From IMG/VR virus record IMGVR_UViG_3300043788_000031, positions 1 through 41,864 of that record: a stretch of 41,864 nt of DNA. One strand, 5' to 3'. This DNA comes from a virus. Both the position numbers and the translations under genes were made by a program. Under the pieces are notes generated by a model, which saw only the letters and a program-made list of their open reading frames with translations, was not told the origin of the DNA and ran no database searches. How positions within the stretch are numbered: the stretch's first letter is position 1; each line of letters opens with the position of its first letter. Of this stretch, positions 1 through 41,864 are shown one piece after another.

Positions 1-88
1 CCAGCTTCAGCAGATGCATGCGCTGTTCCTGCAACTCTTCAGCCGCCTTGGCTACAATGGCCTCGTCTTTGCTCTTCGCGCCGCTCAT
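1..88 (-). CDS. Hypothetical protein, N-terminal fragment (runs off left edge)
   Basis: The start codon shares its A with the TAA stop of the upstream gene (TAATG), a typical coupled start here. About 29 residues are visible, beginning MSGAKSKDEAIVAK and continuing with a charged, helix-prone stretch rich in Ala, Glu and Lys. No family is recognisable from this much. A second in-frame ATG lies 9 bases upstream at position 97, but the coupled start is preferred. The gene continues leftward out of the window. Confidence 0.6.
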   Translation of the reverse strand, partial: MSGAKSKDEAIVAKAAEELQEQRMHLLKL

Positions 89-549
89 TACAGCCATCCT
101 CGAATGCGTTTGGCCTGATCCACGGTTAATTTTTCGTGGATATCAGTATCCGTGACCGTCGCCAGGTACACCAGGTTGTACGGATCGCGCGGGCCGCCGT
201 CCACGTCCAACAGCACCGGGCGGCGCTGACCCTGATGCTTGCCGAGCGCGACCCAGTCGCCAATCTTCGGCGCCTCGGTCTCTTTGGAATAATCCAGGCC
301 CGGCGTGTTTGCGCTGTACGACAGCGTGCCACGATGCACGAGGATGCCATGATGGGTGTTGTCCATCGTGGTCAGGATGCTCTCGATGGTGAAGTCGAGC
401 AGCCCCTGCTTGGTGCGCGGCTCGGCCAGCCAAACGATGTTGTAGAACAGGAGCGACTTCGGAACCAGCTCCAGAAGGGCTGGCGTGATGACCTGCTCGC
501 CCTCGACCTTGACGTACTTCCCGGCTTTCTTCTCGATTCGAAACATCAT
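88..549 (-). CDS. Hypothetical protein, 153 aa
   Basis: I do not recognise the family. The protein is soluble and mixed alpha/beta, with a basic start (MMFRIEKKAGKYVKV) and no membrane segment or cysteine motif. Its start overlaps the stop of the preceding gene by ATGA, and its stop is coupled to the next start. It lies in the small-gene run downstream of portal and dnaQ, where phages often carry minor structural or accessory genes, but nothing in the sequence fixes a role. Confidence 0.65.
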   Translation of the reverse strand: MMFRIEKKAGKYVKVEGEQVITPALLELVPKSLLFYNIVWLAEPRTKQGLLDFTIESILTTMDNTHHGILVHRGTLSYSANTPGLDYSKETEAPKIGDWVALGKHQGQRRPVLLDVDGGPRDPYNLVYLATVTDTDIHEKLTVDQAKRIRGWL

Positions 550-827
550 CCACCCCAGCTTCGTGCGTTTGGCCGGCGCCGCGGTGGCACCGGGTCTTCA
601 GGTTCATCGTTGTCGGCGCCCGTGGCGTCATCATCGTCGACATCCTCTTCGCGCAGCTTGAGGATCTCGTCCATCTCTTTGGCCACCCACTCCAGCGCCT
701 TGGCGCGCGCCACGAGCGCCTCGCGACGCTCCAGTGTCAGGCCGTGCTGTGTGCCGTTGGCGAGGATGGACTTGGTGCGCTCCACGTTGATTCGCTTGCG
801 GAGCATCTCTACGAATTTCTCAAGCAT
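546..827 (-). CDS. Hypothetical helical protein with acidic tail, 93 aa
   Basis: The first 60 residues are strongly helical and charged (MLEKFVEMLRKRINVERTK and onward), consistent with a helical hairpin or coiled coil. An Asp/Glu-rich stretch (around residues 61-78) and a Pro/Arg tail follow. The start overlaps the upstream stop by one base (TGATG) and the stop overlaps the next start (ATGA). Such small helical acidic proteins in a capsid-side operon can be scaffolding or head accessory proteins, but this is only a guess. Confidence 0.65.
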   Translation of the reverse strand: MLEKFVEMLRKRINVERTKSILANGTQHGLTLERREALVARAKALEWVAKEMDEILKLREEDVDDDDATGADNDEPEDPVPPRRRPNARSWGG

Positions 828-1270
828 CAGTTCAGCTTCTTCTTGTCAGATGACGGCGTGTTTTCCTGGATATCGGAAACTGCTTTAGAAAGCGTGTCGT
901 CTCCGGTCTGATCAACCATCACCGGCTTGCGCCCCTGAAGAGCCATGTCATCCATGATCTTTTTTATATAGGTGGCCACGGCTTCTGGACTGCGCACGCC
1001 GAATCGCAACTGATAGGCGAGACTGATCGTGAGGATACAGCGAACCGTCAACAGAACCTCAAAGCAATGAACGGCGTCAGCCGTCTTGGCGTAGCTGGGT
1101 TGAAACCCAATCGCCAGGTTGAACCAGTCGCCCTGGGGTCCGGATGCAAAGAAGCGCACGAATGTGCCCCACTTGGCCCATCTGTATCCAATGAATACCT
1201 GCAGAATGGGATCCATCCCGCCGATGAAGTTGAAGCCTGGCTTGCTGCCGTCTGTCTGGACGTGGATCAC
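827..1270 (-). CDS. Hypothetical protein, 147 aa, GTG start
   Basis: The start is GTG overlapping the preceding TGA stop (GTGA), so initiation is probably by translational coupling. The middle of the protein (about residues 20-95) is rich in aromatic and hydrophobic residues, with one moderately hydrophobic stretch near residues 70-90 (FEVLLTVRCILTISLAYQL) that could be a membrane segment or a buried helix. The C-terminus is charged and ends in lysines. No family recognised. Confidence 0.65.
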   Translation of the reverse strand: MIHVQTDGSKPGFNFIGGMDPILQVFIGYRWAKWGTFVRFFASGPQGDWFNLAIGFQPSYAKTADAVHCFEVLLTVRCILTISLAYQLRFGVRSPEAVATYIKKIMDDMALQGRKPVMVDQTGDDTLSKAVSDIQENTPSSDKKKLN

Positions 1271-1545
1271 TGGCTGTAACCGTTCCCGAATTGGAGAATG
1301 CCGCGGGCTAGTTGACGACGACGCCGAGCCTTCTCACGTTCACCCTGGTGTGGCGTGTACACACTGGCGCCGTACCGTATGCGCCGGGCCTTGATAGCGG
1401 CTCGCTTTTCAGCCCACAAATGGTTGCGCTCACCACTGGCCTTGGCCAGCTGCTCTGCCAGCATGTCTTGAGCGGCCCGCTTCGCATCGCGCAGCTTTTC
1501 CTTCGTCTGGCGCCAAAGGGAATCAATCTTTTTGAGCGTCGACAT
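1267..1545 (-). CDS. Hypothetical basic helical protein, 92 aa
   Basis: Almost entirely charged helix with many Arg, Lys, Ala and Glu residues (for example MSTLKKIDSLWRQTKEKLRD at the start) and a basic cluster around residue 75. This fits a nucleic-acid-binding or coiled-coil accessory protein, but no family is recognised. It starts one base downstream of the previous stop and ends by overlapping the next gene's GTG start, so it is part of the same leftward operon. Confidence 0.6.
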   Translation of the reverse strand: MSTLKKIDSLWRQTKEKLRDAKRAAQDMLAEQLAKASGERNHLWAEKRAAIKARRIRYGASVYTPHQGEREKARRRRQLARGILQFGNGYSQ

Positions 1546-1546
1546 C

Positions 1547-1771
1547 TCACCCTCCGGCCGCCGCTGCGGCCCGTGTATTTTCGCTCATGGTGAAGCTCTG
1601 GTTGCTTCCGGCCATGTACAGCCGTCGTAGAAACGCAATGACCCCATCGTGGTCTGTGCCAAGCTCAGTTGCTGCACCGGCCAGGTGGGTGGGTGAGATA
1701 CCAGATCCACCCATCTTGCGTTTGATGAGAAACGCCTGTGCTGCTCGCTTCTCTGCTGCTGAGACTGCCAT
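1547..1771 (-). CDS. Hypothetical protein, 74 aa
   Basis: Small protein beginning MAVSAAEKRAAQAFLIKRKM, with a helical first half, a second helix near residues 40-55 and an alanine-rich end. It sits four bases after the dnaQ stop and one base before the next gene. No motif, cysteine pair or membrane segment is visible. The tight spacing on both sides is the main support for it being a real gene. Confidence 0.6.
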   Translation of the reverse strand: MAVSAAEKRAAQAFLIKRKMGGSGISPTHLAGAATELGTDHDGVIAFLRRLYMAGSNQSFTMSENTRAAAAAGG

Positions 1772-1775
1772 TGGT

Positions 1776-2432
1776 TCACCATACTTCCCGCTTGAGCATC
1801 TTGCAATAGTCTTCGTGCGCCTTTTGCTCTTCAGGGCTCACTTTGCTGAGGGTCAGACCATTGGGCCGGTACGCGATTATACCCCGACCCTCTGGGACCG
1901 GCGGCGCATCGTAGGTCATCACCTTCTGGCCAGCGGTCAGCGCCAGGTAGATCTCTGCCAGCATCTGAGTGTCCACCAGGGCTCCGTGCAGCCCATTACG
2001 GCGGTCCGGAACCTCAAGGCGCTGCGCCACATGGTCCAGGGTGTTGCGCTTGCCTGGCCAGCGCTTGCGCGCCATGGCGAGGGTATCGATGACGTGGATC
2101 TGGATGCGCTCGCCCCCGGCCACGCGGGCGATCTCCTCATCTAGGAATCGCATGTCGAATGGCGCGTTGTGCGCAATCAGGTCGTGGGCGCCGCGGATGA
2201 ACTCGGCGAAGTCGTTGTAGATTTCCTTGAAGGTTGGCTTGTCCTTTAGGAACTCATCCCTAATCCCGTGGATGGCTGCGGCACCCTCGCTGACGCGGCA
2301 CCGCGGCTTGACGTATGTGTGGTAGGTCCGACCGACCTTGCGGTCGATGATCTCTACGCAAGCGATCTCGATGATCGACTCGCGCCCCGGCTCCAGGCCG
2401 GTAGTCTCGGTATCAAGGCAGACTTGACGCAT
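1776..2432 (-). CDS. dnaQ: DnaQ-like 3'-5' exonuclease (Pol III epsilon-type)
   Basis: A DEDDh proofreading exonuclease of 218 aa. Visible catalytic residues are D7 and E9 (LDTETTG), D93 in AHNAPFD, and H149 and D154 in LHGALVDTQ. It aligns with E. coli DnaQ along its length, including HGI-DEFL-DKPTF, ARK-PGKRN-LD and HGAL-D-Q-LAE-YLA-T-GQ. Unlike many phage DEDD nucleases it keeps a QKVMTY segment (169-174) where E. coli epsilon has its clamp-binding QTSMAF, and a C-terminal tail (194-218) resembling the part that binds the polymerase alpha subunit. It sits three bases downstream of the portal gene. No phage polymerase is visible, so acting inside the host Pol III core is a reasonable inference. 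Confidence 0.93.
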   Translation of the reverse strand: MRQVCLDTETTGLEPGRESIIEIACVEIIDRKVGRTYHTYVKPRCRVSEGAAAIHGIRDEFLKDKPTFKEIYNDFAEFIRGAHDLIAHNAPFDMRFLDEEIARVAGGERIQIHVIDTLAMARKRWPGKRNTLDHVAQRLEVPDRRNGLHGALVDTQMLAEIYLALTAGQKVMTYDAPPVPEGRGIIAYRPNGLTLSKVSPEEQKAHEDYCKMLKREVW

Positions 2433-2435
2433 ACG

Positions 2436-4877
2436 CTACTGCGGCGGCGCTGAAGTGCCTTGGGTAAATCCCGGCGCGCCCGATACCGCGGCCATCATGT
2501 TGGGCGTCTGAGCATCCGAAATCAAGCCATTTCGCTGTAGCTCTGCACGCTTCTCGCCATCCTTGCGCTTGATCTCGGCCTGGCTCTCCGAGGCTTCCCG
2601 GGCTATCTTGGCCTGGCTCTCCTGGTCCAGACGGCGGATCTTGGCCTGGCTTTCCGCATCCTTCCCGGCCTCGCTGTTCGGCGGCGGGGGCGGGGCCGGC
2701 GGGGGCGCCACGAACTTGGCGACGGCGCGCGCGATCTGGTTCTCGACATCGATGGGCAACGCCTGCCACTTCTGCTCGGTGTCTGACGGATCGATGAGAG
2801 GCAGCGGGATCTTGGTCTTCTGCTCCAGCTCCAGGCTGATGCGCAGGCGGTACGCCCAAGCAAAGTGCTCGACAATGTGCGCCTTGACGATTGGCACCAG
2901 CTTGTTGACCACGTCCGGATCCTGCATGGCCATGATCTCGGACAGCAGGTTGGTGTGGATCTGGATGTGCGACTCGTGGTCTTGCTCGGCGAACGCCTTG
3001 GTGGCGATGCCGCCCAGCATGGCCTGATTCTCGGTGACCGGATCCATGCGCCGGTCCATGTCATCCGGGAAGTACTCTTCCCACTCAGGCACCTTGAGGG
3101 CCTTGAAGAAGTGCTTCAAGGCCTTGATCTTGGCGCGCCGGTCGAACACATCAGGCGCGCCGCCAACGGTCTGCAGCACGGATTGGCCGATGGCGATGCG
3201 CTGGGTTGAGCTGAAGATGTTCGGGTCGCTGACCGGAATCACGCGCACCTGGCCATCGAAATCGGCGCGGAAGATCTTGCGGCTGGCGTCGAGTACGTCG
3301 TACGGATATTCGTCCGCCGACATGTATCGGTAGTTGGACTCCGCGATCAGCTTGAATTCCTGGCGCGCGCCCAGGTGCAGCCGCTTGTGAATGCCCGAGA
3401 ACACCTTGGAGGATTGCTCGATCAGGGCAACCGTCGTGCCGACCGGCGCGTTGTTCGGCGCGTCGCCTACCATCGCCTCGGTGGTTGATGCGAAGCGCTG
3501 GATACCGTTGACGATGATCTCCAGCGTCTGGAACAGCGCGGGCTCCGGCGCCTTGAATGGCGGCGTGTAGAAGCTCTTGGCCAGCTCCTCGGCTGTCATG
3601 TCTACGTCCTGCCAGACGCCCGGCTGGAAGACGAAGTCGCCAGCCATGCGCGCGTCTCGCGACTTGAAGCCGCCCTGCATGGAGGCGGTTGTGGATCCGT
3701 CCAGGATGGCGCGCAGTGCGCCACCGGCTGCGCGACCCAGGCTGCCGATCAGGTGCAGCAAGCCGAAACCGTAGAAGCCTAGGCCAGGCAGGTACTTGTA
3801 GTGGACAAACCAGACTTCCTTTAGACACTTCGGGTCGTCTTCCTTCCACAGCCGCTGCACGCGCACTACCTGGCCGGTGGTGTACTCCCAGGTGATGACG
3901 TACGGCTTCTTGAAGCGCACGGTGCCGCCCTCGGTCTCCCATTCGAAGTGCCAGTCAGTGTGCGTTTCGCACAGGGTGTAGGTGGTGTCATCAGGATGGC
4001 TCGTCGGGGAACGGCTATCAGCCATGTCCTGCAGGGTCCGGTGGTTTTCGCCTTCTCCGTCTTCAAAGGATTGCTCCGGCAGATCTGCGTCCAGGAAGAA
4101 GCCCTGGTCGACTGCGCGCAGGTAATCGTTCTTCGGCATGGTGTACACGTGGGTGTACCGCGGAGCCGTCGCCAGACTCATGGCGCTGTACGGAACCACC
4201 AAGTCGGTTCCGCGGACGAACCGTGAGCGGGTGGTGCCGGTGATGGGATAGATGGAGACTTTCTTGAACGCGCTGCCAGCGTACGGCAGATAGAACAGCA
4301 TCGAGTCGGTGTCCCAGTAATACTGGTCGTCCTCCTCGGTCAGCTGATAGTTCATGTAGTCTTCGACGCGCTCGCGCTGCTCTTCCTTGTCGTCGGTGTA
4401 GGCGCCCTGGATGATGCACTGCACAGGGCCGGCGGGCGGCAGAAGTTCCTCGACAGCGCGGGCCTGGAACTGGACCATGGCCTCAGCCAGCGCTGGATGG
4501 TTGACCTGGGCGGCGCCCTCGAACGCGGTGCGCTCAAGCGGCACATCCTCCAGACCGATGATCTCCATGCCCATTTCCATCTTGCGCTCCCACTGCTCGC
4601 GGGATTGCACGTCGATGTCATACAGCTCGCGCAGCTGCTGACCGATCAGGAAACGCTCATTGTCGTCGAGTTTGTCGACGAGATTCATGTCGAACTTGTC
4701 GGGGCGCGCCTTCTCGTCTTCCTCGGCCTGGTGCGCTAGAGCCTGGACATCGTCATCATCCAGGTTATCTTCCTCGTCGAGCACCACAAGCGCGTTCTGA
4801 CCCTGGGGCGAGCCTTCCTCGTCCTCGGGCATGCCCTGCATGTCGCTGTAGTAATCGCCGCGGTTCTTGCTGGCCAT
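2436..4877 (-). CDS. Portal protein
   Basis: The 813-residue protein is encoded downstream of the large terminase and has the size of the large podovirus portals (P22 and N4 types are 700-800 aa). The first 60 residues are acidic. The body has the mixed alpha/beta pattern of portals, and the region after about residue 690 is a proline stretch followed by a charged helix with an 11-residue period. It would form the dodecameric vertex through which DNA is packaged and ejected. Start ATG is preceded by AGAGG. The assignment rests on context, length and overall look rather than one decisive motif. Alternative: another head-vertex protein, less likely. Confidence 0.82.
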   Translation of the reverse strand: MASKNRGDYYSDMQGMPEDEEGSPQGQNALVVLDEEDNLDDDDVQALAHQAEEDEKARPDKFDMNLVDKLDDNERFLIGQQLRELYDIDVQSREQWERKMEMGMEIIGLEDVPLERTAFEGAAQVNHPALAEAMVQFQARAVEELLPPAGPVQCIIQGAYTDDKEEQRERVEDYMNYQLTEEDDQYYWDTDSMLFYLPYAGSAFKKVSIYPITGTTRSRFVRGTDLVVPYSAMSLATAPRYTHVYTMPKNDYLRAVDQGFFLDADLPEQSFEDGEGENHRTLQDMADSRSPTSHPDDTTYTLCETHTDWHFEWETEGGTVRFKKPYVITWEYTTGQVVRVQRLWKEDDPKCLKEVWFVHYKYLPGLGFYGFGLLHLIGSLGRAAGGALRAILDGSTTASMQGGFKSRDARMAGDFVFQPGVWQDVDMTAEELAKSFYTPPFKAPEPALFQTLEIIVNGIQRFASTTEAMVGDAPNNAPVGTTVALIEQSSKVFSGIHKRLHLGARQEFKLIAESNYRYMSADEYPYDVLDASRKIFRADFDGQVRVIPVSDPNIFSSTQRIAIGQSVLQTVGGAPDVFDRRAKIKALKHFFKALKVPEWEEYFPDDMDRRMDPVTENQAMLGGIATKAFAEQDHESHIQIHTNLLSEIMAMQDPDVVNKLVPIVKAHIVEHFAWAYRLRISLELEQKTKIPLPLIDPSDTEQKWQALPIDVENQIARAVAKFVAPPPAPPPPPNSEAGKDAESQAKIRRLDQESQAKIAREASESQAEIKRKDGEKRAELQRNGLISDAQTPNMMAAVSGAPGFTQGTSAPPQ
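2572..2655 (-). repeat. 33-bp tandem repeat encoding an 11-residue coiled-coil repeat in portal
   Basis: An 18-base near-identical segment occurs at 2572-2589, 2605-2622 and 2638-2655, exactly 33 bp apart. It encodes ESQAKI-type hendecads (ESQAKIRRLDQ, ESQAKIAREAS, ESQAEIKRKDG) near the C-terminus of the portal. Period 11 is typical of a right-handed coiled coil, here probably the distal barrel or crown helix. The repeats are read in one frame, so protein-level duplication explains them. Confidence 0.8.
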
Positions 4878-4928
4878 CTCTAACCTCTAGGCCGAGCTGA
4901 GACGCCGGCACCGAGAGTTTAACAGAAC

Positions 4929-5171
4929 TCACCCATAGGCCTCGTCGACTGCCTGGTCGATCTCCCGACCCATCAGCTTGTAGGCCATCAACAGATTGGG
5001 CAGGTCGTTGCGCGGATCGTAGGTGCGAAAGTTCACCGACTCCTCATTCCCATCCACCTCGACCGTAAGGATCAGCAGCTGCTTGATATTGGGCTCGCGG
5101 GCCCGAAGGTCGTCAGCAATCTCCGCGATGACGGAAACCTTGTGCCGCTTGATCTGAATTATCTTAGCCAT
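4929..5171 (-). CDS. Hypothetical protein, 80 aa
   Basis: Lies between large terminase and portal, overlapping the terminase stop by 8 bases. The sequence begins MAKIIQIKRHKVSVIAEIAD and looks like a small alpha/beta fold with a charged C-terminal helix. A 51-base gap follows before the portal start. No family recognised. Its location between terL and portal suggests a packaging or head-assembly accessory, which is inference from position only. Confidence 0.65.
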   Translation of the reverse strand: MAKIIQIKRHKVSVIAEIADDLRAREPNIKQLLILTVEVDGNEESVNFRTYDPRNDLPNLLMAYKLMGREIDQAVDEAYG

Positions 5172-6750
5172 AGATGGATCCCCTGCGTCGTTTGTACAAT
5201 CGTACGCTACCGTCCGGATCCTCCTCCTCCCAGGTAGTCAGCTCGCGGCGGCGGCGCAACCACATGGCTGCCTGACACACGGTGGTGGCCAAGTCATCGT
5301 TCGTGCCGCCAGGCACCTTGGCGCATTCGTCCAAGATATCCTCCATGATCTGCTTTTCCTCGTCCTTGTGGTCGTCGGGCATGTACCAAACCAGGCCCTG
5401 CTCGAACACCGGCGAGGCCAGCTCGGCGCGCTCCTTCATGTCAATTTTGACGCGGCCGCCGTGGTCGAGCCGCACCGGGCTCACCCGCATGCCGGCGCGG
5501 CGAAAGTCCTGGATCAGGGAGATGCCGCTGACCTTCTGCTCGATCAGCACGGTGTCAGGCTGGATGGTCTCGTATGCGGACTTGGCGACGCGCCGCAGCT
5601 TCCAGTAGGGAACCTGTCCGCGCCAGGCCCCGAACAGGATCAGATTCTGCTCCCCCGTCGGCTGCCCTTCCTCATTTCGCCGAACGAAGAGACCCCAGTC
5701 GGTGCGCGCGCTGTAGTCTGCCGTCTGGGTATCCTTGAGCGCGGTGTCCCAGCTGCTGAAGATGTACTCGCACATGGGGGCCGGACCCTCCCACACCCTC
5801 CAGAACTCGCGTTTGAGGATCTGTCCACCGCCGGCCTTGGGATCCTGGTTGAACTGCAACTGGTACTTGTAGCCCACCATCTTCTTCTTGAGGCGGGCTG
5901 TCGACTTGGCGTTCAGCCTGTCCGGGCACAGCAGTTCGCCAGTCTTCTTGCGCGGGTCCTTCCACTTGCGCTTGGTCTTCAGGTTGACGGTCACACACCG
6001 GCGCTTCGGGTCGAACTCGTTCGGAAGCACTAGGTGGACGATTTCGCTCATGTCCTCATTGCGCATCACGTGGCCGAACAGATCGTCTTCGTGTGTGCGC
6101 TGCCCGATCAGCATCCAGCTGTCGACGTTCTGCTGGTTGAGACGGGACGCCATCGTGTTGTCCCAGAAGTTGTGCACCTCGGTGCGGGTGATGTCGGACT
6201 CGGTCTCCAGCACGTTGTGGGGGTCGTCGATGCTGACGCGGTTGCCACCTTCGCCGGTGGCGGCAGCCTGCGTAGCGGTGATGACGCGGCGGCCGCCCTT
6301 GTCGTTGGCGTACTGACTGGCCGTGGATTCGTCCTTCATCAGGCTGAAGCGGTCGCCCCACCGCTCGCGATACCACTTGGAGGTCAGCAGCCGGCGCGCC
6401 TTGGCTGAGTCGCGGCGCGACAGCTGCAAGGCATAGGACGCCGTCAGCCACTGCACCTCAGGGTGATCGATCCACTCCCATGCAGGCCACAGCACGCTGC
6501 ACAAGGTGGACTTGGACATGCGCGGCGGGATGTTGATCATCAGGAAGCGGATCTGGCCCAGGCTGATCCAGGTCAGGTGCTCGGCGATGGCTTCGTTGTG
6601 CCAGCCCCACACCAGGGGCGCCGGGTCAACCTGGGGCCACGCATCGCAGGCGAAATAGCCGAACTCCCGGCGCGCCATCTCCATGCGCACCTGGGTATAG
6701 GAGACCACCGTCTTCTGCGGTGGCACCCAGATCTGGTTAGTCGCGTTCAA
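5164..6750 (-). CDS. terL: Terminase large subunit
   Basis: The DNA-packaging motor and nuclease, 528 aa. The ATPase domain has a Walker A-like PPRMSKST (75-82; the usual PPRHGKS has Gly where this has Ser) and a Walker B ending in D175-D176 (VSIDDPH). The RNase H-like nuclease domain shows D335 (SSWDTALKD), E404 (VLIEQKVSG) and D485/D486 (GTNDDLATT). The longest frame starts at a TTG; an in-frame GTG-ATG cluster about 20 residues in could be the true start, as no strong ribosome site precedes the TTG. The gene overlaps both neighbours and lies upstream of portal, as is usual. Confidence 0.93.
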   Translation of the reverse strand: MNATNQIWVPPQKTVVSYTQVRMEMARREFGYFACDAWPQVDPAPLVWGWHNEAIAEHLTWISLGQIRFLMINIPPRMSKSTLCSVLWPAWEWIDHPEVQWLTASYALQLSRRDSAKARRLLTSKWYRERWGDRFSLMKDESTASQYANDKGGRRVITATQAAATGEGGNRVSIDDPHNVLETESDITRTEVHNFWDNTMASRLNQQNVDSWMLIGQRTHEDDLFGHVMRNEDMSEIVHLVLPNEFDPKRRCVTVNLKTKRKWKDPRKKTGELLCPDRLNAKSTARLKKKMVGYKYQLQFNQDPKAGGGQILKREFWRVWEGPAPMCEYIFSSWDTALKDTQTADYSARTDWGLFVRRNEEGQPTGEQNLILFGAWRGQVPYWKLRRVAKSAYETIQPDTVLIEQKVSGISLIQDFRRAGMRVSPVRLDHGGRVKIDMKERAELASPVFEQGLVWYMPDDHKDEEKQIMEDILDECAKVPGGTNDDLATTVCQAAMWLRRRRELTTWEEEDPDGSVRLYKRRRGSIYG

Positions 6751-6943
6751 TTACGTTCGGAGGGGCGGCATCCTGTCGTTCTTCTGCCGCCACTATCTTT
6801 GCGTAATCTGCAGGCTCTTGTGGCTGCTTGATCGGGTTGTCGAACGACCCCTTGGGGGCATTCGGCGCTGGTGAATAGACGCTGGTCTTCCGCGTCGGTG
6901 CGGCAGCCTTGATCTGCTTCGGTGTGGGGACGCCGCCAGGCAT
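6737..6943 (-). CDS. Hypothetical protein, 68 aa
   Basis: A short, probably disordered protein rich in Pro, Ala and Lys (start MPGGVPTPKQIKAAAPTRKT), immediately upstream of and overlapping terL by 14 bases. It starts two bases after the stop of the preceding gene. No family recognised. Low-complexity proteins at this position are common and may accompany head assembly, but no role can be read from the sequence. Confidence 0.55.
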   Translation of the reverse strand: MPGGVPTPKQIKAAAPTRKTSVYSPAPNAPKGSFDNPIKQPQEPADYAKIVAAEERQDAAPPNVIERD

Positions 6944-6945
6944 GG

Positions 6946-7245
6946 CTAGTGATCCATGCTCGCGATGGCCTTGTCGATCTGGCTCGGCGCTTCGGACACC
7001 GTGTTCACCGCGTTTGCGGCGCTCAGGTCCTTGGTCGCGGTGTCAGTGCCGGTCGGCGTGGGAGAGGTGTCGCGCCGGACGGTCGGCGTCGAGGTCTGCG
7101 CAGGCTTCTGGGACGCCCTTGCGGCAGCCGCACTGGCGGCACCACGCTGAGCAGACTTGTAGAATGACTTGGCTGAATCGACAGCGTCGCCGATCTTCTC
7201 GGAGGCGGTGTTGGTCAGTGATTCCCAGGCAGAACGACTTGGCAT
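6946..7245 (-). CDS. Hypothetical Ala/Ser/Thr-rich protein, 99 aa
   Basis: The N-terminal 45 residues could form a helix (MPSRSAWESLTNTASEKIGD). The rest is a Thr/Pro/Ser-rich linker followed by a short C-terminal helix. A GGGGA ribosome site lies upstream of the ATG. A 45-base gap separates it from the preceding gene; it contains a small hairpin (GCGGC/GCCGC stem) without a T-run. No family recognised. Confidence 0.55.
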   Translation of the reverse strand: MPSRSAWESLTNTASEKIGDAVDSAKSFYKSAQRGAASAAAARASQKPAQTSTPTVRRDTSPTPTGTDTATKDLSAANAVNTVSEAPSQIDKAIASMDH

Positions 7246-7290
7246 TGTGGCTTCCCCGCGGCTCTGGTGGCCGCTTGAGACGCCATCATA

Positions 7291-7752
7291 TCACGTCGAT
7301 CTGTAGCTCTGGGTCATGGCCCAAAACGCCGCCTGGGCCAGCAGGATCTGTCCAACGGCATCGTGAGAGGGGAGCCCGCGAATGAGGCCCAGCTGGCTGG
7401 TCTCTGGGATCAGGATGTTGGCCGGAGAGTGATTGGCGGTCCACAGCAGCGTGCGGATGCCGGCCTCCTGGGTCTTGCGCCACTTCACGTGGCGGTCGTA
7501 GGCCTCCCACTCGTGTCGCATGCCGGTCAGGAGCCACTCCGATTCAGCCCAGATCATGGCGCGGTTTCCCAGGTGCTTGTCGACGAACTCGTCGATCATG
7601 TCCATGCCCTGGTGGTCGGTCACCAGATCCCAGTCCACGTCAACGTAGCGCGTGGTGTCCTGCAGGATAGCAATCGCCTCTTCCGGAGGCCGACCGAACT
7701 CGAATCGAATCGCCGTGCAGTGTCCCTTCCCGGAAGCCATCATCACGTTCAT
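7291..7752 (-). CDS. Hypothetical protein, 153 aa
   Basis: The start chosen is the ATG coupled to the upstream stop (TGATG); a longer reading to 7809 would lie inside the peptidase gene. The sequence is mixed alpha/beta with several Asp, Trp and His residues (VDVDWDLVTDHQGMDMID; WAESEWLLTGM) and alternates strands and helices in a way reminiscent of RNase H-like folds. I cannot place it in a family. It follows the HslV-like peptidase gene directly, so the two may be expressed together. Confidence 0.65.
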   Translation of the reverse strand: MNVMMASGKGHCTAIRFEFGRPPEEAIAILQDTTRYVDVDWDLVTDHQGMDMIDEFVDKHLGNRAMIWAESEWLLTGMRHEWEAYDRHVKWRKTQEAGIRTLLWTANHSPANILIPETSQLGLIRGLPSHDAVGQILLAQAAFWAMTQSYRST

Positions 7753-8270
7753 CAGATCGGATCCTCGATCACGCCAGGGCTCATGTCCACGAACGGACCT
7801 GCCGTCCACGGATCCACCAGGGACGCGATGATCACGGCCTGCTTGGCGGTCAGCTTCTCGGAGGCGTGCATGGCGCCCATCGCCGCCTTCGCCCCGCTGC
7901 CAATGGCGTAGAAGCCGTAGTTGGCATCCAGGTCAATGATCTCCGGCACCCAGTACGAATCGTACTGCACCAGCTGACCCTCCGGGGTCAGAACCAGGAT
8001 GAACAGATCGTCGTTCTCGGTATTGGTCTCGATCACGTCGGGGCGCGAGATGTCGCTGTAAAGCGGCAGCCCATTCTTGCCGAGGTTCTCATCCGCCCAT
8101 CGAAAAAATACCAGACCCGGGCCGTTCTCTCCGCTGGCCCCAACCAGGCAGCCGTTCTTCAGCCTGAAGATCTTCTTGACGCTGAACATCCGGTCGCCGC
8201 CGGCATCACTCGAAACGGTGAGACGGGAATCGGCGGCCATGCGGCCGTGACGGACAACGATGGTGGTCAT
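7752..8270 (-). CDS. HslV-like Ntn-hydrolase (proteasome-type peptidase)
   Basis: Starts MTTIVVRHGRMAADSRLT, so removal of Met exposes an N-terminal Thr like the catalytic Thr of HslV (TTIV). Further matches to bacterial HslV are AADSRLT (Asp14, the active-site Asp), SVKKIFRL (Lys32/33, the active-site Lys) and YAIGSGAKAAMGAMHA near residue 120, matching the HslV AIGSGG-YA-AAA helix. Length (172 aa) is close to HslV (176 aa). No HslU-type ATPase is present in the window, so it could pair with host HslU or act alone. Known proteasome-fold phage proteins exist, but their roles are unclear. Overlaps the RNA ligase gene by ATGA. Confidence 0.82.
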   Translation of the reverse strand: MTTIVVRHGRMAADSRLTVSSDAGGDRMFSVKKIFRLKNGCLVGASGENGPGLVFFRWADENLGKNGLPLYSDISRPDVIETNTENDDLFILVLTPEGQLVQYDSYWVPEIIDLDANYGFYAIGSGAKAAMGAMHASEKLTAKQAVIIASLVDPWTAGPFVDMSPGVIEDPI

Positions 8271-8950
8271 CCCTGCGGCCCCTTGTGCTCGTCACCGTCG
8301 ATGGTGACTTTGTAGCAGTTCTGGCTGGCCACGTGGTAGATGATGATGCCTTCGGGCTGCTTGAACCCGTGCGCTCCCTCGGCCTCGCTGCCGGCGTATG
8401 CCAGCTTGCGCAGCCAGAAGTCCACCGCGTCCTCGCCGTGCCCAAGAGTCATGGGACCCTTGTATAGGACCGGCACGACATCGCAGCAGGCCGGCGGCTC
8501 CTGGTCCCCGAGCTGTCCGCTCCAGCGGCTGGTGTTGAACAGGGCGAAGCGACGGTCGGTCATGCCGTACGCGCGGTTGATCTTGTTGCCGTACCACTCG
8601 CCGAAGTGCGAGCCAGGACCGAGGCGAGTCAGTTCTGCTGCCCACGACCACACCCAGGCAGCGAATCCGTAATTGTCCTTGCCTGGCCAGATGAAATTGG
8701 TGCGGCTGCCGGCGCGCACGTAGTGCAACACATCGCCATCACCACTTTCCAGCTCGACGGCCTTACCGCCCTCCGCCAGAACACTCAGCTCGTGCTGACG
8801 ATTTGGAGCCTGGCTCTCAGGATCCTCCAGCTCCTCGCGCGTGAATCTGTCGATCCACACCGAGGCATTGGTGCCGTCGATCTTTTCGGTGATGATGATG
8901 TCACGCTTCCAGCGGGGAATCTTCGGCCATGCCTTGAAATCAAGTGACAT
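8267..8950 (-). CDS. RNA ligase family nucleotidyltransferase
   Basis: An ATP-dependent RNA ligase of 227 aa. The nucleotidyl-lysine motif is TEKIDGTN (K23). It is followed by motif III-like FGEWYG and RFALFN, motif IV PEGIIIYH and a motif V lysine in CYKVTIDG. Such ligases seal 5'-phosphate to 3'-OH nicks, for example in cleaved tRNAs. The start chosen is MSLDFKAW, which overlaps the upstream HD gene by 11 bases; the longer frame to 9070 would lie deep inside that gene. No separate end-healing kinase-phosphatase is visible. Confidence 0.85.
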   Translation of the reverse strand: MSLDFKAWPKIPRWKRDIIITEKIDGTNASVWIDRFTREELEDPESQAPNRQHELSVLAEGGKAVELESGDGDVLHYVRAGSRTNFIWPGKDNYGFAAWVWSWAAELTRLGPGSHFGEWYGNKINRAYGMTDRRFALFNTSRWSGQLGDQEPPACCDVVPVLYKGPMTLGHGEDAVDFWLRKLAYAGSEAEGAHGFKQPEGIIIYHVASQNCYKVTIDGDEHKGPQG

Positions 8951-9647
8951 TTTGCTGCACTCCGGTGATCTGCTCTGCGATCCGCAGGGCTTCCTGTTTG
9001 AATGGGATGAACGCGCGCCCGGCAGGCCACGGGCGGATGAAATTCTTGTCGTCATGGGACAGCAGACCATGGAAGCTCAACCGCTCGCGATTGTAGACCT
9101 CGTTGTCGAGCGGCTTGATCGTCGCCATCAGCGCATCGTAGTCCAGCGTCTGGCCAATCCACGCACCCATCCACTCGAAGATGACACGGTGAGCGCGCTT
9201 GGAGGCATCCACGTACGACTGCATCTCGGGCCGATGCTTGATGGGTGACGGCATGTCCTTGAAGTAGGCCTCCTCGGCATCGTGGAACAGCGCGGCGAAC
9301 CGCGTCACCGGATCAGTGAAGTATTGGGACACGATGATGGAATGCTGACCCACGCAGTAGAACGGCACGTGGCCCGCGTATCGGCACTCGTTTGATAGCG
9401 AGAACGCCAAGTCGTCCAGCGTCACGTCGTGCGGCTTCAGGTCCCAGGGATCCACGAGGTCGCCACGGTACACGCGAATGCAAACCTGCTTCTCGCTGGT
9501 CGCCTTGTCCATGATGATCTTCTCTTGGAATGCATCTGCCCCGATCACCAGCATCGGGTCAAGCTCAAGAGGACCGGAACCGAGCGGCTCCAGCGGCGGA
9601 TAAGACCAGGGACCAGGAATAGGCGCCTCCGGATTTATGAGAGTCAT
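8940..9647 (-). CDS. HD-domain phosphohydrolase (YfbR-like 5'-nucleotidase)
   Basis: The HD metal site is visible as H102 (GQHSIIVSQ), H122-D123 (ALFHDAEEAY) and D131 in DMPSPIKH, the signature of the YfbR type that dephosphorylates deoxynucleotides. The related phage enzyme DatZ hydrolyses dATP in 2-aminoadenine phages. Start ATG is coupled to the upstream stop (ATGA); a longer start at 9671 is less likely. The N-terminal 60 residues are a proline-rich extension. It clusters with two other nucleotide hydrolases, which supports a nucleotide-pool role. Confidence 0.85.
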   Translation of the reverse strand: MTLINPEAPIPGPWSYPPLEPLGSGPLELDPMLVIGADAFQEKIIMDKATSEKQVCIRVYRGDLVDPWDLKPHDVTLDDLAFSLSNECRYAGHVPFYCVGQHSIIVSQYFTDPVTRFAALFHDAEEAYFKDMPSPIKHRPEMQSYVDASKRAHRVIFEWMGAWIGQTLDYDALMATIKPLDNEVYNRERLSFHGLLSHDDKNFIRPWPAGRAFIPFKQEALRIAEQITGVQQNVT

Positions 9648-9913
9648 GACAGGTTCCTCTCCGCCACCCACTGCTCGTGGAAGTGGCCAGGGTAATGCAG
9701 CCCGCGGCGAAGGTGCGGCTTAGCATGATCTGCCAGCACCATGAACTTCGGCCGCGGGTTGATCAGCTCGGTCCCGGCGTATGGAATCAGAACCAGCACA
9801 TGGTCGCCGCGGGACTCACCGGTGCAGTACACCAGGCGCCTGCGCAACAGAGCAGTACCATATCTCTTCTTCGGCAGTTCGGGCGTTTCTGCGGTTACAG
9901 GTTCGTCAGCCAT
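9644..9913 (-). CDS. Hypothetical protein, 89 aa
   Basis: Begins MADEPVTAETPELPKKRYGT, then a beta-rich stretch (LLRRRLVYCTGESRGDHVLV) and a His-rich C-terminal third. A strong GAGGAGG site lies 5 bases before the ATG. The stop overlaps the HD phosphohydrolase start. No family recognised; the neighbours handle nucleotides, but this sequence shows no nucleotide motif. Confidence 0.65.
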   Translation of the reverse strand: MADEPVTAETPELPKKRYGTALLRRRLVYCTGESRGDHVLVLIPYAGTELINPRPKFMVLADHAKPHLRRGLHYPGHFHEQWVAERNLS

Positions 9914-9940
9914 GGGTCCTCCTCAGGTCCAGTCAGGCTA

Positions 9941-10489
9941 CTACTTGCTGGGCGTGTCTGCAATGGTGAACTGGTACGGACTGTGGTCCTTGAACAATTC
10001 CTTCAGGTGGGCCACGCGGGCCTCGGCTTCGTCGATCAGGTCGGCCAGCGCGTTCTGATCCGGGCACGGCGGCCGGTCGTCCTTAAGCTTCCCGTACAGC
10101 TCAGCATCGAGCATGATGCCGGCGCAGGCAATGATACTGGCCAGATGCCGCACGCGGGTAACCTTGTCGCGGTCCTGACCATTCCACCACTTGGACAGGT
10201 GACGCTTGATGGCTGCGTGGTAGATCGATGCAGCCACCCCAGCCAGCCGCCAGTTGTAGCGGCCGTACTTGAGTCCTCCCTCAAGGAAGCCTTCAGCAGA
10301 GAACACTACCAGCGTGTCAGGCACCAGCCCAAGATCCAACTTGCGGCTTCCAATGATGTCCTTCGGGTTGCTCGGCTTGGTGTGGCAGCCGTCAACGGCA
10401 TTTCCCCAGCCATCAGACGTGACACTGACCTTGGTGGTAGTCCCGAGGTCGTGGAACATCTTGTGAACCCCTTTTCCTTTTAAGCTCAT
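9941..10489 (-). CDS. dATP/dGTP diphosphohydrolase-like protein (DUF5664, MazZ-like)
   Basis: The 182-aa protein matches the DUF5664 pattern: NPKDIIGSRKLDLGLVP, then LKYGRYNWR, a helix with AAIKRHLSKW, an RVRHLASIIACAG helix and DDRPP. Members linked to 2-aminoadenine phages (MazZ) convert dATP and dGTP to monophosphates; many others occur in ordinary phages. The start is coupled to the upstream MazG-like gene by ATGA; a frame to 10660 is only upstream read-through. Two further nucleotide hydrolases are nearby. PurZ, the key synthetase for 2-aminoadenine, is not visible, so the exact substrate is open. Confidence 0.8.
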   Translation of the reverse strand: MSLKGKGVHKMFHDLGTTTKVSVTSDGWGNAVDGCHTKPSNPKDIIGSRKLDLGLVPDTLVVFSAEGFLEGGLKYGRYNWRLAGVAASIYHAAIKRHLSKWWNGQDRDKVTRVRHLASIIACAGIMLDAELYGKLKDDRPPCPDQNALADLIDEAEARVAHLKELFKDHSPYQFTIADTPSK

Positions 10490-10821
10490 AGCAGCGGATC
10501 CCCGTTGTGCGTGAAGTAATCCAGGGCAGCCGGGTCGACCTGGCCCTCGGTCACCGAGATGTGCAGGACGTTGATGATCTTGGCGCGCTTCTCGCGGTAA
10601 AGCAAGTACGTGTTGCCAGGCGGATGCACGATACCCAGCCGCTGCGCCATCCCCAGCCACATGGCCAGGTCAGCGCATTCGGACTGCAGGCGGCGCATGT
10701 TCGACTCGAAGCCGGCGTCGTGCTGGTGCTCGCCGAACTGCATCTGCTTGATGGCGCGCTTGCCTACCTCGGTACATTCCTCGGCGATCTTCGCCAAGAC
10801 GAACTGCTTAAGTGACAGCAT
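10486..10821 (-). CDS. MazG-like nucleotide pyrophosphohydrolase
   Basis: A 111-aa protein with the all-alpha MazG metal motif: E14-E15-x-x-E18 in AEECTEVG and E48-x-x-D51 in SECADLAMW. Such enzymes split NTPs or dNTPs to monophosphate and pyrophosphate, and MazG can also lower ppGpp-type signalling. The start ATG has a GGAGG site 4 bases upstream and overlaps the previous gene by 14 bases. It is directly coupled to the DUF5664 gene, so the two probably work on the same nucleotide pool. Confidence 0.75.
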   Translation of the reverse strand: MLSLKQFVLAKIAEECTEVGKRAIKQMQFGEHQHDAGFESNMRRLQSECADLAMWLGMAQRLGIVHPPGNTYLLYREKRAKIINVLHISVTEGQVDPAALDYFTHNGDPLL

Positions 10822-11059
10822 GTGACCTCCAAATCCAGTACGTGAAGATACCCTTCCCCCACGCAAATGTGTAGAGGCAGTTGACGAAAAGCATCCCCCA
10901 GACGTGGGCATGCCAGCTGGAGTAGATCCAGAACGGCTGGCCGACCATGCCGAGCACCGGCGCCCACTTCATCCAGGCTGGCTTGCACTGGGTGATGAAG
11001 ACCGCAGGCACGCCAGTCAGCAGGATCATGAGCTGGTCAATGGTGAGAAAATTCGACAT
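10808..11059 (-). CDS. Small membrane protein, 83 aa
   Basis: Contains two or three hydrophobic segments, near residues 8-24, 33-48 and 53-72, and is rich in Trp and aromatic residues (GQPFWIYSSWHAHVWGMLF). It is an inner-membrane protein by appearance. Its place next to nucleotide genes and away from the lysis cassette argues against a holin. No function recognised. Confidence 0.65.
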   Translation of the reverse strand: MSNFLTIDQLMILLTGVPAVFITQCKPAWMKWAPVLGMVGQPFWIYSSWHAHVWGMLFVNCLYTFAWGKGIFTYWIWRSHAVT

Positions 11060-11228
11060 CCGCGCTCCTGCCGGGATCGCGCCGCACTACGTGGCTGCGA
11101 TACTCCTCGTTCCTCCTGGAGTTTTCCTCCAGCTGCTTCAGCCTACGCTCGTACGCAGACTGTTCATCGCGCTGACGCTGCCGCCGCGCCCTCAGGCGCA
11201 GCAGCGCCGGCTTGGTCCTCCAAGTCAC
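11037..11228 (-). CDS. Hypothetical Arg-rich coiled-coil protein, 63 aa
   Basis: The GTG start overlaps the stop of the metallophosphoesterase gene (GTGA) and the end overlaps the next gene by 23 bases. Nearly all residues are charged, with long Arg/Gln/Glu helices (LLRLRARRQRQRDEQSAYER). It fills an otherwise empty 165-base interval. No family recognised; a basic coiled coil could bind nucleic acid. Confidence 0.55.
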   Translation of the reverse strand: MTWRTKPALLRLRARRQRQRDEQSAYERRLKQLEENSRRNEEYRSHVVRRDPGRSADVEFSHH

Positions 11229-12502
11229 GCGGCTTCCGGCACGTAGATCTGGCGGGCGTACTCACCGGTTTCCTGGTGGTACGTCATGCAGGTCGCCTGG
11301 CGCTCGCTGAGCCAAGCAGCGTGGCGGGCCGCGTAGGCATCGGCTGCAGCCAGCGTCGGGTGCTGGATGACCTTGATGCCAGGGTACTCGCGCTCGTCGA
11401 CACAGTGCTTGTGGCCCGTGTGGGCGTACCGCTTGGTGGTGGCGCCCCACACCTCGGGGAACTTCGCGGCGAAGTATCCGCCCAGTTCCTTCAGGTCCTT
11501 GATCAGGTGGCCGTGGTGGAAGCACAGCATGGTCTTGCCCCACTGGAACTGCACGTACGGCAGCGGTGACATCTCAACCGTCACGCGCGGGTCGTTGGCG
11601 TAGAGCGCGGAGAACATGACGCGCAGCCACACGGAGCCCGCCGGGTCGTGGTTGCCTTCGTTCAGCAGCACATGCACGCGGTCGTGCTTAGTGAGCGCGT
11701 GCTCAATGATCGTTCGGATGATGCGCACCGCGACCACCACCACCTTCTGGTAGCGGCTGTCGGCGTCCAGCAGATTGCCGTGCTCGGGCGTGATGGCGCG
11801 CAGGCTGTCGAAGTGGAGGAAGTCTCCAAGCTGGTTGATGATGCACATGGCCGCGGCCGGCGCCGCGTCGATCATGCGGATGAAGGTGTCGACCAGGACC
11901 TGCTCTGCGATCTTGAGGTCCCACGGCGCGCCAGCCTCTTTGCCCCAGGCCAGCATGCCGACGTGGCTGTCGGTGATGGTGATCAGGTTGCACAGCAACT
12001 TGCTAAGCTTCTTCAGGTTCGGCTTCTTGCTGCGCCGAACCGGCGTGATCTTCTCGTTGGCCGCACGGATGCAGGCTTCCATGAAGGCCTTGAGTTTGTC
12101 CTCTTTTTCCTTGTCGGCCTTGACCCACTGCTGTTTGATTGAGCCCGTTTGTCCATCCACCAGGGTGGACACCGACCGCACGTACATGCCGTCTGGGGCA
12201 GGAAAGCTGCCGCTCTCGGGCACGACATCGCCCTCGTCGCCTGACTTGGCGCGGTACGACTGGTGTTGGATCTTACCATCTTTGTCCACCGTGGTTGCGA
12301 TTGCCGACAGGTGAAACCCGTCGGGCACCGCCTTGGTCAGCGGCGCTCCGGCGGCCGCCTGGGAGCGACGGATCTGATTCACGTACTGCCGGATGTTTGC
12401 CGGCGCGCGACCGAAGTGATCTGCCAGCTGTTGCTGGTTGAACCCTCGCTCCATGAGCGAGGCCAGCTTGGCCATATCAATCGGTCCCTTAGGTGCTGCC
12501 AT
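11225..12502 (-). CDS. HTH-metallophosphoesterase fusion
   Basis: A 425-aa protein. Residues 10-47 form a helix-turn-helix (MERGFNQQQLADHFGRAPAN). The C-terminal half is a calcineurin-like phosphoesterase with all metal motifs: D178-x-H180 (ITDSHVG), D227 (LGDFLHF), G283-N-H-D286, H330/H332 (FHHGH) and G363-H-x-H366 (HTGHKH). This suggests a DNA-targeted nuclease or phosphatase. The start MAAPKGPIDM overlaps the upstream gene by 14 bases; the longer frame to 12571 lies within that gene. Its position beside a small-terminase-like gene is suggestive, but the substrate is unknown. Confidence 0.83.
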   Translation of the reverse strand: MAAPKGPIDMAKLASLMERGFNQQQLADHFGRAPANIRQYVNQIRRSQAAAGAPLTKAVPDGFHLSAIATTVDKDGKIQHQSYRAKSGDEGDVVPESGSFPAPDGMYVRSVSTLVDGQTGSIKQQWVKADKEKEDKLKAFMEACIRAANEKITPVRRSKKPNLKKLSKLLCNLITITDSHVGMLAWGKEAGAPWDLKIAEQVLVDTFIRMIDAAPAAAMCIINQLGDFLHFDSLRAITPEHGNLLDADSRYQKVVVVAVRIIRTIIEHALTKHDRVHVLLNEGNHDPAGSVWLRVMFSALYANDPRVTVEMSPLPYVQFQWGKTMLCFHHGHLIKDLKELGGYFAAKFPEVWGATTKRYAHTGHKHCVDEREYPGIKVIQHPTLAAADAYAARHAAWLSERQATCMTYHQETGEYARQIYVPEAA

Positions 12503-13163
12503 CGTCGTGCTCCAGTGCGTTTTGGTCGCGTAGTTTGTCGGCCCGTTTGGCGAGGCGCTCGCTGATGCCATCGAAGATCTCGGAGATGGCGCGCAACTCG
12601 TCGGTCGTTGCGTACTTGATCAGCTGTGCCTGCAGGTCTTCCTGTTGCTGTTGCTTTGGCTTGGTGAGCTGCAGCAGAAGCCGGGAGTCTGTCATACCCA
12701 GCAATTTCGCCAGATCCATGATGGCCTTCTGGCGGTCATACAGCACGACGTTCTTCACGCGGCTGCGCAGGGCACCCTCTTCGCGCCCTCCCATCATGAT
12801 CGTGTCGAATTCCACTTCCCGGATCGCGGCGCGCCACTTGTCAGGGTCGATGTCGATCATCCGCTTCAGCACCAGCTCCTGGTTGCCATTGGCTGACTCT
12901 ACGAATTCCAGGAAGTCTGACATCGTGGTCTTGGCCAGGACTGCGACTTCGTTCTTGACCCACGCGGGCGTGATGGCCAAGCCATCCAGCATGGTGCGGG
13001 CGCGCTCGACCAGCTCGGCCAGGTGTTTCTTGCGCATCGCGTAGGCATTGTGCTTGGCGGATTCCGCCGAATATCCAACGTCTACATACGCCTTGACCGG
13101 ATCAAGCAGCGCGTCGGGGTGTTCTATGAAGGCCAGCTCTCGGCCATTTGGTTCTACGCTCAT
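12489..13163 (-). CDS. Terminase small subunit-like protein
   Basis: The N-terminal region (residues 8-55) reads like the small-terminase HTH: a helix, then VDVGYSAESAKHNAYAMRKK. Later segments (VKNVVLYDRQKAIMDLAKLLGM) match the pattern seen in Terminase_2-type proteins. The C-terminus is a Gln-rich, charged helix. It would recognise the packaging site and recruit TerL. It lies about 5.7 kb from terL rather than next to it, which is unusual. Another HTH regulator is possible. A GAGG site precedes the ATG. Confidence 0.6.
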   Translation of the reverse strand: MSVEPNGRELAFIEHPDALLDPVKAYVDVGYSAESAKHNAYAMRKKHLAELVERARTMLDGLAITPAWVKNEVAVLAKTTMSDFLEFVESANGNQELVLKRMIDIDPDKWRAAIREVEFDTIMMGGREEGALRSRVKNVVLYDRQKAIMDLAKLLGMTDSRLLLQLTKPKQQQQEDLQAQLIKYATTDELRAISEIFDGISERLAKRADKLRDQNALEHDDGST

Positions 13164-13165
13164 GC

Positions 13166-13264
13166 CTACCTCGTAAAGATGCTGGCCCAGCGGACACCGA
13201 GAGGAGGATCGGTGCGGCAGATGCGCTCAAAGTCCGGGGCCAGCAGGTTCAGACTATACACCAT
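13166..13264 (-). CDS. Possible small protein, 32 aa
   Basis: Fills the gap between the VRR-NUC gene and the small-terminase-like gene. The ATG lies within the end of the VRR-NUC gene and has a GAGGAG site 4 bases upstream; the TAG stop is two bases before the next ATG. The predicted sequence is MVYSLNLLAPDFERICRTDP plus 12 residues. No family. Support is the strong ribosome site and exact packing only. Confidence 0.4.
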   Translation of the reverse strand: MVYSLNLLAPDFERICRTDPPLGVRWASIFTR

Positions 13265-13730
13265 TCCGCTCCTCAAGACGCAAGCCTCCATCGCAGTAAA
13301 TCTTGGTATGACGAATCGCATCGTCAAGCCCGTGCGCACAGACCGCATAGTACCCGCGGTCGTGCATTCGGTCCAGCCATATCTGCTGCTCTTCGGTGGG
13401 ATTCTCGTTGCCGCGTTTCATCTCAATGAAAGCGCCGTGGAACGGGAACACCGGCCACGCAATCATCACGTCGCTGACGCCTACCTTGAGCCCGGTGCGC
13501 TTCAAGGACTCCATGATCATGGCGGAGCGCTTCGGGTCGCCAGGAATGAAGACGCCGTTGGGAACTGCGAACGCATAGTCCCACAGCGTGCCTGCGTTCT
13601 TGCCCTTCACGGTGACGCGCCTGGTCCACAGGTACTGGAAGTACGCCTCCTGCACATCGGTCTCGCGGACCCGGCCGCGGACTCTACTTCCCCGCGAGCC
13701 CCTGAACACCGGCAGCGCCTTGGCTCTCAT
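13254..13730 (-). CDS. VRR-NUC domain nuclease
   Basis: A PD-(D/E)XK-fold nuclease of 158 aa. Visible are an N-terminal ETDVQEAYFQYLW helix, GVSDVMIAW with D87, FIEMKRG with E103 and K105, and the following PTEEQQIWL with Gln (115/116). These are the VRR-NUC catalytic residues. Known members act as structure-specific or junction nucleases, which fits phage recombination or debranching before packaging. The start and stop both overlap neighbours by about 4-11 bases. Confidence 0.85.
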   Translation of the reverse strand: MRAKALPVFRGSRGSRVRGRVRETDVQEAYFQYLWTRRVTVKGKNAGTLWDYAFAVPNGVFIPGDPKRSAMIMESLKRTGLKVGVSDVMIAWPVFPFHGAFIEMKRGNENPTEEQQIWLDRMHDRGYYAVCAHGLDDAIRHTKIYCDGGLRLEERNGV

Positions 13731-14023
13731 CGGATCACCAGGATGCCGCGCTCCAGCAGCACCAGCTGCGTGCGGAACACGCCCTCAGCCAGCATAAGCA
13801 GCAACTCCTGCCTTGACCAGCTGCACTTTTGCCTACCGTCAACCACGTCATGACAGCCAAAGCATCCGTAGGCAGCGATCAGGTCCGGCGACTTCATGCC
13901 GGCACCGCTGATACCGGTCAGGCGGTAGTGGCACAGGACCACTGTTTCCGGCGTGTGGGTGCAGTACCCAGGCACCCGAATCAGACACTGCTGGCCCTTT
14001 GCCAGTTTACGCAGGTCAGTCAC
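13727..14023 (-). CDS. YbcO-like (DUF1364) nuclease
   Basis: 98 aa with close similarity to E. coli DLP12 YbcO: DLRKLAKGQQCLIRVPG, PETVVLCHYRLTG, GMKSPDLIAAYGC and the CHDVVDG end. Cys and His residues (C13, C21, H33, C54, C57, H58) suggest a zinc-supported HNH-like nuclease. In lambdoid phages this gene belongs to the recombination/nin group. The start is GTG, overlapping the initiator gene by 8 bases. Confidence 0.82.
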   Translation of the reverse strand: MTDLRKLAKGQQCLIRVPGYCTHTPETVVLCHYRLTGISGAGMKSPDLIAAYGCFGCHDVVDGRQKCSWSRQELLLMLAEGVFRTQLVLLERGILVIR

Positions 14024-14801
14024 GCAGCTCGCTCCGGTAGAAGATCGTCTTGGACTTGAACATCTTCTGCAGCGCGCGAAGCTTCGCTTGCTCCCAGGGC
14101 TTCAGCTCCAAAAACGGGACCTTGACGATTTCCAGATTTCCACTGACCTGATCCTCCACGTAGAACCGGATGATCTCCGCGGCTGTCGTCGTTGCCGGCG
14201 CCTTCGCGGTGCGGCTCGCCGTCAGGCACCAGTTCACGAAGGTCCGGTTCCAGTCCCGCCTCGGGGTCTTGAAGTCGTAGTTTCGCATCTTGTCCAGCTC
14301 AAGCTGGATGTCGAGCCCCTTGCAGCGGTCGTAGCTTGCGATCTTTGCCAGCGCCGCCTCACTGGGCGACCAGTCGTCCGGAACCTGTCGCGCGCTGCGC
14401 TTAGCGGCCTGACGGTTCTCTGACGGTTCTATTGACGGTTCCCTTGACGATTCAGTCCGACACTGTGTCGGGGGTGGAGCGTCACCGTGTCGGGGGTCCC
14501 CCGTCACTGTGTCGGGGGTGGGCGTCACCGTGTCGGGGGTGACACCGTGTCGGGGGTGGACCATGAACACAGAACTTCGGCCCGGACGTTCCTTGCGAGT
14601 TACGTGACCGCCGGCCTCCAGGTCGAGGATGGCGCGCTGGATCGAGCGGTCGCTCAGATCACAGCGCCGGCACATGGTCGGCATCGATGGCCAACAGACT
14701 CCCTCGTCGTTCGCGTTATCGGACAGTGACAGTAAGACTATCTTCTGGCTTGCGGTGAGCCCAGGAGTATCCCAGGCGGCGGTCATGATCTTGATGCTCA
14801 A
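14016..14801 (-). CDS. Replication initiator-like winged-helix protein (phage O-type)
   Basis: The N-terminal 70 residues are a winged helix (LTASQKIVLLSLSDNANDEG, then SDRSIQRAILDLEAGGHV) typical of phage replication initiators such as lambda O. A Pro/Thr/Asp linker (residues 82-120) is encoded by the iteron repeats. The C-terminal half is helical and could recruit the helicase. It starts at TTG overlapping the upstream TGA, with GGAGAG 6 bases before it; an ATG five codons later is possible. The arrangement of origin repeats inside the initiator gene mirrors lambda O. It is followed by two nuclease genes and preceded by helicase genes. Confidence 0.72.
   Translation of the reverse strand: MSIKIMTAAWDTPGLTASQKIVLLSLSDNANDEGVCWPSMPTMCRRCDLSDRSIQRAILDLEAGGHVTRKERPGRSSVFMVHPRHGVTPDTVTPTPDTVTGDPRHGDAPPPTQCRTESSREPSIEPSENRQAAKRSARQVPDDWSPSEAALAKIASYDRCKGLDIQLELDKMRNYDFKTPRRDWNRTFVNWCLTASRTAKAPATTTAAEIIRFYVEDQVSGNLEIVKVPFLELKPWEQAKLRALQKMFKSKTIFYRSELRD
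14410..14453. repeat. Four 9-bp direct repeats, 11-12 bp apart
   Basis: TGACGGTTC occurs at 14410-14418, 14421-14429 and 14433-14441, with a variant TGACGATTC at 14445-14453. Spacing of 11-12 bp places each copy on the same face of the helix. They lie directly beside the longer iterons in the initiator gene and encode an uncharacterised SSREPSIEPSE stretch. Probably a second protein-binding array of the origin. Confidence 0.7.
14461..14557. repeat. Five iterons (15 bp) inside the initiator gene; putative replication origin
   Basis: CACYGTGTCGGGGGT (Y is C or T) occurs at 14461-14475, 14483-14497, 14505-14519, 14526-14540 and 14543-14557. Spacing is 22, 22, 21 and 17 bp, about two helical turns. 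The copies are read in three different protein frames (as PRHG, PDTV and PPTQC), so the DNA sequence rather than the peptide is conserved. By analogy with lambda ori this is where the initiator would bind. Confidence 0.75.
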
Positions 14802-15484
14802 AACGGTCTCTCCGGTTGGTCTCCCTGGTCTTCCTGCCAGGCTACGAATCGATTCTTGAGGCGCACAAACCCGGCGATGGCCTCGGTGTTGCGCTCGTCA
14901 TCCAGATCGGCCTTGGAGTCGATCTTAAAGACGCGCTTGAGCCACTTATCGGCCAGCTCCTCGTTCCAGTCGCGCACGTCTACCTGGTAGCGCAGGAAGT
15001 CATGGAACCTGGGATTCTTGATGAACAGCGCCGCCACGTTCGAGCGGTGCTGGTACTTCCCAGTCTGTGCGGCCCGCTCGTGGCGCTCCGCGGCTTCCTG
15101 CTCTACGGCCTGCCCGTCATCCCCCAGCTCCACAAAGGCCGCCGTAAAGCGATCTCCGGGCGTCTGACCGGATGCCCGCGCGCAGCCCAGGAACGGATGG
15201 CGCGGCTCCTCGGTCGACAGCCAGAACGTGACGGTGGCGCCGGAAGGCCCGTCAGCCCAGCCGGCCAGCATCACCTCGTCGCTGTAGGCGATGGAAGCAT
15301 CCTTGACGCGCGTTATAGCCGAAGCGAAGATCGTGCCGGCGCGTTTGCCGCGCTTGCGGGTGAACTTTGCGAACGGGTGCTCGCCCGGGTCGCGGATCAG
15401 GCGGAAGCGCACCGTGCGGCCACCGTTGTCGCTCTCCATGGCCGCGCAGAATTCCATCTCGCCCTTCCAGGCTATGTTGGTCAT
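14798..15484 (-). CDS. Hypothetical replication-region protein, 228 aa
   Basis: Lies between the primase-helicase and initiator genes, overlapping both by 4 bases. The N-terminal 120 residues look beta-rich (FRLIRDPGEHPFAKFTRKRG; VTFWLSTEEPRHPFLGC), with a short charged helix near 125-145. The C-terminal third is helical, rich in Trp, Lys and Asp (DWNEELADKWLKRVF). No family is recognised. Its place in the replication operon suggests a helicase loader or single-strand-binding accessory, but the sequence does not show this. Confidence 0.65.
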   Translation of the reverse strand: MTNIAWKGEMEFCAAMESDNGGRTVRFRLIRDPGEHPFAKFTRKRGKRAGTIFASAITRVKDASIAYSDEVMLAGWADGPSGATVTFWLSTEEPRHPFLGCARASGQTPGDRFTAAFVELGDDGQAVEQEAAERHERAAQTGKYQHRSNVAALFIKNPRFHDFLRYQVDVRDWNEELADKWLKRVFKIDSKADLDDERNTEAIAGFVRLKNRFVAWQEDQGDQPERPF

Positions 15485-17322
15485 GCGTATATCCTCGGCT
15501 TGCCGTCAACCAGCGTGAGGAACTGGTGGCTGCCCTTGTCGAACCACAGGCCGATCCTGGGCTCCTCGTCGTGGTTGCGCGCCTTCTCGCAGTTCAGGTA
15601 CGTGTCGGCCTGTGCCTTCAGCTTGGCCAGATCCTCGCCGACTTTGGCCACGTCATCCCCATCCTCTGCGTCCTTCAGCTGCTTCTCTAGGGTGACCAGC
15701 TCCAGTTCCTTCTTGCGGTTTCGCCGGACTTCCCAGACGTTGTCCGGCAGGTCGACGATGGTAGAGGATCCGCGCACGCCCATCTTGCCGCCGCCGATCT
15801 GGTCGGACTCTGCTTTGCGCAGATGAGCCGCAAGGATCACGTGCACGTCGTGCTCGACCGCGAATTCGGTGATGGCCACCATGGCCTTCTTCTGGCCGTT
15901 GTAGTCATCCTCGTCGAGCCCTAGCTTGGCCAGGTTGTCGATCACGAACACGCGGCAGCCGTAGCGGGCTCGCGCGTACGAGAATACCTCCAAGAGGCGG
16001 TCGACCTTCGCTGTACCCATGCCGCGGCCACTGACATCGAACGCCCACAGGAACGGCTCCAGCCACCCCATGGCCTTGTGGATGTGCTGGCGATCAGGCA
16101 ACGGCGCTGCCAGAACCTGGCGCACCAGCGCCGCGATCCACTTGGCGGGCCGGAATTCCAGCGACGCCACGCACACCTGGACGTTCTGGTTGATGGTCTC
16201 AGCCACGATGTGGCCGATCACTGTCGTTTTGCCGTGCCCGTTGTACCCCGCAATGATCGTGGTCTCCCCCCAGCCACAGACAAACCGTTGGGCATCCAGC
16301 CATGGGAGCAGGAAGCCTCGTGCCTCCGCTGTCGGTGGATAGAATCGGTCAACAACCGCATCAAGGTACTCGGCTGCGTTCCGAAGTTCGCGAGGATCGA
16401 GGGTCTTCGCGGCACGCATAGCTGCATCGATAGCATCTCGCGCGAGGCCCTCTCGAAGACAGTCATTGGCATCCTTGAAGGGCAGCTCCACAACCTTGCA
16501 ACGATGACGGCCGAGGCGGTCGACAATCTCAGCCATCGCCAGCGACCCCTCGTGATCTGCGTCCATGCAGACGTAGATGGTGTCGAACCGTTCGAGGTTC
16601 TCGAATTCATTTTCAATCCACTCCTGTTTGCCGCCCTTGCCGCCCCCGAATGGTACCGACATCGCCGGATACCCATACTGGAACATGGTCATGGCGTCCA
16701 GCTCGCCCTCGGTGAGCACCACGCTGCGCGCGTTGGCCGGGATGGCTTGCCACCCGAACAGGCACTTCTCGGTATCAGCGCTCGTCCACATCTTGGACTT
16801 GTCGTGGATGTTGCGGTACTTGATGTGGATCAGCTCGCCGTCGCGCAGGAACGGGAACACCACGGTGTCTTTTCCCTTGGCGACGACCTTGTAGGCATCG
16901 ATGGTACGCTGCGTGAGGAGCCTGGATTCCAGCCACGCCAGCACCGATCCGGCCTTGGCCATGGACCGCAGGTCCTCGGGCTTCTCGGGTTTCTTGTACG
17001 TGCGTTTCTTGTGGCCAGCGAACTCTGGGCGCTCGATCCCTAGGAACTGGCAGGCATGCTTGATGGCATCCTTCAACTCGAAGTTGTGGACGGCCGCGAT
17101 CAGATCGAGCAGGTCGCCGCCCTTGCCGCCCTCCGCGAAGTCGCTCCACAGACCAGCCTTGTCGCCGGTCAGGTGCACTTTCAGGCTCTCGCCCTCCTCG
17201 CCGTGCACCGATCCAACGCACCATTCGTGGCCCATCTTTTTGCCGAGCGGCAACAGATCGCGGCACACGGACTCCGCCTGAGCCGACAGCGCGTCGGACA
17301 GGGCGGACGGGGTAATCAGCAT
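15481..17322 (-). CDS. Primase-helicase (Toprim plus RecA-type helicase)
   Basis: A T7 gp4-like bifunctional protein of 613 aa. The N-terminal CHC2-like fold (residues 33-95) lacks the usual zinc cysteines. The Toprim centre is E205-G-E207 (LTEGELDA) and D254-A-D256 (CMDADHEG). The helicase has Walker A AGYNGHGKTT (358-367), Walker B RVFVIDN (D462) and AAHLRK (498-503). It unwinds and primes the fork. GAGGAG lies 6 bases before the ATG, and a divergent promoter lies just upstream. It is the first gene of the long leftward operon. Confidence 0.92.
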   Translation of the reverse strand: MLITPSALSDALSAQAESVCRDLLPLGKKMGHEWCVGSVHGEEGESLKVHLTGDKAGLWSDFAEGGKGGDLLDLIAAVHNFELKDAIKHACQFLGIERPEFAGHKKRTYKKPEKPEDLRSMAKAGSVLAWLESRLLTQRTIDAYKVVAKGKDTVVFPFLRDGELIHIKYRNIHDKSKMWTSADTEKCLFGWQAIPANARSVVLTEGELDAMTMFQYGYPAMSVPFGGGKGGKQEWIENEFENLERFDTIYVCMDADHEGSLAMAEIVDRLGRHRCKVVELPFKDANDCLREGLARDAIDAAMRAAKTLDPRELRNAAEYLDAVVDRFYPPTAEARGFLLPWLDAQRFVCGWGETTIIAGYNGHGKTTVIGHIVAETINQNVQVCVASLEFRPAKWIAALVRQVLAAPLPDRQHIHKAMGWLEPFLWAFDVSGRGMGTAKVDRLLEVFSYARARYGCRVFVIDNLAKLGLDEDDYNGQKKAMVAITEFAVEHDVHVILAAHLRKAESDQIGGGKMGVRGSSTIVDLPDNVWEVRRNRKKELELVTLEKQLKDAEDGDDVAKVGEDLAKLKAQADTYLNCEKARNHDEEPRIGLWFDKGSHQFLTLVDGKPRIYA

Positions 17323-17324
17323 GC

Positions 17325-17353
17325 TTGACTCCTCACGTAACGGCGCCTAGGAT
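17325..17353 (+). promoter_or_regulatory. Sigma70-type promoter, rightward (recombination operon)
   Basis: TTGACT at 17325-17330, a 17-bp spacer and TAGGAT at 17348-17353. Transcription would start near 17360, just before the GAGGAGGTG ribosome site (17364-17372) and the ERF start at 17379, giving a leader of about 19 nt. The -35 matches consensus at 5 of 6 positions, the -10 at 4 of 6. It faces the leftward promoter, with overlapping -10 elements. Confidence 0.55.
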
Positions 17354-17376
17354 ACACGCACCTGAGGAGGTGTCAA
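17349..17376 (-). promoter_or_regulatory. Sigma70-type promoter, leftward (replication operon)
   Basis: On the minus strand TTGACA (17376-17371) is followed after 16 bp by TATCCT (17354-17349). Transcription would begin near 17342 and reach the primase ATG at 17322 after about 20 nt containing GAGGAG. The -10 elements of the two divergent promoters share CCTAGGAT-type sequence, so only one polymerase can open at a time. Confidence 0.5.
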
Positions 17377-17378
17377 AC

Positions 17379-18005
17379 ATGAGCGAATCGATTCCCAAGG
17401 TCTACTCCGCGATCCACGCCGTCATGGCGGCGCTCGGGTCTGTCGGCATCAACAAGGACCGCACCAACGAACAGCAACGCTTCAAGTTCCGCGGCGTAGA
17501 CGATGTCTACGCGGCGCTCAATCCGCTGCTGGTGAAGCACAATCTGTTGATGCTCCCGCGCGTCGTGGCGCGCGACTCCATCGAGCGCAAGTCCAAGAGC
17601 GGCAGTCCGCTGTTCGCTTCCGTCGTCACCATCGAGTTTGACTTCGTGTCCGTGGATGATGGCAGCAAGCACACCATCAGCGGGTACGGCGAAGGCATGG
17701 ACAGCGCTGACAAGTCAACCGCCAAAGCGTCCTCCATCGCGTACAAGTATGCGGTGTTCCAGGCATTCTGCGTCCCGCTCGAAGGCGCGATGCCAGATCC
17801 GGATGCCGAAACCCACGAGGTCGAGGGCGACGCCGATGCCATCAAGAGAATCTTGAAGCTGATGGACGACAATGGCTGCAAGGAATCCACCATCTGCAAG
17901 GCGTACGGGGTAGAGACCGTCGAGGATCTGAGCCCCAAGGTGTATGCCGAGGTCGAGACTCGCATCCTGAACTTCGGCAAGGCGCGCGCGGCCCGCCAAA
18001 AGTGA
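17379..18005 (+). CDS. erf: ERF-family single-strand annealing protein
   Basis: A 208-aa recombinase of the ERF type. Recognisable segments are FKFRGVDDVYAALNPLLVKH, a beta-strand region, and GYGEGMDSADKSTAKASSIA followed by YKYAVFQAFCVPLEG. The C-terminal 60 residues form a small helical appendage. It anneals complementary strands during recombination or circularisation. The start MSESIPKV is chosen because GAGGAGGTG lies 6 bases before it; the earlier frame start at 17325 lies in the promoter. The exonuclease gene follows with a GTGA overlap, giving a Red-like pair. Confidence 0.9.
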   Translation: MSESIPKVYSAIHAVMAALGSVGINKDRTNEQQRFKFRGVDDVYAALNPLLVKHNLLMLPRVVARDSIERKSKSGSPLFASVVTIEFDFVSVDDGSKHTISGYGEGMDSADKSTAKASSIAYKYAVFQAFCVPLEGAMPDPDAETHEVEGDADAIKRILKLMDDNGCKESTICKAYGVETVEDLSPKVYAEVETRILNFGKARAARQK

Positions 18006-18709
18006 AGTGGGAACAGCTACTTCCGTTCGCGGCTGACCGCGGCCGCAACGCTGCGGACGGCACGCCAATCCGCGTACTGTCGGACGAATGGTTCCGCGCA
18101 CGACTGGGGCGCATCACCGCATCGGTGCGCGCCCACACCATTGCGCAGGGCCGCGAGTTTGAGTGGGACCGCCTGCGCGCCGAGCTGCGCGCGGAGATGC
18201 AACCGGATTATCATAGCGAGCCTTTCAGCAATGAGGCTACTCGATGGGGCCAGGATCATGAGGCCGAGGCGATTGCCAACATCGAGCTGGAGACCGGCCT
18301 CACCCTTTGGGAGCCGGGCTTCGTCTTTCACCAGGAGCTGGACTACGCTGGCGCCAGCCCAGACTTCTTTGCCGAGGATCACATCAGCGGCCAGATCAAG
18401 TGCCCGTTCAATCCGAAGTACCACCTGGAGACGGTTCACGGCGCTCGCGTGCCCACCAAGTATTTCCACCAGGTGCAGTTCGAGGCCTACATCAGCCGGC
18501 GCCCGAGGATCCTGTTCGCAAGTTACGATCCGCGGCAGCCGCTGGCCACCCGCCTCGCCATTGTTTGGATGGAGGCTGACCCGCTGCTGCACGAAATGTT
18601 TGACATGCGGCTGCGCGAGTTCTATGATTTTTTCCACAGCACGTCGGTGGTCGGTAAGCTGACCGGCATCGACGGCATACCAAACATCTTCCCGAGGAGG
18701 AAGGCATGA
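18002..18709 (+). CDS. Lambda Exo/YqaJ-type exonuclease, catalytic Glu replaced by Gln
   Basis: A 235-aa nuclease. It shows SDEWFRARLGRITAS, RWGQDHEAEAIANIE, GASPDFF (D121) and GQIKCPF (Q131, K133), and HQVQFEAYISRR. In lambda Exo the metal ligands are Asp119 and Glu129 within L-E-L-K-C-P-F; here the Glu position is Gln (CAG codon). The GTG start is coupled to the ERF stop. It probably pairs with ERF to resect double-strand ends. With the Glu changed its activity may be altered, or another residue may compensate. Confidence 0.85.
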   Translation: MKWEQLLPFAADRGRNAADGTPIRVLSDEWFRARLGRITASVRAHTIAQGREFEWDRLRAELRAEMQPDYHSEPFSNEATRWGQDHEAEAIANIELETGLTLWEPGFVFHQELDYAGASPDFFAEDHISGQIKCPFNPKYHLETVHGARVPTKYFHQVQFEAYISRRPRILFASYDPRQPLATRLAIVWMEADPLLHEMFDMRLREFYDFFHSTSVVGKLTGIDGIPNIFPRRKA

Positions 18710-19497
18710 ATGCAGTAGCACAGGAGATGGTTCCCGCGGGAACCAAGACCCCCATCCAGACGGCCCTGGAGGGCACCTACACACCGGTGTTGAAGATCTT
18801 GTCACCTGACCTGACGGTCCGCGCGGCCGCCTTCATCCAGAACCTGGTCGCTCACGGCGAGAATGCCATGGAGCAGGCTGAATCAGCCAACATCAGCACC
18901 GAGGACAGCTTCGGCCTGGCCGGCGATCTGGTCAAGGCGATCAACGCCAAGCTGGGCGAGGCCGACAAAGCCCGCAAGGCCATCACCAATCCGATGGACG
19001 AAGCCAAAAAGTCCATCATGAAGTTGTTCAGCGTCGGCATCGACAAGCTGGAGGCAGCCAAGGCCAAACTGCAGAAGAAGCAGACCGACTGGGCCAAGGC
19101 CGAGCGCGCCCGCCTGGACGAGATTGCGCGCAAGGAACAGGAGGCCGCCACGCAGCGCGCGCTGGACCTGGCCGCCGCACAGCAGAGCCTGGGCGACAAC
19201 GCTGGCGCAGATCAGGTGATGACCGAGGCCGCTGACACCATCGATAAGATGGGCGAGGTCAAAGTCTCGGGCCGCGGCATGTACGGCTCCAGCTCAGGAC
19301 TGCGCGAGCGGTTCGTCGGCGAGGTGGATAATCCCCGCGTGTTCCTGGCGTGGCTGGTCACCCAGCAGTACGACATCAGCACCATCGTGGACTTCCGCAA
19401 GTCCGGCCTCAACGCTCTCGCCAAGGAATTCAGCGAGAAGAAGGCCGCGGTGCCCGGTCTGAAGATCGACAATGTCGAGTCGACCGTCAGCCGGTAG
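18706..19497 (+). CDS. Hypothetical recombination-associated coiled-coil protein, 263 aa
   Basis: Residues about 60-180 are a long charged helix with heptad character (MDEAKKSIMKLFSVGIDKLE; AERARLDEIARKEQEAATQR). The C-terminal region (VSGRGMYGSSSGLRERFVGE, then FLAWLVTQQYD and PGLKIDNVESTVSR) resembles a small conserved domain seen in proteins beside phage RecT or ERF genes. The start overlaps the exonuclease stop (ATGA). A role assisting the annealing proteins is likely from position; no enzyme motif is seen. Confidence 0.7.
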   Translation: MNAVAQEMVPAGTKTPIQTALEGTYTPVLKILSPDLTVRAAAFIQNLVAHGENAMEQAESANISTEDSFGLAGDLVKAINAKLGEADKARKAITNPMDEAKKSIMKLFSVGIDKLEAAKAKLQKKQTDWAKAERARLDEIARKEQEAATQRALDLAAAQQSLGDNAGADQVMTEAADTIDKMGEVKVSGRGMYGSSSGLRERFVGEVDNPRVFLAWLVTQQYDISTIVDFRKSGLNALAKEFSEKKAAVPGLKIDNVESTVSR

Positions 19498-19672
19498 GTT
19501 CCAGGGTTGGCCGACGGCGGCCGACGTAGCAACGCTCTTTCAGCTGGAGCGCATCACCCAATGGGAGTACGACATCTTCCTGGCGATGCTCAAAACGAAG
19601 GGCGAAGTGAGTCTTGACGGGAAGACGTGGATCTGGGATGCCCGTGGCCCCGGATGGCAGCAAATCATATGA
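19472..19672 (+). CDS. Hypothetical protein, 66 aa
   Basis: A small protein starting inside the previous gene (26-base overlap) and coupled at its end to the endonuclease VII gene (ATGA). The sequence (SLDGKTWIWDARGPGWQQII at the end) suggests a small alpha/beta fold. No family recognised. Its start is not certain, as no strong ribosome site is present, but it fills a gap exactly. Confidence 0.5.
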   Translation: MSSRPSAGRFQGWPTAADVATLFQLERITQWEYDIFLAMLKTKGEVSLDGKTWIWDARGPGWQQII

Positions 19673-20139
19673 AGATTTGCCGCAAATGCTTGCGCCGACT
19701 TCCCATGGTGGAATTTTACGAGCACCCAAAAATGGTGGATGGCCACCGCAATCAGTGCAAGGCGTGCGTGAAGTCCAGATCCGCGGCATACAGATTAGCC
19801 AACGCTGATAGCCTTCGATGGATCGACCGCAAACGAGATGCCACCACCAAAAGAACCGCGGCACGAGCCATTTCCAATAAACGCCGCACCACTATCCAGA
19901 GACAATTAGACAACTTCAGGTGGGCCGGCGGTGATGTTGCTACTGTCACTGAAAAGCCAGAATTTTGTGAATGCTGCAGTGGCAGCCCTGGTAAAAAGGG
20001 CTTGTGTTTGGATCACGACCACGCTACTCTCGCGTTCAGAGGATGGCTGTGCCAGTGGTGCAATATCGGCATCGGTCATTTCAAGGACAGCCCGGTAAGG
20101 CTGGGCCAGGCAATCAAATATCTTGAGGAGCGAAAATGA
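19669..20139 (+). CDS. Endonuclease VII-like recombination nuclease
   Basis: A 156-aa protein with an N-terminal zinc ribbon (C4xxC7 and C30xxC33) and a C-terminal endonuclease VII-type HNH motif: C100xxC103, then LCLDHDHAT (D115-H116-D117-H118), RGWLCQWCN (C128, C131, N132) and a final helix with AIKYLEER. T4 endonuclease VII resolves Holliday junctions and branched DNA before packaging. The start is the ATG overlapping the preceding stop. Base composition is visibly more AT-rich than that of its neighbours, suggesting separate acquisition. Confidence 0.85.
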   Translation: MKICRKCLRRLPMVEFYEHPKMVDGHRNQCKACVKSRSAAYRLANADSLRWIDRKRDATTKRTAARAISNKRRTTIQRQLDNFRWAGGDVATVTEKPEFCECCSGSPGKKGLCLDHDHATLAFRGWLCQWCNIGIGHFKDSPVRLGQAIKYLEERK

Positions 20140-20675
20140 GCTACCACATGACCATCATCCAGGGCAACCTGGGCAAAGATCCTGAGCTGAAGACGCTCAG
20201 CAGCGGCAACGATGTCGCGAATTTCAGCGTCGCCGTCACCGAGAGGTGGAAATCGGACGGTGAGATGCAGGAGCACACCGAGTGGTACAACGTCAAGGTC
20301 TTCGGCAAGCAGGCCGAGGTCTGCGAGAAGTACCTGCACAAGGGTGACGCTGTCCTTCTGGCCGGTCGCATGCGTACCCGCACCTACGACAAGGACGGCG
20401 AGACCAAATACGTCGTCGAACTAATCGTGGACCGCGTGAGCCTGCTGGACAACCGCGGCCGCGATGCTGGCGACCGAGATGACAAGCCGGCGCGTGGCGG
20501 TCGAGATGAGCCGCGCCGCGACAGCATATCCGCGACCACTGGCCGCGGTGAGGGACGGGAGACTCGCAGAGAGGAACCGCGTCAAAGCAGACGGGAAACT
20601 GAGCGCGCTCCGGCCCGCTCCGGACGTACCGAAAGCGCCGACAATCAGGACTTCGACGACGACATCCCGTTCTAG
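20136..20675 (+). CDS. ssb: Single-stranded DNA-binding protein
   Basis: A 179-aa SSB. The OB fold spans residues 1-110 (QGNLGKDPELKTLSSG; FSVAVTERW; TEWYNVKVFGKQAE; YLHKGDAVLLAGRMRTRTY). It is followed by a disordered Arg/Asp/Gly linker and a terminal DFDDDIPF. That acidic tip is the hallmark for recruiting bacterial SSB partners, so the phage SSB could tap host repair factors. It is the last protein gene before the non-coding tRNA-rtcB region and overlaps endonuclease VII by ATGA. Confidence 0.94.
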   Translation: MSYHMTIIQGNLGKDPELKTLSSGNDVANFSVAVTERWKSDGEMQEHTEWYNVKVFGKQAEVCEKYLHKGDAVLLAGRMRTRTYDKDGETKYVVELIVDRVSLLDNRGRDAGDRDDKPARGGRDEPRRDSISATTGRGEGRETRREEPRQSRRETERAPARSGRTESADNQDFDDDIPF

Positions 20676-20953
20676 CTTTACCTGGTTCTGTCGTAAGGCC
20701 CCTATTCGGCGCTCCGTGTGGGGTTTGTGAGAGTAGCGACTCCAGCCAGAACCGGCCCGCGTACAGGCAGGGTAGTGCCGGCGAACCCCATCGAAAACGG
20801 GGCACAGGATCCGGAAGGTGCTCACCGACCACACTGGTGATGGCTACCAGGGAAGACTGGATGACACGGCGGAAAGTACGTCGTGAGTTGCGCCCCAACG
20901 CCACGGTGACCTTCGGGCGACCTACTGGCAGCGGGGTGGCAGCAACATGAATT
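20676..20953 (+). other. 278-nt non-coding region with many predicted stems; candidate structured RNA
   Basis: No convincing gene lies between ssb and the tRNA. The sequence holds a series of hairpins: 20682-20690 pairs with 20747-20755 (9 bp); CCCC 20699-20702 with GGGG 20720-20723; GGCA 20766-20769 with TGCC 20776-20779; CCCC 20786-20789 with GGGG 20799-20802; CTGGT 20834-20838 with ACCAG 20846-20850; CACGGC 20865-20870 with GTCGTG 20880-20885; and GCCAC 20900-20904 with GTGGC 20936-20940. It may be an RNA leader or a separate ncRNA. It contains no hammerhead core and no known family was recognised. Structure is by eye, without covariation. Confidence 0.45.
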
Positions 20954-21029
20954 TGGGAGATAGCTCAGTAGGTAGAGCGCGGCGCTGTTAACGCCGTCGT
21001 CGCAGGTTCGATCCCTGCTCTGCCAGCCA
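20954..21029 (+). tRNA. tRNA-Asn (anticodon GTT)
   Basis: All arms fold: acceptor TGGGAGA/TCTGCCA with one G-G mismatch at the fourth pair, D-stem GCTC/GAGC, anticodon stem CGGCG/CGCCG with loop CTGTTAA (anticodon GTT at 20987-20989), 5-nt variable loop, and T-stem GCAGG/CCTGC with loop TTCGATC. The discriminator is G and CCA is encoded. First pair T-A and G73 fit Asn identity. It reads AAC codons. It lies upstream of the RNA ligase rtcB. Confidence 0.93.
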
Positions 21030-21033
21030 CGGA

Positions 21034-21114
21034 TCATTTGACAGGGGTCGGCTAGAGGCGCAACCTACGGCTGGCGAGTCGCGTCGCCAGAGGGCGCCGG
21101 CCCCGTTCAAATGA
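21034..21114 (+). ncRNA. Long structured hairpin between tRNA-Asn and rtcB
   Basis: Positions 21034-21041 pair with 21107-21114 (8 bp). A 2x2 internal loop follows, then 21044-21052 pairs with 21096-21104 (9 bp, with one G-T). Inside lies a 7-bp hairpin, CTGGCGA (21071-21077) with TCGCCAG (21084-21090). It begins 5 nt after the tRNA CCA end and ends just before the rtcB ribosome site (GAGGAGG, 21118-21124). It could be a processing element, regulator of rtcB or a separate RNA. There is no T-run, so it is not a simple terminator. Confidence 0.5.
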
Positions 21115-21128
21115 CCTGAGGAGGTTGT

Positions 21129-22361
21129 ATGCCGATTAAGCACATTGTCGCCGGGCGATTCCCGGTGAAGATCTGGGCAGACGAGGTCGAGGACTCTGCG
21201 ATGAAGCAGCTGCGCATGCTTGGCAGCCTGCCGTTCATCCACAAACACATTGCCGTGATGCCTGACGTTCATATGGGTATCGGCTCGTCTGTCGGCACCG
21301 TGCTGGCGACGCGCGGCGCAATCGTGCCGGCAGCTGTCGGTGTCGACATCGGCTGCGGCATGATGGCCGTCCAGCTGAACCTGATCGCATCCGATCTGCC
21401 GGACAGTCTTGCCGACATCCGCTACGAGATTGAAGGCCACATCCCGCACGGTCGATCTGACCATGGGGGCGAGAACGACCGCGGCGCATGGGGCAAGGAA
21501 CCGTCGAACGTGGTCAGCGCCTGGTGCAAGCTGATGGACGACGACAGGCTTATGTACGTCAGCGAAAACCATCCGAAGCTGTTTGCGTCTCACGCTCTCA
21601 GCCGGCAGGCGCCGTGCCAACTTGGAACGCTTGGAACCGGCAACCACTTCGTGGAGCTGTGCCTGGACAAGGAAGACAACGTCTGGCTGATGCTACACAG
21701 CGGCAGCCGCGGCATCGGCAACCGGATCGGCACCTACTTCATCCAGCAGGCTCGCGAGGCTCTGGAGATGTACCACGTACCGCTGGAGCACCCGGACCTG
21801 GCATACATCCCGGATGGCGTCGAGCTGTTCGCGGACTACTGGCACGCGCTGTCGTGGGCACAGGACTATGCCCGCGTCAACCGAGAGCTGATGATGTGGG
21901 CGGCCATTCAGGCCATCCAAAAGGCCATGGGCGATCCAGACATCCAGTACGGCGCGATGGCCGTGAACTGCCACCACAACTACGCCACGCTGGAGAACCA
22001 CTTTGGCCAAAACGTCTACGTAACCCGCAAGGGAGCTGTCCGCGCTCGTGAAGGCGACCTTGGAATTATCCCAGGGTCAATGGGAGCCCGCAGCTTTATC
22101 GTCCGCGGAAAGGGAAATGCTGAGAGCTTCTGCAGCTGTTCTCACGGCGCTGGCCGGCGGATGTCACGCGGCGAAGCAAAGCGACGATTTTCGGTGGCTG
22201 ACCTGGCTGTCCAAACTGCCGGAGTCGAGTGCCGCAAAGACGCGGACGTGCTCGATGAAATCCCTGGAGCTTATAAGGACATTGATACCGTGATGTCCAA
22301 CCAATCCGACCTGGTGGAAGTGGTCGCCGAACTGAAACAGGTGCTATGTGTCAAAGGATAA
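21129..22361 (+). CDS. rtcB: RtcB RNA ligase
   Basis: A 410-aa ligase (E. coli RtcB is 408 aa). It joins 2',3'-cyclic-phosphate or 3'-phosphate ends to 5'-OH ends using GTP and Mn2+. Visible signatures are MPDVHMG, VGVDIGCGM, GTGNHF, HSGSRGIG, CHHNYA and the guanylated histidine H339 in SCSHGAGRRMSR. GAGGAGG lies 4 bases before the ATG. In bacteria RtcB repairs tRNAs and rRNA cleaved by toxins or ribonucleases. Here it follows a phage tRNA and structured RNA, suggesting repair of that tRNA or host tRNAs. Confidence 0.95.
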   Translation: MPIKHIVAGRFPVKIWADEVEDSAMKQLRMLGSLPFIHKHIAVMPDVHMGIGSSVGTVLATRGAIVPAAVGVDIGCGMMAVQLNLIASDLPDSLADIRYEIEGHIPHGRSDHGGENDRGAWGKEPSNVVSAWCKLMDDDRLMYVSENHPKLFASHALSRQAPCQLGTLGTGNHFVELCLDKEDNVWLMLHSGSRGIGNRIGTYFIQQAREALEMYHVPLEHPDLAYIPDGVELFADYWHALSWAQDYARVNRELMMWAAIQAIQKAMGDPDIQYGAMAVNCHHNYATLENHFGQNVYVTRKGAVRAREGDLGIIPGSMGARSFIVRGKGNAESFCSCSHGAGRRMSRGEAKRRFSVADLAVQTAGVECRKDADVLDEIPGAYKDIDTVMSNQSDLVEVVAELKQVLCVKG

Positions 22362-22653
22362 AATCCCCCCGCTTCGAATCTCAGCCATCAAGGCGTGGTT
22401 TAAGACCGTCAACCCGCGGCTGACGTTCACGCCTGGGTCATCGTGTCGATGCCTGGTCGCCAAGTACATTGGCGGCGGCTCTGTCACCCCAGAGATGTGG
22501 TATCCGGGCGGTGGCGCCAACGGCCGCAAGCTGCCAAACTCTATCAGCGAACTGGTGTGTTCTTTCGACCGCAACTTCTGGGGTCACAAGCGTGTCAGCG
22601 CCAAGGATGTGCTGGCATGGCTGTCGTCTGGCAGGCCGCTGGTGTGGCCGTGA
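22348..22653 (+). CDS. Hypothetical protein, 101 aa
   Basis: Starts at a GTG inside the end of rtcB. It appears as a compact alpha/beta protein with a Gly-rich loop (YIGGGSVTPEMWYPGGGANG). The stop overlaps the GTG of the next gene. No family recognised. Its coupling to rtcB makes shared expression likely, but a role in RNA repair cannot be concluded. Confidence 0.6.
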   Translation: MSKDKIPPLRISAIKAWFKTVNPRLTFTPGSSCRCLVAKYIGGGSVTPEMWYPGGGANGRKLPNSISELVCSFDRNFWGHKRVSAKDVLAWLSSGRPLVWP

Positions 22654-22934
22654 TCCCAACCAGCAAGGAAGGCTACCTGACCATGGGCGACGGCGTCTTC
22701 TTCGAACTAAACAGCCCGGTGGCCGAGGAATACCTGCGTCGCAACCTAGTGGTCGCCAAGGCGTACGGCGCGAAGGCCGGCGTGGCCAAGGCGCTGGAGC
22801 GCGTGCGACAGAACAAGTCGAGCCCGAAGTGGTTGCGCAAAGCGTTGATGGAGGCTCAGTCGCGGCTCGACGGCGTGCCGTCAGAGATGGCTGCGTATCG
22901 CGACGAGCTGAAGCGGCGCGATGATGAAAGATAG
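22650..22934 (+). CDS. Hypothetical helical protein, 94 aa
   Basis: The GTG start overlaps the TGA of the gene before it. Residues 20-94 are charged and helical (EEYLRRNLVVAKAYGAKAGV; KWLRKALMEAQSRLDGVPSE), fitting a helical bundle or coiled coil. A longer frame upstream would lie over the previous gene and is discounted. No family recognised. Confidence 0.6.
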   Translation: MIPTSKEGYLTMGDGVFFELNSPVAEEYLRRNLVVAKAYGAKAGVAKALERVRQNKSSPKWLRKALMEAQSRLDGVPSEMAAYRDELKRRDDER

Positions 22935-23484
22935 CATGGGTCGTCTGGAAGAAAAGACCAAAGAGTACAACCGCATCATGGACGAGCGGAAAGGCCCGCG
23001 CCCTAGCGGCCTGACCGGAACCGTCGACCCGTTCCACTGCAGCGTCGAGCGCATGATGGACGAGGTCGACATCCTGGAGCGGCTGGCGAAGAGCTGGGAC
23101 CTCAGTTTCTGTCCTTGCCACATTGGTGCCGGCACTCTCAGCGGCGGCCTGTACTTCGCCCACGATGCAGCCGGCAACATCAAGGCGCTGGTGCACCCTG
23201 AGCGATTCCACACGACCATCGCCGAGCAGACGCTGAACTTCTGGTCGTTTCAGATAGACAACGGCTTCGAGACTGCCAAGAAGAACGGCGTGCCGTTCGT
23301 GGTGATCATCCAGCTGGACGACGGCCTGTACTCCCTCAACTTCAAGGAAGCGCCGGTCGATGTGGTGCATCGGCGCGCCATCGGCCAGCGCATCGCAAAG
23401 AGGCGCGAGTTCGAGGATGTTGTAAGCGCTGTCGATTACATCCATACTAAGCACTTCAAGTCGCTCCGCCGGAAGGCAGAGTAA
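22921..23484 (+). CDS. Hypothetical protein, 187 aa
   Basis: Alpha/beta protein with a charged N-terminal helix, then a mixed region with a CPCHIGAGTLSGG segment and FVVIIQLDDGLYSL near residue 130. Start could be ATG at 22921, 22924 or 22936; the first is used, overlapping the previous gene by 14 bases. No decisive motif is seen. The two nearby cysteines do not form a complete zinc site. Confidence 0.6.
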   Translation: MMKDSMGRLEEKTKEYNRIMDERKGPRPSGLTGTVDPFHCSVERMMDEVDILERLAKSWDLSFCPCHIGAGTLSGGLYFAHDAAGNIKALVHPERFHTTIAEQTLNFWSFQIDNGFETAKKNGVPFVVIIQLDDGLYSLNFKEAPVDVVHRRAIGQRIAKRREFEDVVSAVDYIHTKHFKSLRRKAE

Positions 23485-23513
23485 CCATACACCCAATTAC
23501 CAAAGGATTTGCC

Positions 23514-23663
23514 GTGACGCAGCCATGCGCAAAATGTGTCGAGAAAAATATCAGGCCGGATCTTTACCCGACTTATAAAGCCGATTGCCAGTATTGCTTG
23601 CGGCGACGCATTGAAGATCTGGACAGAACCTTTGGCCACACCCAAGAAGGTCAGTCGAAATGA
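23514..23663 (+). CDS. Small zinc-ribbon protein, 49 aa
   Basis: A GTG-start gene with AAAGGA 7 bases before it. The protein begins MTQPCAKCVEKNIRPDLYPT and has C5xxC8 and C25xxC28, a complete four-cysteine zinc ribbon. It ends HTQEGQSK, and its stop overlaps the next start (ATGA). The sequence of this junction recurs at two later junctions. Role unknown; small ribbons in phages often bind host proteins or nucleic acid. Confidence 0.55.
   Translation: MTQPCAKCVEKNIRPDLYPTYKADCQYCLRRRIEDLDRTFGHTQEGQSK
23638..23663 (+). repeat. Junction repeat, copy 1
   Basis: ACACCCAAGAAGGTCAG (23638-23654) recurs exactly at 23880-23896. The overlapping 19-base segment AGAAGGTCAGTCGAAATGA (23645-23663) recurs exactly at 24012-24030. 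Each copy spans the end of one small gene and the start of the next and supplies the AAGG ribosome site and ATGA overlap. Confidence 0.8.
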
Positions 23664-23902
23664 GCGGATGGCAACCAATCGATACGGCTCCGAAGGACGG
23701 AACGCCGTTTATTGCCTTGAGCCCTCACGGCATTGTCGAGTGCATGTGGGAGCAGGTTGACGGGGGAGGCCACCCTGAGAATGGGCCACCAGTTTTCTGG
23801 TGGGCATCCCCAACGACAGAATTCATTGACGGGCCTTACGATGCGCCCACGCACTGGATCCCAATGCCAGAGTTACCACACACCCAAGAAGGTCAGCCAT
23901 GA
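23660..23902 (+). CDS. Hypothetical protein, 80 aa (WQPIDTAPKDG type)
   Basis: Starts MSGWQPIDTAPKDGTPF, a signature widespread in small phage and prophage proteins of unknown role. Rich in Pro, Trp and Gly, it is probably a compact beta fold. It ends in HTQEGQP, matching the end of the previous gene. It is coupled on both sides by ATGA overlaps. Confidence 0.65.
   Translation: MSGWQPIDTAPKDGTPFIALSPHGIVECMWEQVDGGGHPENGPPVFWWASPTTEFIDGPYDAPTHWIPMPELPHTQEGQP
23880..23896 (+). repeat. Junction repeat, copy 2
   Basis: Identical over 17 bases to 23638-23654, encoding the TQEGQ ending of the upstream protein and the ribosome site of the next gene. It is followed by CCATGA rather than TCGAAATGA. 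Confidence 0.8.
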
Positions 23903-24030
23903 GAGAACTGCTACACCGGATCTTGTGCCGAGTTGGCTTCCACAAGTGGGTCCATGACTGGGATGATGATTTCTTAATCTGCATCCGATGCAGCGCATTA
24001 CCACCCAGCGCAGAAGGTCAGTCGAAATGA
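23899..24030 (+). CDS. Small Cys/His zinc-binding protein, 43 aa
   Basis: Starts MRELLHRILCRVGFHKWVHD and carries C10, H15, H19 and C31xxC34 spacing suggestive of a zinc knuckle with an H-K-W segment, a style common in tiny phage proteins. It is coupled at both ends by ATGA overlaps and ends in EGQSK like its neighbours two genes before. Role unknown. Confidence 0.55.
   Translation: MRELLHRILCRVGFHKWVHDWDDDFLICIRCSALPPSAEGQSK
24012..24030 (+). repeat. Junction repeat, copy 3
   Basis: Identical over 19 bases to 23645-23663, again covering the end of one short zinc-ribbon gene and the ATG of the next. Confidence 0.8.
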
Positions 24031-24335
24031 CGCCTCTGGAAAATCAGCCGAACATGCTCCCGTGCCCATTTTGCGGGGTTGCTCCAAAGGCTTTTGTCGA
24101 GCCTGGGCAACGAACCGCTTATCAGATCGAGTGCCGTGGGCCGTGCCAGGTTCATCCGAGTGTGTTCGGATACGATTTGAACCTGATAGTCGGAGACTGG
24201 AACAGGCGCGCGCCATTGGCCAATAGCATGGAGCGGCTGCTGAAGGAGGCTATCAAGATCATTCATTGCCACCTTCGAAATACCGAGAAGGATTGGTTGA
24301 CGCGGGCCAGAGCAGCATTACGTGCCAGCGCATAG
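24027..24335 (+). CDS. Lar-like restriction-alleviation/zinc-ribbon protein
   Basis: 102 aa. Begins MTPLENQPNMLPCPFCGVAP, with the CPFCG ribbon, a second Cys pair (C41 and C45 in IECRGPCQVH) and a WNRRAP segment. This is the Lar pattern (L-P-C-P-F-C-G ... C-x-x-C ... W-N-x-R). Rac prophage Lar modulates type I restriction; the many phage relatives are mostly untested. The C-terminal 40 residues form a helical extension. Confidence 0.7.
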   Translation: MTPLENQPNMLPCPFCGVAPKAFVEPGQRTAYQIECRGPCQVHPSVFGYDLNLIVGDWNRRAPLANSMERLLKEAIKIIHCHLRNTEKDWLTRARAALRASA

Positions 24336-24343
24336 CCGAAGTC

Positions 24344-24598
24344 GTGAGCTGGACCTGTCTTAGCGAATCAACGCCCGTGGCACGCAAGGATCACAAGTGT
24401 TCATGGTGCGGCCAGCCAATTCCGAAGGCTACGCGTTACGCCTATTCATCGGGCATATGGGAAGGTCGAATTGTGGTGAACAAAATGCACCCGGAGTGCG
24501 ATGAAGCTGCAGCAGAGGACTACCGCATGTACGGCGACGGATTCACGCCGTACGACAACGAGCGCCCATCACCTTCAACCGTGAGAGGTCAACACTGA
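24344..24598 (+). CDS. Zinc-ribbon protein, 84 aa (GTG start)
   Basis: The only suitable start after the Lar gene is a GTG (MSWTCLSESTPVARKDHKCS). It has HKCSWCGQPI followed by KMHPECDE, giving a C19xxC22 ... H50-x-x-C53 zinc site. This pattern occurs in small phage proteins; role unknown. A longer frame begins at 24266, inside the previous gene. The ribosome site is weak. Confidence 0.55.
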   Translation: MSWTCLSESTPVARKDHKCSWCGQPIPKATRYAYSSGIWEGRIVVNKMHPECDEAAAEDYRMYGDGFTPYDNERPSPSTVRGQH

Positions 24599-24816
24599 TG
24601 GCAGGCGGAAGGTCCAGTGACCTTGGGAAGTCCGAGACGCGCAAAACGCGGAGTAGGCAACCAAATGCCCAGGCCGGTGCAACCCCGGCGCCTGCTTTAA
24701 CCCCGGTACGGGAGAAGCCCAAAAATCCTTCCGGCCCTCCCCCATATCCAAAGTGTTTGCTGCCGATCTGTCATTGCGGACGCTGCACAGACGCAGACCA
24801 CGGCATAGGGCCTTAG
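24598..24816 (+). CDS. Hypothetical protein, 72 aa
   Basis: A disordered Arg/Ser/Pro-rich N-terminal part with a Cys-rich end (KCLLPICHCGRCTDADHG). The four cysteines plus histidine near the C-terminus could bind a metal. ATG overlaps the stop of the previous gene by one base (TGATG). No family recognised. Confidence 0.5.
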   Translation: MAGGRSSDLGKSETRKTRSRQPNAQAGATPAPALTPVREKPKNPSGPPPYPKCLLPICHCGRCTDADHGIGP

Positions 24817-24818
24817 CC

Positions 24819-25049
24819 GTGATCCAGCCATCCAACATCCCGATCTTCGATGCCAGCGGCCGGCGCAAAGTGTTCTACCAGCTGCCATACGCGACGCTGC
24901 GCAAGGGCCGCTCGTTCGTCCTCCACGGCAACGCTCGCCGGTTCATGACTTTCCGCGGCACCCTATCGCGTTACGCACGCCGGACTGGTAAGGTGTTCAC
25001 CACCAGTAAGATCCGGCGCGACATGATCCGCGTTAAGAGGTGGCTGTGA
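24819..25049 (+). CDS. Hypothetical basic protein, 76 aa (GTG start)
   Basis: Begins MIQPSNIPIFDASGRRKVFY and is strongly basic, with a C-terminal FRGTLSRYARRTGKVFTTSK segment and a final RVKRW. The layout suggests a small DNA-binding protein. It starts two bases after the previous stop and its own stop overlaps the next GTG. No named family. Confidence 0.6.
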   Translation: MIQPSNIPIFDASGRRKVFYQLPYATLRKGRSFVLHGNARRFMTFRGTLSRYARRTGKVFTTSKIRRDMIRVKRWL

Positions 25050-25366
25050 GATTCAAATCTGGCGACAAGGTGTGGGCGCTGAGCGCTGCCGCTAACGAAG
25101 CATGTCCTCCAGGGAAATACGCCGGAACCATCGTGGCGTTCCACGAGCACTTCACCGGCCCAGTTGGGCAGCTGTGGGAAGTCTACGTGGTGGATATTCC
25201 GGAGGTTGATGGCCCGAATGGAACCGAGTGGTGCATCGCGCATCCCTGGATTGAGCCGCGTGACGAAGGCCCAACAGATCCTCCTGGCATGACCGACGAG
25301 AAGCCTGACGGCAAGGGCAGCTGGGACAATGTTCCGCTTTGGAACCCAAACAAGGTGACAGTATGA
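25046..25366 (+). CDS. Hypothetical beta-rich protein, 106 aa (GTG start)
   Basis: Starts MRFKSGDKVWALSAAANEAC. The FKSGDKVW opening and GTIVAF pattern resemble small SH3-like beta barrels. The tail (about residues 75-106) is Asp/Pro-rich. Start GTG overlaps the previous TGA; another GTG lies six bases earlier. No function recognised. Confidence 0.6.
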   Translation: MRFKSGDKVWALSAAANEACPPGKYAGTIVAFHEHFTGPVGQLWEVYVVDIPEVDGPNGTEWCIAHPWIEPRDEGPTDPPGMTDEKPDGKGSWDNVPLWNPNKVTV

Positions 25367-25590
25367 GTATTAAGACCCCGGTCAGATTCGAGGACAAGAT
25401 ACGCAGTGCCATCAATTCAGAAATGAGGGCTGTTGCGAACAGCCTGGTCGACGATGCCATGGACAAGATCGCTACTGACCTGCGCAAGCGTGTTGGCGAG
25501 ATGGCGGTGTCAATCCTGGAGAGCACCTACGAGTTTTCCACTGACGGTCGCACCCTCACAATCCGCGTACAGATGGCGCCGCGTCCGTGA
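25363..25590 (+). CDS. Hypothetical protein, 75 aa
   Basis: Starts MSIKTPVRFEDKIRSAINSE at an ATGA overlap. The first 50 residues are a charged helix (VDDAMDKIATDLRKRVGEMA), the last 20 a beta-hairpin. A longer frame from 25339 lies inside the previous gene. Role unknown. Confidence 0.6.
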   Translation: MSIKTPVRFEDKIRSAINSEMRAVANSLVDDAMDKIATDLRKRVGEMAVSILESTYEFSTDGRTLTIRVQMAPRP

Positions 25591-26051
25591 TCAAGGATGC
25601 CATCATCTCCGCGGACGGCCGATACCGGTACTGGCTGTACCGACAGTGGGACCATTCACTGCCGTCCATAGCGTGGGTGATGCTGAACCCGAGCACAGCC
25701 GACGCCAACATCGACGACCCCACCATAAGGCGCTGCATCGACTTCAGTCAGAGCTGGGGCTTCGGCGCTCTGCAAGTCTACAACCGATTCGCGATTCGCT
25801 CGACCGATCCGTCGATCCTGCGCGATCTGGACATTGAGGAAGCCTTCGGGCCCCAGAACGCCCAGTACTATCCCCAGGCAGGACAGCAGTCCGACAAGAT
25901 CGTGTGCGCGTGGGGGAACCAAGGTGGCTCGACGATTCCGTACCTTCTAAGCTGCGCTGGGGGAATCTGGCACCTCGGGCTCACCAAGTCCGGCTGCCCG
26001 CGGCATCCCTTGTATCTTCCCAAGACCACCGAGCTGGTGCGCTGGGTCTGA
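25587..26051 (+). CDS. DUF1643 family protein
   Basis: 154 aa and a close match to DUF1643: RYRYWLYRQWD, WVMLNPSTADA, DDPTIRRCIDF, WGFGALQVYNRFAIRSTDP, VCAWGNQGG and TKSGCPRHPLYLP. The family is common in phages and bacteria without known activity. The GTG start overlaps the previous stop (GTGA). It may be an uncharacterised enzyme. Confidence 0.85.
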   Translation: MIKDAIISADGRYRYWLYRQWDHSLPSIAWVMLNPSTADANIDDPTIRRCIDFSQSWGFGALQVYNRFAIRSTDPSILRDLDIEEAFGPQNAQYYPQAGQQSDKIVCAWGNQGGSTIPYLLSCAGGIWHLGLTKSGCPRHPLYLPKTTELVRWV

Positions 26052-26052
26052 T

Positions 26053-26415
26053 ATGTCTCTTGATGGCAGCAAGAAGGCCCGCCATCGAGCGCACCTGTTC
26101 CTGGCTCAGGGCGGCCTGTGCTTCTGGTGCCGCTGCCGCATGGTGCTACCACGGCGCTGCCTGCCGCTGAGCCTGAAGAACCTGTGCACCATTGACCACC
26201 TGTACGACCGGCGCGATCCCAACAGACGCGAGATGCCGCTATACGGCATCCGCCGGCACGTAGCCGCATGCTTCGAGTGCAACCAGCGTCGGTCGTCACA
26301 ATCGGTCGAGGCGAACAATGAGGAGTACGCGCGCCGTTGCGCTGAGGATCAGGAACGGGCAATCTTGCACAGTGCCCAACCGGCGGCACCAAGCACACAG
26401 GTGAGCATGACATGA
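26053..26415 (+). CDS. HNH endonuclease-like protein
   Basis: 120 aa with C23xxC26, C45TIDHLYDR (D48-H49) and C73FECN (C76, N77), the zinc-supported HNH arrangement. It is probably a DNA endonuclease. It is not beside terL, so a homing, repair or host-degrading role is possible. Starts one base after DUF1643. Confidence 0.7.
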   Translation: MSLDGSKKARHRAHLFLAQGGLCFWCRCRMVLPRRCLPLSLKNLCTIDHLYDRRDPNRREMPLYGIRRHVAACFECNQRRSSQSVEANNEEYARRCAEDQERAILHSAQPAAPSTQVSMT

Positions 26416-26882
26416 CCGTCAAGAAGAAAAAGAAGGCCCAGCGCAAAGCAGCTGTTGCCAAGAAGGTTCAGGCTGTGAGTCACCATCTATCCGCCCCCGA
26501 GCTGTTCTTTCAGCGGCTGGATGCCGCGCTGGCCGCGCTGGGGCTCAATAGGGACGAGATGGACACGAAGACGGACCTCGGTAACCCTCCGCCCTGCTTC
26601 GCGCTCCGTGGGTCTTCCTATGCTGAATGGCTGGCCGCGGCCCTCAATGCCCCGCCACCACTCCGGGTAGATATGCCGGCAGAGCCAAACTACTGCCGCG
26701 ACTGCTCGTCCAGATTTAGGCGCCAGGCCGTGCGGTCCGGAGCATGCCTCTTCCCGAACACCCGCTTCGAGATGGTCGCGGAGTTCGGCGAGCGCCTTCA
26801 TGTTGGTGAGAGCCACAGCCGTCTGGTTACTGTGACTGAGGCGGAGCTGGACCCAGATCTGGTACCGCCGTGTGCGGCGTAG
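26412..26882 (+). CDS. Hypothetical protein with Cys ribbon, 156 aa
   Basis: Begins with a lysine-rich tail (MTVKKKKKAQRKAAVAKKVQ), then a helical region, a YCRDCSSRFRRQAVRSGACL segment with three cysteines, and an acidic end. It is coupled to the HNH gene by ATGA. Its last 56 bases run over the spanin gene on the other strand, so two operons meet with no terminator space. No family recognised. Confidence 0.65.
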   Translation: MTVKKKKKAQRKAAVAKKVQAVSHHLSAPELFFQRLDAALAALGLNRDEMDTKTDLGNPPPCFALRGSSYAEWLAAALNAPPPLRVDMPAEPNYCRDCSSRFRRQAVRSGACLFPNTRFEMVAEFGERLHVGESHSRLVTVTEAELDPDLVPPCAA

Positions 26883-27387
26883 GGACGGCGTCCGGCACCG
26901 TCGCCTTGCAGAACCCTTCCTTTTGGCACGCCGACACGTAAGCCTGAAGGGCCGTTATTTGGGCGTCGGCGCGGTCGAGGAAGTACTCGGTGATGGGGCG
27001 GATGTCGTAGCCAACGCTTGAACCTGGGCGTTCCACTGTGATTTGTAGAGAGGCGGAGCCATCAGGGATGACGGCGGCCCCACCATTTGGCCCTGCAGCT
27101 TTGACTGGTACGGGGTTACTGCACAGCTGCACAACGCGAGCAGGAGGGGCAGGCTGGCTAGCCATGTTCTTGTAAACAGCTGTCGCAGCGTCGACGATGG
27201 CTTGAGCATCTTTGTCGTGTTGGTCATTGAGTTTCTCCTGGAGCTGATCGATCTTCTGTTCGTATGCAACCCGCTGCTGGTACCCTACATCTCGCTCGTG
27301 ATGAACGAACCAGAGGAACCCGATGATGATTGCCAAACCGCCGAAGATCTCGGCGTAGGTGCGAAGCGAAAGGGTCATGCCGAACAT
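26827..27387 (-). CDS. Rz: Rz-like inner-membrane spanin
   Basis: 186 aa with one N-terminal membrane helix (TYAEIFGGLAIIIGFLWFVH) and a periplasmic helical stretch (VAYEQKIDQLQEKLNDQHDK) followed by a Pro-rich tail. This is the i-spanin layout that fuses inner and outer membranes in the last lysis step. It fully contains an out-of-frame lipoprotein gene and follows endolysin. The start is ATG at 27387 with a GGAGA site before it; an ATG three codons on is possible. Confidence 0.82.
   Translation of the reverse strand: MFGMTLSLRTYAEIFGGLAIIIGFLWFVHHERDVGYQQRVAYEQKIDQLQEKLNDQHDKDAQAIVDAATAVYKNMASQPAPPARVVQLCSNPVPVKAAGPNGGAAVIPDGSASLQITVERPGSSVGYDIRPITEYFLDRADAQITALQAYVSACQKEGFCKATVPDAVPTPHTAVPDLGPAPPQSQ
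26955..27227 (-). CDS. Rz1: Rz1-like outer-membrane spanin lipoprotein (embedded in Rz)
   Basis: A second frame inside Rz. Start MTNTTKMLKP has AGGAG 8 bases before it. The signal peptide (RTWLASLPLLLALCSC) ends in a LCSC lipobox, so the mature protein starts at Cys and is lipid-anchored. The remaining chain is short and Pro/Ser/Thr-rich, as for o-spanins. Nested Rz1 is a standard arrangement in lambda-like lysis cassettes. Confidence 0.78.
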   Translation of the reverse strand: MTNTTKMLKPSSTLRQLFTRTWLASLPLLLALCSCAVTPYQSKLQGQMVGPPSSLMAPPLYKSQWNAQVQALATTSAPSPSTSSTAPTPK

Positions 27388-27396
27388 GGCGGTCTC

Positions 27397-28047
27397 CTAC
27401 ACTAGAACGCCGAGTATATCCCCAATCGATTTCATGTAGCTCAGCCTGGCGTCGTAGTCCATCAGGCCGCCGTTGATCTTGCGGCAGACCACCTTGAAAG
27501 CGTCCTCGCCGAATCCTGGGATACGGTCGGCAGCGTTGTTGGCGTCACGTGTATTCCAGAAAGCGCATGCAGCCGGAGCTGCGCCAGCCGGCGTCGCGAA
27601 GTCATCCTCGCTCGACAGAACCACGCCCAGCTTCGCCATCTCGTCGGCAATGAACGCATAGTTCGCGCGTCCTGTGATTTGGAGGACGCCTCGACCGCGG
27701 AACTTCCAACCGTCGCCCGGCTGGTTGTTGCCGTTGCGCTGGCCGTACACGTCATTGGCCAGGCCTTCCGGATTGCCGGCAAACGGCAGCGCGTCCTGGA
27801 TGGTGGCAAATCTGTTCGGCCATACCTGCACCAGGCGCACCGCTGAGTAGTTGAGATTCTCCTGAAGCACATTCAGCTCTTGGCTCTCAACCGCGGCGTT
27901 AGCCAGAAAGGCCGCCATGCGTGGTGCCGAGTTGAGACCGAACTTCACGAAAGCCGGGTACAGCTGGATGGCCCACCCGTTGGGGTCCTTGCAGCGCGGC
28001 ATTCCGCGGGCAATGACTTGCGCCAGGTCTATTGAATTCGTGATCAC
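27397..28047 (-). CDS. Endolysin, glycoside hydrolase family 19
   Basis: A 216-aa GH19 (chitinase-like) muramidase. Key segments are MAAFLANAAVESQELNVLQE, with the catalytic glutamates E54 and E63 (ENLNYS), WPNRF, and GRGVLQITGRANY. It would cleave peptidoglycan once the holin opens the membrane. No signal peptide. It starts at GTG, overlapping the holin TGA. Confidence 0.9.
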   Translation of the reverse strand: MITNSIDLAQVIARGMPRCKDPNGWAIQLYPAFVKFGLNSAPRMAAFLANAAVESQELNVLQENLNYSAVRLVQVWPNRFATIQDALPFAGNPEGLANDVYGQRNGNNQPGDGWKFRGRGVLQITGRANYAFIADEMAKLGVVLSSEDDFATPAGAAPAACAFWNTRDANNAADRIPGFGEDAFKVVCRKINGGLMDYDARLSYMKSIGDILGVLV

Positions 28048-28205
28048 TTTTTCCTCGCTTGGAACCAGGCCTTCAGGCCCAGGATCGACAATGTGATGGA
28101 CAGCAACACAGCCACCAGCTGAAGGGTCGGCAGCACGTAGTGGCTGACAATCCCCATGATACAGGTGCCGGCGCTGCCGCAGGCATACAATTCGACGCTT
28201 TTCAT
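28044..28205 (-). CDS. Putative holin, 53 aa
   Basis: A gene just upstream of endolysin. The protein has a hydrophobic core (SHYVLPTLQLVAVLLSITLS then ILGLKAW), a short N-terminal region with Cys and Gly, and a positively charged tail (ARKK), as in small holins. It is too short to give a class. The stop is coupled to the endolysin GTG and the start lies one base after the giant gene. Confidence 0.65.
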   Translation of the reverse strand: MKSVELYACGSAGTCIMGIVSHYVLPTLQLVAVLLSITLSILGLKAWFQARKK

Positions 28206-28206
28206 C

Positions 28207-31200
28207 TTATTTTCCCATGATTCCTTGTGGCGGTGTTGATGGCAGGCTCTTCAGGAGGGCTGCCGTATGAGGCATGCCGGCGCCCGCCAGGGTGTCGGCC
28301 TGCTGATCTTTGGTCTGCCCCTGCAGCTTCTCGGCTACGGTGGGGCTCAATTTGCCGCCCGGCCGGATATCCCAGACGGACTGGGCGGTCTCGTTGATGG
28401 CGGTCTGCATGTCATCCAGGGCGGCGCGCTTCTCGTCTGGGCTCAGATCGCTGGACTGCACTTCGCGCATCTGGCGCCGCAGGTCGTCGACCTTCTTGAC
28501 GGCATCGTTGAACGGCTGATCGGCCGCCACCAGGTCCTCGTTGTTATTCAGCAGCTCGTCGATGCGCTCGGCAGCCTTTGGCGTATTGGTGGCAGACAGC
28601 TTTTTGATCGAGCCCATCACGTCCGCGGCTTGTCCAGCGATGTCGTACATCGTGTTCGAGTACTTGGTCTGCGACATCGGGCCTTCGTTGTAGAAGCGCT
28701 GGAACAGCGGCAGGCTGCCGTGCACGGTCGCCGGGGCGCTCTCGCCATTGGCGCGGCGCGCAGCCGCATCGGTCACCGCCAGGACGTAGTCCTGAACACC
28801 ACCGAAGTATCCCTGGCCCAAGTGCTGGAGCTGCTTGGGGCTGCGCAGCGCGCTCGGGGCGATGTCGGGCATCTCGTTTGCCAGCCAGCGGTAGGTGCTG
28901 TGCACGTACGGGCTGTCCTGTTCTTCCGGCAGAACCTTTTGGTCGGCATCCGTCAGGATGGGCGCACCTGTGAAGGTGTTCTTGTTCATGGCCAGCTCCA
29001 GCTCCGGCCACACCGCGGCGACGCGCGGGCTCAGGCTGTCTTCCTGCAGGAAGCTGTGGCCCACCAGGTTCAGAGCCGCCCAGTTCTTGTCTGGCTCGTC
29101 CGAGTTGGTGACGGCCGCATCCATCATCGCCTCGGGGATGGTGGCGAAGATCGTGCCGGTCTCGAACGGCTTCGGCACCTTGAAGTGCCCCATGGTTGGC
29201 AGCCAGAAGTGCCAGTAGCTGGCCTTGTCCTTGTCGGTCAGTGCCTGGTAGCTCGGGTCGTTGTGGTTCAGCGCCACGTAGGCGATTGAGGCCATCGACA
29301 GTAGCGCGCCGCGCATGGCCACGCGCATGGCAGCCTGCGGACTGCTGGTGGCATTCTTGAACAGCGTGTGCAGGGCCGAGACGTGGGCGCCCATGAACGG
29401 CACCGTGTCGAAGATGAACCGCGCTAGCTGCGCGTTGCCACGCTTGTGGTAGTCCATGGTCGACTTGGCCTCGTAGGCTGCCTCCAGCGGGCTCATGCCG
29501 CTCGACAGCGCGTTGTCGTATATCGCCAGGCGGTTCATGTTCTCCGAGACACCGATCACAGACCTGTACGCCAGCCACGCCTTGCGAGGGGTGTTGATCA
29601 CGTTCGCGCCAGCCGCTCGCTGGAGCGTCATACGGGTCTCTTTGGCGGCGCCGACCGGGTCGTACCCAAGACCCTCGAAAAGGCCGCCCTGGGCCCGTGC
29701 GTGGATCACAGAGGGGTCGTGAGTCAGGAACTTGATGGCACCCTTGACGTTGTCCACACCCAGGGTGAATGGCGCGGCCGCATCCGCGGTACGCCCCTGG
29801 ACAAACGCCTGCCACATGTGCTTCCAGCCGACGCTGGCGGCAAACTCAGGGGTCATGGTCGAGGTCAACGTCAGCGCGCGCTTCGGCAGGCTGAACAGTT
29901 TCATCCATGGGCCCCAGGTGGTGGGGCTGATAGCCTGGAGGCTACGGAACAGAACCGGATCGTGGACATGCCAGTATTCCTTCTGGCCGTCCCGCCACAC
30001 CGAAATGGCGCCCTCATCGGGTGGCGCCTTGGCTAGCAACAGTTTCTGCATGCCGCGGAAGGCCTTGTCCGGCATGTGATCGATGTCGACCCCGATGGCT
30101 TGCAGATCCTTGGCGACCTGCGGATGCGCGGCCTTGAATCCGGCGCGATCCAGCGGCGTCACCTGGTCACTCATGCCCTTGATCTCGGTAACGAACCCGG
30201 ATCCGGCAAGATTGTCGACCGTGGCGCGCGCCGCGTGGGCGCGCAATCCACTCTCGATCAGGTTCGAGAAGTTGGTCATGATGTTCTGGATCGGGTCGCC
30301 GATGTTGTTCTCGCCGCCGCGCAGGCGCGTGATCTGGTTCTTCACGTAGCCCAGCCCACGGTTGCCGGCGCTCGGATTCAGGTTGCCGTTTTCCATCACG
30401 CGGTAGAACGGGATGTAGTCGCCGTGGTCCCACATGGCGCGGCTCTCAGGATCAATGATGCCGGCCTGCTGTGCCCAGTCCAGGATCTTGCCCTTGAACG
30501 CGGCGTATTCCTTGGCGACGGCCTCGAACCTCGGGCTACCCATGGACTTTGCGGCAGCGATCTCTGCAGGGCTGAAAAGGTTCTCACGACCCTCTCCCAG
30601 GAGGCGCTCGGCGCGGCGCGCCACCATCCAAGCGGCCCACTGGTTCAGATCCTTGCCGAGTGGCTTCAAGATATCCAGCAAGCCGTGGCCACCGCCCTCG
30701 TGCGGATCGACGTTCACGTCATGCACGTCACCAGGCGCGCTCTGTCGGCCGGTTACCTCGTTGCCATTGCGATCCTTCCAGATCGGGTGACCATCCTCCA
30801 GGATGGCGCGCATCAGGCCGCCTGCATTGGTAGACAGCGACGCAGACTTGTAGCCGCGGTCGGCCGAGCTGATGCCGGCCATGGTCTCGGCGCGGTCGAT
30901 GCCGTGGAAGTGATCGAAGATGGCGGTCTCGGTGCGCGCGATGATGTCGCGTGTCGCATCTTCCCAGCGCTGCTTCAGCGGCTTCTCCGTCATGCCGATC
31001 TTCTTGACGAAGGACTCCAGGTCCTTGTTGCCACCGGTTGGCACGCCCTTGAGTTTCATCATCGGGGTGTTTTCGCCACCCGGGTTGAATCCCTCCTGGC
31101 CGGCTGCCTCGGCTAGCTTGTCTCGCGCGTACATCTTGCCGACCCACTGCGAGCGCACGTAGTCACGACTGGCGTAGATCAGGTTGTTCAGGTCGGTCTC

Positions 31201-34200
31201 ATTCCAGCCGTGCATCAGGCCGAGCTTGCGCAGCTGATCACGAACGAAGCCAACGATCTGGTGCCACACTGTGGGCTTCGCCTCGATGTCCTGACCCAAC
31301 ACGTGCTCGGATGCGCGGGCCACGACTTCCTCCGCCGCCAGCCGGCGCACTGCAACCGGGGATCCCTTCTGGCCGATGCGCTTGACCTCATCCCGCCACT
31401 GCTCAGGGAACGACACGGCGATGTGATCCATGACATCCCCGTAGCGCCCACCCAGCATGGCGCGTAGACCTTGGTGACCAACGGCTTCGTGGATGGCGGT
31501 AGTGCGAGCCTCTTCTGCGCTCGGGATATTGCTGCCGATCAGGTGGATGCTTCCACCCTCCGGATCCGGAACGAACATGCCAAGTGCGCGGGAAACTCCC
31601 GGCAGGTCCTGGACGTAGTCAGGAAGCGTCGTGTGGTCGTCGTGCAGGTTGATGGGGATGCCAAGGTGCGACTGCACATCCTGCAGCGCGCCGCGCATGT
31701 CCGCCTTGGACATGCCGATCTGCGATCCGCCCTGTCGGAACGGAACGTCTTCCCCGCTGGTGCCGCCAAGCCGCTCGCGGCGTAGAGTCTCTAGGCGTTC
31801 GGCTGCGCTGTGGAGGTTGGGGCTGAGAGCGCTGCGAGCAGCTTCCTCCGCTTCGCTTGCAGCTCCTCGCTCGGCACCGAAGCCTTCCTGGCCGCGAAGT
31901 TGCTCAAGGCCTGTACGGAAGTTGGAATCTCCGAGGACGGCACTGTGCTCGGGCCGACCGAAGAGACTGTGGAAGTCTGCTGTTCCTTTGACGAGTTCAT
32001 TCGAAATCTCTCCGTTCTTCAACAGCTCCGGGATCGAAGCCATCTTACCGAATTCATCAGCATGCTCGGTGGCCGCCTTGGCCCACGACCACACCGTCTC
32101 TTGTACCTCAGCCGGGGACCACTTGTCACCCGTCATCTGCTCCAGGATCTTGGCGGCCTCGCGCACCTTGGCTGAGTATCCCAGGTAACCGGCGCTCTTG
32201 CCAGGGCCGGTCTTGGTCAGGCCGCCGGCAAACACACTCTGGTTGACTTTACCGAAGGCGGCCATCCAGGAATCAAGGGTGACCTCGTTGGTCTTGCCCT
32301 GCAGGTTCTTCATGAAGCTACTGACCTTCGGTCCGCTCAGCGTCAGGTTCTCCGGATCCTCTGTGGTCAATGCGCGCACGCTGTTCGGGATCCACGCGCC
32401 AAGCACCGAGTCGGTCTTCTTGTTGCCAAGCACCGAGTCGCCCATGATCTTGTAGATGGACTGGCGATCCTGGGGGCGTCCGGCCTTGTCCCAGTTCACG
32501 AAGGTTCGCAGTGCGTTGTGGAAGTTCATCTCCACCGAGGTCTGGGGAGACATGGCGGCCAGCAGCGCGGAGAACCGCGGCGCATCCGCTCCGAATACGG
32601 AGTGTATTGCCTCCGCGGCATGCTTGTACCAGCCCTTCTTCGCCTTGCCGGCGAGAGCGGCTCCAGCCAGTTCCTTCTCGAAATCCTTGGGCAGGTTGCG
32701 GAAGAAGTCAACCATGCGTTGCGCACTGTCGCGGCGCAGCTGGTTCTGCTCCTCGGTGGTCAGGTGCTGCTTGACATCGGCCACGTGCTCGGCGGTCCAT
32801 TTGTCAGGCATGCGAGCCGCCACATCAGCACGGAAAGCCTCGGTAGGCTTGAAGAAGCGGGCCTGCCCCTTGAGGATACCTTCAGCTCCCGGTAGATGGT
32901 ATCCGCGGTATCCGGCAGCGGCGATGTCTTTCTCGGCTTGGCTGTGGTCATAGTTTCCATTCTCGTCGGTGTTCTTCCCGATGAAGTCCTCGGGATCCGT
33001 GGACAGGTCGTACATCTCGGAGCGCGGCACCTGGATGTGGTACTGCTGCTTGCCTCGCAACTCCGGCTCGACCTCGCCACCCATGGCGTACGCGCTGATG
33101 GTCTTCAGGCCCTTGTTGTTCGCCATGCGGCGCGCCTCTGCGCCCTTCAGGCCAGTGCCGTACTTGTTCGGGTCCAGCGTGACGCTGGGCTCTGTGGCGT
33201 CGCTGAAGTGCTTGAACTTCAGCACGTCGTCCTCAGATGCCAGGCTCTTGCCCTCGTGGTTCAGGAAGTACTCGGGATTGAACGGGCCCCACTTCTCGGC
33301 AGCCGGACCGTGCAGCTTGCCATTGCCATTCGCGTACTGGACGATGGCGTCCTGCTTGAACTGCTTCGACAGTTTCGCGGCTTCTGCGTCCGTCAGCTTG
33401 CGCGACAACGACGCCACCAGGGTGGGCTCAGTGCCGGACTGATGGATACTCTGCTTCTCGACTTTGACGCCCAGCTTCTCCAGCTGCGCGACCACCTTGG
33501 CCGGATCAACCTTGCTGCCGTCGTTGACGTTCAAGCCGACGTTGAGCATCGGCTTGCGAGTCGCCAGGCGGAATGCGATGCCTACAGGTTCTTCAGACCC
33601 AGCGGCTTCAGTCTCACGGTTTGGTACTTCGGCTTGTCGCTCGCCGTGACCACCGGGTGCGGCTGCAGTCTCGCGAAGTGTTTCGCCAGCACGGTTTGGT
33701 TGCGCTCCAGGTTCCCCGCGAAGTCTCCAGGTAGCCCCGCCTTCGGCACCTTCGGTGGCGCCGGCTCGTGCGTTTCCGTTTTGTTCAGTGCCGCGGCCAC
33801 CGTTGGCCCTAGGTTCGGGAACAGGTTCACCCCTGACGCCGTGGTACGTGGCGTCACTGATGCGTCCGGCGGCGTGTTCAGATTCTGTGGCATCGTTGAG
33901 TTTGCTCCGGATGTCATTGTAGTTCAAAACCGGAAGCTGCTCGACCGGGATCACCCGGGCACCGCCCTTTCCGTTGCTGTTGTCGACCACGGTGATCTTG
34001 ACCTGGTCGTCCCCGGCATAGCGGGTGGCCAGCGCATGGATCACGCGGTTGCTGTTGGTGTGGGTCGCGGCATGCACGTCCATGGGTACCGTGCGGCCGG
34101 TGCCGAACTTCTTCTCCTGCTTGGAGGCGCGCTTGAGCACGCCATCGGTCCACGCCTGCACTGGCTCGCGGTACGTGTGGAGGATGTGAGCCTGGTTGCC

Positions 34201-37200
34201 GCTCTTCTTGACTGCCTCGATGCGGCGCACCGCGGAGTCCAGGCTGGCCAAGTTCGAATCGTAGAACGCGCGGGCGCGGCTGATCTTGGGGTCCATCTTC
34301 ATGGCGGCCTCCAAGCCTGAGGTCTTTCCAGACCCAGTGCCGCCTGAGGTGAAGATCACGCCAGGCACTTCGTTCTTCTTGAGCGGCCGTTGCAGTTGGC
34401 GGGCGAACATTTCCTTGGCCAGCTCGGACGCCGGTTCCTGCACGGCGCTGGAGCGCGTGCGGTCCCTCAGGTAATCAGGGCTCAGCTCACGCGCGATGTC
34501 GGCGCTGACGAATTTGCCACCCATGGTCTCGGGCAGCTTGCCGTAGTCGCTGATGGCCTTCTCTGGGTCGCGCTCAATCTGCTTGGCGAAGCGGCTCTGG
34601 ATCTGCGCGTCGTGACCCGTCAGGGAAGCGTCCAGGGGGATTTTCTTCAGAGCCCCACCCAGGTCCCGCCCCAGCTGGTTGAAGCCGCCAACGGGCTCGT
34701 ATTGCGCCTGGAGGGCAGTCTGGTCGGCCTGCTGTCCGCGCGCTTTGGCCAGGTCGGCTTCTTTGGCGGCCTGTCGGCCAGCTTCCGCCTTGTCGAAGGC
34801 GGCCTGCTTGGCGGCCTCGGCCTTCTCCCCGCTGCTCTTGTAGGCCGCCTCGATGTCCGCCAGCTTGCGGGCGTTCTCGGCAGCGCTTTCGGTGGTCAGG
34901 GTCTTGCCGTGATCCAGCTCCAGGTGCGGCTGTACGGCGCGTTCCAGGGCGGTTTGGCGCGTGTTCTGGAATGCGCCAAGCTCGCGGCGGCCGGCGGGCA
35001 GAAGACTGAAGCCACCCTCGCTGTCGGACGGCTTGATCAGGCCGGCGCGATCCAGCGATACCATGTCCTTGGGGTCGACCTTCTTGCCCATGCCAAGCCG
35101 TTCGAGGTTGCCGTAGTCGGTACCGGTCAGGCGCAACGTCGGATCTTCCTCGGGCGAGAGCGGTCCCTCGCCAAGCTGCCCAGGTAGGGGCTCCTTACCT
35201 GACTTAGTTTCTGCTGCTGCAGCTGGTTTAGTTTCTGCTGCAGCGACAGGCTCGGGCGCCGGTGTTCCCTTCTCAACCAGAGACGTACGCAAACGACGGC
35301 CCTCTGGCAGCAGGATGGGCAGGCCGGCCGGCGTGACTTTGGCCAAGCCGTTGGCGACCAGGTCGTGCATCACCGGGCCTTCGATGGGCTCGGCGTTGGC
35401 GATCTTGTTGAGAGCCTCCAAGCGCGATGCTTCAGCTCCGCTCAGCGGTGCCGTGGCTCCAGCGCCGGCTGACGGCGGTTCCTTGGCGGCGGCGCCGGCC
35501 GCGCCACCGGCTTGGTCAGATCCTGTTGGCGCTTTACCGACTTCCAGAGATTCGGCTGAAGCTCCCGGTAGTGTCCCGCTCTGGTTATGGTCATAGGTGG
35601 TCTCCGGCATTTCGACACCGTGTGCCTGCGCTTCGGCCAGCGCAGCAGCCACGGTCTTCTGCTGGGCGGGCGGCAGCTTGCCCTGTGCAAGCAGCTCCTG
35701 ATTCAGTGCGATGCTCGTCTGCTGGTACTCGTCCTTGGCATCCAGGATGTCCTGGTGCTTGATGGGTACGGCAGGGTCTGCGGCCGCGCGCTGCGCAGCC
35801 TGGAAGTTCTTCCGAGCGGTGACGAAGTTCTTCAGCTTCTGGCTGACCAGGTCGTCCTTCACATCTTGCGGGCCACGCTCAGCGCCCTTGCCGGCAACGG
35901 CGCCGATTGAGGCACCAAGTACGCCGCCGGTCAGCGCGTTGCGCACCGTGGAATCCAGCACGCCTTCCCACACGCTCTGGCCGGTGATCGGCGACATCGC
36001 CATGTTCTGGCCCAGTTGGGTACCGGCTCCGATGGCGCCACCCTGTGCCGCGCCAGCCGCACCGGCGCGCAGCGCAGCGCCAGCTCGCGTGGCGGCAGCC
36101 GGGATCTTCGAGACCCACTTCGCCATGAACCGGTTCAGCGGCTCACCGCCCAGTCCAGCCGTGACGGCCGTGGTGATGCCGGCCATGATGCCGCCGTCGG
36201 TGGCGATCTGCTCGCGGGCGGCGTTCTCGCTCAGGCCGTGCTCGCGCAGCTCGCGGTACGGCGCGTAGTTCATCAGCGTCTCTTCGCTCAGGTTATTCAC
36301 GGCATCGTGAGTCTCATCCGCGGCCTCGCCACCGAACACCAGCCCGTTGGCGGCGATGTTGGTTACGACGGCAGCCTGGTGAGCGGCGCGCAGCGCGGCA
36401 TCCGAGGCGGCCTTCTGAGCCACGCTCACCGGCGCCTTCTCAGCGGCAGCCTTGGCCAGCACCTGGGTGAACTTGGAGGCGTAGCTCGCCTTGGCTGCCA
36501 GCGCGCTCGCGCCATCGGTGGCGATCATGGGCGCCATGGAGGTGACGCCGTCCATCCACCAGTACGGATCCTTGACGCCCTCGCCCAGCTTCCACTTGCC
36601 GTTGGCCGAGGTGTCGATCATGTGCTTCTCGATGCCGGCGCGCGCGGCTGGGCTCATGGCGCCCACGAAGGCGGCCTCGCCCTGCTTGAACTTGTCGGAC
36701 AGCGCGCTGGATGCAGAGATGACCGGATTCAGGGGATTCAGGTCTTCTGCAGTCATACCTTCGCGACGCTGTTCAGGCGTCAACGCGGCTTGAGCGGCTG
36801 CGGTCATGCCGGTCTTGTTGCCCAGGTAATTCCAGGTAAGCTCCGGCAGCCGCGTGATGGCTGATCCCATCGCGGCAAGGTTCTTGGTCAGACTCAGCGC
36901 CGCGTCATCAAGCGGACCCTGGCTCTGCTTCGGTCCGCCACCGAAGTCAGAGAACGCATCGATCAGCTTGCCTGGCTTGGTACTCAGGAAGTAGTCGCGC
37001 ACGCCAGCGATGCCACCCTTGTGCCAGGCATCCACCATACCGGCGCGCGTATTGGATACATCGCTTGGGGGAGCCTGCGGTTCGGCGCGAGTCGTGCCAG
37101 GCGGCGGTGCGTTCTGCGCTGGCGTCGTAACGGCCCCAGGCTCGGTGGTGATGGAATTGTCGGCGTTGCGGTGAACGGAAGGCAGGTACCCGAAGGTGTC

Positions 37201-37371
37201 CTGGAACTGCTGAGCTGTCTGCGGGTTTTTCTGCAGGTACTGCAGCGCCTCAGGCGGGGCCTGCGGTGGCGTGAAGTCCTCAGGCAGCGTGCCGAATGTG
37301 CTCTTGAACTGAGACCATGTGTCGGGGTTTGCCTTCAGGTACTGAACTGCTTCGTCCGGAGGTGCGTCCAC
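28207..37371 (-). CDS. Giant polyvalent virion protein (3054 aa)
   Basis: Starts at GTG. Domains in order: two 30-residue N-terminal repeats (PDEAVQYLKANP; PEALQYLQKNP); a Gly/Ala hydrophobic segment around 425-492 that may enter membranes; a P-loop kinase/zeta-toxin-like domain with GGTGSGKT (1010-1017, K1016); an ADP-ribosyltransferase-like region with YGTGLKG (1404-1410); a domain with KGWYKHAAEAIHSVFG (about 1575-1760); a zincin-like HEAVGH (H1961-H1966); and a C-terminal large-polyvalent-associated (LPD38-like) region near 2450-2760 with MNRLAIYDNAL. Such proteins of phages are packaged and ejected into the host. It lies between structural genes and the lysis cassette. The domain assignments other than the P-loop are by motif resemblance. 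Confidence 0.8.
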   Translation of the reverse strand: MDAPPDEAVQYLKANPDTWSQFKSTFGTLPEDFTPPQAPPEALQYLQKNPQTAQQFQDTFGYLPSVHRNADNSITTEPGAVTTPAQNAPPPGTTRAEPQAPPSDVSNTRAGMVDAWHKGGIAGVRDYFLSTKPGKLIDAFSDFGGGPKQSQGPLDDAALSLTKNLAAMGSAITRLPELTWNYLGNKTGMTAAAQAALTPEQRREGMTAEDLNPLNPVISASSALSDKFKQGEAAFVGAMSPAARAGIEKHMIDTSANGKWKLGEGVKDPYWWMDGVTSMAPMIATDGASALAAKASYASKFTQVLAKAAAEKAPVSVAQKAASDAALRAAHQAAVVTNIAANGLVFGGEAADETHDAVNNLSEETLMNYAPYRELREHGLSENAAREQIATDGGIMAGITTAVTAGLGGEPLNRFMAKWVSKIPAAATRAGAALRAGAAGAAQGGAIGAGTQLGQNMAMSPITGQSVWEGVLDSTVRNALTGGVLGASIGAVAGKGAERGPQDVKDDLVSQKLKNFVTARKNFQAAQRAAADPAVPIKHQDILDAKDEYQQTSIALNQELLAQGKLPPAQQKTVAAALAEAQAHGVEMPETTYDHNQSGTLPGASAESLEVGKAPTGSDQAGGAAGAAAKEPPSAGAGATAPLSGAEASRLEALNKIANAEPIEGPVMHDLVANGLAKVTPAGLPILLPEGRRLRTSLVEKGTPAPEPVAAAETKPAAAAETKSGKEPLPGQLGEGPLSPEEDPTLRLTGTDYGNLERLGMGKKVDPKDMVSLDRAGLIKPSDSEGGFSLLPAGRRELGAFQNTRQTALERAVQPHLELDHGKTLTTESAAENARKLADIEAAYKSSGEKAEAAKQAAFDKAEAGRQAAKEADLAKARGQQADQTALQAQYEPVGGFNQLGRDLGGALKKIPLDASLTGHDAQIQSRFAKQIERDPEKAISDYGKLPETMGGKFVSADIARELSPDYLRDRTRSSAVQEPASELAKEMFARQLQRPLKKNEVPGVIFTSGGTGSGKTSGLEAAMKMDPKISRARAFYDSNLASLDSAVRRIEAVKKSGNQAHILHTYREPVQAWTDGVLKRASKQEKKFGTGRTVPMDVHAATHTNSNRVIHALATRYAGDDQVKITVVDNSNGKGGARVIPVEQLPVLNYNDIRSKLNDATESEHAAGRISDATYHGVRGEPVPEPRANGGRGTEQNGNARAGATEGAEGGATWRLRGEPGAQPNRAGETLRETAAAPGGHGERQAEVPNRETEAAGSEEPVGIAFRLATRKPMLNVGLNVNDGSKVDPAKVVAQLEKLGVKVEKQSIHQSGTEPTLVASLSRKLTDAEAAKLSKQFKQDAIVQYANGNGKLHGPAAEKWGPFNPEYFLNHEGKSLASEDDVLKFKHFSDATEPSVTLDPNKYGTGLKGAEARRMANNKGLKTISAYAMGGEVEPELRGKQQYHIQVPRSEMYDLSTDPEDFIGKNTDENGNYDHSQAEKDIAAAGYRGYHLPGAEGILKGQARFFKPTEAFRADVAARMPDKWTAEHVADVKQHLTTEEQNQLRRDSAQRMVDFFRNLPKDFEKELAGAALAGKAKKGWYKHAAEAIHSVFGADAPRFSALLAAMSPQTSVEMNFHNALRTFVNWDKAGRPQDRQSIYKIMGDSVLGNKKTDSVLGAWIPNSVRALTTEDPENLTLSGPKVSSFMKNLQGKTNEVTLDSWMAAFGKVNQSVFAGGLTKTGPGKSAGYLGYSAKVREAAKILEQMTGDKWSPAEVQETVWSWAKAATEHADEFGKMASIPELLKNGEISNELVKGTADFHSLFGRPEHSAVLGDSNFRTGLEQLRGQEGFGAERGAASEAEEAARSALSPNLHSAAERLETLRRERLGGTSGEDVPFRQGGSQIGMSKADMRGALQDVQSHLGIPINLHDDHTTLPDYVQDLPGVSRALGMFVPDPEGGSIHLIGSNIPSAEEARTTAIHEAVGHQGLRAMLGGRYGDVMDHIAVSFPEQWRDEVKRIGQKGSPVAVRRLAAEEVVARASEHVLGQDIEAKPTVWHQIVGFVRDQLRKLGLMHGWNETDLNNLIYASRDYVRSQWVGKMYARDKLAEAAGQEGFNPGGENTPMMKLKGVPTGGNKDLESFVKKIGMTEKPLKQRWEDATRDIIARTETAIFDHFHGIDRAETMAGISSADRGYKSASLSTNAGGLMRAILEDGHPIWKDRNGNEVTGRQSAPGDVHDVNVDPHEGGGHGLLDILKPLGKDLNQWAAWMVARRAERLLGEGRENLFSPAEIAAAKSMGSPRFEAVAKEYAAFKGKILDWAQQAGIIDPESRAMWDHGDYIPFYRVMENGNLNPSAGNRGLGYVKNQITRLRGGENNIGDPIQNIMTNFSNLIESGLRAHAARATVDNLAGSGFVTEIKGMSDQVTPLDRAGFKAAHPQVAKDLQAIGVDIDHMPDKAFRGMQKLLLAKAPPDEGAISVWRDGQKEYWHVHDPVLFRSLQAISPTTWGPWMKLFSLPKRALTLTSTMTPEFAASVGWKHMWQAFVQGRTADAAAPFTLGVDNVKGAIKFLTHDPSVIHARAQGGLFEGLGYDPVGAAKETRMTLQRAAGANVINTPRKAWLAYRSVIGVSENMNRLAIYDNALSSGMSPLEAAYEAKSTMDYHKRGNAQLARFIFDTVPFMGAHVSALHTLFKNATSSPQAAMRVAMRGALLSMASIAYVALNHNDPSYQALTDKDKASYWHFWLPTMGHFKVPKPFETGTIFATIPEAMMDAAVTNSDEPDKNWAALNLVGHSFLQEDSLSPRVAAVWPELELAMNKNTFTGAPILTDADQKVLPEEQDSPYVHSTYRWLANEMPDIAPSALRSPKQLQHLGQGYFGGVQDYVLAVTDAAARRANGESAPATVHGSLPLFQRFYNEGPMSQTKYSNTMYDIAGQAADVMGSIKKLSATNTPKAAERIDELLNNNEDLVAADQPFNDAVKKVDDLRRQMREVQSSDLSPDEKRAALDDMQTAINETAQSVWDIRPGGKLSPTVAEKLQGQTKDQQADTLAGAGMPHTAALLKSLPSTPPQGIMGK

Positions 37372-37373
37372 TG

Positions 37374-38762
37374 TTAATCCCTTTCGTTCTCGTTTTCGCT
37401 GTCGTCCTCGCCGGTGACCACCTCATTCTCGGCGTCCTCCTGTGTGGACCTCGCGGGCGCCGCGGCCGGCTTGGCACCAGCTGAACCAGTCTTCACATAC
37501 TTGGCGTACGGATTGTTGGCAGCATTGCCGCCAGTGGGCTGGCCGCCTTGGGGTCCAGACGCAGCCGCGCGAGACCGGATGCTAGCAGCGTACTGATCGA
37601 GGTGCGCATTTTTCTGGTCCTCCGTGGCCTTTGACCACGGCACCAGGTTACCACCGCCCACATCGATCTTAGCGGTGTAACCGTTCTTGTTCATATCGGC
37701 CTCGTGCTTCGAGACGGCCGACTCGACATCTTTCTCGCTGAAGGCCGTCTTGTTGGCGCCAGCCGCGGTCTTCTGCTGCACCTTGATCTGGCGCTGGCCA
37801 CCGTTGCCGTCGTCGACCATCACGGGTTTGCCGTCCCGCGGGCCGCCCTTCCAGAACACGTTACCGTTCTCGTCGGTGATGGTGTTGTTGGCGGTCGGCT
37901 TGTTGGCCTCGATGCCGGCAGCCGCCGTGCGGCTATTGGCCAGGATCTGCGCGGCCCCTGTGCGCGCGCCAGCGCTCGTAGCAGCCGCGGCCAGGCGGGA
38001 CTTCTCGTTTTCCTCGGCGATCCTGATCTGAGTGTCGCGCTGTATGATACCCAGTCGCTCTTCCTGCTTCAGCTTCGCCAGGTCCAGCTCGCGCTGGTAC
38101 TGGGTGTTCTGCTGGTTGAAGGCCATCTGACCTGCCTGAAGCTGACGTTCACGCCGGCTCTCAACCGCCCCAAGAATGCCGGTCGCCGCGGAGGCGAACG
38201 GGTTGGAGTAGTAGTCGCCGCGAGCGCCAGCCTGCGCCATGCGCAAACCAGCCTCCATCACGAAGCCAGCCATATCCTTCTTGGCGTAGTCCGCCGTTGG
38301 CGCATTGATCACTCCGTCATCCTGCATCTTCTTAAAGGTCGTCTCGATGTCGGTGTCGTGCTTGGCCAGCTGATCTTCCATGTGATCGGTGATCTGCTGC
38401 TTCTGATCATCCGGCAGGCCGTTCCACACGTTATGGAAGTTGTGCGGGTTGTTGCTGTTCACATCTGCCGGCGGCGGCAGTCCGGCTGACGGCAGCGCCG
38501 GTTTCGCCCCGGCAGGCGGGGTCAGAGCGCCAGGGGGCTGCGGGGCGGGAGCCGAGATGCCTGGCACGCCGGGTGGCTGCAGACCGCCTGGCGTCGGGGC
38601 GCCGGCTTGCGCGGCCGCCGCGAACGCGCCCTGCTGAGCGGGCGCAATGACCCCGGCACCGGGCTGCGCGGTTGCTCCGCCAGCCAAGCTCTTCGTGTAG
38701 CTGTCAAGGTTCGCCAGCGCGTCGCCGTACTGTGCCACCCAACTTTGTGTATCGCCTGCCAT
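37374..38762 (-). CDS. Virion-associated protein, 462 aa
   Basis: Low-complexity Pro/Gly/Ala N-terminus (residues 30-100), a helical central part (MAFNQQNTQYQRELDLAKLK; DTQIRIAEENEKSRLAAAAT) and an acidic tail. It starts eight bases after the paralogue gene and ends two bases before the giant gene. The helical, Gln- and Ala-rich style matches ejected internal virion proteins of podoviruses. Family not recognised. Confidence 0.65.
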   Translation of the reverse strand: MAGDTQSWVAQYGDALANLDSYTKSLAGGATAQPGAGVIAPAQQGAFAAAAQAGAPTPGGLQPPGVPGISAPAPQPPGALTPPAGAKPALPSAGLPPPADVNSNNPHNFHNVWNGLPDDQKQQITDHMEDQLAKHDTDIETTFKKMQDDGVINAPTADYAKKDMAGFVMEAGLRMAQAGARGDYYSNPFASAATGILGAVESRRERQLQAGQMAFNQQNTQYQRELDLAKLKQEERLGIIQRDTQIRIAEENEKSRLAAAATSAGARTGAAQILANSRTAAAGIEANKPTANNTITDENGNVFWKGGPRDGKPVMVDDGNGGQRQIKVQQKTAAGANKTAFSEKDVESAVSKHEADMNKNGYTAKIDVGGGNLVPWSKATEDQKNAHLDQYAASIRSRAAASGPQGGQPTGGNAANNPYAKYVKTGSAGAKPAAAPARSTQEDAENEVVTGEDDSENENERD

Positions 38763-38770
38763 GTTAGTTC

Positions 38771-39724
38771 CTAATCTGTGCTCAACGCGGTCAGTGCGCC
38801 GCTATCATCTTCAAGGCCTTCGTCCACGTCGGACAGGTCATTGCTATATGGCGTCACTGTGTTGAGCTGGTTGGAGCCAGGCCCGAACGCGCTTTGCGTG
38901 TACCCGTTGGCGTAGTTGGAAACATCCCCGCCAGCGGTACCGAGCGCGCCCGCGAGCGCTGCGCCAGAGCCAATCATACTACCAAGGTTGGTCTGAGATT
39001 GAATGCCTTCCCCGGTGCCGGTCTGCTCGACATCGTTGCGGCTCGCGCCAAGGGCGGTGAGCAGCGGCTGCATATGGTTAGCCTGCCAATCTCGCTGCGC
39101 AAGGAACTGCTGATAATTGTAGTTCAACTGGTTCTGTTCGGTCGCGCGCTGAGCCTGTCCGGTAGCATTCAGCGCCGTATAGTCCTGCGCGCCTTCATTG
39201 GCGGCCTGTCCGCGCTCAGCCTCAAAGGCCTGCGTGCCGGCGTTCACGGCGTTACCGTACTCGGCTGATGCCATGTCAGATAGCGCGTTCTGCTTCTGGT
39301 AGCCCAGCATCCCCTGGTTGATGTAAGCGCGGTTCGAGCCCAGGTTGTTGGTGGCGGCCTCACCGGAAGTCAGGGCGACCTGCGCGGGGTTGTACTGCTG
39401 CTGGATGCGCTGGCCCAACGTGTTGACCACGCCGCTGGTGTTCGGGTTGACGAAGGCGCCGACGTTCGTCGGGTTGAACGCTTCTGTCGCTGTCGTGCTG
39501 AGGCCACCGGGTGCCGCGTAGGCAGCCTGCTGCTGGGCGGCCAGCGCCGCCGACTGGTCCTGGTTGCCAGTGGTGGGCGCAATCGCCTGACCGGTGTATG
39601 GCGAATACGTGCTGGTCGCAATGGCCTGCCCCTGCTGGACGGCCTGTTGACTGGCGTTCTGCAGGTACGCAGGAACGACGTTATTCTGCGTGCTGGTCCC
39701 TGATTGATTCTGTGAGGACTGCAT
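38771..39724 (-). CDS. Tandem paralogue B, 317-aa virion or ejection protein
   Basis: Begins MQSSQNQSGTSTQNNVVPAY and is Gln/Asn/Ala-rich with long helices. It shares its N-terminus (MQSSQNQ ... NASQQAV) and the central motif around QFLAQRDWQANHMQPLLTAL with the adjacent 266-aa gene. It differs by a longer C-terminus rich in Gly and Asp. Gene order and composition suggest an internal or ejection protein. The start overlaps the previous stop by one base (TAATG). Confidence 0.7.
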   Translation of the reverse strand: MQSSQNQSGTSTQNNVVPAYLQNASQQAVQQGQAIATSTYSPYTGQAIAPTTGNQDQSAALAAQQQAAYAAPGGLSTTATEAFNPTNVGAFVNPNTSGVVNTLGQRIQQQYNPAQVALTSGEAATNNLGSNRAYINQGMLGYQKQNALSDMASAEYGNAVNAGTQAFEAERGQAANEGAQDYTALNATGQAQRATEQNQLNYNYQQFLAQRDWQANHMQPLLTALGASRNDVEQTGTGEGIQSQTNLGSMIGSGAALAGALGTAGGDVSNYANGYTQSAFGPGSNQLNTVTPYSNDLSDVDEGLEDDSGALTALSTD

Positions 39725-40524
39725 TAGTAGCTCGCGATGGCGCTAATCGCCGTGCTCGCAAGGCCGGTGATGGCCCCGGTGTTGTTCTGGTTCTGGACCT
39801 GCGCACCCACCCCGGTGGACGACGTATCAACCTGGGCGCCCTTGATGGCGTTCAGCAGGTACTGCATATTGTTGGTTGACCAGTTCTGGTTCTCCAGGTA
39901 CTGACCGTAATTGAACGTGTCCTGCGCCTGGTTTATGTTCTGCGCGTTGGCGCCGCTGGTGGACAGCTCGTTACCGATCTGATTGGTGATGCCGGCAGCC
40001 TGGGCTTGGTTTGAGATGAGCGCGTTCTCGCCGTAGTTGAATGCCCCGGCGGCGCCCTGACTCTCGATGTTGCCAAGCGCCGTCATCTGGCCGGTGTCCA
40101 GCGCCGTGTTGTTTTTTGCGTTGCCGCTCTGGTCGTAGGCGTTCTGGGCAGCCACGCTCTGCGAGTTGCCATTCAGCGCGGTCTTGCTGGCATCGTACTG
40201 GCTGTTGAGAGCCGAAACTTGCGGCGCGATTACACCCTGAACATAGGGCTGCGCCATGGTGGCGATGTTGCCCGGCGTGAAGGCCATGTTGGCCTGAGCG
40301 GACAGGCCGGAGAGGTTCGCGTTGTTGGCCTGCGTAGAGGCCGAGTTGTAGGCGGTCTGTTCGTTGGCGCTGAGCGGGGCTACCGTGGTGCCGCTGTATC
40401 CCTCGTACCCGCGAGAACCTACTTGGCTGCCGATATCGACAGCCTGTTGGCTTGCGTTAGTTAGCCAGCTCGGCAGGGTCGTCGTCTGACCCGTGTTCGT
40501 CGTTTGATTCTGACTGCTCTGCAT
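39724..40524 (-). CDS. Tandem paralogue A, 266-aa virion or ejection protein
   Basis: Begins MQSSQNQTTNTGQTTTLPSW and is Gln/Asn-rich; the central segment YLENQNWSTNNMQYLLNAIK aligns with the next gene. It is likely an ejected internal virion protein. Its start lies inside the end of the GNAT gene (68-base overlap), and its stop is coupled to the start of paralogue B. Confidence 0.7.
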   Translation of the reverse strand: MQSSQNQTTNTGQTTTLPSWLTNASQQAVDIGSQVGSRGYEGYSGTTVAPLSANEQTAYNSASTQANNANLSGLSAQANMAFTPGNIATMAQPYVQGVIAPQVSALNSQYDASKTALNGNSQSVAAQNAYDQSGNAKNNTALDTGQMTALGNIESQGAAGAFNYGENALISNQAQAAGITNQIGNELSTSGANAQNINQAQDTFNYGQYLENQNWSTNNMQYLLNAIKGAQVDTSSTGVGAQVQNQNNTGAITGLASTAISAIASY

Positions 40525-41053
40525 CGCCCGTCACGCCCGGCCCGTTTTCGGGCTCTTGTTCGGCGGGGTCCGGCATTGGCAGCACGTAGACCGTGCCTAC
40601 CGGCAGAAACCCCATCTTTTGTAGAAGCTGATCGCCAACTTCTCCAAGGTCTGCATGACAAGCGTTGAGGCGCACACGGACGGGAGCCTTAAGGGTCTGG
40701 ACACGAAGTGCGCGAAGTAGCGCTCCGCCGATGCCGCGATTTTCGAGGCCGGGTAGGACCGCAAAGAACTCGCCGTCGAGGACGAATTCAGTTTCTTCAC
40801 ATGGCGGTGGCACGTACCCGCTCAAACAGAGAACACCAACCATGCGACCTTCGTGCTCGGCGACCACCGTGAATCCAAGTCCGGTGATCTTCGAGAAGAT
40901 CCATGCCACGCTCTTGTGCTCGTTAAGTTTCCCCAAGAACGGAGTGCTTCGAAGCTCTGCCCACTTTCGTACCAGCCGATAGATCTTGATCACATCCGTC
41001 GGCACCGCCTTCCGCACCTTAACGGGCAGAAGTGAACTCTTGACATCAGTCAT
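40457..41053 (-). CDS. GNAT-family acetyltransferase
   Basis: 198 aa with the GNAT acetyl-CoA motif ENRGIGGALLRAL, a preceding beta-strand pair (FTVVAEHEGRMVGVLCLSGY) and DGEFFAVLPGLE. The last 35 residues are highly acidic (Glu, Asp, Ser). It could acetylate a phage or host protein. Start MTDVKSSL has GGAG 5 bases before; an upstream TTG is less likely. The tail-end overlap of 68 bases with the next gene is unusually long here. Confidence 0.8.
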   Translation of the reverse strand: MTDVKSSLLPVKVRKAVPTDVIKIYRLVRKWAELRSTPFLGKLNEHKSVAWIFSKITGLGFTVVAEHEGRMVGVLCLSGYVPPPCEETEFVLDGEFFAVLPGLENRGIGGALLRALRVQTLKAPVRVRLNACHADLGEVGDQLLQKMGFLPVGTVYVLPMPDPAEQEPENGPGVTGDAEQSESNDEHGSDDDPAELAN

Positions 41054-41085
41054 GGAGACTCCAGGCAACTTGCGTAGAGGGCCTC

Positions 41086-41094
41086 AGGATACCA
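41086..41094 (-). promoter_or_regulatory. Candidate extended -10 promoter before the GNAT gene
   Basis: Minus-strand TGGTATCCT fits an extended -10 (TGn-TATAAT type). Transcription would begin near 41079, giving a leader of about 26 nt to the ATG at 41053. No good -35 is seen. A nearly identical TGGTATCAT lies before the 125-aa gene. Confidence 0.3.
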
Positions 41095-41099
41095 CACCG

Positions 41100-41357
41100 C
41101 TAGGTGCTGGCTTCCAGAGCGCCCGGGGCCGGCTGAGAGCCGGCTGGTGATGGGGGAATTGCAGCCTTTCGTGCGGCCGCTATGGCTTCTGCTTCCAGCT
41201 CGGTGAGGTGCATCAGCACTCCGCCTTCCTTCAGTGCCCTGCCGAGGTTGATCAGCTTCACAACGGTTGGGTAGAACTGATGCGCGTCGCTGTACTGCCG
41301 CGGCTTCGAGGTGCCCAGGTGTCCAACGATGGTATCGATCTCAGAAGCTGAAAACAT
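41100..41357 (-). CDS. Hypothetical protein, 85 aa
   Basis: Begins MFSASEIDTIVGHLGTSKPR and continues with a helical middle and a Pro/Ala/Ser tail (residues 65-85). It lies between the 125-aa virion-like gene (7 bases) and the GNAT gene. No family recognised; helical proteins here may be head accessory proteins. Confidence 0.6.
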   Translation of the reverse strand: MFSASEIDTIVGHLGTSKPRQYSDAHQFYPTVVKLINLGRALKEGGVLMHLTELEAEAIAAARKAAIPPSPAGSQPAPGALEAST

Positions 41358-41364
41358 AAAGCCC

Positions 41365-41742
41365 TTACGCCAAACCGATCTCGGCGTCGATGTTGATGGT
41401 GACCGCGGTGGCGTTGCCGGCCAGGCCGCTCAGGAAGTCGGCGCTGTCGAAGCGATGCTTGCCGTACCAGTCCACGTAGGAGTTGGCCGGGATGGAGACG
41501 GCGTTGAATGCGAACTCGGTACCGGCCGCGCTTCCGGCCGTGGCGCCCTTGTACAGGCTCGCGGTCTGCGGGCTACCGGTCTTGTTGACCAGGCGGATGT
41601 GGGTGACAATCAGGTATGGCTGCGTCTGCGTGTATCCGACCGGACCGCTCAGGGAGCTGATGGCGCAGTTAAGGATGTTGGCAGCCGACGCCGAGAGCGC
41701 CGACGGCTCTACGTTGAGCTGCTTGTTGGATGCTACTGCCAT
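41365..41742 (-). CDS. Probable virion structural protein, 125 aa
   Basis: A Ser/Ala/Thr-rich beta protein (TQTQPYLIVTHIRLVNKTGS; GTEFAFNAVSIPANSYVDWY) with a regular strand pattern, resembling small jelly-roll capsid decoration or stabilising proteins. AGAGG lies 8 bases before the ATG. Exact role not determined. Confidence 0.6.
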   Translation of the reverse strand: MAVASNKQLNVEPSALSASAANILNCAISSLSGPVGYTQTQPYLIVTHIRLVNKTGSPQTASLYKGATAGSAAGTEFAFNAVSIPANSYVDWYGKHRFDSADFLSGLAGNATAVTINIDAEIGLA

Positions 41743-41767
41743 TTCGGTGGCCTCTTGTTATTGACGA

Positions 41768-41776
41768 ATGATACCA
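41768..41776 (-). promoter_or_regulatory. Candidate extended -10 promoter before the 125-aa gene
   Basis: Minus-strand TGGTATCAT; predicted start near 41761, leader of about 20 nt to the ATG at 41742. It resembles the element at 41086-41094. No convincing -35. Confidence 0.3.
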
Positions 41777-41785
41777 CGAGGCTTT

Positions 41786-41864
41786 CTACGCCTCTCCGTA
41801 CAGGCTGAAGGTTGATCCAACTACGAAATTTCCGCTGGCCAGCAACAGCTCCAGAGAGGTGACA
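41786..41864 (-). CDS. Hypothetical virion protein, C-terminal fragment (cut by right edge)
   Basis: The minus-strand reading frame ends at TAG 41788-41786. The last residues are LELLLASGNFVVGSTFSLYG followed by EA and stop; the GSTFSLYG ending is common at the C-terminus of phage tail or head structural proteins. The start lies outside the window. Confidence 0.55.
   Translation of the reverse strand, partial: VTSLELLLASGNFVVGSTFSLYGEA

Follow-up and report, generated by a model that had tools for sequence, protein, structure and literature searches.

What kind of RNA, if any, lies between the gene for a single-stranded DNA-binding protein (SSB) and the RNA ligase gene rtcB in a 41,864-base virus contig from IMG/VR (hereafter the window, meaning the whole stretch of DNA analysed)? 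The SSB stop and the rtcB start are separated by 453 nt that include a single tRNA gene. A sequence-only reading had described this gap as a structured non-coding locus leading from the tRNA to rtcB, and the SSB, tRNA-Asn and rtcB gene calls reproduce exactly the 453-nt gap and the 278-nt part 5′ of the tRNA (region A) that it had measured, with 99 nt between the tRNA and rtcB (Table 1). Judged from its sequence, the encoded RtcB is complete, with its catalytic motifs present: the active-site Cys/His motifs are kept (C76, H173, H190, H282 and H339), and the protein aligns along its length with P. horikoshii RtcB (1uc2/4dwq).

Table 1. Features of the SSB–rtcB locus, with positions in the window and the evidence for each.
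Feature	Position	Strand	Evidence
SSB gene (single-stranded DNA-binding protein)	20136..20675	+	PF00436, E = 2.7 × 10−31
Region A, 5′ half, non-coding, unconserved	20676..20811	+	Alignment with L002, fold z
Region A, conserved module, three hairpins	20812..20890	+	Identity with L002, fold z, alifold
Region A, last hairpin, CUUCGG loop	20887..20943	+	Minimum-energy fold (window), alignment
tRNA-Asn (GUU), encoded CCA	20954..21029	+	ARAGORN; Rfam RF00005, 61.6 bits
Element B, three-way-junction RNA	21034..21114	+	Folds, covariation with L002, alifold
B, helix P1	21034-21041/21107-21114	+	
B, internal loop CA/GU	21042-21043/21105-21106	+	
B, helix P2	21044-21052/21096-21104	+	
B, helix P3, loop CGCAA	21056-21058/21064-21066	+	
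B, helix P4	21071-21077/21084-21090	+	
CCUGAGGAGG ribosome-binding segment and spacer	21115..21128	+	Alignment with L002; SD GGAGG 21120-21124
rtcB, RNA ligase, 410 aa	21129..22361	+	PF01139, E = 3.2 × 10−125

An RtcB protein search brought up a 50-kb IMG/VR contig (L002, also G001) with the same gene order as the window: the SSB end, a non-coding region A, tRNA-Asn(GUU), the element that we call B, and rtcB, with the SSB gene truncated at the edge of the contig. A large part of the window's genes have counterparts in this contig, RtcB among them (69% protein identity), which indicates that L002 is a genuine relative at a distance suited to comparison (hereafter the sister phage). At the DNA level, identity is 72% for rtcB, 78% for tRNA-Asn and 63% for the SSB tail.

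In both genomes, element B reaches from the 3′ end of the tRNA to the SD of rtcB. It was found as the sequence-only reading had described it, as an 81-nt branched hairpin ending at the rtcB ribosome site, with an 8-bp (P1) and a 9-bp (P2) helix below two inner hairpins (P3 and P4). B is more stable than 198–200 of 200 shuffled sequences in both phages (z = −3.1/−3.4 in the window and −2.3 in the sister phage), but the best 100-nt window over B comes no higher than 146th of 5,570 in raw energy in this GC-rich contig, so that folding energy alone would not settle the case; comparison does. When the two sequences available for comparison were aligned (the structure having first been seen in one of the pair), all 21 of the 21 modelled pairs were standard in both phages, with seven pairs changed on both sides and two on one side. 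The double changes include C-G to G-C, A-U to C-G and U-A to A-U in P1, and G-C to U-G and G-C to U-A in P2. These counts were made on an alignment with the P4 tip cut out; MAFFT alignment of the full segment holding B (99 nt in the window, 129 nt in the sister phage) misplaces the 3′ strand, because P4 differs in length between the phages. Paired cells amounted to 100%, compared with 20–55% when the partner strand was slid by 1–3 columns, the pairing was matched by 3 of 500 shuffles, and the alifold z-score was −6.3 against column-shuffled alignments (0 of 300 as low).

Several stretches in B and just 3′ of it are unchanged between the phages: CA/GY, the 2 × 2 internal loop that separates P1 from P2; YGCAA, the pentaloop of P3; GGGCG ahead of the 3′ strand of P2; and, ahead of the start codon, the CCUGAGGAGG segment, which is identical up to GGAGG. 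At three places in the stem, G-U replaces a Watson–Crick pair, and the covariance model of B scores 89.3 bits on the plus strand versus 24.4 bits on the minus strand, both of which indicate that B works as an RNA of the plus strand. The pairing of the 5′ and 3′ ends in a long stem (P1 and P2) is a feature common to many unrelated RNAs. B is a real conserved RNA whose fold has been kept with compensation, and the covarying stems that had been proposed as a check on the structure are thus present in a homologous phage.

Region A is less well supported. The many stems ascribed to its 278 nt are at chance level (z = −0.5; 63 of 200 shuffles fold as well), and one structured RNA across the whole 453 nt is not supported, since in its 5′ half A lacks both conservation (about 50% identity to the sister phage, with large gaps) and a stable fold (z = −0.39 in the window and +0.54 in the sister phage). 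What is conserved is a module in the 3′ part (fold z about −1.6 to −1.8 across the two phages; −1.64/−1.81), which is 75% identical between them, interrupted by two gaps of 1 nt each (blastn aligns 77 nt at 82%, E = 4 × 10−12), as high as rtcB or the tRNA. Its three predicted hairpins (20817-20845, 20847-20860 and 20865-20885) carry the conserved loops GACCAYAC, GGAAGA and GGAAAGUAC. The alifold z-score of the module is about −1.9. Because there are few variable sites, little covariation can be seen: the first and the third hairpin each show a single clear double change. The last hairpin of A, just 5′ of the tRNA, keeps its CUUCGG loop in both phages, with weak conservation elsewhere. A role as a CsrA sponge, considered because GGA occurs in two of the loops, was rejected: the number of GGA triplets is close to the expectation from composition, as judged by eye, and the loops misfit the usual ANGGAN hexaloop. 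Region A is therefore a conserved non-coding module before the tRNA and not an ornate 278-nt RNA, and the description of a structured non-coding locus holds for B, which is conserved and covarying, but within A only for the 3′ part. That the region might be a decayed protein gene, which had been named as a refuting outcome, is ruled out by the gaps between the two phages in A and B (1, 3, 12, 18, 26, 41 and 66 nt), which are not all multiples of three, unlike those in rtcB, and by the lack of frame conservation.

B also proved to be uncatalogued, as the sequence-only reading had supposed. Searches of Rfam 15 returned no match apart from the tRNA for the whole window at gathering scores and no credible match for positions 20600-21200 at E values up to 10; self-cleaving ribozyme, riboswitch and T-box families were likewise without an Rfam match at E ≤ 10. 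The YGCAAC loop of B includes AAC, an Asn codon that matches the GUU anticodon of the adjacent tRNA, but a T-box specifier was rejected for this loop, as three pairs are at chance level and no other T-box feature was seen. With covariance models, only the window and the sister phage were recovered, whether about 1 Mb of fetched loci was searched for B, about 0.7 Mb for the A module, or 17 whole records for B; scanning IMG/VR with patterns of the A module gave the sister phage alone. The B pattern occurred in 45 IMG/VR contigs, namely that of the sister phage and 44 others, none of which scored as B (the best of the 44 reached 16.5 bits, with an E value of 0.24, and overlaps a coding region). 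A pattern scan of GTDB genomes gave three matches, which are unlike the element (none of the 3 loci has a tRNA, and one match falls within a protein gene); blastn against phages and plasmids gave only tRNA matches; and neither RtcB-protein scans nor an adjacent-gene scan produced a third member. RtcB itself is absent from the distant structural relatives PTXU04, D274, CRP-901 and phiARM81mr and from four IMG/VR contigs, all picked by terminase and structural protein. Within the IMG/VR, GTDB, phage and plasmid records searched, B is thus lineage-specific, and the phage lineage that carries it is without a near relative in the phage records searched. As an RNA motif, B is new, uncatalogued and represented by two members, but its kind is familiar (a structured phage leader or a tRNA-linked phage RNA).

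The pairing of a tRNA with rtcB is itself ordinary. Among the 74 phage rtcB loci that we tabulated, 16 (including that of the sister phage) have a tRNA at most 130 nt upstream of rtcB, and the association is a known one in phages, linked to the repair of cut tRNAs (PMC7824862, PMC5648845). B was present only in the sister phage among these 74 loci, and most phage rtcB genes, including some directly behind a tRNA, are without such a leader, so RtcB in general does not need B. As a separate observation on these loci, tRNA-Pro accounts for 8 of the 16 with an upstream tRNA (some of the loci being near-duplicates) and also lies just downstream of rtcB in L004 (as a second tRNA), L005, L017, L043 and L047; its recurrence beside rtcB might reflect which tRNA a host defence cuts.

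Other features of the two phages concern genes beyond B. The acceptor stem of the window's tRNA-Asn has a G4-G69 mismatch where the sister phage has a perfect G-C, which could be decay, editing or a sequencing error. Downstream of rtcB, a 187-aa protein (22921-23484) is 87% identical in the sister phage (compared with 69% for RtcB) and has no match among phage records, its only IMG/VR match being in the sister phage. A 3,054-aa protein (28207-37371, minus strand) is 70–84% identical to its counterpart there, and within it a stretch of 333 aa is similar to large phage proteins whose annotations are DarB-like antirestriction, DNA methylase or virion structural protein. A 172-aa protein (7752-8270, minus strand) weakly matches PF00227 (proteasome family; E = 2 × 10−4, just under the curated cut-off) and is possibly, from this match, a phage HslV/proteasome-like hydrolase. 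Finally, the metagenome that gave L002 also contains a 6.7-kb contig (L085, IMGVR_UViG_3300050821_002428) that encodes a terminase 90% identical to that of the window; this contig may be another piece of the sister phage.

In our view, the reading that fits B best, to which we give a probability of roughly one half, is that it is a structured, untranslated, cis-acting 5′ leader of the phage rtcB message. In two genomes, a conserved RNA fold lies directly 5′ of the rtcB start codon. The SSB gene, region A, tRNA-Asn, B and rtcB would be transcribed together; they share a strand, and a search for a promoter-like site between these genes found none, which makes a single transcript the simplest reading. 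From what is established of tRNA maturation, host RNase P and tRNA 3′-end nucleases would then cut out the tRNA, so that the rtcB mRNA would begin with B. There B would fold into the closed two-helix stem and three-way junction that covariation demonstrates, and the CCUGAGGAGG ribosome site is predicted to be left just outside. For either phage, prediction with 30, 60 or 90 nt of rtcB added leaves the fold of B as it was and places the SD outside helices P1–P4. Since predicted SD availability is similar with and without B, we do not claim an on/off switch; the stem at the new 5′ end may shield the rtcB message from decay and set its translation. A tRNA together with a tRNA-mending ligase is a usual phage answer to host tRNA-cutting defences, and a single transcript of this locus would supply both a spare tRNA-Asn and the ligase.

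Candidate sites of protein contact are the two invariant loops, the internal loop CA/GY and the pentaloop YGCAA, and the protein may, by analogy with T4 DNA polymerase, be RtcB acting as an autoregulator. T4 DNA polymerase represses its own message (gene 43) through a leader hairpin (PMC3014915). Like B, the gene 43 operator is a leader hairpin lying shortly before the ribosome site, in a phage message that encodes an enzyme acting on nucleic acids; unlike B, which leaves the SD outside its fold, it extends into that site and is the binding target of the encoded polymerase. A regulator of rtcB, one of the roles suggested by the sequence-only reading, is therefore the best-fitting role for B, and the argument for it is one of position. 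No observation here favours the role of RtcB substrate, which had been suggested alongside it. We consider improbable an elaboration in which B, after cleavage by a host tRNA nuclease or by its own activity, is resealed by RtcB, with the cut or joined state reporting tRNA damage and controlling the amount of RtcB.

Other explanations of B give less weight to the leader. Stems between genes that are cut by RNase III are common in phages such as T7, and B could mainly be a processing signal of this sort, its stem of about 17 bp being cut so as to split the tRNA from the rtcB message. P1 and P2 do stack to 15–17 pairs across a symmetric 2 × 2 loop, between genes that need separation; however, a plain hairpin would suffice for this, yet YGCAA, CA/GY and the three-way junction have all been kept, and the tRNA can be freed without RNase III, which leaves this reading rather unlikely. 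Inverted repeats also occur at tRNA-linked sites, and B is known here from sequence alone, so the conserved feature might conceivably be one of the DNA (a protein-bound inverted repeat or a recombination remnant at the tRNA gene); we regard this as very improbable, given the three G-U replacements of Watson–Crick pairs, the far lower model score on the other strand and the lack of a recognisable integrase in the scan of flanking genes. Equally hard to credit is the proposal that only the tRNA and rtcB matter, for tRNA supply and repair, and that the structures in the spacer are incidental. The tRNAs within 130 nt upstream of other rtcB genes, in the absence of any such element outside the sister phage, fit that proposal, as does the established pairing of tRNA and RNA ligase in phages (PMC7824862, PMC5648845), but a spacer of no importance would have preserved neither 21 of 21 pairs across seven double changes nor 75% identity in 77 nt of non-genic sequence.

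A different possibility, unlikely though less so than these others, is that processing of the transcript releases, along with the tRNA, both B and the conserved part of A as separate small, stable RNAs; B might then act as a bait for a host tRNA nuclease or be something that RtcB joins. Self-contained folds do flank the tRNA on both sides, and the conserved loops in A are unexplained by a leader role. Precedents exist in T4 RNAC and RNAD, of unknown function, which come from the T4 tRNA region (PMC3014915, PMC9697503), and in GOLLD and ROOL, which occur in phages, often near tRNA islands (PMC12286853). The likeness of B to RNAC and RNAD is one of location, that of non-tRNA RNAs from a phage tRNA region; B differs in lying between a single tRNA and rtcB, and it may never be separate. 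The A/B locus resembles GOLLD and ROOL in being phage-borne and near a tRNA gene, and region A resembles GOLLD in its conserved 3′ part and variable 5′ part (PMC12286853). Unlike these RNAs, it has no Rfam match and no evidence of oligomers or a pseudoknot, and whereas many GOLLD members exceed 800 nt (PMC12286853), the whole gap in the window, tRNA included, is far shorter. The absence of an Rfam match or a recognised tRNA-like domain, and the end of B a few nucleotides before the rtcB SD, likewise count against separate RNAs.

Nor is there support for B as a companion RNA of the bacterial Y RNA type, as had also been suggested. Salmonella Y RNAs sit with rsr and rtcBA (PMC7790460), and YrlA and YrlB, in rsr-yrlBA-rtcBA operons, are like B in being small structured RNAs beside rtcB; the long stem in which the two ends of B pair is a Y RNA trait as well, though an unspecific one. 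B differs from them in having no Rsr/Ro60 gene in either contig (a search for PF05731, TROVE/Ro60, found none in the window or the sister phage, although both contigs may be incomplete, and did find its positive control), no Rfam match and no recognised tRNA-like domain. Lacusarx and jumbo phages, like the window, carry tRNA genes with RtcB for tRNA repair; the portions of those reports at hand describe no structured leader, and the other rtcB loci checked here are without B.

RtcB and tRNAs are a frequent combination in phages, and it is a wider question how these time or sense their need for RNA repair. To this question, a conserved, folded rtcB leader would offer a concrete handle, open to reporter, cutting, mutation and RtcB-binding tests. 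In addition, B contributes an uncatalogued RNA motif from a phage lineage that stands without a near relative in the phage records searched.
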